Shown piece after piece: positions 1 to 64,000 of a DNA stretch of 64,000 bases; the first letter of the stretch is position 1; each line of letters begins with the position of its first letter. This DNA is from Streptomyces sp. NBC_01237 (GTDB lineage Bacteria > Actinomycetota > Actinomycetes > Streptomycetales > Streptomycetaceae). A program made the translations under genes and the position numbers. Under the pieces are notes generated by a model. The model was not told where the DNA came from. It searched no databases and saw only the letters and a program-made list of their open reading frames with translations. The DNA is taken from the NCBI RefSeq assembly GCF_035917275.1, contig NZ_CP108510.1, positions 62,001 to 126,000 on the forward strand, given 5' to 3'.

Positions 1-91
1 CCTCAGAACCCACTAACCGGGAACGGCTGGCTGACCTGTCTCGCAGGGTTCCGCCTCAGCGTGCCTTGGCGCGATGCCATTGGTGCCCGTC

Positions 92-110
92 TAGGCCGTG
101 TGTCGAAAGT
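92..110 (+). repeat. Left terminal inverted repeat of the IS5-type element
   Basis: TAGGCCGTGTGTCGAAAGT is matched exactly, in inverse orientation, at 1468-1486. The identity stops beyond the 19 bases. Confidence 0.85.
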
Positions 111-139
111 GGATCTTGGACCGTGAATGATCACGGTTC

Positions 140-1012
140 ATGGGTCGAGGAGATCTCACGGACGAGCAGTGGGCGATGCTGGAGCCGGTGCTGCCGATGG
201 GCGAAGGCGGGTCGGCCACCTGTCTGGCCCCGGCGGCGTCTGATCGACGGCATACGGTTCCGGGTCCGGATCGGTGTTCCGTGGCGGGACGTGCCTGTCG
301 AGTACGGGCCGTGGGGCCGAGTCTATGACCTGTTCCGCCGGTGGCAGCGGACCGGCACCTGGCACCAGATCCTCACCCGGCTGCAGTCTCTTGCCGACGC
401 CAAGGGCGCGATCACATGGGACCTGAGCGTCGACTCCACGGTCTGCCGTGACCATCAGCGTGCGGCCGGAGCCCGCAAGCAGGGCGACCTGCAGAAGGAA
501 CCGCCGGGCGGTGTGTTCACCGAGCCCGGAGATCACGGGCTGGGACGCTCGCGCGGCGGGTTCACCACCAAGCTGCACCTGGCAGTCGAGCAGGGCCAAA
601 AGCCATGTCGATCGTGATCACGGCAGGACAGCGTGGGGATTCACCACAGTTCGAGCCCGTCCTGGAGAAGGTCCGCGTGCCTCGCATTGGGCCGGGCCGG
701 CCACGCGTCCGCCCCAACCGGGTGCGGGCCGATAAGGCGTACGTCTCCCGAAGGAACCGCGCCTACCTACGCCGCCGCGGGATCCGCTGCACCATCCCTG
801 ACAAGGCCGACCAGGTGCGCAACCGCCGAAGGCTCGGCTCCCTCGGCGGTCGGCCGCCGCGCTTCGACCCGGTCGACTACCACGAGCGCCATGCGGTCGA
901 GTGCGGGATCAACCGCCTCAAGAGACGCCGGGCGGTCGCCACCCGATTCGACAAACTTTCCGTCCGCTTCGAAGCCACCGTCCTTGTCGCCGCGATCGGA
1001 GAATGGCTGTAA
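140..1012 (+). pseudogene. IS5-family transposase, frameshifted
   Basis: DDE transposase of the IS4/IS5 superfamily. The reading begins MGRGDLTDEQWAMLEPVLP at 140. It must then change frame near 230 to continue as RLIDGIRFRVRIGVPWRDVP with the catalytic [13 protein letters not shown] stretch. A second change near 600 leads to the C-terminal third (605-1012) with [19 protein letters not shown] and the ending EWL. The three frames together give a normal-length protein of about 290 residues, so at least two frameshifts inactivate it. Some IS5 elements use one programmed frameshift; two make decay more likely. Confidence 0.85.
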
Positions 1013-1065
1013 CGAACGGAGCTGTCGATGCTGCCTGCTCGCGTCGGCCGTGCCCTCGCCGACGA

Positions 1066-1374
1066 TCACAGCCAGCCGGCCCAACCGAAAGTCAAGACGT
1101 AAGCGCGCTTGACTGCGGCCCACCCTCGGCGACCGCCACCGACAACCGCGATAAGGGCGATGGTGAACCAGAACGCAACCGCTCCACCAACGATCAGAGC
1201 CCATACGGTGCCGCCAATGGCAGCGAACAAGACCACGATGAAGACTGCTGTGACTAGCCCGGCATGGGCACCGCCGATGCGCACGCGGAACATCTCACGC
1301 ATGACGCGGCAGTCCTCTGCGAGAACCTTCTCGTAAGCGTTCAGCTCTCGCCCTGAACCGTCCTGCTTCCCCAT
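1066..1374 (-). CDS. Small membrane protein carried inside an IS element
   Basis: A protein of about 102 residues. It has a charged N-terminal part (ELNAYEKVLAEDCRVMREMF) and two hydrophobic segments, AGLVTAVFIVVLFAAIGGTVWAL-type and AFWFTIALIAVV-type, separated by a few residues: a two-helix hairpin membrane protein. The ATG at 1374 is preceded by GGAG six bases upstream; a GTG at 1386 is the alternative. It lies between the transposase and the right terminal repeat, in opposite orientation, so it should move with the element. I recognise no family and infer no function. Confidence 0.6.
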   Translation of the reverse strand: MGKQDGSGRELNAYEKVLAEDCRVMREMFRVRIGGAHAGLVTAVFIVVLFAAIGGTVWALIVGGAVAFWFTIALIAVVGGGRRGWAAVKRAYVLTFGWAGWL

Positions 1375-1467
1375 ACCCCGCTCCACGAGCTCCCCTTAAC
1401 ACCCTGGCCAAGCCGAGTCCGGCAATCCCATGGACGCTCCAGCCCGCCACCACGTTGCCTCTCAGCG

Positions 1468-1486
1468 ACTTTCGACACACGGCCTA
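1468..1486 (-). repeat. Right terminal inverted repeat of the IS5-type element
   Basis: ACTTTCGACACACGGCCTA is the exact reverse complement of 92-110. Its last three bases, read on the minus strand, form the TAG stop codon of the adjacent methyltransferase. Confidence 0.85.
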
Positions 1487-2272
1487 ATCCGCTTGCAGTA
1501 CGAAGAACAGGAAGCACAGGAAGCGCGGCTCGGCCGCGATGGCCTCGGGGAACAGCTCGCGGGCGGCGGGATCAGGCTCCGGCTCGCTGATGACCGTAAT
1601 CCGGAAACCGGCCCCGGTGAAAGCCTCGATCATCGCGTGCAGCGGCCTGTTCCAGCGACTCACCAGGGTGGTCTGGCCGCCCATGCTCCACTCCACGGTC
1701 CACTTGGTGGTGTCGAAGTAGTCGCACTCGGCCTCGCGACCGGCCTCACGGTGAATGAGGTTGACGGCAAAGGGATGGTCGACAGACGCGATCAGCCGAC
1801 CGCCGGGCCTGAGTACGCGTCGCAGCTCGGCCAGCGCCGGCCCCCAGTCCTCCAGGTAGTGCAGCACCAGCGACGCCACTACATCGTCGAACGTGTCATC
1901 AGGGTAGGGAAGCGGGCTGCCCAGCTCCGCCACCTGCAGATCCGCACCGTCGCCGAGCCGCTGCCGAGCCAGCCCCAGCATCCCGGCACTCGAGTCGAAA
2001 CCACTCACCATGGCGCCACGGTCACGCAGCGCGGCAAACAAGGCCCCCGAGCCACAGCCCGCGTCGAGGATCCGCCGGCCAGCCACGTCTCCAGCGAGGG
2101 TCAGCATCGCGGGACGCTCGTAGTAGGCATTGACCAGGTTGGTTTCGTTCGCAGCCGTGTACGCCTCGGCGAAGCTGTTGTAGTCGTTGGTCTTCGACGG
2201 ATCCACACTCACCGAGGACGGTGAAACCAACCTGGTGGAAAACATGTGCTCTTGGTGCTCGCCTGAGGTCAT
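1484..2272 (-). CDS. Class I SAM-dependent methyltransferase
   Basis: Rossmann-fold methyltransferase. The AdoMet-binding motif I is ILDAGCGSGALFAAL, followed by the acidic motif VSGFDSSAGML, motif PYPDDTFDDVVASLVLHYL and the post-core RRVLRPGGRLIASVDHP. The family (Methyltransf_11/25 type) acts on small molecules or ubiquinone/menaquinone-like substrates; the substrate here cannot be told. The start is uncertain: ATG at 2272 is used, but ATG 2245 and an upstream frame to 2350 are also open and none has a strong ribosome site. The 3' end is altered: the last residues run into the IS end at 1486 and the stop comes from the IS. Loss is probably only a few residues, so it may still work. Confidence 0.75.
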   Translation of the reverse strand: MTSGEHQEHMFSTRLVSPSSVSVDPSKTNDYNSFAEAYTAANETNLVNAYYERPAMLTLAGDVAGRRILDAGCGSGALFAALRDRGAMVSGFDSSAGMLGLARQRLGDGADLQVAELGSPLPYPDDTFDDVVASLVLHYLEDWGPALAELRRVLRPGGRLIASVDHPFAVNLIHREAGREAECDYFDTTKWTVEWSMGGQTTLVSRWNRPLHAMIEAFTGAGFRITVISEPEPDPAARELFPEAIAAEPRFLCFLFFVLQAD

Positions 2273-2501
2273 GGTGCAGGAGACGTGTGCTGCAGTAGAT
2301 CGGTTCCTGGCCCGACCATCAATATGCGTGCCCACAGAGCCCGCCTGCAACTGCGGCTCGAATCAACGAATTTCGGGCACGTCCGGGCGCAGTCGACCCG
2401 CACGTGATCACGAAACCACACTGGAATACTAGGAGAGAAAAGGACCTATATCGGGGTTAGCGTCTTCGCCAAGTCGTGGTTCGCGCTCCAGGAGGCAGTA
2501 G

Positions 2502-2815
2502 ATATCCGTCAAGCCGATTCCCCAGGGCTACACCACCGTGACGCCGTGGATCATCTCTCGCGACACGGTGCAGCTCATCGCCTACATGAAGAGGGCCTTC
2601 GACGCGGAAGAGCTCGCTTGTCTCACCAGTGAGAACGGAAGCGTCGCGCATGCGGAGGTACGAATCGGCGATTCGGTGGTGATGTTGTTCGACGCGCGGC
2701 CGGAGTGGCCGCCGACCCCCGGCTTCCTCCGCCTCTACGTCGAGGACGCCGACGCCGTGCACCGTCAGGCCGTTGCGGCTGGCGGCACCTCCGTCACCGA
2801 GGCCACCCATCTGTT
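2502..2815 (+). pseudogene. VOC/glyoxalase-like protein, start lost and 3' end truncated
   Basis: The translation PIPQGYTTVTPWIISRDTVQ, then LIAYMKRAFDAEELACL, VRIGDSVVMLFDARPEWPP and LRLYVEDADAVHRQAVAAGG is that of PhnB-like members of the vicinal oxygen chelate superfamily. A good ribosome site GGAGG (2491-2495) is followed six bases later by ATA where the family usually has ATG, so the start codon appears mutated; a later in-frame GTG (2538) has no such site. Homology stops after TEATHLF; the usual metal-binding end (FGDRVGRVRDPFG-type) is missing and unrelated sequence follows. The gene is broken at both ends. Confidence 0.7.
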
Positions 2816-3314
2816 CTCCTGCACAGGAGCGGCTGGCGCGCCCGCCTTCGCTGCGCTGGCAGACAGCTCTTGCTCTGTGGCAGCCGGTTCCTCCGGTGCT
2901 GGGACAGTCCGATCTGTTTTACGGCCGTGAAACAGATCGGACCCGTTCTGCCCAGTCCCGGCAGGCGGCTCGCCCGTCGGCTGTTCTGGAGCGGCTGACG
3001 CCTTGGCGGCCTTCTTGGCAGCTGATCGCTCGGCAGATGCGGCTGCCCGCCGCTTCTGCTCGTCCTTCCACCATGCCAGCCGTACCGCAGTCCCATGTGT
3101 TGTCCCGGGCCAGTTTGCCGAGCGATAGCGCAGCATCGAGCGGCAGGGTCTTCTTCTGCACCAAGTCCTGAGCCTCAGGGGCCGGGTGGGTGAGGAGGAT
3201 GCGCTGAGTGACCCATCCGTCGACCCGCTCGAAGTGCTGCGCCACGACACGGCTGGTGTGAACTGCCAGCGAGCGCGGCTCCTGTCGAGCTTCCAGCTCT
3301 CCATGCTGAAGCAT
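2813..3314 (-). pseudogene. ParB-like DNA-binding protein remnant, frameshifted
   Basis: The 5' part reads LAVHTSRVVAQHFERVDGWV, then TQRILLTHPAPEAQDLVQKK and TLPLDAALSLGKLARDNTW, which resembles the helix-turn-helix region of ParB/KorB-type partition proteins. The frame must change near 3090 to continue as AWWKDEQKRRAAASAERSAA, a charged alanine-rich tail. No N-terminal ParB nuclease-like domain is present upstream. It looks like the 3' half of a plasmid- or phage-type gene with a frameshift. The assignment rests on a short stretch. Confidence 0.4.
2909..2940. repeat. 32-bp near-perfect palindrome
   Basis: CCGATCTGTTT and AAACAGATCGG flank a self-complementary ACGGCCGT core, with only one T/G mismatched pair in 32 bases. 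It has no following T run, so it is a weak candidate terminator. It lies inside the tail of the partition-like remnant, just beyond the truncated VOC gene. Confidence 0.6.
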
Positions 3315-3420
3315 CGTCGCGGGAGCCGTGCCTTGGCGCTGTCAGAGAGTATGTGGTGACGGTTCTGTGAGCCCCACACTGCGGCCAAGGCATGTATCGG
3401 GCCGTGATCGTTGGGTGGGC

Positions 3421-3885
3421 CGGGTGAGGTCCTTGATCCAGATCATCGACGCGCGCAGGTGGGTCCGGCAAGGTAGCTGTCCGGGGTCTTGTCGTATCGG
3501 GTGGCGATGCCGCGCCGTGCCTTGAGTTTGTTGATCAGACGTTCGACGGTGTTCCTCTCTTTGACGGTGTTCCTCTCTTTGTAGAGGTCGGTGTCGGGGC
3601 TGACGGCCGACCGCCTTGGGAACCCTCCTTCATTCGGTTCGCGCCCTGGTCCTTCTTCTCCGGGATGACTGCTTTGATGTGGCGTTTTCGCAGGTGGGCG
3701 CGATTGCTGCGGGAGAAGTGGGCCTTGTCTCCGGCGACCTCGTCCGGCCGGGTGCGGGGGCGGCCGGCGGTCCCGTACACGCGCACCGTCCTCAGGGCGG
3801 GAATGAACTGCGGGCTGTCCGCGGCCTGGCCCGCGGTCAGGATGAGCGCCGGCGGGCGGACCGCCATCACCCGAGAGAAGGATTC
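3421..3885 (-). pseudogene. IS5-family transposase C-terminal fragment
   Basis: The piece begins AVRPPALILTAGQAADSPQF and continues with RPRTRPDEVAGDKAHFSRSN and HLRKRHIKAVIPEKKDQ, the second half of an IS5-type DDE transposase. After a frame change near 3600 it continues as KERNTVERLINKLKARRGIA, then TRYDK. The N-terminal half is absent. The catalytic-glutamate segment contains an exact 18-bp tandem duplication. The fragment joins directly to the truncated gene at 3867-4331, whose stop codon lies within it. Confidence 0.75.
3545..3580. repeat. 18-bp perfect tandem duplication
   Basis: GACGGTGTTCCTCTCTTT occurs twice head to tail. On the minus strand it duplicates six codons (KERNTV) around the catalytic glutamate of the IS5-type fragment, which would disrupt the active site. 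Confidence 0.8.
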
Positions 3886-4331
3886 ACCGGCCTGCTACCC
3901 ATGTCCCCAATCTCGTCAGCGAAGGCCAAGATTCCGTGCACGGGGCGCACAGGATAAGCATTCCTTTTGCGAATTGCGAACTTTTCCAACAACTCGTAGC
4001 CGACGCACAGTGTGACCTCGTTCCCCTCATATGATTCGAGGTTGATCACGGCAGCATCAAGCAGTGCAATTTCACCGACGAGCAAAGGTACATTGCGGCT
4101 GCGATGCCCCTTGAGCGTGACCACCCCGGCTCGCGCATAGAGTGACGGGATCAGTGCAGAACCGCTCGCATTGATGATGGTCTCACTGTCTGAATTGCTC
4201 AATTTAGAAATTTGAACATGGGCGTGCTCTAGAACTTCGACGAGGGCAACTATTTCCTGAATGGTAATCGCAATGATATCCGGATCGGCTGGCTTCAAGT
4301 AATCGCGGGCCTGGTCGCGGCGTCGGCGCAT
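3867..4331 (-). CDS. Hypothetical protein, 3' end replaced by IS fragment
   Basis: Encodes 154 residues from ATG 4331, chosen because AGGAG lies eight bases upstream. The protein is mixed alpha/beta: MRRRRDQARDYLKPADPDII, a leucine-rich helix EIVALVEVLEHAHVQISKL, and later strands LVGEIALLDAAVINLESYEG and VTLCVGYELLEKF. I do not recognise it. Codon use and base composition are clearly more AT-rich than its neighbours, which suggests recent transfer. The C-terminus (about SRPVNPSLG) runs into the IS5-type fragment, so the native end may be lost. Confidence 0.5.
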   Translation of the reverse strand: MRRRRDQARDYLKPADPDIIAITIQEIVALVEVLEHAHVQISKLSNSDSETIINASGSALIPSLYARAGVVTLKGHRSRNVPLLVGEIALLDAAVINLESYEGNEVTLCVGYELLEKFAIRKRNAYPVRPVHGILAFADEIGDMGSRPVNPSLG

Positions 4332-5034
4332 TAGATTCTCCTGGAAAGTCCCGTGGCAATACGCTGATTGCACTTGCATGCAGTCATGCCAAGACATAAA
4401 TCACTCATGACTGGTGAATACGGCACCACAATGCAATGCTCCCTACTTTGTGCCCTATTTCCTTGTCGAGTATCCCATTCTCACATGCCGAAGCGTTGCT
4501 CTTAAATGCTTGCCGCAAGAGCTCTGATAGACAGAACCGACGCAAGGGGCTCCCTAATTGGGAACGATCGTAGGCTGCTGAAATAGCAAAGAAGGCTAGG
4601 AGACGGTAGTGAAACTACAGAGTGCCACAACGGCCAACGGATCTTCATCGCGAGAGTGGCTGTTCATAGGGGCTTTGTCCAGATCTCTGAATATCACGGA
4701 TCTTCCGTAGTTCAATGGCACCGGCCACGCGAAATCCCGCGGCTCACGCTGGGGGCCGAAGGCCGGTAGACCTCGGAGAGCTTGTACTGGGTGCCGACGG
4801 CGGCCGCCGTCTGTTCTTGCGGTAGCTGCCACCTGGCCCTGGCGACACGAACTCGTCATCGCCCTCCACTGACTCGCGGCCCCGCCCCGCCCAGGCGACT
4901 GACCTGCAGATCCCCCGACCACTGCACCGGACCCTCACCATGCCTTCCGACCGGCACCACCCCAAAGGCCCCCACCTGACCACTCAGCAGCAGCAACTGA
5001 AAGCCGAGGCCAAGAAGGCCGTCGTCGACCGTGC
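4332..5034. other. Intergenic stretch, no gene recognised
   Basis: The first 250 bases are AT-rich like the upstream gene and probably hold its promoter. The rest contains only short open frames without a ribosome site or family motif; one minus-strand frame near 4770 reads AAAVGTQYKLSEVYRPSAP, possibly a gene remnant. Confidence 0.5.
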
Positions 5035-5646
5035 TCAGATTGCGTTCGTGCCGCCCGCTTCATGGTGGATGGCCTTGCTGACATGCGGTTTGGTCGCTGT
5101 GAGGACGCTCCAGCTGGCGCCGCCGTCGAGACGCTTCCATGTGGTCACAGGGCGGGCGTCCATGGTCACCGTCGCGGTGTTCCGGTCTGTCTCGATGGAG
5201 ATGCGCAGCCTCACCGGAAGGGCGAGCGAAGTCGCGCAGACGAGGGTGAGCTTGCCGTGCGTGAACTCCTCGACTTCATCGATCCGGGGGAACGGCACCT
5301 TCTTGAGGGCGTGCAGCACGCTGTCGGTGAGCTGGTAGGCGGTGGTGCCGGCGGGCACGGGGGTCCGGAACTCGGCGGTGCAGGGCACAGCCGCGGCCTC
5401 GGCGGCCAGACTCAGACCATGACGCGAGGCCGTACGCCAGGCATGCCACGTGCTCGACGTGGCGACCGCGGCAGACAGGACGACGCCGGCCAGGAGGCCG
5501 GCGAGCGCCCCTTGGAGCAGCGCGGCCGACCAGACGTCCGTGTCCTCCGATATCAGTACACCGGCCATGGCCGCCCCCACGACAACGGCGACCGAAGCGG
5601 CGGCCACGGCGGTGCGGCGCACGGTCGCGAGCCAATAACGGAACAT
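5035..5646 (-). CDS. Two-helix membrane protein downstream of the RHS gene; candidate immunity protein
   Basis: Encodes 203 residues. Two hydrophobic segments, at about residues 11-31 (TAVAAASVAVVVGAAMAGV) and 41-64 (SAALLQGALAGLLAGVVLSA), are followed by a soluble domain of about 130 residues with strands such as GKLTLVCATSLALPVRLRIS and TATVTMDARPVTTW. No family is recognised. It follows the RHS gene on the same strand after a 195-bp gap that holds a strong hairpin. Polymorphic toxins usually have their immunity gene immediately downstream, and a membrane immunity protein would suit a membrane-active tip; that role is inference from position and topology only. Confidence 0.6.
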   Translation of the reverse strand: MFRYWLATVRRTAVAAASVAVVVGAAMAGVLISEDTDVWSAALLQGALAGLLAGVVLSAAVATSSTWHAWRTASRHGLSLAAEAAAVPCTAEFRTPVPAGTTAYQLTDSVLHALKKVPFPRIDEVEEFTHGKLTLVCATSLALPVRLRISIETDRNTATVTMDARPVTTWKRLDGGASWSVLTATKPHVSKAIHHEAGGTNAI

Positions 5647-5690
5647 GAAGTGGAGTCCTCGGTTTCTGTGTGAAGGGTTGATCAGACTAC

Positions 5691-5725
5691 GTCCGGGCCC
5701 GGCGGCGTGGCCGCCGGGCCCGGAC
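5691..5725 (-). terminator. GC-rich hairpin between RHS gene and downstream membrane-protein gene
   Basis: A perfect 16-bp stem (GTCCGGGCCCGGCGGC and its complement) closes a 3-base GTG loop. It lies about 115 bases after the RHS stop and 45 bases before the next start, so it would separate or attenuate transcription between the two genes. Confidence 0.75.
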
Positions 5726-5840
5726 CGGTGGGGAAATCAGCCTATGGCTCTCTTGAAGCCGGGCATCTCACCAGTCGATCTTTCTCCGAGGCGACTTGCA
5801 AGTGAAGCACCGTGTCGCCTGGATTGAGACATGGAGTTCC

Positions 5841-8800
5841 TTACATCGCCTTGACGAATTTGTCCCATGCCTTGACCGACCCTCGGTCACCGTATCCCCG
5901 GAAAACCTTTCCGCCGATCTTCTTGATCAGCTTTCCTACTGTTCCGCCGAACCCGCCGATTGCGGCCCCGACGAGGACTGCTTTAAGGGCACCACGCGTA
6001 GTGAATCCGTGCCCTCCGTGGTGCGTGTACCAGTACCGCGCGAAGCCACTGATTCCGCCCCCGACGGCTCCACAGATGATCGGACCAGCGAATGGTGCGC
6101 ACACCGCACCGACAATCGCTCCGATACCAGTGGTGAAAACACTGCACCAGAACCCGCAGGAGCGAGGCTTCTTCTGCTTCTTCCTGCCATCGAGGTCGTA
6201 GCAGTTGATGGGGTCGCCGCCGCAGTACTCATAGGCGTTGGCATTTCCCCCGTAAATCGGGTCCACGGAAAGGAATCTTCCAGTGGTCGAATCGTAGAGG
6301 CGCACGCCCATGAGCGTGACGCCGTTGGGGGTCTCAGCAGACCGCTGCTTCCCGCCGAGCCAGCCGTAACGGGCCGGGTCCGTCCCGGGGAGCAGGTTGC
6401 CGAATTCGTCGTAGCTGTTGACCACAGGGGTGGTGGAGTCGGCCAGCGGAATCTGAGTGGTGATGTCACCGTGGATGGTGGCGAGCTGAAGAATCACGTT
6501 GCCGTCGGCGCTCGTGGTGGCAATCAGGTCGCCGGCAAGGTCCTTGAGGTTTCGGCTGATCTCGCTGCCGCCCTCGGCGGTCCACTCAGGGCTGTCCGCG
6601 TCCGCTCCGTAGTGGTTCTTCTTGGTTCCGGTGGTGCTCCAGGCCGCATTCTCGTCCTGTTCCTCGACCATGAAGGAAGAGGGGCGCCCGACTGCGTCCA
6701 GATCGTACGTGGTGCGCTTTCCGCCGGCAGTGATCTGACGGACCAGATCGTTGTTGTAGTAGCTGTACGCCGCGCCGCCGGCCTGTGCGGTGGTACGGCC
6801 GAAGGCGTCGTAGACGGTGCCATCGGCAATGAGCCTGTCAGCGCTGTCGTAGGACGAAGAGACCGTCCTGGTCTCAGGTGCGCCGCCATCGACATCATCG
6901 ACGGTGGTGGTCAGGGACTTCCGGTTGCTGTTGTTGTCGAAGGCGTAGGCGCGGTGAGTCGTGACGCCGACCTGCGAATCGTCGGTACGTGTGAGGCGGC
7001 CGGCCGCGTCGTAGGTGTACTCCTGGTAGGCGCCGCCTCCGGTGTACGTTGTGCGGTTCACGACCTGGTCGTGAATGTTCTTGCTGAGAGACTCCCCCTG
7101 GACGGTCCAGCCGGATTCCCAGTGCCAGTAGCGCGAGGTCTCGGCTCCCGTGGGGTCGAGGTTGAACTCGACGTCCATGTTCCAGGGCAGCTTCTGCTTG
7201 TAGAGGCGGCCGTCGGAGTCGTAGGAGGCCGTGATGTCGCCGATGCTGCCCATGACCGAGTCATGAGCACGGGTCGGCAGTCCCGCGGGGTTGTCGTAGG
7301 TGTAGGACGTCTCCGAGGGGACGGAGTTCGCACTCCGGATGACCCGGTCCCGGCTGTCGTACTGGGTGTTGGTGACGTTGCCGGCGCCGTCGTTGTAGGA
7401 GATCTCACGGCCGAGCTTGTCGTTGGTGCGGCGGATCGCGCTGGCGCCATCGGTGAGGGTCGCCACGGATCCGTTGCCGGAGTCGTAGGTGATCGACGTG
7501 TCCGGGACAGCGGTGCCGGAGCCACCGGTGATCTGCCCCTGCTTCAGGCGGCCGGCCGCGTCGTACGTGGTGACGCTCGTACGAGTGGTGCCGTTGGCGA
7601 CCTCGACAGTCTTGGCGGGGTTGCCCCACCGGTCGTACTCGAACTTTGACGTGGCGAGTTCGTCCGGGTTGCCTGCTCCACCGGTGATCTTGCCTGCCGG
7701 GCCGGTGGAGCAGGGCAGGTCCGCCCACTCCGGGCGGCCTGCACAGGCACCGGTGCCCGTGCCGGACCAGTAAGTGGTGACCTTCGCTCCCGCGTCGGCT
7801 CCGCTCGACTTGGGCAGTGTGGTCTTGACGACACGTCCCTGTGCGTCGTATTCCGTGGCGCGGGTCAGCTGCAGGCCGTCGGGGTCGGTGATCTCCTTGA
7901 GGCGCAGACCCTTGGCCCAGTCGTAGGTCATTGCGGTGGTACGTATATCGCCATCGGTCGGGTATCCGTCGACGAATGCCCCGACAGACGTAGTGGTGGG
8001 CTGGTCGGCGATGCGTGCGCTGCCGTCGGCAGGCCTGCCCTCGTCATACCGGGTGACGGTATGGGAGCGGGCCGCGATCTGGGTTCCGGCTGTGAGGTCG
8101 GGGCTGTCGCTGTCGCCCTTGAGGCCCTTCGTCAGGGTCACCAGATGCAGCGGTTCGTACTCTTCCACCAGCCTGGCACCGTCAGCCGTGTACACCGAGA
8201 CCGAGGCGAGTTGCTGTGCGCGTTCGGCTGGGGAGTCGGCGAAAATCCCCAGTTCCTTCTGGGTGTTCACCTGGTAGTCGGCGTTGCCCAGAGCAAGCTC
8301 ACGGTTGGTCGCGCTCAGTTCGAATACGGTGTTGCCGAGTCGGTCGTACTGGGTGGTGGTCAGGTGCCTGCCCGGCAGACCGGTGTTGACCGGGAGACCG
8401 GAGGCGTTGGTGTAAATGACCGTCGCCTTGCCGTAGTCGCCTGCGCTCAGGTCGCTTCCCGTGTGGGAAGCCGGTACCTGGTCAGCGGGGAAGACTGCTG
8501 TTGCGTCAGCGGCGGCGTCGTACTGTGCCCAGGTCCTGGTGTCGGAAACAGCGACCTGATTCGGAGCCTTCGCTCCGGAGAGCGCGACGTCGTACACCAG
8601 GGAAGTAGTGGCCTTGCCGCCGTCCACCTCGTCCTTGCTTCCCGCCTTCAGAGTGGGACGAGAGGCGGACAGGAGCATGCCGTTGCCGGCGACAGTGGCC
8701 GCGCCGGCCTTGCCGTAGGCGAAGGTCCACGGCAGCTCGCCAGGCGGAGTCTGGGTGAGCACGCGGCCCGCGCTGTCATAGGTGTAGGCAGTCTTCAGCG

Positions 8801-11800
8801 CCGGGCTGATCCGCGGATCCCACTGCTCGCGCAGCCGGCCCGACTCGTCGTAGGCGTACTGGGAGACGACAGTGGACGTTGCCGTGGAAGCACCGGGGAC
8901 CGTGTTCCACAGACGAATGCGATTCACCTGACCGGTGAAGTCACCCAAGGTCGAACCGGACGCGGTGGTCGCAGCGGCGTACTGGTACTCCAGAATCCGG
9001 CATCCCTTGGTGGAGGGAGCACTTGCGCAGGTGGCTGCCGACACGGCGGAACTGGGGGAGATCACGTACTTGGGGCGCGCCAAAGGCTTGCCGTTCACGG
9101 TGACCGTGTCGGAGGACACCGTAGTGGTGGAGTCACTGGTGGGCAGAGAGGTGCTCGACAGCTGCCAGGTGTCGAAGGACGCGCCGACCTTGGCGAATAC
9201 AGCAGTGGCTCCGTCGCTCTCCCGCAGAGTGAACGACTCGGTGGTCTTCCCGGTGAGCGTGAGATCTTCGGCTCCGGGTTCGGGCTTCCAACCACCGTTG
9301 GTGGTCGCGGTGAACCCGGTTTCCGTTCCATCGGCGGCCACCACGGCAACCGAGGTCGAGGAAGTCTTGCGGAGGAATGTCCAGTTGCTACCGGACGTTT
9401 CCGCGATCGTGCCGGCCGTCCACTGCGGACCGAAGATCGCCGCCTGGCCTTCCTGCCGGCCACCCTCGTCGGGTGTGCGTGAAGAGGCCATGCGGGTCGC
9501 GCTCAGGGAAAAGCCTGAAGCGTCAGTAGCTGACAGCGTGAAGTTACCCGTCAGAGTGTTCACCGTGCCCGGTCCCACGGCTTCGCTCGGTGCCGCACCT
9601 GCGTCGCGGTCCACTGTGACGGTGCTGGCAGGAGAGGCGTCGGTGCTGGTGCCGTCGGTGAAGACCGCACGGACATCGACCGGGCCGTCCTCGCTGAACG
9701 TGTCGGTGATGTTCCAGGTCAGAGCCTCGGGCGTACCGGTGGTGACCTTCGCGGGCCAGGACGGCAGAGTACTTCCATCGGCCTTGCGACGTACGTCGGC
9801 GACCGGGACGTCCTTCCAGGTGTCGGTCTCGCCACGGCGGTACTGATAGCGCACCCCTGTGTCGGTGCTCTTGCCCAGAGCCGCCAACTCGGTCCGCCGA
9901 GCCGACCGATCACCCTCATTCGGGGCGAGCAGGGCCGCGCCCGAGCCGGCGTAGAAGACAAAGGTCTTGTCGGCCGAGACGTTGCCAGCCGCGTCCTTGG
10001 TGCGGGCTGTCAGCGTGTGCTTGCCTGCGCGGAACGACGGCTTCGCCGTCACCGCAGAGCCGCTGGTGGCAATCGACTGCCAGGAACCGCCGTCCAGCTT
10101 CCACTGCACCTCCTTCACGTCCGACGACGGCGGGGTGAGGGTGAAGGATCCGGTGAAGTCGCCGTTGCCGTTCGGGCTGCCCGACCACTGATTGGCGGGG
10201 AAGTCGGTGGAGGACACGGACGTCGCGGCCGGCGCGGTGGTGTCCACGGTCAGAGTGCGGAAGGCTGACCACGCGCTGTTGGCCGAGCCGTCGCCGGCTC
10301 GCACCCGCCACTTGTAGGCACCGGTCGCCAGTGCGGTCGGCGTCCAGGTCGCCTGCGCGCCCGATGCCGCCGACACATTGCCGGTCCGCAGCGCTGCACT
10401 GCCGTCGGCAGCCCATACCTCGTAGCTGAGGGTGACCTGGGAGCCGTCCCCGTCCAGAGCCTTCGCCGACAGCGCCGGGGTGCCCGAGGACGCCGAGGCC
10501 CGGTCGACGGGAGCTATAAGCGTCGGCACGCCAGGGATCGAGTTATAGGTGACCGACATATACGGAGTGTTGACCGCGGCGTTCCCGGAGTTGAACCGCT
10601 TCCACCCGTAGGGGTCGGACTCTTCGGTGGCCCGTACGCCCAGAGAGTTGGTGCCGTTGCCGTTCCCCGCCCATGACTTGGCCAAGGAGGTGACATCGGC
10701 GTTCACCCAGCCGTCGTTGCAGGCGCTGGAGAAGCCCTTGGTCTGTGTGCTGGAGCCGTACAGCGTGCCCCAGCTCGGCTGATTCGTCCAGAGGGTGGAG
10801 GCATTCGCGGCCCCGGTGGACCACACCTCCCAGCCCTTGGCCGTGCAGGACCACGAGTGGTACGCGAACAGGTTCAGCTTGGCGGCCGTGATCTGCTTGC
10901 CCGTGATGTTCTTCATGGGGAAGGACAGGAACGAACGCGCCACCTGCGAGGTGCCGTTGTTACCGATCTTCAGGTCCGTCGAGGCGGACTGACCGGTGGT
11001 GTAGCCCTGCTGGACGAAGGTGTCGAAGCTCGCACCCACGTTGATCGCCGGGTCAATGGTCACCGGGAACTGAGTGGAAGCGTCCGCCAGGAACTTCGCG
11101 TCCGGGGTCAGCGTCAGGGTGACGGTGTCGCCGCTCTGCGCGACCTTCACGTCCACCGGGGCCGTGTGGGTGCGCTCGCCGGACTTCTTGTCCGTCTTCG
11201 CGTCCCACATCACCGGAGCGGGCAGCACACCCACCGACTTGCCCTTGGCGTCAGCGAAGGAAACCGAACCGTCCTTGTGCGCCTTCGCCTCCAGCCCCTT
11301 GGCCTTGAGGCTGTAGGCGATCGCGCCCTTCGCATCAACAGCAGAACGGCTCTTGAGCTCCAGGAACTGCTCGTAGCCGGTACGGGTGGACTCGATCAGC
11401 AGGTCCGTCGCGGGCAATGCGTCCTTGTACCGGGCGACGTTGTTCTCGGCACCTTCGATGGCGGGCGTGGGCAGAGCCCCGTACCAACCCAGCTGAATCC
11501 GCTGCCCGGTACGGCCGTCCAGCGACACCAGCGGCGTACCCGCCTCGGCCGTCTTCTCCCCAGTGTTCTTCAGTCCCCTGGGTGCCGCGCTCCTGCCGCC
11601 GAGGCGCAGGCCGTGCGGGTGCCCCTTCGCGGCGACCGATCCGTCCGCCATCCTCTGCAACGAGACATCGACATCCTGCCAAGAGCCCTGATCGTCCCGG
11701 AACCGGACGGGACCGGCGTACGCGTCCTCCGTCACCGAGCCGTCAGCGTTCACAAAGACTGACGAGGTCTCGGTTCGCTCGTCCAGCGCCTCGATCCGAC

Positions 11801-12071
11801 GCTTCTGGATCTTTGCCTTCAACCGGGCCGCCGCCAGCGAGTCCGCCGTCGCCGGGCCCACATCCTTTTTGCGCTCGGCTGCCTGCTGGACCCCCTGCAG
11901 CTCAACTGCAAAGGCCGTTTGCCCAGTCGTGACGACCGCAGCCACCTCAGCAGTCATCAACAGCGTCAACGCCGCAGCTACCGGGCGCCAACGTTGCATC
12001 GACGGAGGGGACAAGAAAGGTCTGGAGGATGGGACGGATCTCCGTCTTTCTCCCCGAAACGGGCCTATCAC
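5841..12071 (-). CDS. Secreted RHS/YD-repeat polymorphic-toxin-like protein
   Basis: A 2,076-residue protein from GTG 12071, chosen because AAGGAG lies six bases upstream. A long charged N-terminus leads to a signal peptide (AAALTLLMTAEVAAVVTTG ending TAFA). Next come a DNRLRE-type region (about 340-520; WTNQPSWGTLYG, GVRATEESDPYGWKRFN), Ig/fibronectin-like linkers, and RHS/YD repeats from about 1090 (QYAYDESGRLREQWDP, YTYDAAGRLTRTDDS). The conserved RHS core end is RLYDSTTGRFLSVDPIYGG and NAYEYCGGDPINCYDLDG. The variable tip after DLDG is 114 residues (5844-6185) with two glycine-rich hydrophobic segments, IGAIVGAVCAPFAGPIICGA and LVGAAIGGFGGTVG. RHS shells encapsulate such tips and release them as toxins; the tip resembles a pore or glycine-zipper sequence rather than a nuclease, but no toxin family is recognised. 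Confidence 0.85.
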   Translation of the reverse strand: MIGPFRGERRRSVPSSRPFLSPPSMQRWRPVAAALTLLMTAEVAAVVTTGQTAFAVELQGVQQAAERKKDVGPATADSLAAARLKAKIQKRRIEALDERTETSSVFVNADGSVTEDAYAGPVRFRDDQGSWQDVDVSLQRMADGSVAAKGHPHGLRLGGRSAAPRGLKNTGEKTAEAGTPLVSLDGRTGQRIQLGWYGALPTPAIEGAENNVARYKDALPATDLLIESTRTGYEQFLELKSRSAVDAKGAIAYSLKAKGLEAKAHKDGSVSFADAKGKSVGVLPAPVMWDAKTDKKSGERTHTAPVDVKVAQSGDTVTLTLTPDAKFLADASTQFPVTIDPAINVGASFDTFVQQGYTTGQSASTDLKIGNNGTSQVARSFLSFPMKNITGKQITAAKLNLFAYHSWSCTAKGWEVWSTGAANASTLWTNQPSWGTLYGSSTQTKGFSSACNDGWVNADVTSLAKSWAGNGNGTNSLGVRATEESDPYGWKRFNSGNAAVNTPYMSVTYNSIPGVPTLIAPVDRASASSGTPALSAKALDGDGSQVTLSYEVWAADGSAALRTGNVSAASGAQATWTPTALATGAYKWRVRAGDGSANSAWSAFRTLTVDTTAPAATSVSSTDFPANQWSGSPNGNGDFTGSFTLTPPSSDVKEVQWKLDGGSWQSIATSGSAVTAKPSFRAGKHTLTARTKDAAGNVSADKTFVFYAGSGAALLAPNEGDRSARRTELAALGKSTDTGVRYQYRRGETDTWKDVPVADVRRKADGSTLPSWPAKVTTGTPEALTWNITDTFSEDGPVDVRAVFTDGTSTDASPASTVTVDRDAGAAPSEAVGPGTVNTLTGNFTLSATDASGFSLSATRMASSRTPDEGGRQEGQAAIFGPQWTAGTIAETSGSNWTFLRKTSSTSVAVVAADGTETGFTATTNGGWKPEPGAEDLTLTGKTTESFTLRESDGATAVFAKVGASFDTWQLSSTSLPTSDSTTTVSSDTVTVNGKPLARPKYVISPSSAVSAATCASAPSTKGCRILEYQYAAATTASGSTLGDFTGQVNRIRLWNTVPGASTATSTVVSQYAYDESGRLREQWDPRISPALKTAYTYDSAGRVLTQTPPGELPWTFAYGKAGAATVAGNGMLLSASRPTLKAGSKDEVDGGKATTSLVYDVALSGAKAPNQVAVSDTRTWAQYDAAADATAVFPADQVPASHTGSDLSAGDYGKATVIYTNASGLPVNTGLPGRHLTTTQYDRLGNTVFELSATNRELALGNADYQVNTQKELGIFADSPAERAQQLASVSVYTADGARLVEEYEPLHLVTLTKGLKGDSDSPDLTAGTQIAARSHTVTRYDEGRPADGSARIADQPTTTSVGAFVDGYPTDGDIRTTAMTYDWAKGLRLKEITDPDGLQLTRATEYDAQGRVVKTTLPKSSGADAGAKVTTYWSGTGTGACAGRPEWADLPCSTGPAGKITGGAGNPDELATSKFEYDRWGNPAKTVEVANGTTRTSVTTYDAAGRLKQGQITGGSGTAVPDTSITYDSGNGSVATLTDGASAIRRTNDKLGREISYNDGAGNVTNTQYDSRDRVIRSANSVPSETSYTYDNPAGLPTRAHDSVMGSIGDITASYDSDGRLYKQKLPWNMDVEFNLDPTGAETSRYWHWESGWTVQGESLSKNIHDQVVNRTTYTGGGAYQEYTYDAAGRLTRTDDSQVGVTTHRAYAFDNNSNRKSLTTTVDDVDGGAPETRTVSSSYDSADRLIADGTVYDAFGRTTAQAGGAAYSYYNNDLVRQITAGGKRTTYDLDAVGRPSSFMVEEQDENAAWSTTGTKKNHYGADADSPEWTAEGGSEISRNLKDLAGDLIATTSADGNVILQLATIHGDITTQIPLADSTTPVVNSYDEFGNLLPGTDPARYGWLGGKQRSAETPNGVTLMGVRLYDSTTGRFLSVDPIYGGNANAYEYCGGDPINCYDLDGRKKQKKPRSCGFWCSVFTTGIGAIVGAVCAPFAGPIICGAVGGGISGFARYWYTHHGGHGFTTRGALKAVLVGAAIGGFGGTVGKLIKKIGGKVFRGYGDRGSVKAWDKFVKAM

Positions 12072-12589
12072 GCTTACTCCTTGTGCTACATGCGAATTGA
12101 TCTTCACAGGATGATCTCATGTCCTCCACGTAAAGCGTGACGGATCTTCACGGGCCAACAGCGGTCCCGACCTTGGGCTTCGCCCACCCCTCCCTCCCAT
12201 GGAGAGCATTGAAGGAGATAGCCCTCAAACCAACCTCAATGCGATATGTCCACCGTGGATTTAAAACGAGATGCAACATTTCACCCTCTCTCGGCTCTTT
12301 GGCTTAGAGAAAATCGCCACATAGCCACATTTTGTCCGGTTCAGCGGCCTCATGACTGATGTGACGTCACGCCTGCATAAGGTGGCGCATCCTGTAGAAC
12401 AGAGAGGACACAGTGCCGACGGCCGCGGATGCGGGCGGGTCCGTTGTGGAACTCCGAGTGGTGCCATCCGCAGCTGTCCCAGCTGTGTAAGGTTCAGGTC
12501 CGGGGCCAACTGGCCAGGTCGTGGAAGACATCGACCAGACCGAAGATGGCGTATCCGGCGCGGCTCGCGGAGACAGTGCTGCCGCCGGC
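12072..12589. other. Upstream region of the RHS gene, no gene recognised
   Basis: It should carry the RHS promoter. The part at 12140-12360 is comparatively AT-rich and no coding frame is convincing. At 12440-12560 weak minus-strand frames (GYAIFGLVDVFHDLASW) could be a remnant but match no family I know. Confidence 0.4.
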
Positions 12590-12790
12590 CGAGCGATATC
12601 CGCGGCCGGTCAGCGCAACATCCTTGCCTCACATCCGGACGAAGACGTTCACCGCCCCCAGGCGGCTCTGCGCGGCCATCATCGACCGCCTCAGCTTCGG
12701 CGGCAACATCATCGAAACCGGAACCGACTCCTGTCGTCGGGCCCGGACCAAAGCCCCAGCAGAACGGGCCAACACCGGCTGAGGGACTGC
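12590..12790 (+). pseudogene. IS21-family IstB-like C-terminal remnant
   Basis: The plus-strand reading LCAAIIDRLSFGGNIIETGT, followed by DS, resembles the C-terminus of IstB helper ATPases of IS21 elements, which end DRL...ETGTDSYRL. Nothing upstream shows the AAA+ Walker motifs, so only the end of the gene survives. The match is short. Confidence 0.45.
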
Positions 12791-12960
12791 CGTATCGGGC
12801 CCGACTACGTGGTGCGGCCCTGAAGGTTCAAGATTCCGCGGAGGTCATCTGAGGGATCCTCGCTCGTCAACACGGTGCGACGGCACGGTCAGGAACACAT
12901 CCAACGGGGCTGAACCATAGGCGATGTTGAAAGCCTCCCACCGGTAGGACCAGGACCCGC

Positions 12961-13670
12961 ATGCATCCGGACAAACGAGCCACTTCACCTCTCGGTTCTG
13001 GCACACACGTGGGGGAACACGGTCCGCCGATGCGCCCGCGCGGCAACCCCCGAGAAGTTACTCGGCGGCCGGCGGCAATCACGGCCCAGCCGGCTCGCCC
13101 CTACAAGTCCCACCTGGACGAACGCTGGGCAGACGGAGTCACCAACGCGATCCATCTCCACTCCGAGCTCCAGGGTCTCGGCCCGCACGGCAGTCACCAG
13201 ATCATTTGCGACTATCTGCGGCCACAACGCCGACGTCGGATCCATGTCGTCCGGCCCGCGCCACCAGGACTCCGACAAGTCACCGGGGGGATCGTGCGTC
13301 ACCCCGACCGACGCTCTCGGAAAGCGAGGGAAGAGATGCTGGCCGAAGTCCTTACCCGTTGCCCGGAGCTCGCGGCGGCCCACCGTCCAGTCCGCGGCTT
13401 GGCTGCGATACTCACAACCCGCACCGGTCAGCATCTGAAGGACTGGGTGGTCAGCACGCGAGCCAAGAGACTTCCCGGCCGCCACTCTTTCGCCACCAGC
13501 CTGGGAAAACGGGCTGGGGCGCCGTCGTCCAGGGCCTGACGAGCCACGGGAACTCGGCCCCGCCGAAGACCGGGTCAACCACATCAGAATGGTCAAGCAC
13601 CAGATGCTCGGCCGCGCCGAACTCCCGCTCCTCCGCGGACGGGTACTTCTCACCGCCGCCCGGTGATGGC
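12961..13670 (+). pseudogene. ISL3-family transposase C-terminal fragment, frameshifted
   Basis: The reading RPYKSHLDERWADGVTNAIH, then QIICDYLRPQRRRR and RCPELAAAHRPVRGLAAILT with LPGRHSFATSLGK is the second half of an ISL3-type transposase. A frame change near 13520 continues as WGAVVQGLTSHGNS and then GRVNHIRMVKHQMLGRAELP. The N-terminal zinc-binding and helix-turn-helix part is missing, so this is a decayed fragment. Confidence 0.75.
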
Positions 13671-13688
13671 CTGCCCAGGTAGGACGAA

Positions 13689-13714
13689 GCCGTCGGAGTA
13701 CGTACTCCGACGGC
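13689..13714. repeat. 26-bp perfect palindrome
   Basis: GCCGTCGGAGTAC is followed at once by its exact reverse complement, with no loop base. It lies just past the ISL3-type fragment. Perfect spacer-less palindromes of this size are typical of dimer binding sites or IS/plasmid ends, but there is no regulator gene beside it. Confidence 0.7.
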
Positions 13715-14105
13715 CGGCAGAGGGCTCGACCAACCACGTTGGTGACGACGAAATACCCCCGGACTTACCCAACCGTCCTCTTTGCTCACAAGCCTGGGGC
13801 CGTCCTCGCGGTGGTAGCGACGCTACATACAGCGCAGCAGCGGAGTGCCGACCACCAACAGAACCGGAGCGGCAACGACTGCACCGACCGTCGCGCCGAG
13901 CCGGACTGCATGGATCCTGGCCACGCTCTCTCCGTATCGCTCCAGTCTGCCGATCAGAGGAAGCTCGTCCACCGCTCTCACGGAATGTGTGCCAGAACCC
14001 CGAACAAGCCGACACAGCCACCTCTCAGCAAGCCAGGTCAGGTGTCACCCAACCCTGCAGCAGTCCCTCCGCGAAATATGGGATCTCGATGACAACCTGA
14101 ATGCG
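13715..14105. other. Intergenic stretch, no gene recognised
   Basis: Several overlapping open frames occur on both strands, but none has a ribosome site, consistent codon bias or family motif. It probably includes IS debris from the adjacent ISL3-type fragment. Confidence 0.5.
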
Positions 14106-14108
14106 ACG

Positions 14109-14136
14109 GGCCCGGCACGCATGGGCGTGCCGGGCC
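14109..14136 (-). terminator. Hairpin terminator of the LAETG surface-protein gene
   Basis: A 12-bp perfect stem (GGCCCGGCACGC) closes a 4-base ATGG loop, 22 bases beyond the stop codon of the gene at 14158-15600. Confidence 0.75.
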
Positions 14137-14157
14137 TGTCTGTTAACTGTCCGTCAG

Positions 14158-15600
14158 CTACTGACCGGCAGTCTTCTTCCTGCGCAGGATGTATACCGCC
14201 GCCCCGCCTGCGGCCACGAAGGCCGCTGCTACGCCTGCGATCATCGGTGTGGCGCTGGAGCCGCCGGTCTCCGCGAGGTCACCGCTGCCACCGGTCGTGC
14301 CGCCCGCCGTGTCATTGACCGGAGTGGGGCTCGGGCTGGAAGACGGGGTCTCCCCGCCACCGCCCGTGCCCGGGGCAGGAGTGCCTTGAGTTTCGCAGTC
14401 CAGGACGCCCTGGAAACGCTCAGAGAAGCCGTTGGGGCCGACGACGGTGAAGTCGTACGCCTCGTCCTCGCCGACCGGTACTGTCACGGTCTTCGTCTCG
14501 CCTGCACCGACCGTGTGCTTGACACCGCCGAGTTCGAAGGTGAAGGGGGCGTCGCCCTCGTTGGCGGCCTTGACGTCAATGCCGCCCGCGCTGCAGTTCT
14601 TCTCGGCCGTAACCGAGGGGATAGCACCCTTCGAAGCCCAGTTCACCGTTGCTTCCGCAGTGATCGTGGATTCGGTGGACCCGGCCAGGATCTGTGTCTG
14701 GCTCTTGCTCGCGCTCGCGAACGCCCGGCCGACCGGAACCTGTGTGGTCGCCTTGGTCGTGAGCGAGGCCCTGCCGTCGGCCGTGCCTGCGGGCACATCG
14801 AAGTACAACTCTGTGCCATTGACGGCCGACGTGACGGGCTGACCGTTCTTGTCGGTCACCTTGACCCCTGCCGCCAGGCCGTCGGCGTTGGCAGCGACGG
14901 AGACCTGGTCAGCATCGGTGCGCACCGTCACAGGACCGAGCTTGTCTCCTGACTTGCCGGATACCGCGTTCGGCTCCAGCGTCAGAGAGGTCTTCGGCTC
15001 CTGAAGGTTCTGGGCCTGAGACTCGAGCCAGTCCGCAAGCTTCTCGGCCTGTTCGTTCTTGGCCTCGACCTTTACCCCGTCCGAGATCCGCCAGATGGCG
15101 ACCTGCGTACCGGCGGCGGCCGTCTTGGAGGTGAGCTCCCCGGCGCCCGCCTTCTGGGCGAGCGCTCCCAGATCGGCGGCCTGCGGGTACGAGTTCCGGA
15201 GGATCCAGAGGATCTTTCCGGCGTCCTTGTTCACGCCGAGCGACGTCTGACCCCACGGGGTCTCAAGGTACTTCGCCTTGCTCTGAGTCGGGTTGTGGAT
15301 GTCGATGCAGTACGTCTGCAGTCGACCGCCGCCCTCGACACTCATCTCGAACAGTCCTGCGGAGATGTTCTTTGTCTTACCGTCACCGATGTCGAGACGG
15401 GCCGAGTCGAACGTCTTCAGTCCGTCCAGAGTGGCCACCGCACCACCCTGGTGGTGCGTGTCCTCCCCGTCAGCCGAGGCGCTGTTGGCCCCGGCAAGGG
15501 ATCCCAGGACCAGTAGTCCGACCGTGGCCGCCGTTGCGGCTATCCGGCGACCGGCGGTCCCCCGCGCGGGCGTGACGGATGTTGGAAAAGTTGAAAACAC
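14158..15600 (-). CDS. LAETG-anchored surface protein with TQXA thioester domain
   Basis: Encodes 480 residues from a GTG at 15600 with GGAGG seven bases upstream. A signal peptide (AATAATVGLLVLGSLAGANS, cleaved near ASA) precedes a thioester domain of the TQXA/TED type. Cys98 in YCIDIHNPT and Gln166 in GTQVAIW are the pair expected to form the internal thioester used by Gram-positive adhesins to bind amines on their targets. A beta-rich stalk with DUF-type Ig-like repeats follows (about 200-400), then a Gly/Ser/Pro-rich wall-spanning linker. The C-terminus is a sorting signal: LAETG, the helix MIAGVAAAFVAAGGAAVYIL, and RRKK, suiting class E sortases of Streptomyces. No sortase gene is adjacent. 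Confidence 0.88.
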   Translation of the reverse strand: MFSTFPTSVTPARGTAGRRIAATAATVGLLVLGSLAGANSASADGEDTHHQGGAVATLDGLKTFDSARLDIGDGKTKNISAGLFEMSVEGGGRLQTYCIDIHNPTQSKAKYLETPWGQTSLGVNKDAGKILWILRNSYPQAADLGALAQKAGAGELTSKTAAAGTQVAIWRISDGVKVEAKNEQAEKLADWLESQAQNLQEPKTSLTLEPNAVSGKSGDKLGPVTVRTDADQVSVAANADGLAAGVKVTDKNGQPVTSAVNGTELYFDVPAGTADGRASLTTKATTQVPVGRAFASASKSQTQILAGSTESTITAEATVNWASKGAIPSVTAEKNCSAGGIDVKAANEGDAPFTFELGGVKHTVGAGETKTVTVPVGEDEAYDFTVVGPNGFSERFQGVLDCETQGTPAPGTGGGGETPSSSPSPTPVNDTAGGTTGGSGDLAETGGSSATPMIAGVAAAFVAAGGAAVYILRRKKTAGQ

Positions 15601-16244
15601 AGCAGTCCCCTCCGATGCGGCTCATCCTTGAGGCGCGACAGATGCGCCACACGAGGTACGTGGGAGAGTCGCGAAACCAATGCCAAGTGCCCTATGAGCA
15701 CGAGGAGATCCTATGAGCGAGATGTGCGAGAAGATCCTCAACGGCATCATCTCAATGTTTCGAATCAACATCGTTACTTGCGGTGATTGGGTATCCGAGT
15801 ACGCACACGCTCCGTGACACCGGTTGCGCACCACCAGTGAGCCTTTCCCACCTCACGCTGAAGCGCAATGATGGACGAGGACTGCCTGGACCATCGATGA
15901 TGCGGTGCACCCGCCAGAGTGGGCGCGCCCCGGGCCGCTGCCCGCACCTTCGATCCTCGCCCGCATCCCCGCGTCCCTCGGCCACCACGCGGTGCCACCA
16001 CATCCCTCGGCCATCGCGGTGCCACCGCAGCTGCCCAGGGCGGTCCGTTCCGGAATTCTGGAACGGGTCCTGCAGGCAGGCGCATGGCGCCGTCCGCAAC
16101 ACGCCTTGCGAGAATGCTTCCTGCACGCATGTTTCGATCAGGGGTGGGTTCGTTGGTCTGGTGGGCGGAAAGGTTCCCCTGAGACGGTGAGCGTCCTGAG
16201 TGGACATGGGTCCCGTTGAAGTCCGTGGGGCCCATACGGTTCGG
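15601..16244. other. Upstream region of the surface-protein gene, no gene recognised
   Basis: The first 180 bases (about 15601-15780) are less GC-rich, contain two copies of CCTATGAGC about 20 bases apart, and likely hold the promoter of the minus-strand surface-protein gene. The remainder has only unsupported open frames. Confidence 0.45.
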
Positions 16245-16514
16245 TCAGAGCAAGGAAGTGGCCGTGCTCGCAGACGGAGGTGCACACCTCTGCACATGGC
16301 TGGTGTGCACGCACAGGCGGTCCTTACGGGTCTGAGGTCCATTCCGATGACTCAGGGAGCTCCATGACTGTGCAACAGCAAGGCGGGGGTCGCGGACCGC
16401 GTCGTGCGCGGCCCGGCTGATAAGTGCGGTCACCGTGGTCCCCTCCGCCTCCGCACGCTCCTTCAGCAGGGCACGCAACTGGTCATCGACCCGGATCGTC
16501 ACCGGTTTCGACAT
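16245..16514 (-). pseudogene. Truncated copy of the ribbon-helix-helix antitoxin gene
   Basis: It begins MSKPVTIRVDDQLRALLKER and continues AEAEGTTVTALISRAAHDAV, nearly identical to the intact antitoxin at 25004-25252. Identity stops after RDPRL; the frame then runs into unrelated sequence and no toxin gene follows. The DNA-binding ribbon and helices are kept, while the toxin-binding tail is lost. If expressed it could still bind the shared operator. Confidence 0.75.
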
Positions 16515-16544
16515 ACCCCCGGCCGTACAGCAAGCCGTACAGCA
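16381..16544. repeat. 164-bp duplicated segment (other copy at 25119-25282)
   Basis: This block matches 25119-25282 with only a few substitutions and in the same orientation. It covers the antitoxin N-terminal coding part, its start, and the CCGTACAGCA direct repeats upstream of it. Confidence 0.8.
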
Positions 16545-17288
16545 CGGTCAGGTTCCGTCGAGTCCGAGTTCGCCTCCGGCCGATGAGCGCGGGGAGTTCC
16601 GGCCAAGTTCTCCGACTGGGACACAGGGCACCTCCACCCGGCCGGACTGCCCAATGTACTTGCCTGACTACGGAACACTGGGGGCTGTTTTACCGCGCAG
16701 GGACAACCCCGTGACGATCCTCGGAAGCAGCGGCCAGCGGTGTGGGCGAGGTGGACCGGGAACTGCGGGCGGCGAGGTGCCGGGCGATACGGAGTGGTCG
16801 GTGACCGCGACGCTGACGCGGCTGGCTGGAACCGCCGTCAGCAGGGTGTCTCCTGCGCCGTTCACCGGACCTTGGCCTTCATCGAGAACCAGGAGAAGCG
16901 GTTCGCCGTGACCCTCAACCCCGTCTGAGGGCAAACCCGGTGGACACTGGATGATGCCCCGCCAATACGTGGGGAACCAGGTCGAGACTTCGGTGTCACC
17001 GCGGGAGAAGATCGCCGCGATCCGCTCACTGGCCCAGGGCAGTCAGGTTGCCGCAGCGGTGCTCCGGCGGCCACTACGCCGAGGGCCGTGACGGGCCTGC
17101 TGCGAAGAAGGGAAGGTGATTCAGCCGTTCGAAACCTTTCGCATCATGGTCGCCTTGCAAGTTCGCCGAACAGGTGGAAGACCGGAGTGCGTTGGTGATG
17201 TGATGTCCCTCCGGGTCCATCCATTTCCATGTATGTCCGCGCAGGTCACGACGTTAAATCCGGACAGAGAAACAGAGGGAAGGGCAAC
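16545..17288. other. Intergenic stretch, no gene recognised
   Basis: Short open frames on both strands lack ribosome sites and motifs. The segment lies between the duplicated antitoxin fragment and the hemopexin-repeat gene, so it is likely rearrangement debris plus the promoter of the latter. Confidence 0.45.
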
Positions 17289-18578
17289 ATGCACGAAGAG
17301 GAACCCTCCCGGTCGGCGCAGTCTGCCCAACCGCGGTTCTCCCGGCCGCCACGAAAGCGAGGTACGGTCAGGGCGGTCACTCCCGAGCGCGTCGAGCTCG
17401 CGCGATGGCTGTTGGAGTGTACGGGCGGCCGGCCCGTACGCGAGCTGGAAAATGCCTTCCCGAACAGCCCCAGCAAAGGCCAGTGGAATGAACTCCTCAA
17501 TGGCCGCAGGCTGGTCTCCCGTGATCTGCTGGACAGCGTCATCACCAGCCTGGTCCCTTTGGGCGACCGGCAGAGAATGCGGAGACGCGGGGAGCGTCTG
17601 CTGGCAGCGGCCGAAGCTGCGGACAGAGCGAACAGCAACTCCGACGCCCCTGCCGTGTTTCCCCGCCCTGCCTCGGAGCCCCTGCCGGGGACACCACGCT
17701 CTCAGGCCCAACCGGCTGATTTGAGAATGAGTCGACGCCGTGTGCTGACCGCGCTCTCCTTCGCCGGGGTTGCAGCCGGAGGCGGGACCTGGGCCCTGTG
17801 GCCCAAGGAAGCCCGGAGTGGGGCCGACTCCAGCAAGCCAGCCTTCGAATTACCGAGCGGCAAGATGAGGATCGACGCGGTCATGCCGGTGCCGCCTGCC
17901 AAACCGCATCAGGTTGTATCCGACTACTGGCTGTTCACCGAAGACCGCTACCTCCGGGTCAGGATTTCTTCCACTGCGGATGCGAAATACCCCGTGTATG
18001 AGGTTCTGAAGCCCCCCACCAAACTGAGCGAATGGGGAAAAACCATTGGGGCGGTAAAGGGGTTCCAGGAGGGAATCGACGCCGTACTGCACGTTCCGGA
18101 GGAGCCCAATCAGTACTGGGTGTTCTCCAAGGACCAGTACATCCGCATTGAGGTATCCCCCAAAGACAGATACGCGGACAAGATGATTTCCGACCCCATC
18201 CCCAACTCCATCAGCGACTGGGCCGAGGCTTTCAAAGGGTTCACTAGCATCGATGCGGTGATGCCAGTGCCCGGCAGCGAGAACAAGGCCTGGGTGTTCT
18301 CGGGCAACAATTACGTTCTGATCAGGCTGCATGGCAAGGGAAAGGTAGGAGGTACGCCTGAGGTGCACCAGTCAATTTCTGACGGTTGGGAAGGAAGTAT
18401 TGGCTCACAAGAGGGTTTCTCCACCGGAATCGACGCAGCGATTCCGGTGCCGGGCGAGCCCAAGCAGTACTGGGTGTTCTCTGGGAAAAAGTACATGAAA
18501 ATCAATGTCTCAATGAACGATAACTACTCCGACTCAGCGCTCCGGCCTCCCAGCACTCTCCGAACCGAGTCCACGTGA
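17289..18578 (+). CDS. Hemopexin-repeat protein with cytoplasmic N-terminal domain and membrane segment
   Basis: Encodes 429 residues from ATG 17289, preceded by GGGAAGGG. Residues about 28-112 (TPERVELARWLLECTGGRPV, WNELLNGRRLVSRDLLDSVI) form a helical domain resembling N-terminal helix-turn-helix modules of actinobacterial proteins. After a proline-rich linker comes SRRRVLTALSFAGVAAGGGT (about 148-167), a twin-arginine-like basic stretch and one hydrophobic helix. Residues from about 193 contain four hemopexin-like repeats, each starting IDAV.PVP and ending in YWVF..D.Y..I: RIDAVMPVPPAKPH, GIDAVLHVPEEPNQYWVFSK, SIDAVMPVPGSENKAWVFSG and GIDAAIPVPGEPKQYWVFSG. Four such blades make one propeller. 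The protein ends just inside a further linker (PPSTLRTEST) at the edge of IS110 debris, so the C-terminus may be slightly truncated. Confidence 0.75.
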   Translation: MHEEEPSRSAQSAQPRFSRPPRKRGTVRAVTPERVELARWLLECTGGRPVRELENAFPNSPSKGQWNELLNGRRLVSRDLLDSVITSLVPLGDRQRMRRRGERLLAAAEAADRANSNSDAPAVFPRPASEPLPGTPRSQAQPADLRMSRRRVLTALSFAGVAAGGGTWALWPKEARSGADSSKPAFELPSGKMRIDAVMPVPPAKPHQVVSDYWLFTEDRYLRVRISSTADAKYPVYEVLKPPTKLSEWGKTIGAVKGFQEGIDAVLHVPEEPNQYWVFSKDQYIRIEVSPKDRYADKMISDPIPNSISDWAEAFKGFTSIDAVMPVPGSENKAWVFSGNNYVLIRLHGKGKVGGTPEVHQSISDGWEGSIGSQEGFSTGIDAAIPVPGEPKQYWVFSGKKYMKINVSMNDNYSDSALRPPSTLRTEST

Positions 18579-18805
18579 TGAGCAGTCAGGGCTCTTGTCA
18601 GATTCGAGGTGCGCGGGTTCGTCCCCCGAAAGAGTGAAGTTACCGCCGTCGGCCTCGGCGAGGACGTCGAGCCGATGGCCTCCTCGAAGACAGTGACGAT
18701 GCGAGGCGGTCCGGATGCTCCGGGTGCTCGGAGCGTCGGCCGGCCCGGTCAACGTCGTTTTTCTGGCATCGCCGCCGCACGTCGTTTCCGGCGGCGCACT
18801 CCAGC

Positions 18806-19258
18806 GACGGGTGGAACTGGGTGAGCAGGCCGCGTATCCGGTTGGAGGTGCGGGTGGCCTCGGCGGCGAGGTCCTGGTCGAAGCCGGTCAGGACCGTGAG
18901 CTCGGTGGTGCTCTCGTCGGTCAGCTCCAGCGAACGCAGGGTGTGGGGCATCGTCCGGGCGGCGTCCGCGATCACCGCCGCGTCCTTCGCGTCCGTTTTC
19001 GCCTCGCCCGGATACAGATCAAACGACCTCGCAGCCCGCGTCGCGGGCCACGGTCAGCGGCAAGGCACCGATGGACGCGGGCTGGTCCACGATCACCAGC
19101 ACCGTGCCGAACTTGTCTTTGAGCTTGTCGAAGACGGCCCGCAGCCTGGGTTCGCTGTTGGGCATCGGCTTGTCGAAGACGTTCTTCCCGGCCGGCGTGA
19201 GCCCGTGACCGTGACGGGCGGTCCTGCCGAAGACGCCCACGCCTTCGGTGTCGAACAT
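18806..19258 (-). pseudogene. IS110-family transposase fragment with internal deletion
   Basis: The 5' part (about 19258-19019) reads [20 protein letters not shown] and KFGTVLVIVDQPASIGALPL, the RuvC-like N-terminal part of IS110 transposases. A deletion of roughly 35 bases with a frameshift near 19020 removes the usual AYLPGLAMRRIA stretch. The next frame then continues as DLYPGEAKTDAKDAAVIADA and LTGFDQDLAAEATRTSNRIR. It stops at LTQFHPSLE, so the C-terminal serine-containing domain is absent. Confidence 0.8.
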
Positions 19259-19261
19259 CGC

Positions 19262-19563
19262 ACCCTCTCCGGGTCGTTGACCGTGCCGGCCTCAGCAGTG
19301 GCGCCGTGCTCGCGCATCCACCCAACCGGGACGACCAGACGCGCAACCGCCAGCAACTCGGCTCCCGCGGCGGCCGGCCGCCGCATTTCGACCCGGTCGA
19401 CCATCGCGAGCGCCATGCGGTCGAGTGCGGGATCAACCGTCTGAAGAGGCACCGTGCCGTTGCCACTCGCTACGACGAACTCGCCGTCCGCTACGAGGCG
19501 ACCGTGCTGGTCGCAGTCCTTAACGAGTGGCTGTGGCGGACGTCCTCCTGGGACCGTGTGCCG
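19262..19563 (+). pseudogene. IS5-family transposase C-terminal fragment
   Basis: The reading [20 protein letters not shown], then [20 protein letters not shown] and [20 protein letters not shown] with ending NEWL is closely similar to the C-terminus of the transposase at 140-1012. The stop codon expected after NEWL is replaced by TGG, so the frame runs without interruption into the next gene. Confidence 0.8.
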
Positions 19564-19845
19564 GTGAACTCAGGGCTCCCCGCCGGATGGACGATCGAGC
19601 GTGTGCGCGCTCTCTCCGGAGACGAAAGCGCCGCCCAGCTCTCCTTCGATCGGCTCGTAGTCGTCGAGGTGGCCGGTCAGGGCGACCACGAACCGCTCCG
19701 GCCCGATGTGATTCTTGCGTTCCACGAGTTGTGCCTCGTGAGGGACGACGGTGAGTGGTTCATGGGACAGCTCGACGGTGACGGCTCGGTGATCTGTTGG
19801 GCCTCCCACGGATCCGACCTGGCGGAGGCCATTCGCAGTCTCTGA
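19564..19845 (+). CDS. Small hypothetical protein fused in frame to an IS5 fragment
   Basis: About 94 residues from a GTG at 19564; the frame is open from 19306 through the IS5 fragment, so a fusion protein of 180 residues is also possible. Notable stretches are [40 protein letters not shown] and [20 protein letters not shown], which look like a complete small alpha/beta domain of a kind frequent in Streptomyces, without a known function. It precedes the lyase gene by 53 bases. The native start was probably lost at the IS junction. Confidence 0.5.
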
Positions 19846-19898
19846 ACGACACCCCGCATCATCAGCCACGTTCGCAACAAGCACTACAAGGAGTTGCT

Positions 19899-20792
19899 GT
19901 GCACCATTCTGATGCCCCGGCCACCAGGGAGATCTCCGTGGCGGACAAGGGCGCGGGGCCTTACGGCATCGCGGCCGGACCTGACGGTGCGTTGTGGCTC
20001 ACCTTCGTGCACAGTGGCCGCATCGCGCGTCTCACCCTCGACGGCGACCTCGACGAGTACCCCCTGGACTCGTCTGAGTGTCGCCCTACGGTCATTACTC
20101 CCGGGCCCGACGGAGCACTGTGGTTCACCCGGTCCCAGAACCACCGGATCGGCCGCGTCACCGCCGACGGCGAAACGGAATCCTTCCCCGTACCGACGCC
20201 CGACAGCGGACCCTTCGGTATCACTGCCGGACCTGACGGTGCGGTGTGGTTCACGGAGATGAACACCGACCGTATCGGCCGCATCACCTGCAAGGGTGAG
20301 ATCACCGAGTTCGTCCTTCCCCGTACGGGCGCCTGTCCCTCGGCAATCACCGCAGGCCCTGATGGGGCCCTGTGGTTCACCCTCAACCAGGCGAACGCAA
20401 TCGGCCGCATCACTGTCCACGGAGACATCGTCATACACCCACTCCCCACCCCCAGCGCCGCACCCGTGGGCATCACCAGTGACGGCGCCGCCTTGTGGTT
20501 CGTTGAGATCGCAGCGGGCCAGATCGGCAGGATCTCGGTGGATGGCGAGATCAAGGAGTTCCCGCTCCCCGACCGCACGGCCAAACCCCATGCCATCGTC
20601 GCGGCGTCCACCGGGGACTGCTGGTTCACCGAATGGGGAGCCAACCGCATTGGCCACATCACCGATAGCGGCGAGATCGCCGAGTACAGCCTGCCGTCAC
20701 CGTCGTCCGAGCCGCACGGCATCACCATGGGTTCCGACGGCGCAGTGTGGGTGGCCCTTGAGACGGGAGGGGTCGCGCGGTTGGAACCGTAG
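19899..20792 (+). CDS. vgb: Virginiamycin B lyase-like streptogramin lyase
   Basis: Encodes 297 residues, the normal Vgb length, from GTG 19899 with AAGGAG five bases upstream. Vgb enzymes linearise type B streptogramins by an elimination reaction at the ester bond and are seven-bladed beta-propellers. The propeller is clear: repeated G(I)TAGPDGA(L/V)WFT motifs (GIAAGPDGALWLTF, AITAGPDGALWFTL), each followed by RIGRIT.DG or similar. The conserved active-site stretch WFTEWGANRIG and the EPHGI motif near the C-terminus are present. Actinomycete relatives occur in producers and non-producers, so true resistance activity needs an assay; the family assignment is firm. Confidence 0.88.
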   Translation: MHHSDAPATREISVADKGAGPYGIAAGPDGALWLTFVHSGRIARLTLDGDLDEYPLDSSECRPTVITPGPDGALWFTRSQNHRIGRVTADGETESFPVPTPDSGPFGITAGPDGAVWFTEMNTDRIGRITCKGEITEFVLPRTGACPSAITAGPDGALWFTLNQANAIGRITVHGDIVIHPLPTPSAAPVGITSDGAALWFVEIAAGQIGRISVDGEIKEFPLPDRTAKPHAIVAASTGDCWFTEWGANRIGHITDSGEIAEYSLPSPSSEPHGITMGSDGAVWVALETGGVARLEP

Positions 20793-20825
20793 CTCGGGAC
20801 GGAGAAGCGCCCAGGTCAGCCTTGT

Positions 20826-20936
20826 GGCCGATGCCGCGGAGAACAGGGCCGGTTCGTGCGTCCCGGGCCGCCCGGAACCGCAGCTCACGGTGACCGATGG
20901 CACGGACAACGAAGCACTGTCCGCAGCGGCCGTCAC
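20826..20936. repeat. Left 111-bp inverted repeat of MerR/aldolase cassette
   Basis: It matches the reverse complement of 22679-22789 over 111 bases with 8 differences (about 93% identity) and no gaps. Similarity stops sharply at both edges. On one strand both copies can be read as RAIGHRELRFRAARDARTGP, but no gene is apparent. Confidence 0.85.
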
Positions 20937-20996
20937 AAGCCGCCCACCGCCACCTCGCGGCCTGCGTACCTCGCGCGCGTGGGCCCCTCACACAGT

Positions 20997-21383
20997 TCAC
21001 GGCGCCGGATCAGGCGTCTGCCACGCCGCCATCTGCTCTCGGAACTTCGGGCATCTGACGATGTCCTCTTCGCTACATTTGAGGGCATGGGTCAGAAGCT
21101 GATGGGCGTGGTCGAGATCGACCATGCGCTGCTCGATCTCGCTGATCTTGGTGCGGATCATTGCCTTTCTGCGTGGCTGCTCCCGCTGGAACTCTTTGAT
21201 CTCGACCAGGGTCAGCCCGGCCTGCTGGCACTTGCGAAGTACCGTGATCCGCTCGGCGGCCTCCGGCGGATAGCGTCGCTGGCCGCTCTTACGCTCGGGC
21301 GCGGGCAGCAGGCCGTGGCGCTCCCAGTACCGGATGGCCGAAGCGGGCACTCCGGTGATCTCGGCGAGCCGGCCGATCGTCAT
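20997..21383 (-). CDS. MerR-family transcriptional regulator
   Basis: 128 residues from ATG 21383, preceded by AGGAGG; an upstream ATG at 21428 lacks a ribosome site and abuts the operator. The winged helix-turn-helix is standard: MTIGRLAEITGVPASAIRYW, ERHGLLPAPERKSGQRRY and the wing RITVLRKCQQAGLTLVEIKE. A dimerisation helix follows (RTKISEIEQRMVDLDHAHQL). Near the end it has two cysteines in CSEEDIVRCPKF, but not the four-cysteine cluster of SoxR. It is divergent from the aldolase-like operon across a palindrome typical of MerR sites and likely controls that operon and itself. The inducer is unknown. Confidence 0.88.
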   Translation of the reverse strand: MTIGRLAEITGVPASAIRYWERHGLLPAPERKSGQRRYPPEAAERITVLRKCQQAGLTLVEIKEFQREQPRRKAMIRTKISEIEQRMVDLDHAHQLLTHALKCSEEDIVRCPKFREQMAAWQTPDPAP

Positions 21384-21431
21384 GCGCACGTTCCGTTCCT
21401 CCTGCTGCTCGTCGGGATCATCCGGCATTTG

Positions 21432-21451
21432 ACTTAAACCTTAGTTCAAGT
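21432..21451. promoter_or_regulatory. MerR operator/promoter between merR-type gene and aldolase operon
   Basis: ACTTAAACCTTAGTTCAAGT is an inverted repeat (ACTTxAAC...GTTxAAGT) of the form bound by MerR-family proteins within a long-spacer promoter. It lies in the divergent intergenic region, 70 bases before the aldolase start. Confidence 0.75.
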
Positions 21452-21520
21452 TGAAGAGTGGTCCGCGCATGGACAGCGACGAACGAGCTGCCACTGGGCA
21501 GCGCACTTGGAGATACCGCT

Positions 21521-22186
21521 ATGAGCGACACGTACGTACGGAAAGAGCGGGCCGACCAGCTGGTGGAAGCCGCTGAGAAGCTATTCGCGGCCGGAGTGAT
21601 GTCCCACTCAGGGCACGCCAATCTGAGCGCCAGGCTTGACGGTGAGCGCCTTCTGCTGACGCCGGGGTTCGTCCGCGGCCTGCGGCCCGAACAGCTGGCG
21701 ACCGTGGGTTTCGACGGACAGGTCCTGGAAGGTGAGCTGCAGTCCGTCAGCGCCGAGATCATCGCCATGCACAGCGCCGTGTACAAGGCCCGCCCCCATG
21801 TGGGCGCGATCATCCACACCCACTCGCCGTCCGCGACCGCCTTCGCCGTGGCCCACCGCCCGCTGCCCTGCCGCACCGAGCCGATGCTGCGCTTCGGACA
21901 GGCCGAGGACGTCCCCGTGGTTCCCTGGGGACCTCGCGGATCGGACGTGTCGGTGCGCGGTCTCGCCGATGTGCTGAAACGGCGCCCGACGACGGCCGCA
22001 GTCCTGCTGGCCAACCACGGACTCTTGGTGTTCGGTCCAGATTCGGCGGCCACCGCCCACCTCGTGGTGGCGATCGAGGAGAGCGCCGAAGCCGAGATCG
22101 CCGCCGCGGCGATCGGCGGGGCCGTGGACTTCCCCCCGGGCGCCCAGGATGCCGTTCGCGCCGCGATCGCGCGGGTCATGTCATGA
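21521..22186 (+). CDS. Class II aldolase/adducin-family protein
   Basis: 221 residues from ATG 21521 (GGAGA upstream). The family includes L-fuculose-phosphate aldolase and L-ribulose-5-phosphate epimerase, zinc enzymes that cleave or epimerise sugar phosphates. Visible signatures are GVMSHSGHANLSARLDGERL (phosphate-binding loop region), the acidic SVSAEIIAMHSAVYKARPHV, the metal-binding pair HTHSPSATAF, and the third histidine in LLANHGLLVFGPD. The catalytic set looks complete. It overlaps the next gene by 4 bases (ATGA) and is likely controlled by the divergent MerR protein. The substrate is not predictable. Confidence 0.85.
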   Translation: MSDTYVRKERADQLVEAAEKLFAAGVMSHSGHANLSARLDGERLLLTPGFVRGLRPEQLATVGFDGQVLEGELQSVSAEIIAMHSAVYKARPHVGAIIHTHSPSATAFAVAHRPLPCRTEPMLRFGQAEDVPVVPWGPRGSDVSVRGLADVLKRRPTTAAVLLANHGLLVFGPDSAATAHLVVAIEESAEAEIAAAAIGGAVDFPPGAQDAVRAAIARVMS

Positions 22187-22623
22187 CGGACGACATCCTC
22201 GCCTCCCGTACGGAGGCCATACGCGACCGTTACCGCTCCACCCTCGGAACCGTTCCCGGCGGGGTGCAGGAGCGGCTGCGCCTGGCCCAGGAGTTCGGCC
22301 GACTGCCGACCGAAGAGGCGATCGCGGCACTGCGACACATCGTGCTGACCGACAATCCGCTGGGAGCGCGCGTGCAGCAGCTCGTCCACTACGGGCAGCT
22401 GTTGGCCCTTGGCCGGGCACACCCCGCCCGGATCCACGCCCAGGGCGCACTCCACGCCGGAGCCGGCATCGCCGACCTCATCGGCGTCGCCGAGACAGCG
22501 CTCATCACCGCGGGCGTGCCGGCGTACGCACTCGGCACCGAAATCACCGCCGAACTCCTGCCGCACAAAAACGACGGCGAAGTGCGGCCATCGGATCGTG
22601 CGGGCGGCCCGGTCCGACTCTGA
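22183..22623 (+). CDS. Carboxymuconolactone decarboxylase/AhpD-like protein
   Basis: 146 residues, translationally coupled to the preceding aldolase-like gene. The alpha-helical core QQLVHYGQLLALGRAHPARI, then AGIADLIGVAETALITAGVP and AYALGTEI has the AhpD/CMD-family pattern. The redox CxxC of AhpD peroxidases is absent, so a peroxidase role is unlikely and a decarboxylase- or lyase-like role is more plausible. The pairing suggests the two enzymes act on one small carbonyl compound sensed by the MerR regulator; that is inference. Confidence 0.6.
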   Translation: MTDDILASRTEAIRDRYRSTLGTVPGGVQERLRLAQEFGRLPTEEAIAALRHIVLTDNPLGARVQQLVHYGQLLALGRAHPARIHAQGALHAGAGIADLIGVAETALITAGVPAYALGTEITAELLPHKNDGEVRPSDRAGGPVRL

Positions 22624-22678
22624 GACAGAAGTCAGGGGTTGAGGAACATTCGACCGGAAATCGGCGCCTGTACCCTCC

Positions 22679-22789
22679 GTGACGGCCACCGCAGATCGTG
22701 CTTCGTTATCCGTGCCATCGGTCACCGTGAGCTGCGGTTCCGGGCGGCTCGGGACGCACGAACCGGCCCTGTTCTCTGCGGCATCGGCC
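22679..22789. repeat. Right 111-bp inverted repeat of MerR/aldolase cassette
   Basis: Inverted copy of 20826-20936 (8 mismatches in 111). It lies 55 bases after the second cassette gene, so the two repeats frame a unit of about 1.96 kb. Confidence 0.85.
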
Positions 22790-23449
22790 CCTGGGAGGGC
22801 TCAGCGCACGTGATGACGTCGCTGTTCCTCAGCCCCCGATCACACCACCACTCGTTTTCCCGGGAACATCGCGGCAGCAGGAGCTCACCGCCGGCCAGTT
22901 CGGACCGTGTGGTCGCCTCACGCTTCCGCGGGTGTGACGGCGTGGGTAGGGCGGTTGCGTTCTGACCGGTGGGCAGACGACGCTGGACGCCTGGCGACCA
23001 GCCCTCCCCCGCTGTTGCCGTCATTTCCCCCGGCCGGTGCGTAGTCGCCCATGCACCTGGCCACGGAGGATCGCGGACGGTGGGCGCCCAGGGAACCGTC
23101 CAGCAGGGGAAAGCCAGCCTCACCGCCGGTCACGGTCGACCTGCCCGAGAACCGGACGAACACACCGGCTGCGTGCCTTCGTTCCCGCGATGGGACCCCA
23201 GCCGACGAAAGCCGGCCGGCAGGGTGCGGCGGACAGGCAGGCGTACGTCACGTGTGCCCCGTTCAGCCATGTCCCGGGCACCAGCCACCCTTTGTCGGCC
23301 CTGACAGGAACCCAGTTCCCTCCGCAGTCGGCCGTGTTGATGTGGGTCCCCGTCCGAGTGGCGTTCGTGAGCTGTGCTCCCTGTGGTGGAGAGGTGGCGG
23401 ACGTGGGGGACGTTACCCGGGCCGCCGATGACACTGCCTACCCCGACAG
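22790..23449. other. Intergenic stretch, no firm gene
   Basis: A minus-strand frame at 23120-23434 reads TRTGTHINTADCGGNWVPVR and GWLVPGTWLNGAHVTYACLS, which could be a small secreted-type domain, but it has no clear start or signal peptide. The rest shows nothing convincing. Confidence 0.35.
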
Positions 23450-23752
23450 TTACGCGGTCAACGGCCGCGGACCAGGCTGCGGTGCCTGCCTGCCTACTTC
23501 CTGCTGATCCGGGGGGCTGCCGGGACGCCCACGGCCACCACGTCCGCCACGTCCGCCACCCCTGATTCCTGTGGCGAGGTCGGCCTGTAGCTCGTCGGTC
23601 AGGCGCTGGAGGGCACAATGCCGTGCGGCGTCGCTCGCCCCGGTGCCGGTGGTCGCCGCGGCTTTGGCCCGCAGCGCGGCAAGGACGGCCCGGCCGCCAC
23701 CGGACAGTTCTTCCGGTGTCAGGCGGCGTGTTTCACGTGGCGGACCAGCCAC
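23450..23752 (-). CDS. Hypothetical protein overlapping the DUF2461 gene
   Basis: A possible 100-residue protein from GTG 23752, overlapping the 3' end of the DUF2461 gene by 34 bases in another frame. It has a helical part (RRLTPEELSGGGRAVLAALR, DAARHCALQRLTDELQADLA) followed by a Gly/Arg tail (GGGRGGRGGRGRPG). The ribosome site is weak. Retained because the helical part has plausible codon bias and no competing frame. Confidence 0.4.
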   Translation of the reverse strand: MAGPPRETRRLTPEELSGGGRAVLAALRAKAAATTGTGASDAARHCALQRLTDELQADLATGIRGGGRGGRGGRGRPGSPPDQQEVGRQAPQPGPRPLTA

Positions 23753-24351
23753 ATCAGCAGGGCGTCCAGGTCGGCGGCGGCCGAGAGGACCCGGTCGACC
23801 GCCTCGGGGGTGTGCAGCCATTCCTCGCAGCCGAGGGGACGGGCGGCGATCAGCGAACGGTGGCGCAGCAGGTTCGTACGGGAGTGGTCCGTCGGATAGC
23901 CGCGCGGGGGGCGTTTCATCACGTCCCCGGAGATGTCGTAGCCCCTGTTCCGCACGTCCTCGACGATGGCGGACAGTTCGCGGCCGCTCCCCTCTGAGGC
24001 CACGGCTTTGCGGAACATGTCCACCTGGCCGGGATCGGGGTACCACCAGGCGCCCTGGATCCGCAGGCCGTCCAGGTCGAACCGGAGACCGATCTCGATC
24101 TTGCGGCCGAGCCGGATCACCGCGCTCTGGTGCTGCCACCACCAGGAGTCGGTGCGGTAGTGCCAGACGGAGAAGTCCTCGTAGCGGGGGTCGGTGTCCG
24201 CGACCTTGTTGAGAAGGGCGATCATCGGCTGCCGGACCAGGCATTCGCGGTCCGCGCGGTAGCGCTCGCGGGTCGCGTGGGTCGGTTCGCCCTGGAGCTG
24301 CCACAGCACGTCCATGGCCTGCTCCGGCCAGCCGGTGAACTCTCCTTGCAT
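23719..24351 (-). CDS. DUF2461/TIGR02453-family protein
   Basis: 210 residues from ATG 24351; a GTG at 24369 is the alternative. Diagnostic segments are FTGWPEQAMDVLWQLQGEPT near the start, ADTDPRYEDFSVWHYRTDSW in the middle, IRLGRKIEIGLRFDLDGLRI and GAWWYPDPGQVDMFRKAV, and near the end RPPRGYPTDHSRTNLLRHRS. The family is widespread, cytosolic and of unknown biochemical function. Length is normal. No obvious functional link to its neighbours. Confidence 0.75.
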   Translation of the reverse strand: MQGEFTGWPEQAMDVLWQLQGEPTHATRERYRADRECLVRQPMIALLNKVADTDPRYEDFSVWHYRTDSWWWQHQSAVIRLGRKIEIGLRFDLDGLRIQGAWWYPDPGQVDMFRKAVASEGSGRELSAIVEDVRNRGYDISGDVMKRPPRGYPTDHSRTNLLRHRSLIAARPLGCEEWLHTPEAVDRVLSAAADLDALLMWLVRHVKHAA

Positions 24352-24629
24352 GCGCGGATGGTAGCTCACCCATGATCCGCCGATCCGCGCGCGGAGAGTG
24401 AGACGGGCAGGGAGGCGTAGCCCCGGACATAGCGGGAGGTGTTGCGGCGGGGCTCGGCCATGCCCCCCTCTCCTTCACCTGCGCCCTCCAAGAGCTGACT
24501 CGCAGGAAGCGGCGGGGCCTTCACCGGCAGCCGCCCCCGCCCGAGCGGGCACGGACGGATGGCTGGCGGCGCGCGTCAGGGGCCGCCACACGCCAGGCGT
24601 CGTGCTCGGCAGCGCGTGGCGGATCCAGC
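24352..24629. other. Short intergenic stretch
   Basis: No coding frame has a ribosome site. It separates the DUF2461 gene from the toxin gene, both on the minus strand. Confidence 0.45.
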
Positions 24630-25001
24630 TCAGATCCGCCAGGAGCGGATGCGGTCCGCGGCGTCGTACGCGTCGGTCCGCCCGGCGTCGATGTCGCGGG
24701 CCAGGTCGATCAGCGCCCCGTACGGTGCGTCGAGGCCTTCACCCGCCGCGCTCATGTACGCCACGGCGATCCCGGTGCCGAAGAGGGCGTTGCGGGCGGG
24801 GAGCGGGCGCAGTCGGATGATGGTGTGCATGAGGGCGGCGGCGCGCCAGGCGTTGTCGACGACGGCGCCGACCCTGGGGGTGTTGACCCGGTGGCGGCCG
24901 ACGGCGGCGACCAGGGTGGAGAAGTCGTGGATCGTGGGGTGCTTGGGCAGGACCTCGGCCTGGCGCTCCAGGAGCCACCGGATGTCGACGTGGAGCTCCA
25001 C
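24630..25001 (-). CDS. Fic/Doc-like toxin component
   Basis: 123 residues from GTG 25001, two bases after the antitoxin stop codon. Doc toxins are small Fic-fold kinases that phosphorylate EF-Tu. Relevant stretches are ELHVDIRWLLERQAEVLPKH, PTIHDFSTLVAAVGRHRVNT, WRAAALMHTIIRLRPLPARN with ALFGTGIAVAYMSAAGEG, and ARDIDAGRTDAYDAADRIRS. The canonical HxFxDGNKR motif is degenerate: the aligned part is RPLPARNALF, without the histidine. Actinobacterial members annotated as toxin components share this form. It could therefore be a divergent or inactive toxin; operon partner and length support the family. Confidence 0.75.
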   Translation of the reverse strand: MELHVDIRWLLERQAEVLPKHPTIHDFSTLVAAVGRHRVNTPRVGAVVDNAWRAAALMHTIIRLRPLPARNALFGTGIAVAYMSAAGEGLDAPYGALIDLARDIDAGRTDAYDAADRIRSWRI

Positions 25002-25003
25002 GG

Positions 25004-25252
25004 TCAGGCGGCCCGCCCCGCCGTGTCCGTGCGGGCCGGTGTGTCGTCGGGGAACGCCGCGTCGAACGCGTCGCCGTGGACGTCGAGGAAGTCGCGGAAG
25101 ACCTCTGCTGCGCCTTTGAGGCGGGGGTCGCGGACCGCGTCGTGCGCGGCCCGGCTGATAAGTGCGGTCACCGTGGTCCCCTCCGCCTCCGCGCGCTCCT
25201 TCAGCAGGGCGTGCAGCTGGTCATCGACCCGGATCGTCACTGGTTTCGACAT
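25004..25252 (-). CDS. Ribbon-helix-helix antitoxin
   Basis: 82 residues from ATG 25252. The N-terminal part MSKPVTIRVDDQLHALLKER and AEAEGTTVTALISRAAHDAV is a classic CopG/Arc-type ribbon-helix-helix that binds operator DNA as a dimer; the acidic tail FLDVHGDAFDAAFPDD would wrap the toxin. It precedes the Doc-like gene by two bases, the usual antitoxin-first order. Tandem CCGTACAGCA repeats immediately upstream are the probable autoregulatory operator. A truncated second copy lies at 16245-16514. Confidence 0.85.
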   Translation of the reverse strand: MSKPVTIRVDDQLHALLKERAEAEGTTVTALISRAAHDAVRDPRLKGAAEVFRDFLDVHGDAFDAAFPDDTPARTDTAGRAA

Positions 25253-25282
25253 ACCTCCGACCGTACAGCAAGCCGTACAGCA
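25119..25282. repeat. 164-bp duplicated segment (other copy at 16381-16544)
   Basis: Covers the start, 5' coding half and operator of the antitoxin gene. The copies are direct and about 8.7 kb apart. Confidence 0.8.
25261..25282. promoter_or_regulatory. Candidate antitoxin operator
   Basis: CCGTACAGCA occurs twice, separated by two bases, 8 bases upstream of the antitoxin start. It is conserved at 16523-16544 ahead of the truncated copy. Closely spaced direct repeats suit two ribbon-helix-helix dimers. Confidence 0.6.
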
Positions 25283-25429
25283 GACGGGCGGAGTCGGGTG
25301 GCCCCAGTCCGCCGACCGCTCTGTCCCGCAGGGTGACCGTCGACCACAGCTGCCACCCGTACGCGACCACCCGACACCCGAAATCCTCGGCTCTCGCCTC
25401 ACCTGCGCGGCCAGCGGGGCAGGGTGCTG

Positions 25430-26466
25430 TGGGGTTGCAGGAACCTACGCAGGCATTCGTCGTGAGGGATCTGCCTCGTCCCGGCCAGGTCCGGCACGGT
25501 CATTGTTGGCGCACAGCTTCCCCTGTACTGCGCAGCATCGCGGGCACTCCTCCCTGTACCCGTCGCCGCGTGGCACCTGGCGGTGCAGTCGGCGTTCGTT
25601 CTTCTTCGCCTCCGGCCACCCGTCAGCGGCCTCGGGCAGCCCGTACACGCGGCCGATCCGGCCCCTGTTCGGGAGCACACGGGCTGCCACCAGCGATCCT
25701 TCGCGTTCCGGCAGCGGGATTCCGTCTCGGTTTCGGCCTTGGCGTTCAGTTTCCGGGCGGCTTGCTCCTGCTTTCTGACCAGCGGGGCAAGGAGTACGGC
25801 TGCTGCTGCGGTGCGGTTCTCCTCGTCGGTACGGTCGTGGGCGGCGAGGGCGTGCACTCTGGCCTCCTGGGCGTTCTCCTCGGCCATCGCGGCGCCCAGG
25901 CGGGAGAACACAGGAAGATCCGGGCCCTGGCCCGCGCGTCCGGTGGCTTCCTGTTCTTTCTCAGGCCCGGCGGACCGGCGGAGGTGTGCTGCGGGGGCGG
26001 ACGATCTGCTCGACCGCCGGTGTCGACAAGCCCCGCTCCGTCATCGCGCACTCGTCCGATGGGAACCACTTGGTAGCTCTGGCGAAGGCCTCGGTGCCGA
26101 TCCGTACCCGGCGTGCGGTGCCCTAGCTGTTGAGACGGATGCGGGGGACGTACCAGCGGCGGATCAGCGTGCCCTGGTCCACCGGCAGCGCTACCGCGAG
26201 CACCGGTGCGTGGCAGCCCGGTCACCGCGGTCACGCAGCCAGGCGGCGGCCGCGGACTTCACGTACAAGGGGTCGGCACTGTTCACTCCCCCCGACATGG
26301 CGGCCGCAGAGTTGGGGCGGTCCGTCCGGGCCCAGGTGGTGTGCGAAGTGGCGGACACGGTCGGTGTGGCTTCGTCGTCAGCTCGATGGGCGCACCGCCC
26401 TCCGGAACCGCGATCCCTGGGCTTCGTCAGTTCGCTCATCACGGTCCCAACGCTCGCCACCGGCAA
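25430..26466 (-). pseudogene. Multiply frameshifted remnant of an unrecognised gene
   Basis: Several minus-strand frames carry sensible protein pieces in order: DPLYVKSAAAAWLRDRGDRA, GTLIRRWYVPRIRLNS, ARRVRIGTEAFARATKWFPS, MAEENAQEARVHALAAHDRT, RVYGLPEAADGWPEAKKNER, ECPRCCAVQGKLC, and finally RQIPHDECLRRFL. The CxxC...C piece suggests a zinc ribbon. At least four frame changes are needed, so the gene or gene pair is dead. I do not recognise the family. Confidence 0.45.
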
Positions 26467-26497
26467 CCTTCGCGCGGGCCGCCGTACAGAATCCGGG

Positions 26498-27217
26498 TCA
26501 GGGACGGCCGGCGACGAACCAGCGGGCGGGGAGCTCGACCGGTGAACCGTCCGGGCGGGTCTCGCTCATGGCGAGGGCAGCGGTGCCCTCGCCGAGGACG
26601 GTGAGCCCTGCTGCCCGCAGCAGGGCGGCGATTTCGCCCTCAGCGACTTCGCCGGGGTGCAGGTCGTGTTCCTTGACACGGCGCAGTTTGAGGGAAGGGC
26701 CGCCGGGCTGAGCGGCGACGGCGGCGATGACCGCCTTGGCCTGACCGGTCGGCTCCAGGATCAGGGCCCTACCGTGCGCGCCGACCAACTCGGCGACGGC
26801 GGCGGCTACCGCGGGGCGGTCCTCGGGGTCGCTCTGGTGCAGTACGGCCCGCATGTAGACGTTGGTGTCGCCGAGGCGCTCGTGCAGCGCGCCGGTCTGC
26901 GTCGGGTCGGTGAGGTTGAGCTGCTCGTACGTCGCGGCTCCGCCCGGATCGGTCCGGCGGGCGTGGGCGATGGCGGCGGCGGAGAGGTCGACGCCGACGG
27001 CGGGGGTGAAACGGGTGGCGAGAAAGCGGGTCTGGGTGCCGTTGCCGCACCCGAGGTCGGCGACCGGCAGGCAGTGGTCGGCGTACGGGGTGAGGTGCTC
27101 GACGTCACGCCGCGCTGTCAGGGCCGGATCCGCGTCCCAGAAGGGTTCGCCCTGCTCGCCGGAACTCTGCTCCCAGAAGCCTTCCCACGCGGTGCGGTAG
27201 CGGTCGGATACGGTCAT
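26498..27217 (-). CDS. Class I SAM-dependent methyltransferase
   Basis: 239 residues from ATG 27217, with GAGGAG just upstream; the frame extends further upstream only through transposon debris. Motif I is VADLGCGNGTQTRFLATRFT, followed by VGVDLSAAAIAHARR, the acidic NVYMRAVLHQSDPEDR and ALILEPTGQAK. The family fits Methyltransf_25-type enzymes on small molecules. The ending SETRPDGSPVELPARWFVAG is complete. It stands alone among IS remnants, so no pathway can be inferred. Confidence 0.8.
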   Translation of the reverse strand: MTVSDRYRTAWEGFWEQSSGEQGEPFWDADPALTARRDVEHLTPYADHCLPVADLGCGNGTQTRFLATRFTPAVGVDLSAAAIAHARRTDPGGAATYEQLNLTDPTQTGALHERLGDTNVYMRAVLHQSDPEDRPAVAAAVAELVGAHGRALILEPTGQAKAVIAAVAAQPGGPSLKLRRVKEHDLHPGEVAEGEIAALLRAAGLTVLGEGTAALAMSETRPDGSPVELPARWFVAGRP

Positions 27218-27408
27218 GGAGTCTCCTCGCGGTGTACGGGCGGATCGGTGTGCGGGAGTCCGGTGCCCCTGATGGTTCCCGGCGGGCGTCTCACCCGGCC
27301 TCCGAGCCGCCGGGGAAGGATGTCCCGTCCCGGGTTCCGGTGCCGAGGGCGACCACGGCCGACAGCCTGGCATGCCCAGCCACCAGGCAGCCGCCCCGGT
27401 GTGCCGCC

Positions 27409-27460
27409 CGCGACCGCCTTCGTACGAGTACCTTCGCGACCGCCTTCGTACGAGTACCTT
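27409..27460. repeat. 26-bp perfect tandem repeat
   Basis: CGCGACCGCCTTCGTACGAG plus TACCTT occurs twice head to tail. It lies at the boundary between a transposase remnant and the methyltransferase leader. Confidence 0.8.
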
Positions 27461-27469
27461 AGGGCTCGC

Positions 27470-27765
27470 AGAGAATCGACATGCGGGTTTGATCTCCCTC
27501 GTGGGCTGGCTGCCGTACTTGTCGAGGTGGGCGGCCACTTCCGTCGGGGTGCGGAATCCGGCGGTTGAGGCCGGGATCGCGTGCTCGGCCCGTAGGGGCC
27601 GCGCCTTTGGGGCGGCCCGCGTGAGCGTGCTTCCGGTGACGCCGAAGAGCCGGGCGAGCAGGGCATGGGTGCCGGTCTTTCGCAGGCACAGGACGGCGGC
27701 CAGCATCCGGTCCGTGTCGGAGAGCTTGTCCTTGGCGCCCGCGCCTCGAACGCGGAGTCGCTCAC
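27470..27765 (-). pseudogene. Transposase N-terminal helix-turn-helix fragment
   Basis: The reading RVRGAGAKDKLSDTDRMLAA, then VLCLRKTGTHALLARLFGVT and GSTLTRAAPKARPLRAEHAI, ending PTEVAAHLDKYG resembles the N-terminal DNA-binding domain (HTH_Tnp type) of actinobacterial DDE transposases. No DDE domain follows in any frame. The fragment ends near the 26-bp tandem repeat. Confidence 0.6.
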
Positions 27766-27929
27766 CGCTCCGGCGTTCGTTGCGAAGCCGCTCATGTCGG
27801 TGTGCCGGCGCCGGGATCAACGTTGACCAGAGCGTCCGGTTGCGGGATGGCCATGCCCGTCAGCTCCGGATCGCGAAGCAGGGAGGCGTCGAGTCCGTTC
27901 GGACGCTTGGGCTGCTCGGCGACGATCGC

Positions 27930-28765
27930 GGCGGCGGCTTCTGAGCCGGTCTCCTGGCCGGAGGTCGGTTGGGGCCCGCCAGGGTGGAGCCTGTAGTTCC
28001 AGTCGCCGTGGAAGCGGTGCCGGCTCATCGGCAGCGCGTCAATCTCGGCGTCGGTGACCTTCACGCCGGTAGGGGCTGGTGTCCAGTTCCGCGTGAACGG
28101 CCGGTCCGGTGCGGGAAATGGACGCCGCGATGCTGTTCACGATGCCTTCGTGGCCGGTGGGTCTGCCACGCCAGTTCATGGAGATGCGGGAGAACAGCCG
28201 GTGTTCCACCTTGTTCCCTTTCGAAGTCCCAGGAGGAAGGTGGCAGACGGTGATCTCAAGGCCGGTCTCAGCGGCCAGAGCGGCAGGTTCGGCCTTCCAG
28301 GCGCGGGTGCGGTAGCCGTTGGAGCCACCCACGCCGACGGTGATCAGCAGCCGGGCGGCCGTGGGGGAGTTGTCCCGCCCCTGGGCGTGCCACCAGCGGT
28401 GGATGGAGGCGACCTCGAACGCGGCGGTGTCGTGGTCGGTGCCGACGCTGACCCGGCCGGTGTTCGCGATGGTGTCGTAGATCCCGTACGGGAGTGCCTT
28501 GCACGGCCCCTGCCGGTCCAGGAGATCATGAGCCTCGGCCTGGACCGGTTCACCCTGGGGCTGCCACTCGCGTCCAGCGTTCCTGTACTGCCCCACCAGT
28601 TTCTTCTTCCTGGTATCCACGCTGATCACCGATCACCACGTCTCCCGCGTCCCGGTGGGCGCGGGCCTGCTCGTTGACGTAGCGGAACTGGGCGTCGCGG
28701 TCCGGATACTGGGCGCCCTCGACGGTCTTGGTGTTGGCCCGCAGACTGAAGCCTTCCTCGCACTG
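27930..28765 (-). pseudogene. ISAzo13-family transposase, truncated and frameshifted
   Basis: The DDE part is clear: VEGAQYPDRDAQFRYVNEQA, then after a frame change near 28628 VDTRKKKLVGQYRNAGREWQ, GIYDTIANTGRVSVGTDHDT, LLITVGVGGSNGYRTRAWK, ITVCHLPPGTSKGNKVEHRL and FSRISMNWRGRPTGHEGIVN. A further frame change near 28060 gives VTDAEIDALPMSRHRFHGDW and NYRLHPG. The N-terminal third is absent. Confidence 0.8.
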
Positions 28766-28859
28766 CGGGGCAGGCCCCGCCGTTTACACGGTCGCGCCAC
28801 GGAACGGGCGCGTGCCCGGGAACGGTGCCTGCCCTGCCGGTAAGTGCACTCCGTTCGGC

Positions 28860-29207
28860 TCAGTGGCCAAGGGAGAGGTAGTAGTCGCCGACCGCGGAGA
28901 GGTAGTCACGGTCGGCCGTCTCGCTGTCGATAGTGAAGCGGGGAGCGGCTTTGATCTCCTCACGGGACGGTGTGACCTTCACCGTCTGCGCCTGGGTGTC
29001 GATGGCGATGACGGCACCGGCCGGGATCAGCACGCTCCTGCCGAACTTCCACACGCCGGTGTCGACGACCAGGTGTTGCATGCCGGGCTGGTCCTGCTGG
29101 CGGTCCACGTGCCCGATGCCTCCGTCGGCGGCCTCCACGGTGAAGCCCACCAGTGACTGCCGGGACATGTAGCCGCTGTCCTGCCCGTACGTCCACACTC
29201 TGCTCAC
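28860..29207 (-). CDS. PRC-barrel domain protein
   Basis: 115 residues from GTG 29207, with GGAGA six bases upstream. The N-terminal half, QSLVGFTVEAADGGIGHVDR with LVVDTGVWKFGRSVLIPAGA and VIAIDTQAQTVKVTPSREEI, is a PRC-barrel, a small beta-barrel found in photosynthetic reaction-centre H subunits, RimM and many stress proteins. The C-terminal tail PRFTIDSETADRDYLSAVGD YYLSLGH type is common in actinobacterial members. Cytosolic; a role in stress response or protein interaction is known for relatives only in general terms. Confidence 0.75.
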   Translation of the reverse strand: MSRVWTYGQDSGYMSRQSLVGFTVEAADGGIGHVDRQQDQPGMQHLVVDTGVWKFGRSVLIPAGAVIAIDTQAQTVKVTPSREEIKAAPRFTIDSETADRDYLSAVGDYYLSLGH

Positions 29208-29253
29208 AGCTGTCTCCAAACCTTCGGCAACCGAAGCCGGTGGCCTCAACCGA

Positions 29254-29799
29254 TCATGTGCTGTGACTGCTTCCCCGGTACCTGTCCGACAACCGCGGGC
29301 AGGTCACCCGGATCAGAAAGGAACACCACGGGGACGAGGCCCGGTGGCATCCGGGCAGCCGAGGAGCGAGGGACAACCCCTCCCCCGGCGCGTGCTGTCT
29401 CCGGACGTACTCAGACAGTCGTAGTGAGGGGTGGCGAGACGGGTCTTCGTGCCAAGCGCGGTCCGGGCCGTCCCACCTGCTCCGTAGCCACCACGGTCGC
29501 GGGTTCGGGACAGCCCGCCGCCCGGCCCGCTTCTCCGCCCGGCGTTGCGCGGCGTACTCCTCCACCCGCGCGAGCCACAGCATCCGCGCCTCATGCAGTT
29601 CCTCAACCGCCCGCACGAGCGCGTCCGGGTCCGCCTCCAGCCTCCGAGGGATCGCGGCGCTGAGCGTGAGGTGGTGGTAGGTCGCCCGGAAGCCGTACGG
29701 CGCGAAGAGGGTGATGCAGGTCCGCAGCGCGCTGTGCCGACGGCAAAGAGGGAGGCCGGCGTCGTGCACGCGCGCTCGGTGGGTCAGGAAGCTGGTCAT
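29254..29799 (-). CDS. Hypothetical protein, arginine-rich
   Basis: 181 residues from ATG 29799 (GAGGG upstream). Distinct stretches: VHDAGLPLCRRHSALRTCIT, LFAPYGFRATYHHLTLSAAI, PRRLEADPDALVRAVEELHE with ARMLWLARVEEYAAQRRAEK, then PSRHPSLRLSEYVRRQH. The central part is a long charged helix. No family recognised; the combination suggests a DNA- or nucleic-acid-associated accessory protein of mobile elements, but this is not shown. The last 40 residues are Pro/Arg-rich and may be out of the native frame. Confidence 0.5.
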   Translation of the reverse strand: MTSFLTHRARVHDAGLPLCRRHSALRTCITLFAPYGFRATYHHLTLSAAIPRRLEADPDALVRAVEELHEARMLWLARVEEYAAQRRAEKRAGRRAVPNPRPWWLRSRWDGPDRAWHEDPSRHPSLRLSEYVRRQHAPGEGLSLAPRLPGCHRASSPWCSFLIRVTCPRLSDRYRGSSHST

Positions 29800-29918
29800 T
29801 GTGTAGCCCTCAGGTCCAGCGCTCGTGCCAGGGCGGCGATGACGGCGGCGGCATGTACTGGCAGGTGTTGCCCCGTGGGCACCGCCGAACCCGAGTCCGG
29901 CCGAGCAGGCGGCGCTGC

Positions 29919-30131
29919 CGACGATATCGAAGCGCGAACCGCGCCTGGCCACGGACCGGCCGGGCCTGCTGGTGATCTCCGACAAGGGCTTCGCCTCCAG
30001 GGCGTCCGAGGTCCATCTGGCTTTCTGGGGAGCGGAGTTGCCGCATCCCTCGTTCAAGCGCGAGAAGAAGCACAAGGGCGGGAGCCTCCTGAGGTCGGTG
30101 CGGCAGCTGATCGAGCCGATCAACGACACTC
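29919..30131 (+). pseudogene. IS982-like transposase C-terminal fragment
   Basis: The reading KREPRLATDRPGLLVISDKG, then FASRASEVHLAFWGAELPHP and KGGSLLRSVRQLIEPINDTQ resembles the region around the second and third catalytic residues of IS982/IS4-type DDE transposases. No N-terminal part or start is present. Confidence 0.6.
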
Positions 30132-30252
30132 AGGGGCACGAGGCGCGTGGGCACGGGTACCGAGCCCACGCCGCTGGCCGGTTCCGCCCTCGGCAAAAGA
30201 ACGAAGGGGGCCTATTCTGCCCCTGTCAGGGTGGGCGGAATAAGGGGTCGGT

Positions 30253-30711
30253 GTGGCCGGCATTGCGCTGTTCGTTGCCGCGGTTCTGAGCATCATCGGT
30301 GTGACGACGGACCGGGACACGCTCACCCAGGTGAGCTGGATCCTGTGGGTCTTGGGCATCCTGCTCCTGGTCAACGGGGCCTTCCGAAACAGACGGAAGA
30401 TGTCTGTCGATGAACTCCGCGTCGCCGCGGCGGCGGGCGATCCGGGTGCGCTGCGCGGCCTGGCGATGCTGGCCAAGATCCAGAACGACTTCGACGAGGC
30501 GGAACGTCTGCTGCGAACGGCCGTCGACAACGGTGATGTCGAGTCGATGTGGGAGATGGGCAGGCTCGTCGAGCAGCGCGACGGACTCGCGGAGTCGGAG
30601 CCCTGGTTCCGTATGGCCGCCGAGCGCGGCCACTTCGGCGCCAAGCGGTTCTTCCGCCCGGGGAGCGCGCTCAACAGGGACGGCAGCACTCCCCTCAAGA
30701 GCCCGTCCTGA
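30253..30711 (+). CDS. Sel1/TPR-like membrane protein
   Basis: 152 residues from GTG 30253 (AAGGGG upstream). Two hydrophobic helices at about 1-17 (AGIALFVAAVLSIIGV) and 27-43 (SWILWVLGILLLVNGAF) form a hairpin. A cytosolic domain follows with Sel1/tetratricopeptide-like repeats: AAAAGDPGALRGLAMLAKIQ, DFDEAERLLRTAVDNGDVES and AESEPWFRMAAERGHFGAKR. Such repeats mediate protein contacts. It stands alone on its strand; function unknown. Confidence 0.7.
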   Translation: MAGIALFVAAVLSIIGVTTDRDTLTQVSWILWVLGILLLVNGAFRNRRKMSVDELRVAAAAGDPGALRGLAMLAKIQNDFDEAERLLRTAVDNGDVESMWEMGRLVEQRDGLAESEPWFRMAAERGHFGAKRFFRPGSALNRDGSTPLKSPS

Positions 30712-31479
30712 CGGTGGTCCGGGGACAAGGCCCAAGCGGAGTGCGGAGTAACGCGAACGCTGCCACGGGCCGGATCAGACCGGGCTCAGTCGCGACGGTA
30801 CACACCATGACCGACCGCCTCGCAGACATCCTCGGCGAGCTAGGCGGCGGCCGGGCACGCCCGGCTGATGGCAGCGGCCTTCCTCGTCAACACCGTCGCC
30901 CCTCACCTGCGGGCTCGGGCCATCAACCATGTCCGTGACGGCATACACTCCGCCACCTCCGCCCCGGCCTGCCTGACCGGCTGGATGGCGATATTCGAGC
31001 GGCAGCACGGCCGGCTGCCAGTTGTCCTTCCTCAGGGCTTTGAAGGTCGCCAAGGACGCCGGAAACCAGGTCACTTACTGCCGCAACCTGCGCGGAATGA
31101 GCCTGCCGGCAGCGAGCCCACCCCGCGGACAGACGACCCGGGAGTTCGCAGACGCGGCCGCCCAAGCCGCACCGAAGGCACGACTACGGGCAGCACCACG
31201 AGGAAGCCGTCGTCACCGTGCGGACCTTGTACCGGATCGCCGACCGAAACCAGGACGCGGCCGCCCATCGACCCGCCCTGCGAACGGAGCACCGCGCCGC
31301 GTACACCTGTTGGCACACCGTCGCCAACCTCACCGCCGCGTTCCGCGACCTCCATGACGTCCACCGTCGGTCCGCGGACCACCTCGGACTACCGCTTCGT
31401 GTACTTGCTTCCCACCTGGCACCGCTTCCAGTGGGCTCTCACGCCCCAGTCTCCAGGCGCCCATGATCAAGGGGAAGCT
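30712..31479. other. Intergenic stretch with possible gene remnants
   Basis: Plus-strand frames include AIFERQHGRLPVVLPQGFEG and, from about 31160, HHEEAVVTVRTLYRIADRNQ and LRTEHRAAYTCWHTVANLTA. They may be pieces of plasmid-type genes, but they change frame and lack starts, so no gene is called. Confidence 0.4.
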
Positions 31480-32073
31480 TCACTCTCCAGGCACGGCTGC
31501 AGGGCGATGAACCTCCAGAACGACCGCGATCCCGGCCACGGTCCGGTCCTCGTGCATGGTGATCTGCTGGCCGGATCGAACGTGCGTCCAATGGGAGGGG
31601 GTGAGAGGCACGAGGCGAACTGTGGCCTGCCCGCCAGGCTCCAGAATGGGCATGCTCTCACCCCAGAGCGCGGCGATGCTGACCGCACGTTCACCGGTGG
31701 GCGAGAGGTGTCCGATGTCCCACATGGGTCGCAGAACCCCGGTGCCGGAGAATGGTGTCGTGCGTCGGCCCGCGCCAGCAGGGCGGAGCTTCAGGTCTGC
31801 TCGGATCACGCCATTGCGGATCTCGGAGCACCGCCAATGGCACCAGGCCGCGCTCCGCTCCAGTCGGAGCTGCTCAGCCGCCTCGGCGAGCTTCTCCCAG
31901 AACGCCAGAGGGATCGAGCGACCGTCTCCGAGTTCCTCCAGCAGGCCCAGAGCGATCTCCCACTCGTCATGGGCGAGGTAGTCCCAGATGTCTCGCACCG
32001 TGATGTCGTTCTCGGTGGCGGTATCTTCCGGGACCAGCAGGGAGGCTGATTCGAGCAACTCAGGGACGTCCAT
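31480..32073 (-). CDS. Hypothetical protein with EF-Tu-like barrel end
   Basis: 197 residues from ATG 32073; an open frame continues upstream to 32298 but its sequence is unlike a protein N-terminus. The N-terminal half is acidic and helical (DIWDYLAHDEWEIALGLLEE, KLAEAAEQLRLERSAAWCHW). The C-terminal half has strands typical of the translation-factor C-terminal barrel: VLRPMWDIGHLSPTGERAVS, LWGESMPILEPGGQATVRLV and RSGQQITMHEDRTVAGIAVV. This combination is frequent in Streptomyces without known function; such proteins can act as immunity or stress factors. Confidence 0.6.
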   Translation of the reverse strand: MDVPELLESASLLVPEDTATENDITVRDIWDYLAHDEWEIALGLLEELGDGRSIPLAFWEKLAEAAEQLRLERSAAWCHWRCSEIRNGVIRADLKLRPAGAGRRTTPFSGTGVLRPMWDIGHLSPTGERAVSIAALWGESMPILEPGGQATVRLVPLTPSHWTHVRSGQQITMHEDRTVAGIAVVLEVHRPAAVPGE

Positions 32074-32373
32074 GCGCTCATTGTCAACCACATGCAGGAG
32101 CGTGTCGGCGCTCGTCCACCCGTAGTTCGGAGAAGGAGCCCGCCGCATCGCGTGGCACCGGACCGGGACGCACAACGTCCTGGACCGGCCCGTGGCCGAC
32201 GGCCATCTCGCGGGCTCGGGGAGCCAGTTGGCCGGCGGATCCTCCCCATCCTGGTCGGGTACGACCAGGATGGGGTCGAGGGTGTCCCGGCTGCCCATGC
32301 GGCGGTGAACCGTACGCCGGTACGGGGGTGGTTGGGGTGAGACGCTCTGCGGCCCGGCGGGCAGTGGCCGGTC

Positions 32374-33111
32374 TCACGACCCGGACGAGGCGCTGATATC
32401 CCGGAACTCCGCCTGGGCGTCCTCGGTGTAGGCACCCATGCTGCCCGAGGTGTACGGCCGTTCCCGGTCGGTGAAATCGGCCACTTCGCGGCCGTCCACC
32501 GCCACCGTCATCCGCGCACCGCGCTGCCGGATCCGTACCTCTGACCAGTCACCGACCGGGAAGCCGGGCATACCGGTGGCGAGGAACCGCTGTCCGCCTC
32601 GGTATTCGGGGTCCCGTTTGCCCAGTTCCCAGCCATTGGGCTTGAGTGCCAGATAGTAGAAGTGCTCCGGGTCGTCGTAGGACCAGACCAGCCACGCCAC
32701 CTCCCACGGGTTGGGGTCGGGCTCGCGCAACTGCTCGGCGGTACGTATCCGGGCGCGGTAGTCCAGCACGCCGTACCGGGTTGTGGAGATGACCAGACAG
32801 GCGTGGGTACGGTCTTGTTCACGGGCCGTGCGCGGAGTGAGCGTCAGCGCGTCCACCGTGCCGGTATTGGCGCCGTAGCCGTGGAAGACGGACTGCCAGG
32901 GGCCGTACACCATGCCGTCCTGCCAGGACTCGACCGAGTCGGTGCCGTGCCCCTCCTCCCGGAGCAGTGCCGTGACCAGGCCGGTGCTCACCACGACAAG
33001 GACGGCCAGCAGCAGCCCGCTGGTCCGGCGGTAGGAGCGCCACAACATGCGCAAACGGTACCGCCGGACCATCCATGCCGCGTGGGCCGTCCGGGGCCGG
33101 TACGCGGTCAT
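32374..33111 (-). CDS. Membrane-anchored jelly-roll (LamG/DUF1080-like) protein of polysaccharide locus
   Basis: 245 residues, starting at ATG 33111 inside the epimerase stop (ATGA overlap), so translationally coupled to it. A basic N-terminus and one helix (TSGLLLAVLVVVSTGLVTAL, about 31-50) place the rest outside the membrane. The outer domain is a concanavalin-like jelly roll: YRARIRTAEQLREPDPNPWE, VAWLVWSYDDPEHFYYLALK, EVRIRQRGARMTVAVDGREV and TSGSMGAYTEDAQAEFRDIS. Such domains bind or process carbohydrate. Inferred role: binding the exported polymer at the cell surface. Confidence 0.75.
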   Translation of the reverse strand: MTAYRPRTAHAAWMVRRYRLRMLWRSYRRTSGLLLAVLVVVSTGLVTALLREEGHGTDSVESWQDGMVYGPWQSVFHGYGANTGTVDALTLTPRTAREQDRTHACLVISTTRYGVLDYRARIRTAEQLREPDPNPWEVAWLVWSYDDPEHFYYLALKPNGWELGKRDPEYRGGQRFLATGMPGFPVGDWSEVRIRQRGARMTVAVDGREVADFTDRERPYTSGSMGAYTEDAQAEFRDISASSGS

Positions 33112-34385
33112 CCCGCCCCGCGTTCGTCGTCGCCCGGTGCCTCGTGCCTGCCGTCGGTGGGCGGCGTCCTCTGCCCGTGAATGACGGCCGGGGTGCCGCC
33201 GAAGTCCCTGGTGAGGCGTGCCACGATGCGGTCGGCCGCATGTCCGTCGCCGAACGGGTTGGCGACCGCCGACATCCTCCGGTACTCCTCCGGGTCGTCC
33301 AGCAGCCGCACTGCGGCGGTCAGGATCTCCTCCGGGTCGGTGCCCACCAGCCGGGCCGCCCCCGCCTCCACCGCCTCCGGCCGTTCGGTGGTGGACCGCA
33401 GCACCAGCGTCGGCTTGCCCAGGCTCGGGGCCTCCTCCTGGAGCCCGCCGGAGTCGGTCATCACCAGGTCGCAGGCGGCGAGAGTGGCGGCGAAGTCCAG
33501 ATAGTCCAGCGGATCCACCACCGAGATCCCGGGGTGACCCTCCAGTGCCGGCAGCAGTGCCTCCCGTACCGCCGGACTGCGGTGCAGCGGGAGCACGATC
33601 TCCACGTCTCCCCGGTCGGCCAGCCGCCGGAGCGCCGCACCCATGGAGCGCATCCGGTCACCCTGGTTCTCCCGGCGGTGCAGGGTGAGGAGCACCCGTC
33701 GCCCATCGGTGCGGAAGGCGCTCCGCCCGGCACCCCGCTCCAGCACCCACAGCAGGTTGTCGACGACCGTGTTGCCGGTGGTGATCACCTGTCCGTCGGG
33801 GACGCCCTCGGCCCGCAGATGGCCGGCGGACCGTGCGGTGGGGGCGAAGTGCCAGTTCGCGAGGCGGCCGATCAGCCGGCGGTTCAGCTCCTCGGGGAAG
33901 GGATTGTCCGGGATACCGGTGCGCAGCCCCGCCTCGACATGGGCCACCGGGATGTGTTCGTAGAAGGCGGCGAGAGCGCCGCAGAGTGCCGTGGTGGTGT
34001 CGCCCTGGACCACCACCAGATCCGGCCGTTCGGTTCGGATGACCGTGCCCAGGCCATCGATCAGACGGGCGGTCAGCTCGGAGAGCCGCTGCCGGTCCCG
34101 CATCACCGCCAGGTCGGTCTTCACTCCCACTTCGAGCAGGCCGAGCATCTGTTGGAGCATTTCCCGGTGCTGGCCGGTGGTCACCACCATCGGCTGGAAG
34201 AGCGGGGAGGCGGACATCGCCCGGCTGACCGGGGCCAGTTTGATTGCCTCCGGGCGGGTGCCGAGGACCAGCATGGCGCGCACCGTGCCGGGGGCAGCGG
34301 CGGAGTGCTCCGGGGCGTCCCCGGCCGGGTGCGGCGCGGACGCGTTGTCCACGGGTGATAACAGCGGGTTCTCCGATGAGGACAT
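33108..34385 (-). CDS. wecB: UDP-N-acetylglucosamine 2-epimerase (non-hydrolysing)
   Basis: 425 residues from ATG 34385 (GGGAGAG upstream). It interconverts UDP-GlcNAc and UDP-ManNAc. The GT-B fold motifs are all visible: MLVLGTRPEAIKLAPVSRAM, TTGQHREMLQQML, LVVVQGDTTTALCGALAAFY, VAHVEAGLRTGIPDNPFPEE, LNRRLIGRLANWHFAPT and, in the C-terminal domain, LLTLHRRENQG and CDLVMTDSGGLQEEAPSLGK with RSTTERPEAVEAG. The N-terminal 30 residues are an extra low-complexity tail. It lies between the family 2 glycosyltransferase and the jelly-roll gene, so UDP-ManNAc or UDP-GlcNAc is the likely donor for the polymer. Confidence 0.92.
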   Translation of the reverse strand: MSSSENPLLSPVDNASAPHPAGDAPEHSAAAPGTVRAMLVLGTRPEAIKLAPVSRAMSASPLFQPMVVTTGQHREMLQQMLGLLEVGVKTDLAVMRDRQRLSELTARLIDGLGTVIRTERPDLVVVQGDTTTALCGALAAFYEHIPVAHVEAGLRTGIPDNPFPEELNRRLIGRLANWHFAPTARSAGHLRAEGVPDGQVITTGNTVVDNLLWVLERGAGRSAFRTDGRRVLLTLHRRENQGDRMRSMGAALRRLADRGDVEIVLPLHRSPAVREALLPALEGHPGISVVDPLDYLDFAATLAACDLVMTDSGGLQEEAPSLGKPTLVLRSTTERPEAVEAGAARLVGTDPEEILTAAVRLLDDPEEYRRMSAVANPFGDGHAADRIVARLTRDFGGTPAVIHGQRTPPTDGRHEAPGDDERGAG

Positions 34386-34590
34386 GGCTCTCCCTTGACG
34401 AGACAAACGGAAGGAGCAGGAGCGGTTCGTCGGGCGGCACCGGCGGCGCGTACAACACCGGCGTACGGGCGGGCCGGTGGCGGTACGGACGGGTCGCACT
34501 GCGGTGCGGTCGCGCGGATGGTACGGGTGGGACCCTGAGCGGCGTGGATCGTACGCGAGTGGTACGGGTGAAACCTTGAACCGACGCGGG

Positions 34591-35832
34591 TCAGCTGCGG
34601 GCTGTCTTCAGCCAGGTTCGCTTACCGGTGACGGTCCGCCAGAGCCCCATCCAGCCGGCGGCGAACCAGATGTAGCCATAGATGATGAAGACATGCCCGA
34701 GCAGTACCGCCTGGATCGCGGTGAGCGACCGCTCGCGCACCCGGTACACGAAGCCGTAGATCCAGGCCGAGGTGAACGAGAGCAGATACGGGCCGAGGAA
34801 CCACATGACGGAGACCAGCGGACGGCCCGCCCTGATCGATCCGGCGATCGTGCCGAGGAGCGCGACCAGGAACGAGAGGGGCAGGAGCGAGGTGAGCAGG
34901 ATCAGCACCGGGCTGGACAGATGGTAGATCAGGTCCATCGCCGCCCGGCCCCCGACATCGCGGAGTATCAGCGGGGTCAGGTTGGCCGACTGGAGATGTC
35001 CCTGGAACCAGCGTGACCGCTGGCGGATCAGTCGGCGCACTTCGAGGACGGCCTGCTGGGAGACGGCCGCCGTGGTGCAGTGCTGGTTGGTCCAGCCACG
35101 GGCGATCAGCCGGACCCCCAGGTCCAGATCCTCGGTGAGACTGTCGCTCCACGGATCCTCGCCCAGGGTGTCGAGCGCGGACAGGCGCATGAACTGGCCG
35201 TTGCCGCCCATGCCCACGCTGCCGATGAAACGGCGGGCGCTCTGGAACACATCGCCGTAGACGACGAACTCCATGTCCTGGAGCCGGGCCAGCAGCCCCT
35301 CCCGCCGGTTGTACATCCGGACACCGATCTGGGTTGCGCCGGTCGCCGGATCGTTGAAGAACGGGTCGACGGCGTCGATCACGTGCCCGTCCAGCCGGCC
35401 GTCCGCGTCCACGACGCAGAGGATCACATCGTTCGGGTTCCGGCCCTGGAGAAGCGGTGACGCACGCAGCAGTCGTACGCCGTCGTTGAGCGCGGCGCCC
35501 TTCCCGCGCCGGGCGTTCGGCAGATAGCGCTGGTGGAGCCAGACCCGCTGGGGATCGGCGGCCCGCGCGATATCGGCCGTTCGGTCGTCGGAGGCGTCGT
35601 CGATGACCAGGGCGACACATTTCTCGGCCGGCAGAGCGGTGATCCGCGCAAGGCTCTCAGCCAGCACTATCTCCTCATTGAGGCAGGCCAGAAGGAAAAC
35701 ATAGAATCTTTGTTCGCCCTTGTCGGGTCGGTGCGGCACCTTGCGACGGGAGAGCAGGAACAGGCTGAAATTGTAGGTGCCGGCCAACACGATCAACGCA
35801 ATGCTGGCCCATATCAGGGACTCAACGATCAC
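34591..35832 (-). CDS. Processive family 2 glycosyltransferase, membrane
   Basis: 413 residues from GTG 35832, which overlaps the stop of the upstream small gene (GTGA). One N-terminal helix (SLIWASIALIVLAGTYNFSL) is followed by a GT-A domain with the processive signature: VALVIDDASDDRTADIARAA, CVVDADGRLDGHVIDAVDPF, SLTEDLDLGVRLIARGWTNQ and the QRSRW motif (RQRSRWFQGHLQ). About five helices follow (LTSLLPLSFLVALLGTIAGS, LGPYLLSFTSAWIYGFVY, LGHVFIIYGYIWFAAGWMGL). These are features of NodC, PgaC and hyaluronan synthase-type polymerases that make and export a polysaccharide. The neighbouring epimerase suggests a hexosamine donor. Confidence 0.88.
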   Translation of the reverse strand: MIVESLIWASIALIVLAGTYNFSLFLLSRRKVPHRPDKGEQRFYVFLLACLNEEIVLAESLARITALPAEKCVALVIDDASDDRTADIARAADPQRVWLHQRYLPNARRGKGAALNDGVRLLRASPLLQGRNPNDVILCVVDADGRLDGHVIDAVDPFFNDPATGATQIGVRMYNRREGLLARLQDMEFVVYGDVFQSARRFIGSVGMGGNGQFMRLSALDTLGEDPWSDSLTEDLDLGVRLIARGWTNQHCTTAAVSQQAVLEVRRLIRQRSRWFQGHLQSANLTPLILRDVGGRAAMDLIYHLSSPVLILLTSLLPLSFLVALLGTIAGSIRAGRPLVSVMWFLGPYLLSFTSAWIYGFVYRVRERSLTAIQAVLLGHVFIIYGYIWFAAGWMGLWRTVTGKRTWLKTARS

Positions 35833-36071
35833 GATCCGTTCTCCGCGGCCCAACCCCGGCGCCCAGCGGCGGCGGCATCGGTCACGGAGGGCCTGACACG
35901 TAATCGCAAACGCGCCACGAACAGGCCGAGAACAACCAGAAGATACAAGAGGAATCCCGCCCCCGCGGTCGCCTGCAAAGCACTGGCCACCGGGCTCCCG
36001 GGTATCTCCTCCATGGACGCGGCCAGCCCCACCAAGGGCAGCGCTGACCCCAACGCAGACCTACCGTACAT
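35829..36071 (-). CDS. Small single-helix membrane protein of polysaccharide locus
   Basis: 80 residues from ATG 36071, with a G-rich ribosome site. The N-terminal region contains a moderately hydrophobic stretch (SALPLVGLAASMEEI); a strong helix lies at about 37-56 (GAGFLLYLLVVLGLFVARLR), followed by a basic cytoplasmic tail. It is coupled to the glycosyltransferase by a 4-base overlap, which suggests a synthase subunit, much as small PgaD-like partners assist PgaC. No sequence family recognised. Confidence 0.65.
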   Translation of the reverse strand: MYGRSALGSALPLVGLAASMEEIPGSPVASALQATAGAGFLLYLLVVLGLFVARLRLRVRPSVTDAAAAGRRGWAAENGS

Positions 36072-36401
36072 CGGTTCCCCCCACCTTCAGCTCGGCGCAG
36101 GAGTGGTTGGCACGTCCCCAAACGGAACCGGCCCCTGCGCGCTTACGGAAAGTACCAGAAGCGGCCCCGCAAGTGGTTCTTCGGCGGAAAACCTGGACCT
36201 TGATCTTTCACCGGAGTGCCCATTGACATCCGAAGGGAATGGAGCGAACAATCCCGGCTGTTGAGCTTCGCAATCCGCTCGTGGAATTCCATGAAGGACC
36301 GAGTCATGGCTCTTGTGTCGCGAATCAGCCATGTCTCTTTCTCCTTCCTGCGCCCAGTTCCACGTCAAGCGACGCGGTACCCAAATCGAGGGGGTAAACA
36401 A
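36072..36401. promoter_or_regulatory. Divergent promoter region of the polysaccharide locus
   Basis: This 330-bp gap separates the synthase operon (minus) from the deacetylase/hydrolase genes (plus) and must hold both promoters. An open frame from 36216 reads into the plus-strand gene, but its codons are unlike those of the gene. No clear operator was found. Confidence 0.5.
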
Positions 36402-38249
36402 ATGAGACAACCCAGGAGTAGACCACAGCCGGCCTGGCTGGCTTTGATCGCCCTGGCCGTCGCCGCTCTGCTGGGGGGCAGCCTGCTGGCACCGGCGGCC
36501 GTCGCCGGCGGCCGGGGGGACGGCGACCACCATTCGGTGACTCAGGAATCGCCCATCGGCGTTCAGGCCAAGGACCTGAAGGGCTGGGCCGCGGCACAGC
36601 GGTCCGGTGACGCCGAGCGGCGGGCGGAGAAGGGCACGAAGAAGCGCGCGGGCAAACTGCTACCGCGGCTGACCAGGGCCATCGGGCCGAAGGCGCGCAA
36701 CGCACCGGCCGCTCCCGAGCCCGGCCAGGCAAAGACGCTGGTCCTGTACGACAACGCGGGCCCGTTCGGACACCTCGGCGAGCTGTACGCGATGGGCGTG
36801 GCCAACCTCGGAGGCCGGTTCGGCACCGTGACCGCCAAGCCGGTCCAGAACTACGTATCGGGTGAGCTGGAGACCTTCGACGCCACCGTCTACGTGGGCT
36901 CCACCTACTACGGCGACGACATACCGGACGCGGTGCCGCAGGATCTCTATCTGGACATCCTGCTCTCCGAGCGGCCGGTGATCTGGATGGGCGAGAACAT
37001 CTGGAACATGGCCAACTCGATCAGCCTGCAGGAGTTCGAGTACAAGTACGGCTGGGACCCGACGTCCTCGTTCTACGAAACCGGCGGCAGCGTAGGCGAC
37101 ATCACCAAGGTCCAGTACAGGGGCCAGACACTGACCCGGAAGATCCCGGCCGGGCAGGACGCGGGCGTGCTCCACCCCGTCATCAGTACCAGCACGGACG
37201 CCCCGCCGGTGACCGAGCTCGCCACGGCGGTGGACACCGCGGGTGCCACCGAGACGGCCTTCCCGTGGGCGATCCGCTCGGCCAACCTGACCTACCTCGG
37301 CGAGATCCCCTTCACCTTCGTCTCGGAGACCGACCGGATCATCGCCTTCCAGGACCTGCTCTTCGACGCGCTGGCACCGGCGACGGCCGAGCAGCACCGT
37401 GCCCTGGTGCGCCTGGAGGACATCTCCCCGATGTCCAACGCGACCCAGCTCCGTTCGATCGCCGACTATCTGAAGTCGCAGAACATCCAGTACGGCATCA
37501 ATGTCATCCCGGTGTACACCGACCCCAAGGGCGTGCAGAACAACGGTGTGGCGCGCACGGTGCGGCTCGCGCAGCGGCCCGCGCTGGTGAACACGCTGAA
37601 GTACATGCTCGCCAACGGGGCCGTGCTGATGGACCACGGCTACACCCATCAGTACGGCAACCTGGACAACCCGTACAACGGACTCAGCGCCAGTGACTTC
37701 GAGTTCTTCAAGGCCCATGTGGACGCCAACGACTTCGTGGTCTACGACGGGCCGGTGGCGGAGGACTCCACCACCTGGGCACAGGGCCGGATCACCTCCG
37801 CCCTCAACGAGTTCGCCGCGGTCGGCCTGCCCAAGCCCAAGCTGTGGACCACCCCGCACTACGCGGCCTCGGCCACCGACTACAAGGTGTTCGCGCAGAA
37901 CTTCGACGCACGGCTGGAGCGTTCGCTGTACTTCGCCGGGACGCTGACCGGCGCGCCGGTCGACAGCACCCGCTACCTGGGCCAGTTCTTCCCGTACCCG
38001 GTCACCGATGTCTACGGCACCAAGGTGCTCCCGGAGAACATCGGCAGCTATGAGCCGCTGGCCTCCAACAACAACCCGCCCCGGCTGGCCGAGGACCTGA
38101 TCAAGAGCGCCAAGGCCAACCTGGCGGTACGGGACGGCTTCGCCAGTTTCTACTACCACCCGACCCACCCGGTGGCTCCGTTGAAGGAGATCGTGGACGG
38201 CTTCACGGCACTCGGCTACACCTTCGTCAACCCCGAGAGTCTGCTCTGA
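36402..38249 (+). CDS. Secreted DUF2334 polysaccharide deacetylase-like protein
   Basis: 615 residues from ATG 36402, with GAGGGGG upstream. Signal peptide: AWLALIALAVAALLGGSLLA ending PAAVAG. After a charged linker, an N-terminal alpha/beta domain reads KTLVLYDNAGPFGHLGELYA and VYVGSTYYGDDIPDAVPQDL. The second half is a NodB-fold DUF2334 domain: LVRLEDISPMSNATQLRSIA supplies the metal-binding aspartate, NGAVLMDHGYTHQYGNLDNP the HGxTH-type motif, and GLPKPKLWTTPHYAASATDY the late histidine; the end is FYYHPTHPVAPLKEIVDGFT. Such enzymes remove acetyl groups from extracellular polysaccharide. Being divergent from the synthase operon, it probably modifies the same polymer. Confidence 0.85.
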   Translation: MRQPRSRPQPAWLALIALAVAALLGGSLLAPAAVAGGRGDGDHHSVTQESPIGVQAKDLKGWAAAQRSGDAERRAEKGTKKRAGKLLPRLTRAIGPKARNAPAAPEPGQAKTLVLYDNAGPFGHLGELYAMGVANLGGRFGTVTAKPVQNYVSGELETFDATVYVGSTYYGDDIPDAVPQDLYLDILLSERPVIWMGENIWNMANSISLQEFEYKYGWDPTSSFYETGGSVGDITKVQYRGQTLTRKIPAGQDAGVLHPVISTSTDAPPVTELATAVDTAGATETAFPWAIRSANLTYLGEIPFTFVSETDRIIAFQDLLFDALAPATAEQHRALVRLEDISPMSNATQLRSIADYLKSQNIQYGINVIPVYTDPKGVQNNGVARTVRLAQRPALVNTLKYMLANGAVLMDHGYTHQYGNLDNPYNGLSASDFEFFKAHVDANDFVVYDGPVAEDSTTWAQGRITSALNEFAAVGLPKPKLWTTPHYAASATDYKVFAQNFDARLERSLYFAGTLTGAPVDSTRYLGQFFPYPVTDVYGTKVLPENIGSYEPLASNNNPPRLAEDLIKSAKANLAVRDGFASFYYHPTHPVAPLKEIVDGFTALGYTFVNPESLL

Positions 38250-38355
38250 CCCACCCTGTCCCAGAGCACCGTCCCCGCCGTTACCGGTCCGCCCCGCGCG
38301 GGCCGGGAACGGCGCACGTCCTGCGGGCTGCGGCCCGGGAAAGGCCCCTCCCCTG

Positions 38356-39387
38356 ATGCGAACACCGCGGCGGACGACGGTGGTGGCGACGGCCGCCGCC
38401 CTCGCGATACTGAGCGGATGCACGACCGGCGGCGGGGACGGCCCGCGCCCCCCGCGCTCCGGTGACCGGATACGCGGAATCACCCTGCCCGCGTGGGACG
38501 TCGACGACTACGGCCGGCCGGAGGCCCGGCGCTATCTGCGGCAGATCGCCCGCACCGGCGCCCGATGGGTGGTCTTCACCCCGACCTGGTACCAGGACGG
38601 GACGGACCGGTCCGCCATGCACACCACCGTGGAGACGGCGAGCGACCGCAGTCTGCGCCGGATCATCGCCCTGGCCCACGAGGCTGGACTGAAGGTGCTG
38701 CTCAAACCGCATGTGGATCTGACCGACGGCGGGGACCGCGCGGCGATCCGCCCGGCGGACCCGGATGCGTGGTTCACCGCGTACCAGCGGTTCATCACCC
38801 ATTACGCCGCGCTGGCGGCGGAATCGGAGGTGGCGCAGTTCGCCGTCGGCACCGAATTGGCCGGCACCTCCGGCGACCGGCCCCGCTGGACCCGGGTGAT
38901 CAAGGCGGTGCGCGAGGTCTACCGGGGCACCCTGACCTACGCCGCCAACTACGACGAGTACCACCGGATCCCGTTCTGGACCTCGCTCGACCTGATCGGC
39001 ATCGACGCGTACTGGCCACTGGCCGAATCCGCCACGGCCGATCCCGCGCGGCTGGCCAAGGGCTGGAAACCGATCGTCACCGAACTCACCGCGTTCGCGG
39101 CCCGGCACCAGCGCCGCATCCTCTTCACCGAGGCGGGCTATACGAGCCAGCACGGCACCGCCGCGGAACCGTACTCCTGGACGATCAGCGAACACGCCGG
39201 GGCGGAGGAACAGTCGGCGGCCTATCAGGCTCTGCTCACCGCCTTCGACGGCAAGGACTGGTGGGCCGGGGTCTGCTGGTGGATGTGGGACGACTGGCCG
39301 GAAAGCGGGGAGACCGCGCGGGAGCTCGCGTACACACCTCGTGGGAAACCGGCGGAGAAGGTGCTGCGACGGTGGTGGCGGAAGTGA
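38356..39387 (+). CDS. GH113-like glycoside hydrolase lipoprotein
   Basis: 343 residues, 106 bases after the deacetylase-like gene and on the same strand. A lipoprotein signal (VVATAAALAILSGC, lipobox cysteine at 22) anchors it outside the membrane. The TIM-barrel reads RGITLPAWDVDDYGRPEARR, GARWVVFTPTWYQDGTDRSA, GLKVLLKPHVDLTDGGDRAA, the acid/base segment QFAVGTELAGTSGDRPRWTR, LIGIDAYWPLAES, the nucleophile segment ILFTEAGYTSQHGTAAEPYS and GVCWWMWDDWPESGE. This is the pattern of GH113 beta-mannanase-like enzymes. It may trim or release the product of the locus; a mannosamine-containing polymer would fit a mannan-like cleft, which is inference. Confidence 0.85.
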   Translation: MRTPRRTTVVATAAALAILSGCTTGGGDGPRPPRSGDRIRGITLPAWDVDDYGRPEARRYLRQIARTGARWVVFTPTWYQDGTDRSAMHTTVETASDRSLRRIIALAHEAGLKVLLKPHVDLTDGGDRAAIRPADPDAWFTAYQRFITHYAALAAESEVAQFAVGTELAGTSGDRPRWTRVIKAVREVYRGTLTYAANYDEYHRIPFWTSLDLIGIDAYWPLAESATADPARLAKGWKPIVTELTAFAARHQRRILFTEAGYTSQHGTAAEPYSWTISEHAGAEEQSAAYQALLTAFDGKDWWAGVCWWMWDDWPESGETARELAYTPRGKPAEKVLRRWWRK

Positions 39388-39591
39388 GCGGACGGTCGGC
39401 GGGTGTATCTGGCCGTCGCACCTCGCCAGTGAGCCACTTCCGGGACAGCTATCGGGGCTCGCCTGCCGAAGAGGCGGAATGCCCGCAGGTTCGGGAGCTT
39501 CGCAGAGCGATTCCGGCACGGGGCCGTGCAGTTGTCGGAGGGCCTGCCCGGCTGCGACGGGCACAGGTACTCCGAGAGGGCTTCAACAGCC

Positions 39592-40110
39592 GTGAACAGT
39601 GCCCGCGATAGCGCCGTTTGGCGCGAGTGCCGCGCCCTGAGCCAATGCCTGCTGCCCCTCATGGACCAGGAAACCTGGCGCCGGGATCGCCGCCATCACG
39701 ACTTCCGTGAACGCGGCCTGGGCGTACCCGAAGGAGAGCGGTTGCTCGGGACCTTCGCAGCGCTCACCCTGCACACCGTCATCCTGGACGCCTCAGCGGC
39801 CGGACGTCCGGCCGCTGTCGAAGCGCTGCACGCCACGCCACTGCGCACCGTCGCTCGGACCGTCATGAACAAGCGCGCCTACGAGTTCCTGGCCGCGGCG
39901 CCGGCAGACGCGGACGACGACACCGAGGAACGGGACCTCGCCGCCTTCCGGCTGCTCACGTACCAAACCGGCCACGCCGCTCACGTGTGTGCCTACCTCG
40001 GCAGCCAGGTACGCGCCACCCTCGACACCCTGGCCGGCCGCAGCCGGACAACAACCGCAACCTGCGGCGACCTCCGACTATGGGCGAGATGGGCGAAACT
40101 CCTTCCGTAG
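39592..40110 (+). CDS. Hypothetical helical protein
   Basis: 172 residues from GTG 39592 (GAGAGGG upstream). All-helical: LSQCLLPLMDQETWRRDRRH, RLLGTFAALTLHTVILDASA, TVARTVMNKRAYEFLAAAPA and RLLTYQTGHAAHVCAYLGSQ. Four helices of similar length suggest a bundle. No family recognised and no operon partner. Confidence 0.55.
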   Translation: MNSARDSAVWRECRALSQCLLPLMDQETWRRDRRHHDFRERGLGVPEGERLLGTFAALTLHTVILDASAAGRPAAVEALHATPLRTVARTVMNKRAYEFLAAAPADADDDTEERDLAAFRLLTYQTGHAAHVCAYLGSQVRATLDTLAGRSRTTTATCGDLRLWARWAKLLP

Positions 40111-40380
40111 CGAAGCCTGCGAACCTGCGCAGCGAGCACGGGGAGCGGCGGATATCGGGCCCCAGCACCCAACGGGTCCGGCTTGAAGGCACGCATCCAG
40201 ACCCGAAGGCCGGAGGCCGAATTGCGGAGCCCCGAAGAAGGCAACGGGGGGGGCGGGCGGCCTGGGACCCGAGGCTTGAGAAACATCGGCGTCGGATCGC
40301 ACGTTCTGTACGGTCCGTGACGATCTATCTCAGCGGCTGGCTAGGATCACGGTCCACACGCTCCTGGGGAGGAACACGCG

Positions 40381-40599
40381 ATGGAACTGGTGCCCGGCGA
40401 GTACGAGTTCACCTGCTACGAATGCGACGGCGACGGGTCTGTGCAAGTCATTCGGGGCACTGACGACGACGAACCCGAGCTCGTCTGGGACAGGTGCGAC
40501 GAGTGCCGCGGCGAAGGAACCCTCATCTACGACGAGGAGGAGGCGGCGGAAGCCATCGAGGTCGGCCGCACACCGCTGCGCACGCCTTCCGCTACGTAA
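40381..40599 (+). CDS. Small DnaJ-type zinc-finger protein
   Basis: 72 residues from ATG 40381 with GGGAGGAA upstream. It contains two CxxCxGxG-like modules, CYECDGDGSV (12-21) and CDECRGEGTL (39-48), the spacing of a DnaJ-type zinc-binding finger, and an acidic tail. There is no J domain. Likely a stand-alone zinc-binding protein; role unknown. Confidence 0.7.
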   Translation: MELVPGEYEFTCYECDGDGSVQVIRGTDDDEPELVWDRCDECRGEGTLIYDEEEAAEAIEVGRTPLRTPSAT

Positions 40600-40800
40600 C
40601 GTCTGATGCACGGCTAACAGCGCGGCGAGTCGGCTGACCGTTTACCGCAGATATGGCCCTGATATCTGCGGTACGACGGCTCTCGACCTCTCGGAACGTA
40701 GTCCGATCGGGGCGTGAAGCGGCCTTGTTCTGCGCGGCATCGCGCCGGCCTACCGCTGCCGCACGATCGCCCCCCCGACCACGGGTTGTTGGGCAGGGTC

Positions 40801-41124
40801 ATGGGCGCGGCCTACGACGGCCGCGCCACGTGCCAGGACCCGCTGCTGACACTCATGGCCGAAGACGCGGCGACGTCGGCGCGCACGGCCGAGCTGGCGT
40901 GCATCGCCGTCCACGGCACGTTCGGCGGCCTTCCGGACTCGATGACCGACGAGCACATGTCCGGCAGCAGGTCGTCACGCCACGCAGACCGTCTCCCTGC
41001 TGTCAGTGGCCGCTGCAAGACTTGCGGACACGCACACACCGAGGAGGCACCGTGCCCACTGACCGCTGTTCTGCCGCCCACGCCGAAGACCCGACCCCGT
41101 GCGGTGGACCCGGCGACGCCGTGA
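40801..41124 (+). CDS. Hypothetical small protein
   Basis: 107 residues from ATG 40801. The N-terminal half (LTLMAEDAATSARTAELACI, AVHGTFGGLPDSMTDEHMSG) is helical; the rest carries CKTCGHAHTEEAPC, which could bind a metal. Its 3' end overlaps the next gene in another frame. The start is uncertain. Confidence 0.45.
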   Translation: MGAAYDGRATCQDPLLTLMAEDAATSARTAELACIAVHGTFGGLPDSMTDEHMSGSRSSRHADRLPAVSGRCKTCGHAHTEEAPCPLTAVLPPTPKTRPRAVDPATP

Positions 41125-41279
41125 CGATCCTCGACGGGGTCGGAGGTGCTGCCGCCGGGTGTGAGCACCACGGCGCCCGGATACTCGCGTCGATCGACGG
41201 CGCCCGTGTAGAGCCGGGCAGCGTTGTCGGTGCGGCAACCCGTACATTCGTCGCCGCCCGGTCCGCACTGCTCTACTGA
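41052..41279 (+). CDS. Conserved small hypothetical protein
   Basis: 75 residues from GTG 41052, with GAGGAGG upstream. The sequence MPTDRCSAAHAEDPTPCGGP, DAVTILDGVGGAAAGCEHHG and RVEPGSVVGAATRTFVAARS looks like a small cysteine/histidine-containing protein common in Streptomyces. It overlaps the preceding ORF and converges with the acetyltransferase gene. Function unknown. Confidence 0.6.
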   Translation: MPTDRCSAAHAEDPTPCGGPGDAVTILDGVGGAAAGCEHHGARILASIDGARVEPGSVVGAATRTFVAARSALLY

Positions 41280-41734
41280 GCGTTCGCAAGCACGGTTCGG
41301 AGACGGGCCCCCAGCATCTCGCCGGCCGACAGTTTCTCAAGACCGCATCTCTTGAAGAACGCGAGCCTGCCGGCCGGGTCATGCGGGTCGGGGTACAGCA
41401 CGACGGCGTCGAGGCCGGCATCACGTGCGTCAGCGGCAAACCGGCTGAGCAAGCCACTGCCTATCCGCTCGCGCCGTGCGGCCGAGGAGACCAATAGTGT
41501 CAGGACCCGTGCCCGCGGCGCCGGGTAGCTGCCCGATTCGTCCTCGCTGAAGTCGAGGAACGTTCCCTCCGTGAAGCCGAGAACTTCTTCACCTCGCACC
41601 GCCACGTAACGCTTCTCGTACAGGTGCTGATCCAGCTTCAGCCTCTCCGCCTGGTCCCGATACTCCTCAGCGGTGAACAGGGCGTACAGCCCATCGCGGT
41701 GGGCGTCGCTGAATTCGGCGATTTCTACGGTCAT
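41273..41734 (-). CDS. GNAT-family N-acetyltransferase
   Basis: 153 residues from ATG 41734. The GNAT fold is visible: MTVEIAEFSDAHRDGLYALF, YVAVRGEEVLGFTEGTFLDF, the beta-4/acetyl-CoA segment RARVLTLLVSSAARRERIGS with GLLSRFAADARDAG (the R/Q-x-x-G-x-G/A loop reads RRERIGSGLL), and LAFFKRCGLEKLSAGEML. Cytosolic; the substrate cannot be told. It converges with the small gene at 41052-41279, whose end it overlaps. Confidence 0.82.
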   Translation of the reverse strand: MTVEIAEFSDAHRDGLYALFTAEEYRDQAERLKLDQHLYEKRYVAVRGEEVLGFTEGTFLDFSEDESGSYPAPRARVLTLLVSSAARRERIGSGLLSRFAADARDAGLDAVVLYPDPHDPAGRLAFFKRCGLEKLSAGEMLGARLRTVLANAQ

Positions 41735-41860
41735 GATGCGTACCGTACGACCGGAGACCTCAGAGTCGGCAACCTTGCCGACCGCCGCCGTGTGCCGTCG
41801 CCGCCGGGCGAGGGGCCGCTGCCCTGAGTGGTCAGGACAGGCGGGGCGGGAGGAACCGGG

Positions 41861-42160
41861 ATGACCAGTGCGCCCGACTACAGCCACGACGGGATCGACT
41901 CCGAGCGCGCCCTCAAGTACACCGTCCAGCACATCCGCGGCGACCGCGTCCAGGTCATCGCGGGGTTCATCGAGCCGGTGTCACCGACCTGGGACCACGA
42001 ACGCGCAGCCCGGGTAGTACGCCGCAGCTGGGGGACCGCGTCGACGAACTCGGCCGCGTCGAAGGGCCCGGGAACCTCGACCTCCCCGGATCGTCCAACT
42101 GGTACGTACCCGGCCTCGCCGTCGTCCCCGAAGAACTCGCGGGCGCAGGAAGGCAAAATG
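41861..42160 (+). pseudogene. Uma2-family endonuclease, frameshifted N-terminal fragment
   Basis: A good ribosome site (GGGAGGAA) precedes ATG 41861. The reading is DYSHDGIDSERALKYTVQHI, RGDRVQVIAGFIEPVSPTWD HE type, then after a frame change near 42020 GDRVDELGRVEGPGNLDLPG and SSNWYVPGLAVVPEELAGAG. That is the N-terminal half of Uma2 (DUF820) proteins of the restriction-endonuclease fold. The catalytic VEV/K part does not follow, so the gene is inactive. Confidence 0.7.
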
Positions 42161-42792
42161 CTGCGGCCGGTCGCCCTGTTGGAGCCTTTTGAGCTCGCGG
42201 CGATGCTTCCACCGCCTGAGCAGGCCGGGGGCTTGACCAGTGTCCGGACCACGTCGAGGTCCAGGCTGGAGCGCGGCATGTCAGGCAGAAGACAGGGCGT
42301 TCCCCCGGTAACGACCATGAGGCTGTTGCCCTGGCCCCAGCGCGGAAGTGGTCGAGGGCGTCCAGTTGCTCGGTCGTCAGGTCCTCGTGCTTCCTCCAGT
42401 CGAGGAAGGCCGCTTCATCCGGTACCCGCCGTTCCACGGCGCCGAGGCCCTTTCCGGCCTGAGAGACTGCGCAAGCCCAGCATCAGCAGTTTCCCCCGCG
42501 TAGTACGTCTCGTAGTGCTCCTCACGGCGCGCGCCGCCCCGCGAAGGGGAAGCCACTTCCCCGGGCCACTGGCACGTCCTGTACGAGCACGAAGACGAGT
42601 TCTCACCCGGCCGCAGCACCGATGCCGCTGGACACGTCGGGGCACGATGGCCGACTGATCTTGCCTATGTCACCGAGATGACCACCACGTACCACACCGG
42701 GCTCGGATCGCTTCGGCCGAGCAGCCGCCAGGGCGCTATCCGTATGCGGAAACCAGCCTCCCTGGGGTCCGGCGGACATCAGCTCGCACGTG
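42161..42792. other. Gene-poor stretch with a probable minus-strand remnant
   Basis: Minus-strand frames at about 42640-42330 read EEHYETYYAGETADAGLAQS, then in another frame RRVPDEAAFLDWRKHEDLTT and EQLDALDHFRAGARATAS, a plausible protein broken by a frameshift. No family is recognised. Nothing else stands out. Confidence 0.4.
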
Positions 42793-43179
42793 TCAAAGGA
42801 CCCAGGATCCAGGCAGTTCCAGCGAAGTTCCGCCGACGATCAGAAGCGGTCGCCTCGAATGCCACCGCGTATCGCCCGCTTGGCCGTGCAACGGCACGGT
42901 AGACAGTTGGAAGCGGGCATCCAGCGCGTCAAGCTCCGTCTGCCGCGCGGCCCGAATCCTGTCGGTGAACACGGGCCATGCCTCCGCCAGCCAGCCGCGG
43001 CAACGAAGCATGTGCGCGTACTCCCAGACGAGTTCGGCATCGAAGCCCTCTTCGACATCCTGCACCAACGCCTCCCATGCCTCCATCATGGCGTTGAGCG
43101 TCACCATCCCGTACCGCGCCGCCAGACCTCGGCTCGCACGATGCACCGACTCGTAGTCATCTGTGCTGAGCACCTCCAT
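42793..43179 (-). CDS. Hypothetical helical protein
   Basis: 128 residues from ATG 43179 (an ATG at 43191 is in frame). It is helical and acidic: STDDYESVHRASRGLAARYG, LNAMMEAWEALVQDVEEGFD, ELVWEYAHMLRCRGWLAEAW and PVFTDRIRAARQTELDALDA. The last 30 residues are of different character, so a frameshift near the 3' end is possible. Similar proteins are common in Streptomyces without assigned role. Confidence 0.55.
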   Translation of the reverse strand: MEVLSTDDYESVHRASRGLAARYGMVTLNAMMEAWEALVQDVEEGFDAELVWEYAHMLRCRGWLAEAWPVFTDRIRAARQTELDALDARFQLSTVPLHGQAGDTRWHSRRPLLIVGGTSLELPGSWVL

Positions 43180-43707
43180 GCCCATGGGCACAGCCTGTCA
43201 GCTGTTCCACCCTGGATCGATGCCGCATTTCGGATCGACGGGGCCCGGCCCCAGCGCCTGGCCCTGGTCCGGTCGGGGAAAGGGGTCGCTGCTGTCTGCA
43301 CGGCTCGCTGCGGGCCTGGCCGCGCGGATCGGCCAGGAGCTCGCCGGAGCGGGGGAGGACGGTGCAGGGGTGGTCGAGGCGGAGACCCAAACCCACTTGG
43401 ACACCGGTGGCGCTGTGCAGGGGGCTACGGTGCGACTTCGCGCTTCACGACCGTGTCCGTGCAGCCGTCGGCCAGGGGCTCCGAGCAGTGCGCTCCTTGT
43501 CGTCCGCGGTGAGTTTCCAGCGGAGATTGGTGACGGTCCAGTCGGCGCCATGGGTGCACTGTGCGGAGGCGGCCGGAAGGAGCCACCGCGCGGGATCCTT
43601 TCGATCCGAGGTGCGGGCACGACGGCGAGCGCACGGCCGCACGCCCATCGGTGGTGCTGGAGGGTGCCGATCGAGGGTGGCGAAGGGGGGTCACTAGGCT
43701 CCACGTC
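43180..43707. other. Intergenic stretch, no gene recognised
   Basis: Overlapping open frames on both strands lack starts and motifs. It contains the promoter of the DUF2199 gene at its right end. Confidence 0.45.
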
Positions 43708-44235
43708 ATGACCAGCGATCTCGGATTCCTCTGCTCGTACTGTGGGGCGCACCACCCTGAGCTCCCCATGAACTACACGGCCGAGGCCCCGGCCGTGTGG
43801 GATCCGGCCTTCGCTGACGCGGACGACTGCCTGCTCTCATCCGACCAGTGCGTGATCCGGGCACAGCACTACTTCGTCAAGGGTCTGATCGAGATACCGG
43901 TCGTCGGCAGCGACGAGGTGTTTTCCTGGACTGTGTGGGTCTCGCTCAGTCGTGAGAACTTCTCCCGCGCGGCGGACTTGTGGGACACCACCGGACGAGA
44001 AGCGGAGGAGCCCTACTTCGGCTGGCTCACTACTGACCTCTCGGCCTACACGCCCACGACTCTCAACTTGAAGACCCACGTCCACACCCGCCCGGTCGGC
44101 GAGCGCCCCCTCGTCGAACTCGAACCCACCGACCACCCCATCGCCGTCGAACAACGCACGGGAATCACCCGGGACCGCGTAAGGGAGATTGCCGCGACGG
44201 TGCTTCACCCCTCCCGGTACAGGAACCAGCCGTGA
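43708..44235 (+). CDS. DUF2199 protein
   Basis: 175 residues from ATG 43708. DUF2199 signatures: the zinc-ribbon start FLCSYCGAHHPELPMNYTAE, LLSSDQCVIRAQHYFVKGLI, EIPVVGSDEVFSWTVWVSLS and YFGWLTTDLSAYTPTTLNLK with THVHTRPVGERPLVELEPTD HPIAVEQ type. Members are cytosolic and of unknown biochemistry; many occur near toxin-immunity loci. It overlaps the next gene by 4 bases (GTGA), so both form an operon. Confidence 0.82.
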   Translation: MTSDLGFLCSYCGAHHPELPMNYTAEAPAVWDPAFADADDCLLSSDQCVIRAQHYFVKGLIEIPVVGSDEVFSWTVWVSLSRENFSRAADLWDTTGREAEEPYFGWLTTDLSAYTPTTLNLKTHVHTRPVGERPLVELEPTDHPIAVEQRTGITRDRVREIAATVLHPSRYRNQP

Positions 44236-44897
44236 GGGTCGACGCGCGAGTGCCTCAGGCCCCTCGGGCACCACAAGGCCTGAGCCGCCGAGCCCGGTAC
44301 TTCGTCGAAGCGCACGGGCTGCGGGTTCCCCGCCGGGACATCCGCCGGCATCAGGACCTATGGCTCAAGCACGGGATACCCGGTGCGGAGATCGACCGGG
44401 CCGTGGCCTTCCAGGAGCTCTGGGGCGGCATCGCCCTGCCCCCGGCCCCCGCGTACGAGGGCGGCCCGCGCGTTCTCGAAGCCGACGTTCCCGAGGGCTC
44501 GGCCACGGACGGGTGGCGCTTCCCGGCCGGCGACTGCCGTGTGTCCATGGCCCACGGATTCATGATCGGACCCGAAGGCGAGTTCGGGATCGACGCCGAC
44601 CAATGGGCACCTCTGCACGCCAGCACGGAGGGATGGGTGGAAGCCCTGGCCCTGGCCCACCACGCGGGCTACTGGGCCAGCAGCATCACGAAGATCAAGG
44701 GCGACGCCGTCGAGCAGGTGGACCTCGACGGATTCGAGCAGGTGCCCGAGGTCCAGGGACTCACCGACACCTGGTGGAGGGGTAAGGACTCGCTCATCGC
44801 CATCTACCGAGGCGAAGCCGTCGGCTTCGCCGCCCCCCACTGCCGGCAGGCCCATATCTACGGCGGACTCGACGCATGGGGTCTCGGCGGCCACTGA
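44232..44897 (+). CDS. Hypothetical protein, operon partner of DUF2199
   Basis: 221 residues from GTG 44232. It has a basic N-terminus (GLSRRARYFVEAHGLRVPRR), a middle part with RFPAGDCRVSMAHGFMIGPE and FGIDADQWAPLHASTEGWVE, and the ending KDSLIAIYRGEAVGFAAPHC. The layout (small beta-rich, acidic pocket, paired with DUF2199) recalls SMI1/SUKH-type immunity proteins, but I cannot place it in that family with confidence. Confidence 0.55.
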   Translation: MRVDARVPQAPRAPQGLSRRARYFVEAHGLRVPRRDIRRHQDLWLKHGIPGAEIDRAVAFQELWGGIALPPAPAYEGGPRVLEADVPEGSATDGWRFPAGDCRVSMAHGFMIGPEGEFGIDADQWAPLHASTEGWVEALALAHHAGYWASSITKIKGDAVEQVDLDGFEQVPEVQGLTDTWWRGKDSLIAIYRGEAVGFAAPHCRQAHIYGGLDAWGLGGH

Positions 44898-45039
44898 TTC
44901 CCGGAAACGGAGCTTTCAGCGCTCCGTCACATCTGCGGAGCTTTGGCCTTGTTGCGATGCTGGTACCCCAGGCGCTGTGACGCTCCAGCCTGCTGCGAGC
45001 ATGTCGCCCGTACGGACGGCTTACAGGAAAGGCGGGGCC

Positions 45040-45603
45040 ATGAAGAAGTTGGTGGACGAAGCCGTCGTGGAGACCCTTCGCGGCGGGGACGGAGAGATGG
45101 TCCGTCTGTACGTAGCCGCCTGTACCGAACGCATGGCGCCCCTGTTTGTGGGGCTGCGGGTGGGGTCAGCGGGCCGGGAGGGCGACGTTGATTTCTACCT
45201 GGAGTCCGTACGCAACCTATGGCATGTCGACCGCCCGCGCTCCGACGCCCCGGAGCGTGTACGTGTGCTGGAGCGGTTCCCCGAGCTGCGGCCGGCGGAT
45301 GACGAAGTGGTCACCGATGTCGTCGGCATCAACACCTTCTTCGCCGCGCTGGTCCTGCGATATGCCCTACTGGCCAATGGCTCCGGAAGCGCTGATGACG
45401 CGGTGTCCTGTGGCCATGCGGCACTCACTGCGATGGGGATGATGGACCAGAACGTGCTCGGCGCCGGGTTTCTTGCACAGGAGCACGGGCTCCAGTCCCT
45501 CTCGGTGTCCGGTGACGTCGCAGGACTGTGGGAAGCGAGCACCGAGGCGGGGCGGGAACGTTTCCGCACCGTACTTGGTCGTACCGTCGGCAGCTTGGGC
45601 TGA
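45040..45603 (+). CDS. Hypothetical protein
   Basis: 187 residues from ATG 45040 (AAAGGCGGGG upstream). Mostly helical: VVETLRGGDGEMVRLYVAAC, EGDVDFYLESVRNLWHVDRP, DVVGINTFFAALVLRYALLA, DDAVSCGHAALTAMGMMDQN. No family recognised. The same strand and spacing as the DUF2199 pair suggest a shared small-protein cluster. Confidence 0.6.
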   Translation: MKKLVDEAVVETLRGGDGEMVRLYVAACTERMAPLFVGLRVGSAGREGDVDFYLESVRNLWHVDRPRSDAPERVRVLERFPELRPADDEVVTDVVGINTFFAALVLRYALLANGSGSADDAVSCGHAALTAMGMMDQNVLGAGFLAQEHGLQSLSVSGDVAGLWEASTEAGRERFRTVLGRTVGSLG

Positions 45604-45659
45604 GGGCACATGATCTCGAATCCGATCCCGCCCGTTGCTCCGGCGGTCCATGCTCTGCG

Positions 45660-46110
45660 GGGCACTTGGCCAAGTGAGCGAGGTGGCGCTTTGGGGTTCG
45701 GTTCGGGGCAGACCTGCTGGCGTCATCTGGACCGTTGGCAGGAAACAGGAGTCTTCGACCGGCTGCACCGGCCTCTGCTCGCAGAGCTGCACACCCTCCG
45801 GCGAACTCGACTGTTCACGGGCGTGCGTAGAGGGTTCCCACATCCGCACGAAAAGGGGGGATCCCACCGGCCCGTCGCTGGGAGACGACCCAGCCCGTGG
45901 ACCCGGCCGCCGCCCTCGGCGTGCAACAGACCGGCCGCGACTACCAAGGCGCTCCAAAGCAGCACGCGAGACAGTGGCCGGGGTGCCGACCGGGAGCAGC
46001 GAGCACCCGGCTTCAAACTGGGCGGCCGGAACGCGGCCGATCCGCAGCTCTCGCCGGTCGGGGAGGTGTTGGAGTCTATTCGGGGCTGATGAGGAACTAC
46101 GAGAGTACCG
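45660..46110 (+). pseudogene. IS5-family transposase remnant, several frameshifts
   Basis: The reading LGFGSGQTCWRHLDRWQETG and VFDRLHRPLLAELHT, then GELDCSRACVEGSHIRTKRG DPTGPS in another frame matches the ISL2/IS1031-like IS5 transposases around the first catalytic aspartate. Later parts are only weakly readable. It is not the same element as the one to its right. Confidence 0.65.
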
Positions 46111-46210
46111 CCGTCAGAGGCGTCAGAAGAGTTGGCTAGCGAATTGGTGCAAGGTGCTGGCAGCCTGTGCAAGTTGAGTCGATGTGCCAGCCAGCCGCAC
46201 TGGGCCGTGT

Positions 46211-46224
46211 CTGACAAATGATCA
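46211..46224. repeat. Left inverted repeat of IS5-type element
   Basis: CTGACAAATGATCA, exact inverse of 47252-47265. Confidence 0.7.
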
Positions 46225-46896
46225 ACTAGTGGGTTCGCGGACCTACAGGATCAGAGCCACCAGAAGAATTCCAGCCCGGTGGCGATCGGCGAGCTTGTCG
46301 AACCTGGTCGCGATCGCCCGGCTGGAATATGCCTTGTCGCCCAGCACCCGCGCCGGTGTTGTGCGAGGTCGGCCCGCAACAGTGCGCGGGATGCGGATGC
46401 TGTCGAGGACCTGGCCGAAGGCGGTGGCGTCGTTGACGTTGACGGGCGTGAGCACGATGGAGAGGGAGGCCCTGGCCGTCGACGCCGAGGGGGATCTTGA
46501 CTGTCAACCCGCCCCCAGGACCGGCCGAGGGCCTGGCGCACTTGTGAGCGGTTCGGACCTTGCCATTCGTCCCCGTCTGCGGCCCCTTCTTGCAGGCGCT
46601 GGCCGCGTGCTGGTAAGCCCGGTTGACCGCGGAGTCGACGGAGACGGTCCACCGCACCCGGCTTACCGCGTCGTCGCGGACTTGGAAGTGGTCCAGCAGC
46701 TTCGGGACTTGGAAGTGGTCCAGCGGCTTCGCCCAGGCCCCGTGCCCTTCCCAGCAGGCGAACCGCTCTCGGATGGTCTGCCAAGACCCGTAACGCCTGC
46801 GCAGATCGCGCACGGAGGACCACGCCCATCCACCCGCGGCAACAGGGGGCTGTATTCGCTCCCTGCCGTATCCGTCAACTCACTTCGACCTGCCAC
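46217..46896 (-). pseudogene. IS5-family transposase, frameshifted and internally deleted
   Basis: The N-terminus AGRSELTDTAWERI-like gives way by frame change to RRYGSWQTIRERFACWEGHG, then WAKPLDHFQVPKLLDHFQVR (with a small internal duplication of LDHFQV), RWTVSVDSAVNRAYQHAASA and KIPLGVDGQGLPL. The last part, VNVNDATAFGQVLDSIRIPR and LGDKAYSSRAIATRFDKLAD, is in a third frame. The region around the catalytic glutamate is shortened. It is inactive. Confidence 0.75.
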
Positions 46897-46900
46897 AAGA

Positions 46901-47182
46901 TCAATGATCAGAGTGCTTGTACGCGGACTCCCTCCCGGGGTCCGTCACGAACCGGCTCAGCCGATAGGTGGTCGGCAGCGCCAGGCGCCCGCACAGCGTG
47001 TCGATCCGGATCATCGCCCCGTCGACTCCTGCCTCCCGGAGGCGGCGCAACTGGGTACGCATCTCCGCCTGGTCCCGAGTCTCAACGATCACTTCCCACT
47101 GCCCCGCGTCCGGCGCGGTACGAGCGGCCAGCCGCCGGTTCTCGGCCTCTTGTCGACGCCTTCTCTTCCCTTGTCCTGGCAC
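46901..47182 (-). CDS. Hypothetical 93-residue protein inside an IS5-type element
   Basis: It reads QGKRRRRQEAENRRLAARTA, then QWEVIVETRDQAEMRTQLRR, LREAGVDGAMIRIDTLCGRL and ALPTTYRLSRFVT. A basic N-terminus and an alpha/beta core are evident. It ends five bases before the transposase start and lies inside the inverted repeats. The start (GTG 47182) lacks a clear ribosome site, so it may be the end of a longer captured gene. No family recognised. Confidence 0.45.
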   Translation of the reverse strand: MPGQGKRRRRQEAENRRLAARTAPDAGQWEVIVETRDQAEMRTQLRRLREAGVDGAMIRIDTLCGRLALPTTYRLSRFVTDPGRESAYKHSDH

Positions 47183-47251
47183 CGGTCCAGACTCACGGGC
47201 CGACGTCAGGACGGCAAGCCCATTGGACCGAGCATGCGCATTCCGGCTCGG

Positions 47252-47265
47252 TGATCATTTGTCAG
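47252..47265. repeat. Right inverted repeat of IS5-type element
   Basis: TGATCATTTGTCAG, exact inverse of 46211-46224. Confidence 0.7.
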
Positions 47266-47271
47266 GCAGGC

Positions 47272-47653
47272 TCCACCTTGCTCACCGTTCATCAAGCGAT
47301 CGTCCGTGCGTCCCGGCGTCACAAGGGGATGGGAAGGCCACGCAACCTTCGAGCAGCCAGCATCCCACCGGTACCGGACCCGTGCACCGAAACCGGGCGC
47401 GGGAATCCCGGACGCTGTCCTGGCTGTCCCTGACAGGCCGGTGACCTGAAGCGATCGTCAAGGGACAGAACCCGGTGCCCATTGCCGCGCCCCTTCATTC
47501 GGGGGCGGTGTGTGCTCTTCCCGGGTGCGGTCCGATGACGGTGTGCGGGCACGGCCGGCCCGGGACGCCAGCCAGGAGGCGTCCTGCGGTGTGAGCCGGG
47601 CGAGGTGGCTGAGGAAGGCGCTGCGTGCGGTGCTGTCGACATGCTGGACTGGG
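47272..47653. other. Intergenic stretch, no gene recognised
   Basis: Nothing coding is convincing on either strand. It lies between the IS5-type element and the end of the S41 peptidase gene. Confidence 0.5.
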
Positions 47654-48559
47654 TCAGCCTGCCAGTCGGGCGAGGGCCAGGGCGTGCGCGTGGTCGAGGG
47701 AATCAGCAGCAGCGCAGGAGATGTCCGGCTGTACACCGGTGCCCTCCCAGTTCGTGTGGGAGACGGGGTTGATGGCGCGGCCAAAGGGGATGGTGGCTTC
47801 CAGGTGTGGGTGCACGGTCCAGCCCTTGCACGGGTGTGCGCCGCCGCGGGTGCGCTCGCCGACGACTATGGCACGGCCGAGCTGCTGAAGGTCGTACGCA
47901 AGTTCTTCGGCCGCAGAGAAGGTGCTGTCACTGGACAGCACATACAACGGCTTGCTACCGCCGAAGCGCGCTCCAGGGACGTGCGGCAGGCTCCAGGACT
48001 GCTCACTGCGCTCGCCGCCGCGCCAGTACATGGTGTTGAGATGCGTGCGCTCGTCCAGTAGGTAGCTGCAGACAAAGGCGACCGTGTCCGGGTCGCCGCC
48101 CCGGTTGCCTCGAAGGTCCACGATCAGCGCCTGGGCGCGGGAGGCAAGGGTGAGCGCGGCGCTCAACGGTTCGGCGGCCCACTCCAGCGGAAACAGCATC
48201 GGTGCCAGCTCCACCACGGCGACCCCTCCGTCGAGCAACTGCACCCGGGGCGCACCGCCCAGTGAGGTGTCGAAGTCCCGGCGCATGGCGTCCCGGGTGG
48301 CCGCCCCCTGTTTCGGGGACACCGGGTCGGCGTGATGCTTGAGTCTCAGGTGTCGGTCGCTGTTGACGGACTGCAGGTCCGCGGTGACCAGCCGGGCGAG
48401 GTCCTCGGCGTCATCGACGTCGTAGGCGCCCTCGCCGAGGCGTCGTTGCAACAGGCCGGCGAGCTGTTCGGCTATCTCGGGGAAGACGTAGTGCTCGATC
48501 AGGAGCCGGGCTGTCTCGTCGATGACAGGGGCCGACGGAAGCTTTGTGGGAGTCGTCAT
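47654..48559 (-). CDS. S41-family peptidase
   Basis: 301 residues from ATG 48559. S41 (C-terminal processing peptidase/IRBP-like) signatures: the helical N-terminal part EHYVFPEIAEQLAGLLQRRL, LTADLQSVNSDRHLRLKH-type, then AQALIVDLRGNRGGDPDTVA, PLYVLSSDSTFSAAEELAYD (nucleophilic serine expected in SSDSTFSAAEE) and IVVGERTRGGAHPCKGWTV. The end reads GTGVQPDISCAAADSLDHAH. No signal peptide, so it may act in the cytosol. It is divergent from an ArsR regulator across a 57-bp gap and probably controlled by it. No good ribosome site is seen. Confidence 0.85.
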   Translation of the reverse strand: MTTPTKLPSAPVIDETARLLIEHYVFPEIAEQLAGLLQRRLGEGAYDVDDAEDLARLVTADLQSVNSDRHLRLKHHADPVSPKQGAATRDAMRRDFDTSLGGAPRVQLLDGGVAVVELAPMLFPLEWAAEPLSAALTLASRAQALIVDLRGNRGGDPDTVAFVCSYLLDERTHLNTMYWRGGERSEQSWSLPHVPGARFGGSKPLYVLSSDSTFSAAEELAYDLQQLGRAIVVGERTRGGAHPCKGWTVHPHLEATIPFGRAINPVSHTNWEGTGVQPDISCAAADSLDHAHALALARLAG

Positions 48560-48591
48560 GGCAGGGAGTAGAGCACTGCCCTTGCGAAAGC

Positions 48592-48607
48592 GTCAAAGAG
48601 TTTAGAC
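48592..48607. promoter_or_regulatory. Candidate ArsR operator
   Basis: GTCAAAGAGTTTAGAC is an imperfect inverted repeat (GTC.AA...TT..GAC) in the 57-bp divergent gap between the S41 peptidase and the ArsR gene, 10 bases before the ArsR start. Position and symmetry suit autoregulation. Confidence 0.5.
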
Positions 48608-48616
48608 ACTTTTGGT

Positions 48617-49219
48617 ATGCGTGATCAGTCTTCCTATCCGCCGCCTCCTGAGGATGTTCTGGAGATCGGTGCGCCTGAGCAGTTCGCGGCGCTCGCTCAC
48701 CCGTTGCGTCAGCGGTTGCTCTTCGCCCTGGGCCACCGGCCCGCCACCACCAGCCAGCTCGCGGAACAGCTCGACGCGAAGAAGGGCAACGTGGCCCACC
48801 ACCTCAAAGTGCTCCGCGAAGCCGGGCTGATCCATGTCGCCGAGACCCGCCAGGTCCGCGGCGGCACCGAGCAGTACTACCAACGCACGGCCCGTCACAT
48901 GGTCGTCGCCGAACCCCGAGCGGCAGGCACCGCCGCGATGCTCGCCGCAGTGGCCCAGGAGCTGGACCTCTCTCCCGCCGAGACCCATCTGACACTGCGC
49001 CACCTGCGTCTCGGCCCTGCGAAGGCAAAGGAACTCGGCGAGGCCCTCACCAAACTGGTCGATGAAGCCGAGGAGAGTACAGAGGACCAGCCTGTGCACG
49101 GTGTGTTGGTGGCGCTCTATCAACAGGCTCTGCCGACCAGCACCACCAGTTCCCCCCAGAGGCACCGACCTCACGAGACGACACCTCGCTCGCACAAGAT
49201 GAGCAGTCGCACCCATTGA
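48617..49219 (+). CDS. ArsR-type transcriptional regulator
   Basis: 200 residues from ATG 48617; no ribosome site is visible, so the mRNA may be leaderless. Winged helix-turn-helix: IGAPEQFAALAHPLRQRLLF, ATTSQLAEQLDAKKGNVAHH with LKVLREAGLIHVAETRQVRG and the wing GTEQYYQRTARHMVVAE. A helical domain of about 60 residues follows (LDLSPAETHLTLRHLRLGPA), then a Ser/Thr/His-rich tail. No metal-binding cysteines are seen. It likely represses the divergent S41 peptidase gene. Confidence 0.85.
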   Translation: MRDQSSYPPPPEDVLEIGAPEQFAALAHPLRQRLLFALGHRPATTSQLAEQLDAKKGNVAHHLKVLREAGLIHVAETRQVRGGTEQYYQRTARHMVVAEPRAAGTAAMLAAVAQELDLSPAETHLTLRHLRLGPAKAKELGEALTKLVDEAEESTEDQPVHGVLVALYQQALPTSTTSSPQRHRPHETTPRSHKMSSRTH

Positions 49220-49304
49220 CATTCAACCCAGTCGCCCCGGATCGGCGCGCTCGATGAAGTCGGCAGCCCACCCGGCCGGCCTGTCCCCTGGATAGGGTCA
49301 CCGC

Positions 49305-50411
49305 ATGACGCAGACGCTTCCGCCCCTGGTCACCGAGGCCGCGGCACTGTCCGTCGCCGGAGCCGGGCTCCTCCGATACGAGGTGGGCCCGGCCCTGATC
49401 GGGACAGGGGCCGACGCGACCGTCGTCATCGTCACACCTGGGGGCGGCCCGAGGGTCAGTGGCATCCAGGACTCCACCAGAGTGCTCCTGCACGGGGACA
49501 TGGGTCCGGCGTTGCATACACGGTTCGAGTTCCGGGACGCCCCGCCCACTCACCTCTTCGCCCGTCTGGACCAGGGCTGCCTCCCTATCGGCACCGCGCG
49601 TTGCAGAGGCAGGGGAGGGCCGTCGGCCCACTTCAGCCACGCCGTACTGGAGCTCGACCAACCACTGAGCCGCGCGGTGCTGGACGCTGTCCGGCCGGCC
49701 CCGGCACCTGGGCCGGTACCTGGGGTGGAGTGGGTCGACCTCGTGGAGACCGATCCGATCCGAGCCCTGGAGTCGTTCGTCCTCGGCTGGTTCCCCACCG
49801 AGGAGACGGAGTCGGCCGAGCACGGGAGCAGAGCGGGCGGACCGGCCTGCCTGCCTGAGGCTTTGGGCGCCTTCCACCGCTTGGCCCGTCTCCGCCCGGC
49901 GATCCATAGGTTTCACGACCCGGTACTGAGGCGGCCTGAGCTCACCTCCGGACCGCTCGGCGACCGGCTGGTCTTCGCCGTGGGGGACGGGGCCTCCATG
50001 GACTGGTCCATCCCGTGGCCGCCCGAGGGACCGGACGAAGCAGATCCCCGCGTGTGGCACACCGAAGACCCCCATGATTGCGCCCCGGAGACCATCCTCG
50101 AAGAGGAACCGCTGAGCCGCTTCCTCCTGCAGTTCACCCTCTTCCAAGCGCAGATTGCCGCGCCCTACCACGCGCGCACCTACTGCATGCCGATTGCGCG
50201 CCTCGACGCACTGTGGAACATGCTGCGTCCCGTTCCGCTGAGTCCGTTCCTGCCGACCTATGAGGCCGAGAGGTTCTTTGTGGCCCCCGGACTGCTCGCG
50301 ACGGTCAGCAGCGACGAGGACGAGGCGGTCGTGAGCTTCGGTGCGCTCCACCGCGGGGCTCTGACGCCGCTGCTCGAACATGGTTTTCGCTGGTTCCACT
50401 TCGACGGGTGA
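49305..50411 (+). CDS. Hypothetical protein
   Basis: 368 residues from ATG 49305. The N-terminal half is beta-rich (TEAAALSVAGAGLLRYEVGP, DATVVIVTPGGGPRVSGIQD), the middle is proline-rich, and the C-terminal part reads LSRFLLQFTLFQAQIAAPYH, DALWNMLRPVPLSPFLPTYE and TVSSDEDEAVVSFGALHRGA. No catalytic motif, signal peptide or membrane helix. Proteins of this type often act as immunity or scaffold proteins in Streptomyces; I make no assignment. Confidence 0.65.
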   Translation: MTQTLPPLVTEAAALSVAGAGLLRYEVGPALIGTGADATVVIVTPGGGPRVSGIQDSTRVLLHGDMGPALHTRFEFRDAPPTHLFARLDQGCLPIGTARCRGRGGPSAHFSHAVLELDQPLSRAVLDAVRPAPAPGPVPGVEWVDLVETDPIRALESFVLGWFPTEETESAEHGSRAGGPACLPEALGAFHRLARLRPAIHRFHDPVLRRPELTSGPLGDRLVFAVGDGASMDWSIPWPPEGPDEADPRVWHTEDPHDCAPETILEEEPLSRFLLQFTLFQAQIAAPYHARTYCMPIARLDALWNMLRPVPLSPFLPTYEAERFFVAPGLLATVSSDEDEAVVSFGALHRGALTPLLEHGFRWFHFDG

Positions 50412-50894
50412 GGCGCGGGCAGGCGCATATCGAGGCGTGGGCAACCTCCGAAAATTCACCCTCGTGGCAGGACCTGGAGCGGTAGGTCCTGCCGCATGAC
50501 GCGAGGACAATTGAACGGCAGTTGTTCACAAGCCGCGGTTCTGGCTCAACATCTCTGATGTCAGCGGTCACGCCGGTTTCGGTACGACGCTGCGGACGGG
50601 CAGTGACGGGCCCGGAGGTTTCCCGCATTCAGCCTCCCACAGAGACCGGGACCGCCCCCGGCTCCACGCGTGGCGAGGCGAGCGAGAGCCACCGGAGCTG
50701 ACCGATCTCGGCCATGGGGCACGTTCGACAGCACCGGTCCTCCCCGAGCAACGGACTCCGGGACAGCCCGGCGTCCGGCGCGCACCGGTCACCCGGTTCC
50801 GGAGCGCCACGCGGTGAGTGACCATGCCCGGCGGCCACCGCCGGGCTGCGGTCAGTGGATGTGACCGCCCGTCACTCCGTGTTCGTAGATATGG
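50412..50894. other. Intergenic stretch, no gene recognised
   Basis: Only short unsupported frames. It separates convergent genes, but no strong hairpin terminator was found. Confidence 0.45.
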
Positions 50895-51281
50895 TCAGAC
50901 CAGAGTGGACACGCAGAACGGGTGGCCCGCGGGATCCAGCAGGACCCGCCACCGGTCGGGGTCCGGCTGGAAGTCGGGCTTGATGGCCCCCAGCGCGAGC
51001 AGGCGGGCCTGAGCGGCGTCCAGGTCGTCGACGCCCAGTTCCATATGGGCCTGCTTCTCCTGGGAGGGGTCCGGCCACGTAGGGCGGCGGTAGTCGGCAA
51101 GCCGGTTGAAGCCGAGCCCGGGAGCTCCCTCCTGGCCGAGCAGAATGAAATCGTCGGTGGAGAAGACCACAGGCAGGCCGAGTGCCTTTCCGTAAAAGCG
51201 GGCCAGTTCGGCGGGGTCAGGGCAGTCGAAGGTGATAGCCGAGTAGCGGAACGTGAATGCTGACGTGTCTTCATGGCTCAT
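50895..51281 (-). CDS. VOC-family (glyoxalase-like) protein
   Basis: 128 residues from ATG 51281; a GTG at 51290 is in frame. Two beta-alpha-beta-beta-beta modules are visible: YSAITFDCPDPAELARFYGK with ALGLPVVFSTDDFILLGQEG, and QAHMELGVDDLDAAQARLLA with PDPDRWRVLLDPAGHPFCVS. Members with this end bind metals or small ligands, including bleomycin-type resistance proteins and dioxygenases. It is intact, unlike the VOC remnant at 2502-2815. Specific role unknown. Confidence 0.82.
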   Translation of the reverse strand: MSHEDTSAFTFRYSAITFDCPDPAELARFYGKALGLPVVFSTDDFILLGQEGAPGLGFNRLADYRRPTWPDPSQEKQAHMELGVDDLDAAQARLLALGAIKPDFQPDPDRWRVLLDPAGHPFCVSTLV

Positions 51282-51627
51282 GACGGGCACGGTAATAAGG
51301 GTCTAGGACAGGTTCAGTCCTAGTTGCTGGACGGGCGGCGAGGCCGTGCGGAGGCGGTGTCCGTCGTCGGGGTCCGGGAGATCCTGATCCCTCGGGGCCC
51401 GTGGCGGCGAGCCGGGCAGAGGACTGCCGCCAGGTCCCGGCCGCCCAGGTGGGCAACATGGCCTCGGCCTGATGCTTGCCGGGGTGGTCCGGAACGTACG
51501 GCTCAGGCCGCTGCACCACCCGGGCTGTCCTCGTATCCGGCGATGACCGTCTCGGTGTACCGCACGCGCGGTGCAGCGGATTCGTACGTCATGCGGACAC
51601 CCAAAAAGCCGGCCTCGGGCGCCGCGC
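51282..51627. other. Intergenic stretch, no gene recognised
   Basis: No coding frame has a start with a ribosome site. Confidence 0.45.
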
Positions 51628-52302
51628 CTACTCGGTGGTGTGTGTGGGGTAGACCTCGACGTCGGTGTAGGCGCCCTTGATGTCTCCCGCGCCCGCGGGC
51701 CAGTTCAGGGTCACGGTGTGGGTCTCGTTCGGGGGTGTCACCAGGATGTTCGTCGGGTGCGCGAGGCTGTTGCCGGTGCTGTCGATGTCGTAGGCGAGGT
51801 CGAAGACGGCGGCGTCGCCGGGCTTCAGGGTGGTGATACGCGGCTGGGCCTGACCGCGCCCGACGGGGTTCGAGGTGTGGTCGGCGTCCTTGATGTCGAC
51901 GCCCGCGAAGCCGGTCGCCGAGCACGTGGTCGAGCCCCGGTTGATCATCGTGATGTCGATCCTGCCGGAGGTCTTGTCCGGGGCGGCGTCCGTGGCGTCG
52001 ATGGCCAGGTCCGCCGTCTTGCAGAACGTGACCTTTCCGCCCGTCTGCGTCTCACCGTTCGCACCGTTCGTGCCCTTCGCGGCGTCCGCACCGCCCGCGC
52101 GGGCCTCGGTGTCCTCACCGGAACCCGACTTCGCGTTGCCGGCCTCCGAACCGGCCGCGCCCGAGCCGCCCTCCGGGGACGAGGAGGACGTGGAGTTCTT
52201 GGCGGAGGAGTCCTTCGCGGAACCGTCGCCGCCGCAGGCGGTGAGCGAGAGGGTGGCGGCAAGGCCGATGGTGGCGAGAGCGGTGATACGGGTGTACTTC
52301 AC
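51628..52302 (-). CDS. DUF4232 lipoprotein
   Basis: 224 residues from GTG 52302 with GGGGAAA upstream. Lipoprotein signal ITALATIGLAATLSLTAC, lipobox cysteine at 23. A long Gly/Ser/Ala-rich spacer (to about 88) leads to a DUF4232 beta-sandwich: VTFCKTADLAIDATDAAPDK, GRIDITMINRGSTTCSATGF, TTLKPGDAAVFDLAYDIDST and TVTLNWPAGAGDI. The two conserved cysteines (in FCKTADL and STTCSATG) probably form a disulfide. Surface-exposed; biochemical role unknown in the family. Confidence 0.82.
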   Translation of the reverse strand: MKYTRITALATIGLAATLSLTACGGDGSAKDSSAKNSTSSSSPEGGSGAAGSEAGNAKSGSGEDTEARAGGADAAKGTNGANGETQTGGKVTFCKTADLAIDATDAAPDKTSGRIDITMINRGSTTCSATGFAGVDIKDADHTSNPVGRGQAQPRITTLKPGDAAVFDLAYDIDSTGNSLAHPTNILVTPPNETHTVTLNWPAGAGDIKGAYTDVEVYPTHTTE

Positions 52303-52398
52303 GGTGTTTCCCCAGGAGCAGCGCGGTGCATGCGGTCAGAAGTATTTGTATCTCGCACCGAGTTACGGACAGTCCTCCGCGACGTCTTCGTTCTGTCA

Positions 52399-52487
52399 CA
52401 GGCGCAGTCACCGCAGGCGCAGTCACCGCAGGAGGGGATGGCGTGGGAGGGGATGGCGTGGGAGGGGATGGCGTGGGAGGGGAAGCC
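52399..52487. repeat. 15-bp tandem repeats, two adjacent kinds
   Basis: CAGGCGCAGTCACCG is repeated twice from 52399. GGAGGGGATGGCGTG then occurs three times from 52431 with a partial fourth. Each unit is five codons, but no gene is evident here. It lies upstream of the DUF4232 gene. Confidence 0.8.
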
Positions 52488-52663
52488 CGCCGCGTTGCGC
52501 GGAACTTGACGTTCTCGCCCCGGTGGGTCCTGGCCCGCCCGAGCGCCGCAACGGCAACAGTGCGGTGGGAACACGCGCGTTCGGCACCGGAGGGGGTGGC
52601 GCAGACGCGTGCGGGCCCTGCCCCGGGTGTCCGGCAGGGCCCGCACCGAGTCGGATCAGCGGG

Positions 52664-52918
52664 TCACTCGGTCCGTGTCCCCCGGTAGCCCACCGGCCCC
52701 TCGCCCGGGAACTGGGCCGACCCCTGGAACGAGCTGCCCTCGTCGAAGAAGGTGACGCTGCCGTTTCCCGCGTCGCTGGACCAGGTGACGCTCGTACCGG
52801 TGGCGGGAGCGCCGTCCGCAGGAACGACCTCTCCGCGGTTGGCCAGGGAGAGCGTGAGGGGCTCGTCCGGCTGCCACCCTCCCCCGCCGGTGTGAATCTC
52901 GGTCTCGTACGTGGCCAT
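52664..52918 (-). CDS. Small OAA-type lectin-like protein
   Basis: 84 residues from ATG 52918 with AAGGAGA upstream. The order is MATYETEIHTGGGGWQPDEP, LTLSLANRGEVVPADGAPAT, VTWSSDAGNGSVTFFDEGSS and FQGSAQFPGEGPVGYRGTR. The last segment matches the hallmark of OAA/ESA-2 agglutinins (NGTMTYAGEGPIGFRGT type), which bind high-mannose glycans through a compact barrel of repeated 67-residue modules. Here only one module plus a degenerate first half is present, so a homodimer would be needed. There is no signal peptide. Assignment rests mainly on the C-terminal motif. Confidence 0.55.
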   Translation of the reverse strand: MATYETEIHTGGGGWQPDEPLTLSLANRGEVVPADGAPATGTSVTWSSDAGNGSVTFFDEGSSFQGSAQFPGEGPVGYRGTRTE

Positions 52919-53346
52919 GTGCTCTCCTTGGTTCTCGGTTTGGGCAGCGCGGTTCGAGGGGGTGTTGCGCTGCCCGCACCAGAGTCAGGCGTTCACACAC
53001 CCGCATCCAGAGCAACCGGGTGCAAACCACACCTTCGGCTGGTTCCGGAGTCCGCGATCACTTCGCCGACGCCCAAGGCCGGCGGGACCCCGCCCGGCCG
53101 GGAGCACGTGAGGAAGCCCGGGATGTTCATCAGCAAGGACCACGGCGACTCCGCCCCACGGCCCACCCCCTCGACGAACACCGGCCGGACCCGGCTCGTG
53201 TCGCGGCCTGGGACCGGCCTCCCTTAAGGGTTTCCGACTCCTCTTGTACCTCTTCGGGTTGACCGGTCCGGTGCTTCCGGGGTGACGCGGTGGCGCACGT
53301 GCCCACGGGACGATGAGGGCCGACCGCATCCATGGGGAGGGACAGA
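52919..53346. other. Intergenic stretch, no gene recognised
   Basis: It holds the divergent promoters of the lectin-like gene and the S41 peptidase gene. No convincing frame. Confidence 0.45.
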
Positions 53347-54855
53347 GTGACGATATCGGCGCTTTCCGTCGGGACCGGGGAATCAGCGGGATCCGGGGGG
53401 CCCGGCGGCTCCGGAGGACCCGGGCGGCGGGCCCGGCGTGGTGTGCTCATGGCGGCGGGGATCGTCCTCGCGCTGGCCGGAACGCTGGGCGCGGCCGCCG
53501 CCGCGCCCAGGGCGCCCGAGGCCCGGACGAGCCTGTCGGCGGACGGGATCTGGCAGATGGACGGTTACGGGACCGCCCTCACCATCGGCGACGGGGTGAT
53601 GCGCACCTGGGACACCACGGCCATCAGCTGCCGGCCCGCTGTGACCGTACGCCAGGACGGGGCGACCGGCCCCGACGGTACCGTCCGGTTCGCCCAGGAC
53701 GGCGCCGTCCTGACCGTACGGCCGCGGACCGCCTCCCGAGCCGTCTACAGCTACGACGGGGCGGTGGGCACCCAGCGGATGCGCCGGATCAGCGCCCTGC
53801 CGGCTCTCTGCGGTCAGGATCAGCCGACCGGCCCGGTCGCGACGTTCGACGTGTTCTGGCAGACGTTCAAGGAGAATTACGCCTTCTTCGCCGGCCGGGG
53901 GGTCGACTGGGACGCGGCCCGCGCGAAGTACCGGCCGAAGGTCAGTGCCGCGACACCTCCCGGAGAACTCTTCGACATCCTGGCCGCGATGGTCGCACCG
54001 CTCCAGGACTCGCACGTCTCACTTGAGGCGGCCACCCCCGAACTCAGCCGCTACGCCGAGACGATCCGCCCCGGCACGACCGCACCCTCCCGGGAGTACG
54101 ACGCTCGCGTCCGGAAGTTCATCGAACGGCGCGACCTGGGCGGAAGGCCGCTGGAACAGTACGCCAACGGCGCGATCGGCTACGCGCGACTGCCGGGAGG
54201 CATCGGCTATCTGCGGGTGAGCCGCTTCATCGCCTACACGGCCGGCGAGTACGGGCACGCGATCGACTCCCCGGAGCTCGCCCGGGTCCTGGACCGGATC
54301 ATCACCCGGGCCCGGACCTCGGGCCCCGATGCCTGGCGCGGGCTGATCATCGACGTGCGGGTCAACATGGGCGGGATGGACGGGCTCGGGCTGCAGATCG
54401 CGAACCGGCTCACCGACCACCCGTACACCGCCTACGCCAAGCAGACCCGGAACAACCCGCAGGACGACACCCGGCTCACCCCGCGCCAGACCATGCGCGT
54501 GGTCCCGGCCGACGACTCGCCCCGCTACACCGGTCCGATCGCGCTGCTGACCAGCGGTTCGACCGTCAGCGCCGGCGAGACCTTCACCCAGGCGCTGGCC
54601 GGACGCCCTTCGCCCACCGTCCGGATCGGTGAGAACACCCAGGGAGTCTTCTCCGACACCCTCGCGCGCTCCCTGCCCAACAACTGGACGTTCACCCTCT
54701 CCAACGAGAAGTACACCAACTCCCGCGGGCACAGTTTCGAGGGCCCGGGAATCCCCCCGCACCTGCGCACACCGGTGTTCACCGAGAAGGAGTTCGCGGC
54801 GGACCGCGACTCGGCGTTCGACCGCGCCAGAGCACTGCTCACCACCCGGCGCTGA
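53347..54855 (+). CDS. Secreted or membrane-anchored S41-family peptidase
   Basis: 502 residues from GTG 53347, directly preceded by GGAGGGA; an ATG at 53332 overlaps that site. A Gly-rich start leads to one hydrophobic helix (LMAAGIVLALAGTLGAAAAA). Then come a beta-rich domain (SADGIWQMDGYGTALTIGDG), an S41 N-terminal helical part (TFDVFWQTFKENYAFFAGRG, DILAAMVAPLQDSHVSL) and the catalytic domain with GLIIDVRVNMGGMDGLGLQI, IALLTSGSTVSAGETFTQAL (nucleophile in SGSTVSAGE) and GENTQGVFSDTLARSLPNNW. It has the layout of tricorn-like tail-specific proteases outside the cell. A strong hairpin terminator follows. Confidence 0.85.
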   Translation: MTISALSVGTGESAGSGGPGGSGGPGRRARRGVLMAAGIVLALAGTLGAAAAAPRAPEARTSLSADGIWQMDGYGTALTIGDGVMRTWDTTAISCRPAVTVRQDGATGPDGTVRFAQDGAVLTVRPRTASRAVYSYDGAVGTQRMRRISALPALCGQDQPTGPVATFDVFWQTFKENYAFFAGRGVDWDAARAKYRPKVSAATPPGELFDILAAMVAPLQDSHVSLEAATPELSRYAETIRPGTTAPSREYDARVRKFIERRDLGGRPLEQYANGAIGYARLPGGIGYLRVSRFIAYTAGEYGHAIDSPELARVLDRIITRARTSGPDAWRGLIIDVRVNMGGMDGLGLQIANRLTDHPYTAYAKQTRNNPQDDTRLTPRQTMRVVPADDSPRYTGPIALLTSGSTVSAGETFTQALAGRPSPTVRIGENTQGVFSDTLARSLPNNWTFTLSNEKYTNSRGHSFEGPGIPPHLRTPVFTEKEFAADRDSAFDRARALLTTRR

Positions 54856-54874
54856 CCGGACGCTGAGAAGCCGG

Positions 54875-54907
54875 ACGGTCGTACCCGGGGATCCCGGGTA
54901 CGACCGT
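54875..54907. terminator. Hairpin terminator after the S41 peptidase gene
   Basis: A perfect 15-bp stem, ACGGTCGTACCCGGG and its complement, closes a 3-base loop, 17 bases beyond the stop codon. The nearest minus-strand gene ends at 55141, so it could act in both directions. Confidence 0.85.
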
Positions 54908-55140
54908 CTTCACGATGGTGTGGCCGATGTCGACGAAGTCGATGGGGTGGCGGTGGGGCCGGTCCATGACGGGGCGGCGGGGGGGCAGGGCGCCGAAGCA
55001 GCCGTGCGGTCGGGGAGCACGGTGTGGGTGCTCGGTTTCATCAGCACGCACCCCCGGAAGACCGATGGGCGGCGGCCCTGGACGCCGTCCTTCCGGACCC
55101 CGTCACCGCCGGGCGCAGCTTCTCGTCCGGGAGGTCCGGC

Positions 55141-56157
55141 TCAGTTGTCGGTGCCGTGGCCGAGGTGCGGTTCGCACAGGGCCGCGCCGAGCGGGCTGTG
55201 GCGGTAGCGGACGTGGCGCCCGTGGCGGGTCCGCTCCAGAAGGTGAGCCTCGCGCAGGACGGACAGATGCTGGCTGACGGCGGCGGGGGTGACATCGAGA
55301 CGGTGGGCGAGTTCCGTGGTGGAGGCGGGCTCGGCGAGCATGGTCAGCAGACGCGCACGTGACGCGCCCAGGAGCCGTTCCAGAGCTCGGGAAGCCGGCG
55401 GTGCGGGGCGTTCGGCGAGGGTGGCCAGGCCCCGCGCGCCGTAGACGATATGAGGCAGCGCCCGGGCGCTGAGCATGGTGGAGACGCCGTCCGCGAAGCA
55501 GCTGGGGGTCAGCAGCAGGCGTCGTCCGTCGATGGGGATCTCGGTCGGAGGCGAGGGCCAGGGACCGCTGCGTTCGATGGTGAGCATGTCCTCGGCCCAG
55601 GTCAGCCGCGCGCTGATCCCGGTGAACAGGGCGTTCGCGCCGCCCTCCGTCAGGATGCGGGCGCGGTGGCCGATGTCGGCCTCGAGTACCGCCCTCGCCC
55701 TCGGCCACCAGGTGGGCTGCAGGCACGAGGCCCAGTACTCCTCCAGGGCGTCGGCGAGGTCGGCGAGCAGGCGTGCCGGGTCGTCCCAGGCGTCGGTCAG
55801 CCTGGCCGGGACCGGTTCGCGCAACGGCGGGAAGGTCTGTTCCAGCCCCGTTCGCACCACGGCCGGGTCCGTGGCGCGCAGTTCGGCGAACTCCTCGCGA
55901 ATGTCCGGTGCCGAGGTCCGTGGCCGGGGTGTGAGGAAGTCCGGGACCCAGTAGCGGCGACGGGCCACCAGCGAGGTGAGCAGTACGTGATCGAGGCGCT
56001 CGAAGGCCGGACGCAGGACGGCGAAGGTCTCGCGGAGAGCGGGAAAGCGCCACGCGTGCCCGGTCCACATCCGCAGGCTCAGGACGGTCTCCTGCAACGG
56101 CGAGTAGGCGAACGAGGTCGCCGCGAGGTCGGCCACACCGAGACGGAACCTAATCAT
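55141..56157 (-). CDS. ArsR-type regulator with large N-terminal domain
   Basis: 338 residues from ATG 56157. A long ligand-type domain comes first (MIRFRLGVADLAATSFAYSP, VPARLTDAWDDPARLLADLA, EEYWASCLQPTWWPRARAVL, LLLTPSCFADGVSTM), as in DUF5937-type regulators. The C-terminus is a winged helix-turn-helix: LGASRARLLTMLAEPASTTE, LAHRLDVTPAAVSQHLSVLR and EAHLLERTRHGRHVRYRHSP. It is divergent from an MFS exporter gene over 56 bases and probably controls it. No ribosome site is seen, so leaderless expression is possible. Confidence 0.82.
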   Translation of the reverse strand: MIRFRLGVADLAATSFAYSPLQETVLSLRMWTGHAWRFPALRETFAVLRPAFERLDHVLLTSLVARRRYWVPDFLTPRPRTSAPDIREEFAELRATDPAVVRTGLEQTFPPLREPVPARLTDAWDDPARLLADLADALEEYWASCLQPTWWPRARAVLEADIGHRARILTEGGANALFTGISARLTWAEDMLTIERSGPWPSPPTEIPIDGRRLLLTPSCFADGVSTMLSARALPHIVYGARGLATLAERPAPPASRALERLLGASRARLLTMLAEPASTTELAHRLDVTPAAVSQHLSVLREAHLLERTRHGRHVRYRHSPLGAALCEPHLGHGTDN

Positions 56158-56213
56158 TAAGCACCAGGGTAAATCCATTCCGCTCGTACCGGCACGAAGC
56201 TGTGCTGAAGCAC

Positions 56214-57560
56214 ATGAATACGCCCACCACCGCCCCGCCCACTGCTGCCCCGCCCACTGCCGCCCCGCCCGCTGTCGCCTCGACCGCGCGGCTGATCGGC
56301 GATCCGACCGTGCGAGGGCTCGCGGCGCTGCTGTCGGTCAACGCCGTCGGCAATGGCCTCTTCCTGACGATCAGCACCTTGTGGTTCACCCAGGCCCTGG
56401 GCTATTCCGCCTCGCGGGTCGGGCCGGCACTGACCGTCGCGGGATTGTGCGGGATCCTCGCCTCCCTCCCCGCCGGCCGCGCGTGCGACCGCTGGAACGC
56501 CAAGTCCGTCCTGACCGTTCTGCACCTCCTGCAAGGAGCCGCGATCGCCCTGTACGCCGTCGCCGGCTCCTTCCCGGTCTTCCTCGCGCTGGCGTGCCTG
56601 GCCACGGCCGGCAGCCGTGCCAACGCCACCGCGCGCGGAACCCTGTACGCCCACGCCCTCCACCCCGGCCTGCGCACCCGCGCCCTGGCCCTGCTGCGGG
56701 CGGTCAACAACGTGGGGATCGGGGCGGGCGCCGCCCTCGGATCGGTCGTCCTCACCTTCGACAGCGACGCGGCCTACCGAGGGGCCATCTGCGTGAGCGC
56801 CGCCGCGTTCCTCCTCGCGCTGATCCCGCTCCGCCGGATCTCCACCGCAGCCCGGCCCCCGGCCGCGCAGGCCGGGGCGGCACGGGCCGCCGCCCTGTCC
56901 GGGCCGCGCGCGTCCCACCTGCTTCGGGATCTGCCCTACCTCGCTGTCACCGCGCTCAACGCGGTCGTCAACACGCTCTACGTCGTCCTCGAAGTGGGCC
57001 TGCCCCTGTGGCTCCTCACCTACACGAACGCGCCCCACCTCATGGTCGGCTGGCTCCTGGTCACCAACACCGCCCTGGTCGTCGCCCTGCAGGTCCGTGC
57101 CGCCCGCGGCATCACCGGCCCGGCCCGGGCGGCGCGCGCCTTTCGCCGCGGTGGCCTCCTCGTCGCAGCCGCGTGCCTTGCCGCCGCCTGTGCCGCCCAC
57201 CGCTCAGCGGCCATCGCCGCCGCGGTCCTCCTGGCCGCCGTAGTCCTGCTCACCCTGGGCGAGGTCGCCTCGCAAGCCGGCAGCTGGACCCTCTCCTACG
57301 ACCTGGCCCCCGACCACGCCCACGGCACCTACCAGGGCATCTACCAGACCGGAATCTCTGTCAGTCAGGCACTCGGCCCGGCCCTGCTGACCACATTCGT
57401 CCTTCCTCACGGCACAGCTGGATGGGCGGCCCTCGCAGCCCTCTTCGCCGGCGCGGCGCTCGCCCTTCCGGCCGCCGCCCGCCGGGCAGCACGAGGCACC
57501 GAACGGCGTAGGACCAACTCACGGCGCCGGCCCGAGGATTCAGCGGCAGCCAGATACTGA
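56214..57560 (+). CDS. MFS transporter
   Basis: 448 residues from ATG 56214; GTG 56202 is an alternative. After a TAPP-repeat cytoplasmic start (from 15-bp tandem repeats), twelve hydrophobic segments can be counted, including GLAALLSVNAVGNGLFLTIS, VGPALTVAGLCGILASLPAG, LNAVVNTLYVVLEVGLPLWL and AAVVLLTLGEVASQAGSW. The loop between helices 2 and 3 has GRACDRWNAKSVL, the conserved MFS motif A region. Proton-driven drug efflux is the usual role. Being divergent from an ArsR-type regulator with a large ligand-type domain, it is likely induced by its substrate. Confidence 0.88.
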   Translation: MNTPTTAPPTAAPPTAAPPAVASTARLIGDPTVRGLAALLSVNAVGNGLFLTISTLWFTQALGYSASRVGPALTVAGLCGILASLPAGRACDRWNAKSVLTVLHLLQGAAIALYAVAGSFPVFLALACLATAGSRANATARGTLYAHALHPGLRTRALALLRAVNNVGIGAGAALGSVVLTFDSDAAYRGAICVSAAAFLLALIPLRRISTAARPPAAQAGAARAAALSGPRASHLLRDLPYLAVTALNAVVNTLYVVLEVGLPLWLLTYTNAPHLMVGWLLVTNTALVVALQVRAARGITGPARAARAFRRGGLLVAAACLAAACAAHRSAAIAAAVLLAAVVLLTLGEVASQAGSWTLSYDLAPDHAHGTYQGIYQTGISVSQALGPALLTTFVLPHGTAGWAALAALFAGAALALPAAARRAARGTERRRTNSRRRPEDSAAARY

Positions 57561-57905
57561 GTCGACCTCGCAGCACTGGTACGGGGCATGCCACCCGTCG
57601 GGCGTCCGGTCCTGGCCCCACGGCAGGCGTACGGAGCACACGGTCACACGTACCCGTACGGAAACCGCCCGGTCACCGGGCGGGCCGGAACCGACCGGGC
57701 ACCGGGCGTCAATCACCCCGTGCCCACCCATCACCCGGTGCCCACCCCTCGCCCCGTCAGCACCGGACCCGTCGCGAAGAGCCACCCGGGCGCCCGCGCA
57801 AGCCCTTTGGAGTGACACACCGTTCCCCGTGAACCCTCCACGGCGTTGAACGGCCGGACGCGACCGCTTCGCGTCGCGCCCTTCCAAAGACCCATGGGAG
57901 TAGTC
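57561..57905. other. Intergenic stretch, no gene recognised
   Basis: A proline/glycine-coding low-complexity run occurs at 57680-57790 with ACCC/CACC repeats; no start or motif supports a gene. Confidence 0.45.
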
Positions 57906-58148
57906 ATGCGTATGCGCTCAGCTCTGACCACGTCCGTCCTCGTCGCCGGCATCCTGCTCGGCGGCGCCGGCGCCGCTCTGGCCAACGACGGCGGCGGGCT
58001 CGTGAACGCCACCGGTTCTCAGGGCGCCGAGCAGACCAGCGACACGACCTTCGCCGGTGTCATCGACCGCGTCGGCCCGGTCTACTTCTCGAACAGCGAG
58101 ACCGGACGCGCGTGGAACAAGGGAACGTTCCAGGCCATCTTCGGCTAG
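57906..58148 (+). CDS. Small secreted protein
   Basis: 80 residues from ATG 57906 (GGGAG upstream). A signal peptide (SALTTSVLVAGILLGGAGAA, cleaved after ALA) leaves about 54 residues: NDGGGLVNATGSQGAEQTSD, TTFAGVIDRVGPVYFSNSET and GRAWNKGTFQAIFG. It lacks cysteines and the chaplin motif. Small, secreted and uncharged, it may be an exported peptide of Streptomyces development or surface, but no family is known to me. A hairpin terminator lies about 90 bases downstream. Confidence 0.7.
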   Translation: MRMRSALTTSVLVAGILLGGAGAALANDGGGLVNATGSQGAEQTSDTTFAGVIDRVGPVYFSNSETGRAWNKGTFQAIFG

Positions 58149-58238
58149 GAGTGAAACGCCGGCCCGGCACCGCCACGTAAGGCACCCGCCGCGCCGCGCA
58201 CCCACTTGACCCGTACGGCACATACCGCAAGACACGGC

Positions 58239-58273
58239 GCATTCCCTTGACCGCAACATGGTCAAGGGAATGC
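58239..58273 (+). terminator. Hairpin terminator after the small secreted-protein gene
   Basis: A 14-bp perfect stem, GCATTCCCTTGACC and its complement, with a 7-base loop. It lies between the small secreted-protein gene and the minus-strand gene at 58514-58837, and could serve both. Confidence 0.75.
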
Positions 58274-58513
58274 GTCGTACGGACCGTCACTCTCCCCTGC
58301 CCTGCCGGGCCGTCCCCACTTCGGCCGGCTCCCCGGCCCGGACGACATCGCGCTCCTGGCCCTCGTCCTCAACACCCCGCGTGCGTCTGCGCGGGCATGC
58401 GGGGCACGCGGTGGCCGCCCGGGACCGGCATCCGAACACGGCCGCCGGGCAAAGGCGCGCAACCCCCCGAGAACCAGAGGCCCTCGGGCGATGCTCCACC
58501 GCACCGTCGAGCG

Positions 58514-58837
58514 CTACACCGGACACTCAGGAGACGAGGCCAGGGACTCCGGAGACGGAGCCGGAGCCGGAACCATCGCCGGGTCCGCGGGGTTCCTACT
58601 GGCCCACACCCTGGCCAGATCCAGAAACTCATCACCCCTGTCGCCGAACAGCGGAGCCGTCACCTCCCGCCCCATGGCGCGCCACAGGGTCCAGGCCGCG
58701 TGGCTGGCGGCATGCATCGCCGCGGTCGCCATCGGGTCCAGGTCGCGCCCCTCGCCCCGCCGCAGGGCATCCAGACGCGCCACGACCGCCAGCAGCTCCC
58801 TGTACGTCTGCTCGTACTGCCTCTGGTCATCCACCAC
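58514..58837 (-). CDS. Hypothetical small helical protein
   Basis: 107 residues from GTG 58837 with GGGAG upstream. Helical N-terminal part QRQYEQTYRELLAVVARLDA, then PMATAAMHAASHAAWTLWRA and a proline-rich end. No family, signal peptide or membrane helix recognised. Confidence 0.55.
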   Translation of the reverse strand: MVDDQRQYEQTYRELLAVVARLDALRRGEGRDLDPMATAAMHAASHAAWTLWRAMGREVTAPLFGDRGDEFLDLARVWASRNPADPAMVPAPAPSPESLASSPECPV

Positions 58838-59047
58838 ACGTGCTCCCAGCGCGTCGAAAGCCGCCGCGCGGCCCTGTGGACACCATCCTCACCCCCGGCG
58901 ACCCCAAGGGCCCCGACCGACACCCACGACACCAACGACACCAACAGGTGAAGTACCGGTCCTGGAGCGGGCCGGGCCGGGCGGCATCGGGGGGCTCAAG
59001 CCCACGAAGGGTCTGAGACGTCGTACGGCAGAGGCGAGGGAGGTTCG

Positions 59048-59262
59048 ACGAAGACGGGAGGGCGTACTGCACCGGCCCGGAGAGGTCCGACGCGCTCTGC
59101 CGGGCCGAGAGCGTCGGCCGACTCACCGAGGGCGACCGGGTGGTGGACCACGAGATCGCCCACCGCATCACGGACGCCCCCCTCCGCGTACTGGTCGCCT
59201 ACCGGGTCCGCGACGGCCTGGTCGACCACGTCGACTTCCTCCGCCGACCGCCGGGCCGGGCG
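59048..59262 (+). pseudogene. SnoaL/NTF2-like fragment
   Basis: The reading DGRAYCTGPERSDALCRAES with GRLTEGDRVVDHEIAHRITD and APLRVLVAYRVRDGLVDHVD resembles the C-terminal half of SnoaL-like NTF2-fold proteins, which end VDH...Y.V.DGLID.V.F. No N-terminal half or start is present. Confidence 0.5.
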
Positions 59263-59308
59263 GTTCGTCATGGGGAGGGCGGCTCGGTGGAAGGGAACGC
59301 GGTGCTCG

Positions 59309-60103
59309 TCATGTGGCGCGTTCCATGTGCAGGTAGTCCTGGGGGCAGGTGAGGCGGTATCCGCCGTCGGGGGTCCGGTGGTGGTCCTGGAGATAGCCGG
59401 CCAGGTCGTCGAGGCGGGGCGGCGGCGTGGGCATGGGCGCGTCGTTCAGGAGGAACTGGGCGATGGTGAGCGCGGTGTCCAGGTCGGGGGCCTCGACGGT
59501 CGCGGCGACCGTGGTGAGGGTGAGGCGCCACTCGCGGTGGATGTCGCTGGCGGTGAACGGTGCGATGAGGCTGCGCAAGTCGTAGCGGTGTCCGGTGAAG
59601 TGCCGGAGCATGCGCATGCAATCGCCATCGGGATTCTGCAGCACGACGACGGTCCGGCCGCCCGGGGCGGTCCAGGAAGCCAGGCGCTCCAGGGTGGGCA
59701 GCCACTGGCCGGTGTCCACGTGGTAGAGGACGTGCTCGCACAGCACCAGGTCGGCCGTCTCCTCCGGAACCGCGGTCGCGATGGAGTCGGCCAGGACGCG
59801 TGCTTGCGGGCAGGCACGGACCAGCCGGTGCCTGAGGTGGGGGCTCGGTTCGATGGCGGTGACGCGCTCGAAGGAGCCCGCCAGCGCGGCGGTGGCACGG
59901 CCGGCCCCGGCGCCCGCGTCGATGAACATGCCGCGGCGTGGCAGGGCGGCGACCGTGGACGCCAGATGGGCGCTGCCGGAGTCCTTGCCCTCGGTGTGGG
60001 CGAGGAACATCCTGAACGCTTTTTCGTACTCCGAACTCTGTGAGTCGAACGCGGTGACCGTCGGTCTGTGATCACCCTGTGGAGCAGGGACCGTGCTGCT
60101 CAC
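59309..60103 (-). CDS. Class I SAM-dependent methyltransferase
   Basis: 264 residues from GTG 60103, with GAGGAGG five bases upstream. Motif I is MFIDAGAGAGRATAALAGSF, followed by VTAIEPSPHLRHRLVRACPQ, TADLVLCEHVLYHVDTGQWL and APGGRTVVVLQNPDGDCMRM. The C-terminal part REWRLTLTTVAATVEAPDLD adds a substrate-binding cap. Small-molecule methylation is likely; there is no neighbouring pathway. It is the third intact methyltransferase in the window and is not closely similar to the other two. Confidence 0.82.
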   Translation of the reverse strand: MSSTVPAPQGDHRPTVTAFDSQSSEYEKAFRMFLAHTEGKDSGSAHLASTVAALPRRGMFIDAGAGAGRATAALAGSFERVTAIEPSPHLRHRLVRACPQARVLADSIATAVPEETADLVLCEHVLYHVDTGQWLPTLERLASWTAPGGRTVVVLQNPDGDCMRMLRHFTGHRYDLRSLIAPFTASDIHREWRLTLTTVAATVEAPDLDTALTIAQFLLNDAPMPTPPPRLDDLAGYLQDHHRTPDGGYRLTCPQDYLHMERAT

Positions 60104-60500
60104 GCAACCTCCTCGACGGCGAGCGGAGTCTCCCACCCAACGCACCGAACTCTATGCCGCGTTCGGCTCCATCGGCCCCGGTTCTCGCAGAGTCCGTCTG
60201 AACAGGATCTCCGGACTTCCGCGAAACCAGGGGCGGTTCGCCTCGTCCATGTCGACTCCCATGGCGTGCGGTTCAGGCCGAAGCCGGTCCGTATCCGCCG
60301 GCACTCCGGCTCTTTCCATGACCGGGCGGCGCCCGCCGGGGATGTCTCCCTGGAGGTGGAGAGCGCTGCCGGGTAGTCGGCGACCGGCGGCCAGGCGTCA
60401 TGGTTCCAGCGCGCCACCGCCGACGGGACACGTTCTGAGAGGGCGGTTGCGGCCGGTGCCAGGGCGCGTGGCCACGCGCCCCGGCAGCTTCCTGTCGGGA
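60104..60500. other. Intergenic stretch, possible remnant
   Basis: A minus-strand frame reads GVDMDEANRPWFRGSPEILF with RRTLREPGPMEPNA near 60250-60160, which looks protein-like but has no start; the rest shows nothing. Confidence 0.35.
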
Positions 60501-61577
60501 TCAGGTCGTCGTCGACGGCTCCTCGCGGAGGGCGTCGACCACCGCGCGCTCCAAGACCGCCGACACATGGATCAGCGTGCCCTTCTTGCCCATGGAGGTG
60601 TCCCTGATGAGGTAGCTCCGTTCGCCCAGGTACTCCAGGGTGGTCGAGTCGAAGATCCAGGCGGTGCGTGCACCGGTCCGGGTGTTGTCGCGGGCCACGC
60701 CGATCCCGTGCCGGCCGGCCGCGTCCGTCGCGTCGGAGTCCTCGGTCACGCCGGGGATCTTCGCCGCGGCCTTGTAGAGGGCGGCCGCGGTCCTCGGTGG
60801 CATCACCGTCTCCCGCAGCAGTTCACCGATGGTGTCGAAGGCGTCCTGAGCCTGGTCCCGGTCCTCGGCCGGGGTGTCGCGCGAGTCCTGGTCCCGGGTG
60901 ATCTCTGTGGTGAGCCGCCGGAGCAGGGCGTCGGGGTCGGTGGGCAGCGAGGCCAGCCACGTGTAGGTCGGCCGGTCGAGGCCCGCCGGGTTGCCGACGG
61001 CGGGCCGGCCGTCCGGGACCCCGACCTTGATCGGGAAGTACGAGCCGTCCTCGTGGATCAGGCCGACGTCGATGACCGGTCCCGCCTTCTGTGACATCCA
61101 GACCTCACGCTCGCGGGGTTCGGTCAGTTTCGCCGGGCCACCGAGAACGCCGTCGTTCTCGGTCTGCAGTGTCTTGACGTACACGAACTGGTGGCCGGTG
61201 ACCGTCCGTTCGTCACTCTTCTCGGCGACCGAGGCGATCCGGTCGAGCAGCACGGCCGCGCCACGAGGGGCCGCGGCGTGGGAACCCGTGCCCGCGGCTG
61301 ACGGTGCCGGAGCGCGGTCCTGGCCGGTCACGGCGAGCGTGGTCAGCAGCACTCCGCCCAGGGCCAGCCCGGCGGCGGGCAGCAGGACGGCGGGGCGCAG
61401 GAGGCGGGGGCGGGGGCGGGCGGGGGCGCGGTCGCCGTCCTGGTCGATCAGACGCATCAGGGTGTCCTTGTGGTGGAGATGACGGCCCGGGGGCAGGTCC
61501 CGTTCGGCCGGGGCCGGTAGCAGCCGGGCCAGTTCCTCGCGTTCGGGCAGCTCGGAGCCGGAGGTACGGTCGTTCAT
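60501..61577 (-). CDS. CU044_5270-family protein, probable anti-sigma/sensor
   Basis: 358 residues from ATG 61577 (AGGAGG upstream), coupled to the sigma-factor gene by an ATGA overlap. The cytosolic N-terminus (ELPEREELARLLPAPAERDL) precedes one helix (LLPAAGLALGGVLLTTLAVT). The outer domain has RIASVAEKSDERTVTGHQFV YVKTL type, REREVWMSQKAGPVIDVGLI, DRPTYTWLASLPTDPDALLR and GVTEDSDATDAAGRHGIGVA, typical of the CU044_5270 family that accompanies ECF sigma factors in actinobacteria. Topology suits an anti-sigma or signal-sensing role; the cytosolic zinc-anti-sigma motif is absent. Confidence 0.82.
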   Translation of the reverse strand: MNDRTSGSELPEREELARLLPAPAERDLPPGRHLHHKDTLMRLIDQDGDRAPARPRPRLLRPAVLLPAAGLALGGVLLTTLAVTGQDRAPAPSAAGTGSHAAAPRGAAVLLDRIASVAEKSDERTVTGHQFVYVKTLQTENDGVLGGPAKLTEPREREVWMSQKAGPVIDVGLIHEDGSYFPIKVGVPDGRPAVGNPAGLDRPTYTWLASLPTDPDALLRRLTTEITRDQDSRDTPAEDRDQAQDAFDTIGELLRETVMPPRTAAALYKAAAKIPGVTEDSDATDAAGRHGIGVARDNTRTGARTAWIFDSTTLEYLGERSYLIRDTSMGKKGTLIHVSAVLERAVVDALREEPSTTT

Positions 61578-62275
61578 CGGGCTTCCTCCTGGATGGGCAG
61601 GGCCACGAACGCGGCCCTGCTCTCTACCTCTCCGCGGCCGGGGCGGGGTTCCCGGCCGGATCGGACCGCTTCTCCGAGCCGTGCTTCCCGCGCGGCCCCC
61701 TCCGGTGTCCGGCCGAGTTCCCCATCGGTGAGCCGGCGCAGCCGGGTACGGGCACGGGACAGCCGCGACCGTACGGTGCCCACCGGGATGCCCAGGGCCT
61801 TGGCGGCCTCGGCGTAGTCCAGCCCGGACCAGACGCAGAGGACCAGCACCTCGCGTTCCTTGCGGCGGAGTCCGCCCAGTGCCTGCCGGACCGCGGCGAG
61901 CCGCCGTGCGTCGTCGATGCGTCCGACCGTGGCATCCGCGATGTCCGCCACCGGTTCCGGGGCGGGGTGGCGGGCCAGGAAGGCCAGGCGCCGCCCTGTA
62001 CCGCGGTTGGCGTTGCGTGCTTTGTTGGTAGCGATCCCGAGCAGCCACGGACGCAGTGAGTCACCCTCCGGCTCGACGGCGTGACGCGTACGCCAGGCCG
62101 CCAGGAAGGTCTCGGACAGCACCTCCTCGGCGGTCGACCAGTCGCCCGACAGCCGATAGGCGTGGTTGTAGACCGCCCGCGCGTATTCCTCGTAGAGCGC
62201 GGCGAAAGCCTCGCGGTCGCCCGCCCTGATCCGTGCGCGCATCCGCTCCCGATCTCCCTGTTCATCACATCTCAC
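61574..62275 (-). CDS. ECF RNA polymerase sigma factor
   Basis: 233 residues from GTG 62275. Sigma region 2 is visible as DREAFAALYEEYARAVYNHA and YRLSGDWSTAEEVLSETFLA with AWRTRHAVEPEGDSLRPWLL GIATNKARNANRG type. Region 4 is LAAVRQALGGLRRKEREVLV, LCVWSGLDYAEAAKALGIPV and GTVRSRLSRARTRLRRLTDG. The C-terminal extension of about 50 residues (after GELGRTPEGAAREARLGEAV) is longer than in minimal ECF factors. It forms a two-gene operon with the CU044_5270 protein, which probably holds it inactive until an envelope signal. Confidence 0.9.
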   Translation of the reverse strand: MRCDEQGDRERMRARIRAGDREAFAALYEEYARAVYNHAYRLSGDWSTAEEVLSETFLAAWRTRHAVEPEGDSLRPWLLGIATNKARNANRGTGRRLAFLARHPAPEPVADIADATVGRIDDARRLAAVRQALGGLRRKEREVLVLCVWSGLDYAEAAKALGIPVGTVRSRLSRARTRLRRLTDGELGRTPEGAAREARLGEAVRSGREPRPGRGEVESRAAFVALPIQEEAR

Positions 62276-62339
62276 ATCACCTACCTCTCCGGCCGAGCCG
62301 AAGGGTTCCGGTGACCCGTGCCACACCGCGGGGCCGGCG

Positions 62340-62640
62340 GAACCGATGACCTCGTTGGAAACAGCGAGGATACGGTTCGCAGCGAGGACGGCGACGGCGA
62401 TGACCAGGCCCACCATGTCCACAGCCAGGCCCCGCTTGCGGCGCCCGGCGCCCGGCGCCCGTTTCGCCGGGTCCGGACCGGTCGTGGGGCAGGAACCCCA
62501 GCAGCCGCGTGAACGCCTGCGTGTCCAGCACCACCAAGGTCGGGTGCTCCAGCCTCCGGGCCCGCTCACGGACCTGGCAGCACAGAAGCTCATGGATGAC
62601 CTGATCGGTCTCGTCGTCCCGTTACGCGACGACGTAAGGG
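62340..62640 (-). pseudogene. IS5-family transposase fragment
   Basis: The pieces HELLCCQVRERARRLEHPTL with VVLDTQAFTRLLGFLPHD, and in another frame DPAKRAPGAGRRKRGLAVDM with VGLVIAVAVLAAN, match the central part (first and second DDE strands) of IS5-type transposases. Both ends are missing. It lies directly upstream of the sigma factor and may contribute promoter sequence. Confidence 0.65.
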
Positions 62641-62812
62641 CGATGCCGTGGTGATCGAATCGTTGCCGCACCGTGTACAACCGCGTGAGGCCCTCCCCTG
62701 CCCCACAGTCAGCCACGAGGTTGAACCTCCGGCCGGCGCGCCAACGCGCTCGGTCCAGGCTGCAAGGAACGGGCGGGTTCGAAGATGGGGAAGACCAAAG
62801 CTCGACAGGAGC

Positions 62813-63340
62813 GACACGATCCACATCGCCATCGTCGGCAGCGACTGCAAGGTCGTGGACAAGGCGAAAGGAATCTGCGACTTCGAGGAATGGCTGTACA
62901 TCGACCCGCGGCACACCGGCTTCGGGAACGAGGACGCCGGGACCTGGAAGACCGCTGCTCAGGTCCATCTCGCCGGGGATGCCTACGACATGGATGACGA
63001 GAACCTCCCGTTGCAGGTCAAGCGGGCCAAGCGCGTCACTGTCAACGCCTCGCCGGAACCGGTCGCGAAGGGGAGGACGATCACCGTGACCGGGCGGGTC
63101 ACACGGGCGAACTGGGACACCCACACGTACCAGGGGTACGCGGACCGCACGGTGAGCCTGCAGTTCAAGGCGGCGGGCGCCTCCTCGTACAAGACGGTCA
63201 AGAAGGCGACGTCGAGTAGTACGGGGGCGCTCAGGACCACGGTGAAGGCCACCGGGCCGGGGACGTGGCGGTGGACGTACTACGGGAACTCCACCTCCGG
63301 GGCGAAGTCGTCGACCGGGGATCACGTCGCCGTGCGGTAG
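62813..63340 (+). pseudogene. 5'-truncated secreted repeat protein
   Basis: The reading TIHIAIVGSDCKVVDKAKGI, CDFEEWLYIDPRHTGFGNED, AGTWKTAAQVHLAGDAYDMD, then RVTVNASPEPVAKGRTITVT and GRVTRANWDTHTYQGYADRT with KATGPGTWRWTYYGNSTSGA is the C-terminal part of secreted actinobacterial proteins with an Ig-like domain. No signal peptide or start is present upstream; the frame opens within IS5-type debris. The gene is therefore a 5' deletion. The C-terminus is intact. Confidence 0.65.
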
Positions 63341-63572
63341 GCGACGTGCGCGGACCGCCTCCCCTCGCGGAAGCGTCGTCATCCGGTCCGGCCGGACCGG
63401 GGACGGTACCCCGTAGGCACGTGGCCCCCGCAGGAGTCGGAACTCCTCGCACTGGAGCAAGGCTCGTACCCCGGGGCCGGCCGACCCGGCACCGTTCCGA
63501 AATCTGGTGGATCCTCCGCCGCGGGGCGAGGCACAATCCCCGGGAACCGGTCCGAGGGAGAGCTTGTTGGAT

Positions 63573-64000
63573 GTGTTCGTGTGTGCCGGGTGCGGCGCGG
63601 AGCTGACGGCGCCGGTGTCCCGGGTCGCCCTTCCCGTCCACACCCACCACGGGGGGTGGGAGCAGCTCCACCCTCCGCTGATGGAGCCCGCGACGTACGC
63701 CGTTGACCCCCGGCCCACCGGACCGCCCTGGCGATTGTGGGAGGAGGTCGGAGAGGACACGGCTGCCCGGCAGGGCGTGTACGCGCCGGTGTACTCCGTC
63801 TCCTTCGGCGCGCGGAACAGGATCGTCATCGCCCCCGGCGACTCCCGGTCCATGGCCCTGATCCCCGGGAAGTGCGAGGGCTACTGCCGGGGTGTGGACG
63901 GCCGGGCCGGACCCAACCTGGCGTGCGAGGGGTGCGGCCGGGCCGTGGCGACCCGCATGGACGACTGCGGACTGTGGCAGACGGTGTGGCTGGAGCCCGA
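63573..64000 (+). CDS. Hypothetical zinc-ribbon protein, runs off the window end
   Basis: At least 142 residues from GTG 63573 with GAGGGAGAG upstream. It begins with a zinc ribbon (FVCAGCGAELTAPVSRVALP) and has a second CxxC pair (CEGYC) and a third (NLACEGCGRAVATRMDDCGL). Between are SVSFGARNRIVIAPGDSRSM and PLMEPATYAVDPRPTGPPWR. This layout is common in Streptomyces without known function. The 3' end is outside the window. Confidence 0.75.
   Translation, partial: MFVCAGCGAELTAPVSRVALPVHTHHGGWEQLHPPLMEPATYAVDPRPTGPPWRLWEEVGEDTAARQGVYAPVYSVSFGARNRIVIAPGDSRSMALIPGKCEGYCRGVDGRAGPNLACEGCGRAVATRMDDCGLWQTVWLEP

Follow-up and report, generated by a model that had tools for sequence, protein, structure and literature searches.

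What do six neighboring genes at positions 32374–39387 of the window (the whole 64,000-nucleotide stretch of Streptomyces DNA that was analyzed) make together? All six are present with open frames, and family matches agree with the identities that the first-pass annotation had given them. The features are:

32374..33111, − strand: membrane-anchored PF06439/CBM66-fold protein, probably polymer-binding, 245 aa (PF06439 sequence match, CBM66 fold)
33108..34385, − strand: UDP-GlcNAc 2-epimerase, nonhydrolyzing, WecB-type, 425 aa (TIGR00236, PDB homologs, conserved residues)
34591..35832, − strand: processive family 2 glycosyltransferase (GT2), GTG start, 413 aa (PF13641, PF13632, motifs)
35829..36071, − strand: tiny membrane protein with a single transmembrane (TM) segment, 80 aa (tblastn matches at the same place in relatives)
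36072..36401, no strand: divergent intergenic region, likely promoters for both arms (position between diverging genes)
36402..38249, + strand: exported DUF2334 protein, predicted CE4-like deacetylase with an N-terminal alpha/beta domain, 615 aa (PF10096, residues, fold matches)
38356..39387, + strand: GH113 lipoprotein, putative endo-beta-mannanase-type hydrolase, 343 aa (PF22612, 4cd6, catalytic Glu pair)

The end of the tiny gene runs 4 bases into the start of GT2, and an overlap of equal length joins the epimerase gene to that of the PF06439 protein. Between the diverging arms, a scan of 32 distinct Streptomyces-type loci gave no loose matches to the consensus of a BldD-like site (0.6 were expected from shuffled sequences). 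The surrounding DNA had been described as decayed; a light check of 10 flanking ORFs gave Pfam matches at E 0.01 for 5 of them, and 3 of these are over the family cut-off.

We propose, with a probability of roughly 0.6, that the locus encodes a synthase-dependent exopolysaccharide system. The sequence gives family membership, conserved catalytic residues, and genetic linkage; we infer each biochemical step, which sugar is used and how it is linked, and what the tiny protein does. The epimerase would convert UDP-GlcNAc to UDP-ManNAc, and the membrane GT2 and its tiny partner would polymerize ManNAc (or ManNAc with GlcNAc) and extrude a beta-linked chain. The exported DUF2334 protein would remove some of the N-acetyl groups, the GH113 lipoprotein would cleave chains outside the cell, and the membrane-anchored CBM66-fold protein would bind the polymer and retain it at the cell surface.

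Synthesis, Modification, and Binding of the Polymer

The epimerase scores 440.9 bits against TIGR00236 (cut-off 210.15) and has PDB homologs 5dld and 5enz at about 1e-101. Thirteen residues, which we take to be active-site residues, are kept in 94–98 of 98 rows, so both the family model and these residues place it with the nonhydrolyzing WecB/MnaA epimerases. The GT2 is over the Pfam cut-offs for PF13641 and PF13632. Its D78 D79, D142 x D144, E234 D235, and Q271 x x R274 W275 motifs are invariant in 104/104 aligned rows (the window is included and identical rows are not merged), and we presume that these D, DxD, ED, and QxxRW motifs have their usual roles in a processive GT2 synthase. It does not belong to either of the named families that it resembles most. 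The nearest named model, for XrtP-associated glycosyltransferases (NF053846), gives 269.5 bits against a cut-off of 520, and the second-best NCBIfam match, to the PNAG synthases PgaC/IcaA (TIGR03937), gives 65.1 bits against a cut-off of 422.3. The second result bears out the expectation that the cassette GT2 is distinct from PNAG synthases.

The polymer might instead consist of GlcNAc, or of GlcNAc mixed with ManNAc, with the epimerase balancing or mixing the two donors. Nonhydrolyzing epimerases of the WecB/MnaA family work in both directions, and PgaC/IcaA is the runner-up model for the GT2. We nevertheless consider this unlikely: the PgaC/IcaA match is far under its cut-off, the cassette includes a hydrolase of a beta-mannanase family, and of the named loci (the best 80 of 166 relatives, described below), 75 have an epimerase along with the GT2. 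In the exopolysaccharide system that we propose, the chemistry may be that of beta-1,4-ManNAc, going by GH113 and by analogy with Listeria Pss.

The GH113 protein matches PF22612 at 197.5 bits (cut-off 27) and the endo-beta-1,4-mannanase 4cd6 at 112 bits, and the solved GH113 relatives that we found are beta-1,4-mannanases. Glu167 and Glu259, presumably the GH113 catalytic pair (from alignment to 4cd6 and from general features of the family), are kept in 42/42 rows. The N-terminus has a lipobox-like LSGC. If this enzyme acts as we propose, then a GH113 enzyme would have a biosynthetic rather than a degradative role.

The DUF2334 protein matches PF10096 at 187.9 bits (cut-off 26). E339, D340, H416, P485-H486-Y487, and E545 are kept in 85/85 rows and H412 and H586 in 82/85; loci L057–L059 have Glu and Asp at the positions that are His412 and His586 in other rows. 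We read these residues as CE4 motifs, with the D-H-H metal triad and the base, from the usual order of these motifs and with the help of fold matches: Foldseek with a model of the protein (pLDDT only 63) matches the CE4 deacetylases 7fbw, 2c1g, and 6h8l, among others. By sequence, the DUF2334 profile had no match among PDB sequences at E 0.1, and Pfam gave DUF2334 only, with no NodB-type family. From these residues and the model, we predict that the protein is a CE4-like deacetylase, and the cassette gives the DUF2334 family a testable function.

The remaining large gene had been annotated as a membrane-anchored jelly-roll protein. We can refine the description: the protein matches PF06439 by sequence, but its best fold is CBM66 (18% identity to 4azz), so it is more likely to be a binding protein than an enzyme. 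For the same reason we set aside the possibility that it is a 3-keto-disaccharide hydrolase. In L051 and L053, DUF2334 and PF06439 are fused into a single protein. Three other loci were dropped because they have no other cassette genes: L054 and L055, which are weak phylum matches of the PF06439 profile, and L056, where the match is part of a giant protein.

The Tiny Membrane Protein

By tblastn, the tiny gene is found at the same place in 13/13 other Streptomyces loci. More broadly, a hydrophobic miniprotein with an MY start lies within 1 kb upstream of the GT2 in 30/118 loci (18/36 Streptomyces-type loci and 12/82 others) versus 0.15 expected, where the MY-start rule was picked after the proteins had been seen and some of the misses, which fail the ribosome-site filter, do show MYG. 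Our first filter for tiny ORFs found them before the GT2 in 44/103 cases, before the epimerase in 4/97, and before DUF2334 in 3/84. With a looser filter, the counts were 53/103 for the GT2, 25/97 for the epimerase, 2/84 for DUF2334, 3/62 for PF06439, and 0/41 for GH113. The 25 before the epimerase are probably starts that lie inside the GT2 gene, in the part that encodes its hydrophobic end; this gene often comes before that of the epimerase. In many loci, including the Actinoplanes group, neither the looser filter nor the MY-start test found a tiny ORF before the GT2.

The first-pass annotation had likened the tiny protein to PgaD/IcaD, but it has no match in Pfam or NCBIfam. It is probably related to miniproteins that consist of hardly anything beyond a sortase-type sorting signal (LPVTG, LAFTG), and these relatives have the LPxTG or LAxTG motif, TM segment, and basic tail of a sortase substrate. 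The tiny protein of the window has LQATAG before its TM segment, and the motif is degenerate in the Streptomyces proteins generally. Judging from its sequence, then, it looks like a degenerate sorting-signal miniprotein.

This resemblance raises another possibility, namely that the GT2 product is a short glycan attached to a lipid or to the miniprotein itself (an exosortase- or sortase-linked glycoconjugate) rather than a free exopolysaccharide. Miniproteins of the LPxTG/LAxTG type recur beside members of this GT2 family, and in sister lineages, exosortase-family genes adjoin the sister GT2s. Also, as the nearest named model is an XrtP-associated transferase, the GT2 may produce something other than a long free polymer. 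We think this distinctly improbable because Q-x-x-R-W and the other motifs of processive synthases are invariant (104/104 rows), because a deacetylase-like protein, an endo-type hydrolase, and a binding fold fit a polymer, and because the window genome has no exosortase match and the Streptomyces sorting motif is degenerate. A more specific form of the exopolysaccharide proposal, which we offer as quite doubtful, is an actinobacterial poly-ManNAc system in which a miniprotein, derived from a sortase/exosortase sorting signal, tethers or primes the polymer, and the system's own membrane-anchored binding protein retains this polymer. If true, such a system would form a class of its own among synthase-dependent glycans, one that combines exosortase-type loci with Pss-like polymer chemistry.

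Conservation of the Cassette

Loss of conserved linkage was one of the outcomes that, by the first-pass annotation, would refute it, but linkage holds up in Streptomyces, in the named loci, and across the class. We searched 199 Streptomyces genomes and compared loci whose GT2 is at least 73% identical. The five large genes, with DUF2334 and the GT2 on opposite strands, are found in 13/13 other Streptomyces loci, and across 36 Streptomyces-type loci, 167–634 bases separate the DUF2334 match from the tiny gene. DUF2334 matches above 150 bits occur in 15/199 genomes, always inside the cassette. Similarly, 15/16 GH113 matches above 180 bits are inside the cassette, and the 16th is at a contig edge. 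In a class-wide draw of 296 genomes, the GT2 is within 5 kb in 9/11 other genomes with DUF2334 above 150 bits. Conservation of the gene set is far beyond chance.

The named loci were chosen by the GT2 alone as the best 80 of 166 relatives, with gene content scored by six-frame profile scans; several of them repeat genomes of the other locus set (identical GT2 rows). Among these 80, we found the epimerase in 75 (the other 5 have none within 8 kb), DUF2334 in 67, PF06439 in 45 (missing from 35), GH113 in 27 (missing from 53), and the GT2 and epimerase only in 10, where some loci end at contig edges. The core is the GT2, epimerase, and DUF2334, and it is common to loci from Streptomyces, Kitasatospora, Actinomadura, Kocuria, Corynebacterium, Arthrobacter, and Actinoplanes. 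The 64 of these best 80 with all three core genes have seven orders or orientations. GH113, which had been counted as part of a complete set, is an accessory part that is found in Streptomyces and a few relatives. No near-identical copies of the cassette were found in a plasmid collection, so nothing marks it as a known plasmid module.

Given these data, it is very unlikely that the two arms are unrelated neighbors (a glycan synthesis operon next to a mannan-degradation pair), as their divergent transcription in the window might suggest, because all the genes share one orientation in L035, L091, and L093, the Actinoplanes and Kocuria groups carry DUF2334 downstream of the GT2 and on its strand, and DUF2334 above 150 bits never occurs without the GT2 in the 199 Streptomyces genomes. 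Overall, the earlier interpretation is partly supported. Its gene identities and linkage stand, as does the reasoning toward an exopolysaccharide (motifs of a processive GT2, a supply of UDP-ManNAc, a deacetylase-like protein, a hydrolase, and a sugar-binding fold), but GH113 is no core part, the jelly-roll protein is more likely a binding protein, and the tiny protein looks more like a sorting-signal miniprotein than a PgaD/IcaD analog.

Comparison with Known Systems

We found no description of a cassette of this make-up by title or abstract start in the searchable literature, which mostly leaves out subscription journals. The loci of exosortases XrtP, XrtR, and XrtS share the GT2 superfamily, and sister lineages have a LAxTG-type miniprotein and an exosortase-family gene. 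However, our GT2 is under the NF053846 cut-off, the window genome has no exosortase match, and DUF2334, GH113, and PF06439 genes are added. PgaABCD and IcaABCD, which make PNAG, have in their generally known make-up a processive GT2, a small membrane partner, and the same logic of deacetylase and hydrolase. In contrast, our GT2 is far under the PgaC/IcaA cut-off, the deacetylase-like protein is DUF2334 rather than NodB-type, and there are an added epimerase and CBM66-fold protein.

By description, the cassette is like Listeria Pss (pssA–E, PssZ) in its GT2 synthase, matching hydrolase, and surface binding of the polymer. Unlike Pss, it encodes an epimerase and two further proteins, one deacetylase-like and one with a binding fold, and its hydrolase is GH113, whereas PssZ is GH8. 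In the accessible part of one report, the Pss polymer is beta-1,4-ManNAc with alpha-1,6-Gal branches, and a lectin is postulated but yet to be found (PMC11439720). Pss is also described as having a BcsB-like protein along with a receptor of the degenerate GGDEF type (PMC4125290). Both would be expected in a Pss/Yda-type operon; at E 0.1, no such Pfam match was found among the six proteins. Through its place in the cassette, the CBM66-fold protein is a candidate for a polymer-holding lectin like the one postulated for Listeria Pss.

DUF2334 also has matches in Bacillus subtilis, where the gene is presumably ydaL. Like our cassette as we read it, ydaJKLMN is an exopolysaccharide operon with a hydrolase and DUF2334; YdaM is a GT2 and YdaN is BcsB-like, and the five genes are not known to include an epimerase or PF06439 gene. 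Available descriptions of the operon mention a putative glycosyl hydrolase along with exopolysaccharide enzymes and identify YdaK as a c-di-GMP receptor (PMC13274460, PMC7064775). This receptor sets ydaJKLMN apart from the cassette.

Finally, MatAB is, like the cassette as we read it, a Streptomyces glycan synthase with a deacetylase, and it is a published glycan locus (PNAG) for Streptomyces aggregation. As far as its published domain make-up is described, MatB is a single protein with NodB-like and PgaC-like domains (PMC4391728), whereas the cassette has both functions in separate proteins of other families, which agrees with the original suggestion that the locus is distinct from matAB. A second synthase locus with this degree of conservation would make pelleting, adhesion, and the matrix accessible to genetics in industrial and environmental actinobacteria.

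Gene organization and conservation of the cassette

The six genes of the putative exopolysaccharide cassette lie in two divergent arms that span 32374-39387, on a 316,404-bp contig (C3) of a 10.19 Mb genome in four contigs whose relatives bear the name Streptomyces. Family assignments are from Pfam and NCBIfam:

32374-33111, minus strand, left arm: PF06439 protein
33108-34385, minus strand, left arm: epimerase
34591-35832, minus strand, left arm: GT2
35829-36071, minus strand, left arm: tiny membrane protein
36402-38249, plus strand, right arm: DUF2334 protein
38356-39387, plus strand, right arm: GH113 lipoprotein

The tiny/GT2 and epimerase/PF06439 pairs each overlap by four bases. (In the flank, a DUF2199 protein is encoded at 43708-44235 and an S41-family peptidase at 47654-48559.)

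The first-pass annotation read these genes as one candidate exopolysaccharide locus, and the genome survey supports conserved linkage. Among 199 Streptomyces genomes, 13 besides this one encode GT2 at 73% identity or more, and all 13 have the five large genes at that locus as well as the tiny gene. DUF2334 matches above 150 bits occur in 15 of the 199 genomes, namely this one, those 13, and G006 (the next-best match is 88 bits). G006 carries the same five genes in a single direction, with a GT2 that is just 43% identical. Similarly, 15 of the 16 GH113 matches above 180 bits are inside these cassettes, and the 16th (in G073) is at a contig edge.

We also scanned named genomes with a GT2 alignment and kept the best 80 of 166 relatives. 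Within 8 kb of these 80 GT2 genes we found epimerase in at least 75 loci, DUF2334 in at least 67, PF06439 in at least 45, GH113 in at least 27, and all five genes in at least 26; these are lower bounds because contig ends cut some loci. (With the same truncation, 10 of the 80 have GT2 and epimerase only and two have GT2 alone.) GT2, epimerase, and DUF2334 occur together in 64 loci, where the three genes are arranged in seven different orders or orientations.

Gene orders among the best 80 of 166 GT2 relatives (further orders exist)
Divergent GH113-DUF2334 / GT2-epimerase-PF06439: 23 loci
GT2-epimerase-DUF2334: 18 loci, mostly Actinoplanes kin
GT2-PF06439-epimerase-DUF2334: 8 loci (Kocuria, Arthrobacter, Actinobaculum)
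GT2-PF06439-DUF2334-epimerase: 2 loci (Corynebacterium)
DUF2334-GH113-GT2-epimerase-PF06439: locus L091

On a quick GT2 tree, whose deep forks are weak, the fewest changes are six each for epimerase, DUF2334, and PF06439 and four for GH113. In a class-wide draw of 296 genomes, DUF2334 exceeded 150 bits in 11 other genomes, with GT2 within 5 kb in nine; of the remaining two matches, the first falls close to the start of its contig and the second is on a different contig than the best GT2 match of that genome. The PF06439-protein profile matched 7 of 396 genomes of the phylum; cassette genes adjoin the match in four (this genome included), and the other three are weak hits without them. L051 and L053 each encode a single fusion protein that combines the DUF2334 and PF06439 domains.

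Several loci have variations. Kocuria rosea (L081) has two tandem copies of the GT2, PF06439, epimerase, and DUF2334 genes, and in L139, L140, and L142 a tandem pair of DUF2334 genes adjoins a single GT2. A long hydrophobic protein is encoded between epimerase and DUF2334 at L051:8752-9720 (without a Pfam match) and L052:9110-10039. Finally, PAS and GGDEF-EAL proteins immediately adjoin the L053 cassette (L053:6987-9031), which hints at c-di-GMP control there.

Conserved residues

GT2 keeps every processive-synthase motif in 104 of 104 aligned rows. The nearest solved structures to the epimerase are UDP-GlcNAc 2-epimerases, and the residues are kept in the alignment; the genome's one other WecB-type epimerase adjoins a distant GT2 on the main contig (G000:C1:2809509-2811988, L039). 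In the DUF2334 protein, we read E339-D340, H412-x3-H416, P485-H486-Y487, and H586 as putative CE4 deacetylase motifs, whose residues are kept in 82-85 of the 85 rows; the sole exceptions are the Acidithrix-type loci L057-L059, where Glu replaces H412 and Asp replaces H586 together. A modest structure model (pLDDT 63) matches CE4 deacetylases as well as flavodoxin-like and amidotransferase folds, and we take the latter two to reflect a predicted N-terminal domain. Both GH113 glutamates are kept in 42 of 42 rows. The PF06439 protein has an N-terminal helix followed by a CBM66 fold.

The tiny protein and sorting-signal miniproteins

A scan of 103 loci (1.83 Mb) found 15 sorting-signal-like tails. 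Seven (L101, L104, L108, L109, L110, L112, L129) are on the same strand as GT2 and at most 250 bases upstream, four (L058, L059, L062, L072) are elsewhere in the exopolysaccharide cluster, and the last four are elsewhere or on the opposite strand. The miniproteins beside exopolysaccharide genes (11 loci) are little beyond an LPxTG/LAxTG-type sorting signal. Among 15 additional loci, three (L148-L150) have a miniprotein of this type roughly 0.7-0.8 kb 5' of GT2, and a small hydrophobic ORF lies immediately 5' of GT2 in seven of the nine that bear DUF2334. Overall, 30 of 118 loci have a hydrophobic miniprotein starting with MY in the 1 kb upstream of GT2, against an expectation of 0.15 derived from the remainder of the loci. 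Most Streptomyces tiny proteins contain LQATAG or LQEAAG, and at a like place there is LQITG in Actinomadura and LMVTG in L139. Thus, we take the tiny protein of the window to be a probable degenerate relative of the sorting-signal miniproteins, judging from these motifs.

Five loci (L103, L129, L148-L150) have an exosortase-family gene together with a sister GT2 and a miniprotein of the LAxTG or LPxTG type; DUF2334 is absent from them. The exosortase-family gene lies between miniprotein and GT2 in L148, L150, and L103 (PF09721 scores of 28.0, 25.9, and 34.0 bits; cut-off 25.7); a profile built from these matched one in L149 too. In L129, a weaker one follows GT2 (PF09721 16.3 bits; TIGR04178 32.3 bits, cut-off 23). 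The NCBIfam LAXTG small-protein model matched four of these miniproteins below its cut-off, and that of L148 slightly exceeded the cut-off of the LPXTG anchor model (16.8 vs. 15.9). In the window genome, 13 sortase-family matches were found but none to exosortases.

Proposed mechanism and comparison with Listeria Pss

We propose that UDP-ManNAc would be supplied and processively polymerised, and that the polymer would be partially deacetylated, cut, and retained; these five putative steps form a coherent chain. Solved GH113 relatives are named as beta-1,4-mannan enzymes, and such action would fit a mannose-configured backbone. The parts and logic of the cassette are of known kinds. What appears new is the gene combination, the breadth of its conservation, and the miniprotein link, for which we found no description in the literature searched (subscription journals are sparsely covered there).

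The known polymer that can be cited for the putative sugar and logic is Listeria Pss, which is beta-1,4-ManNAc with galactose branches (PMC11439720). The same paper reports that loss of sortase releases Pss and postulates an anchored lectin, which is not identified there (PMC11439720). The CBM66-fold protein would be a gene-linked counterpart of that lectin, the likeness being one of role.
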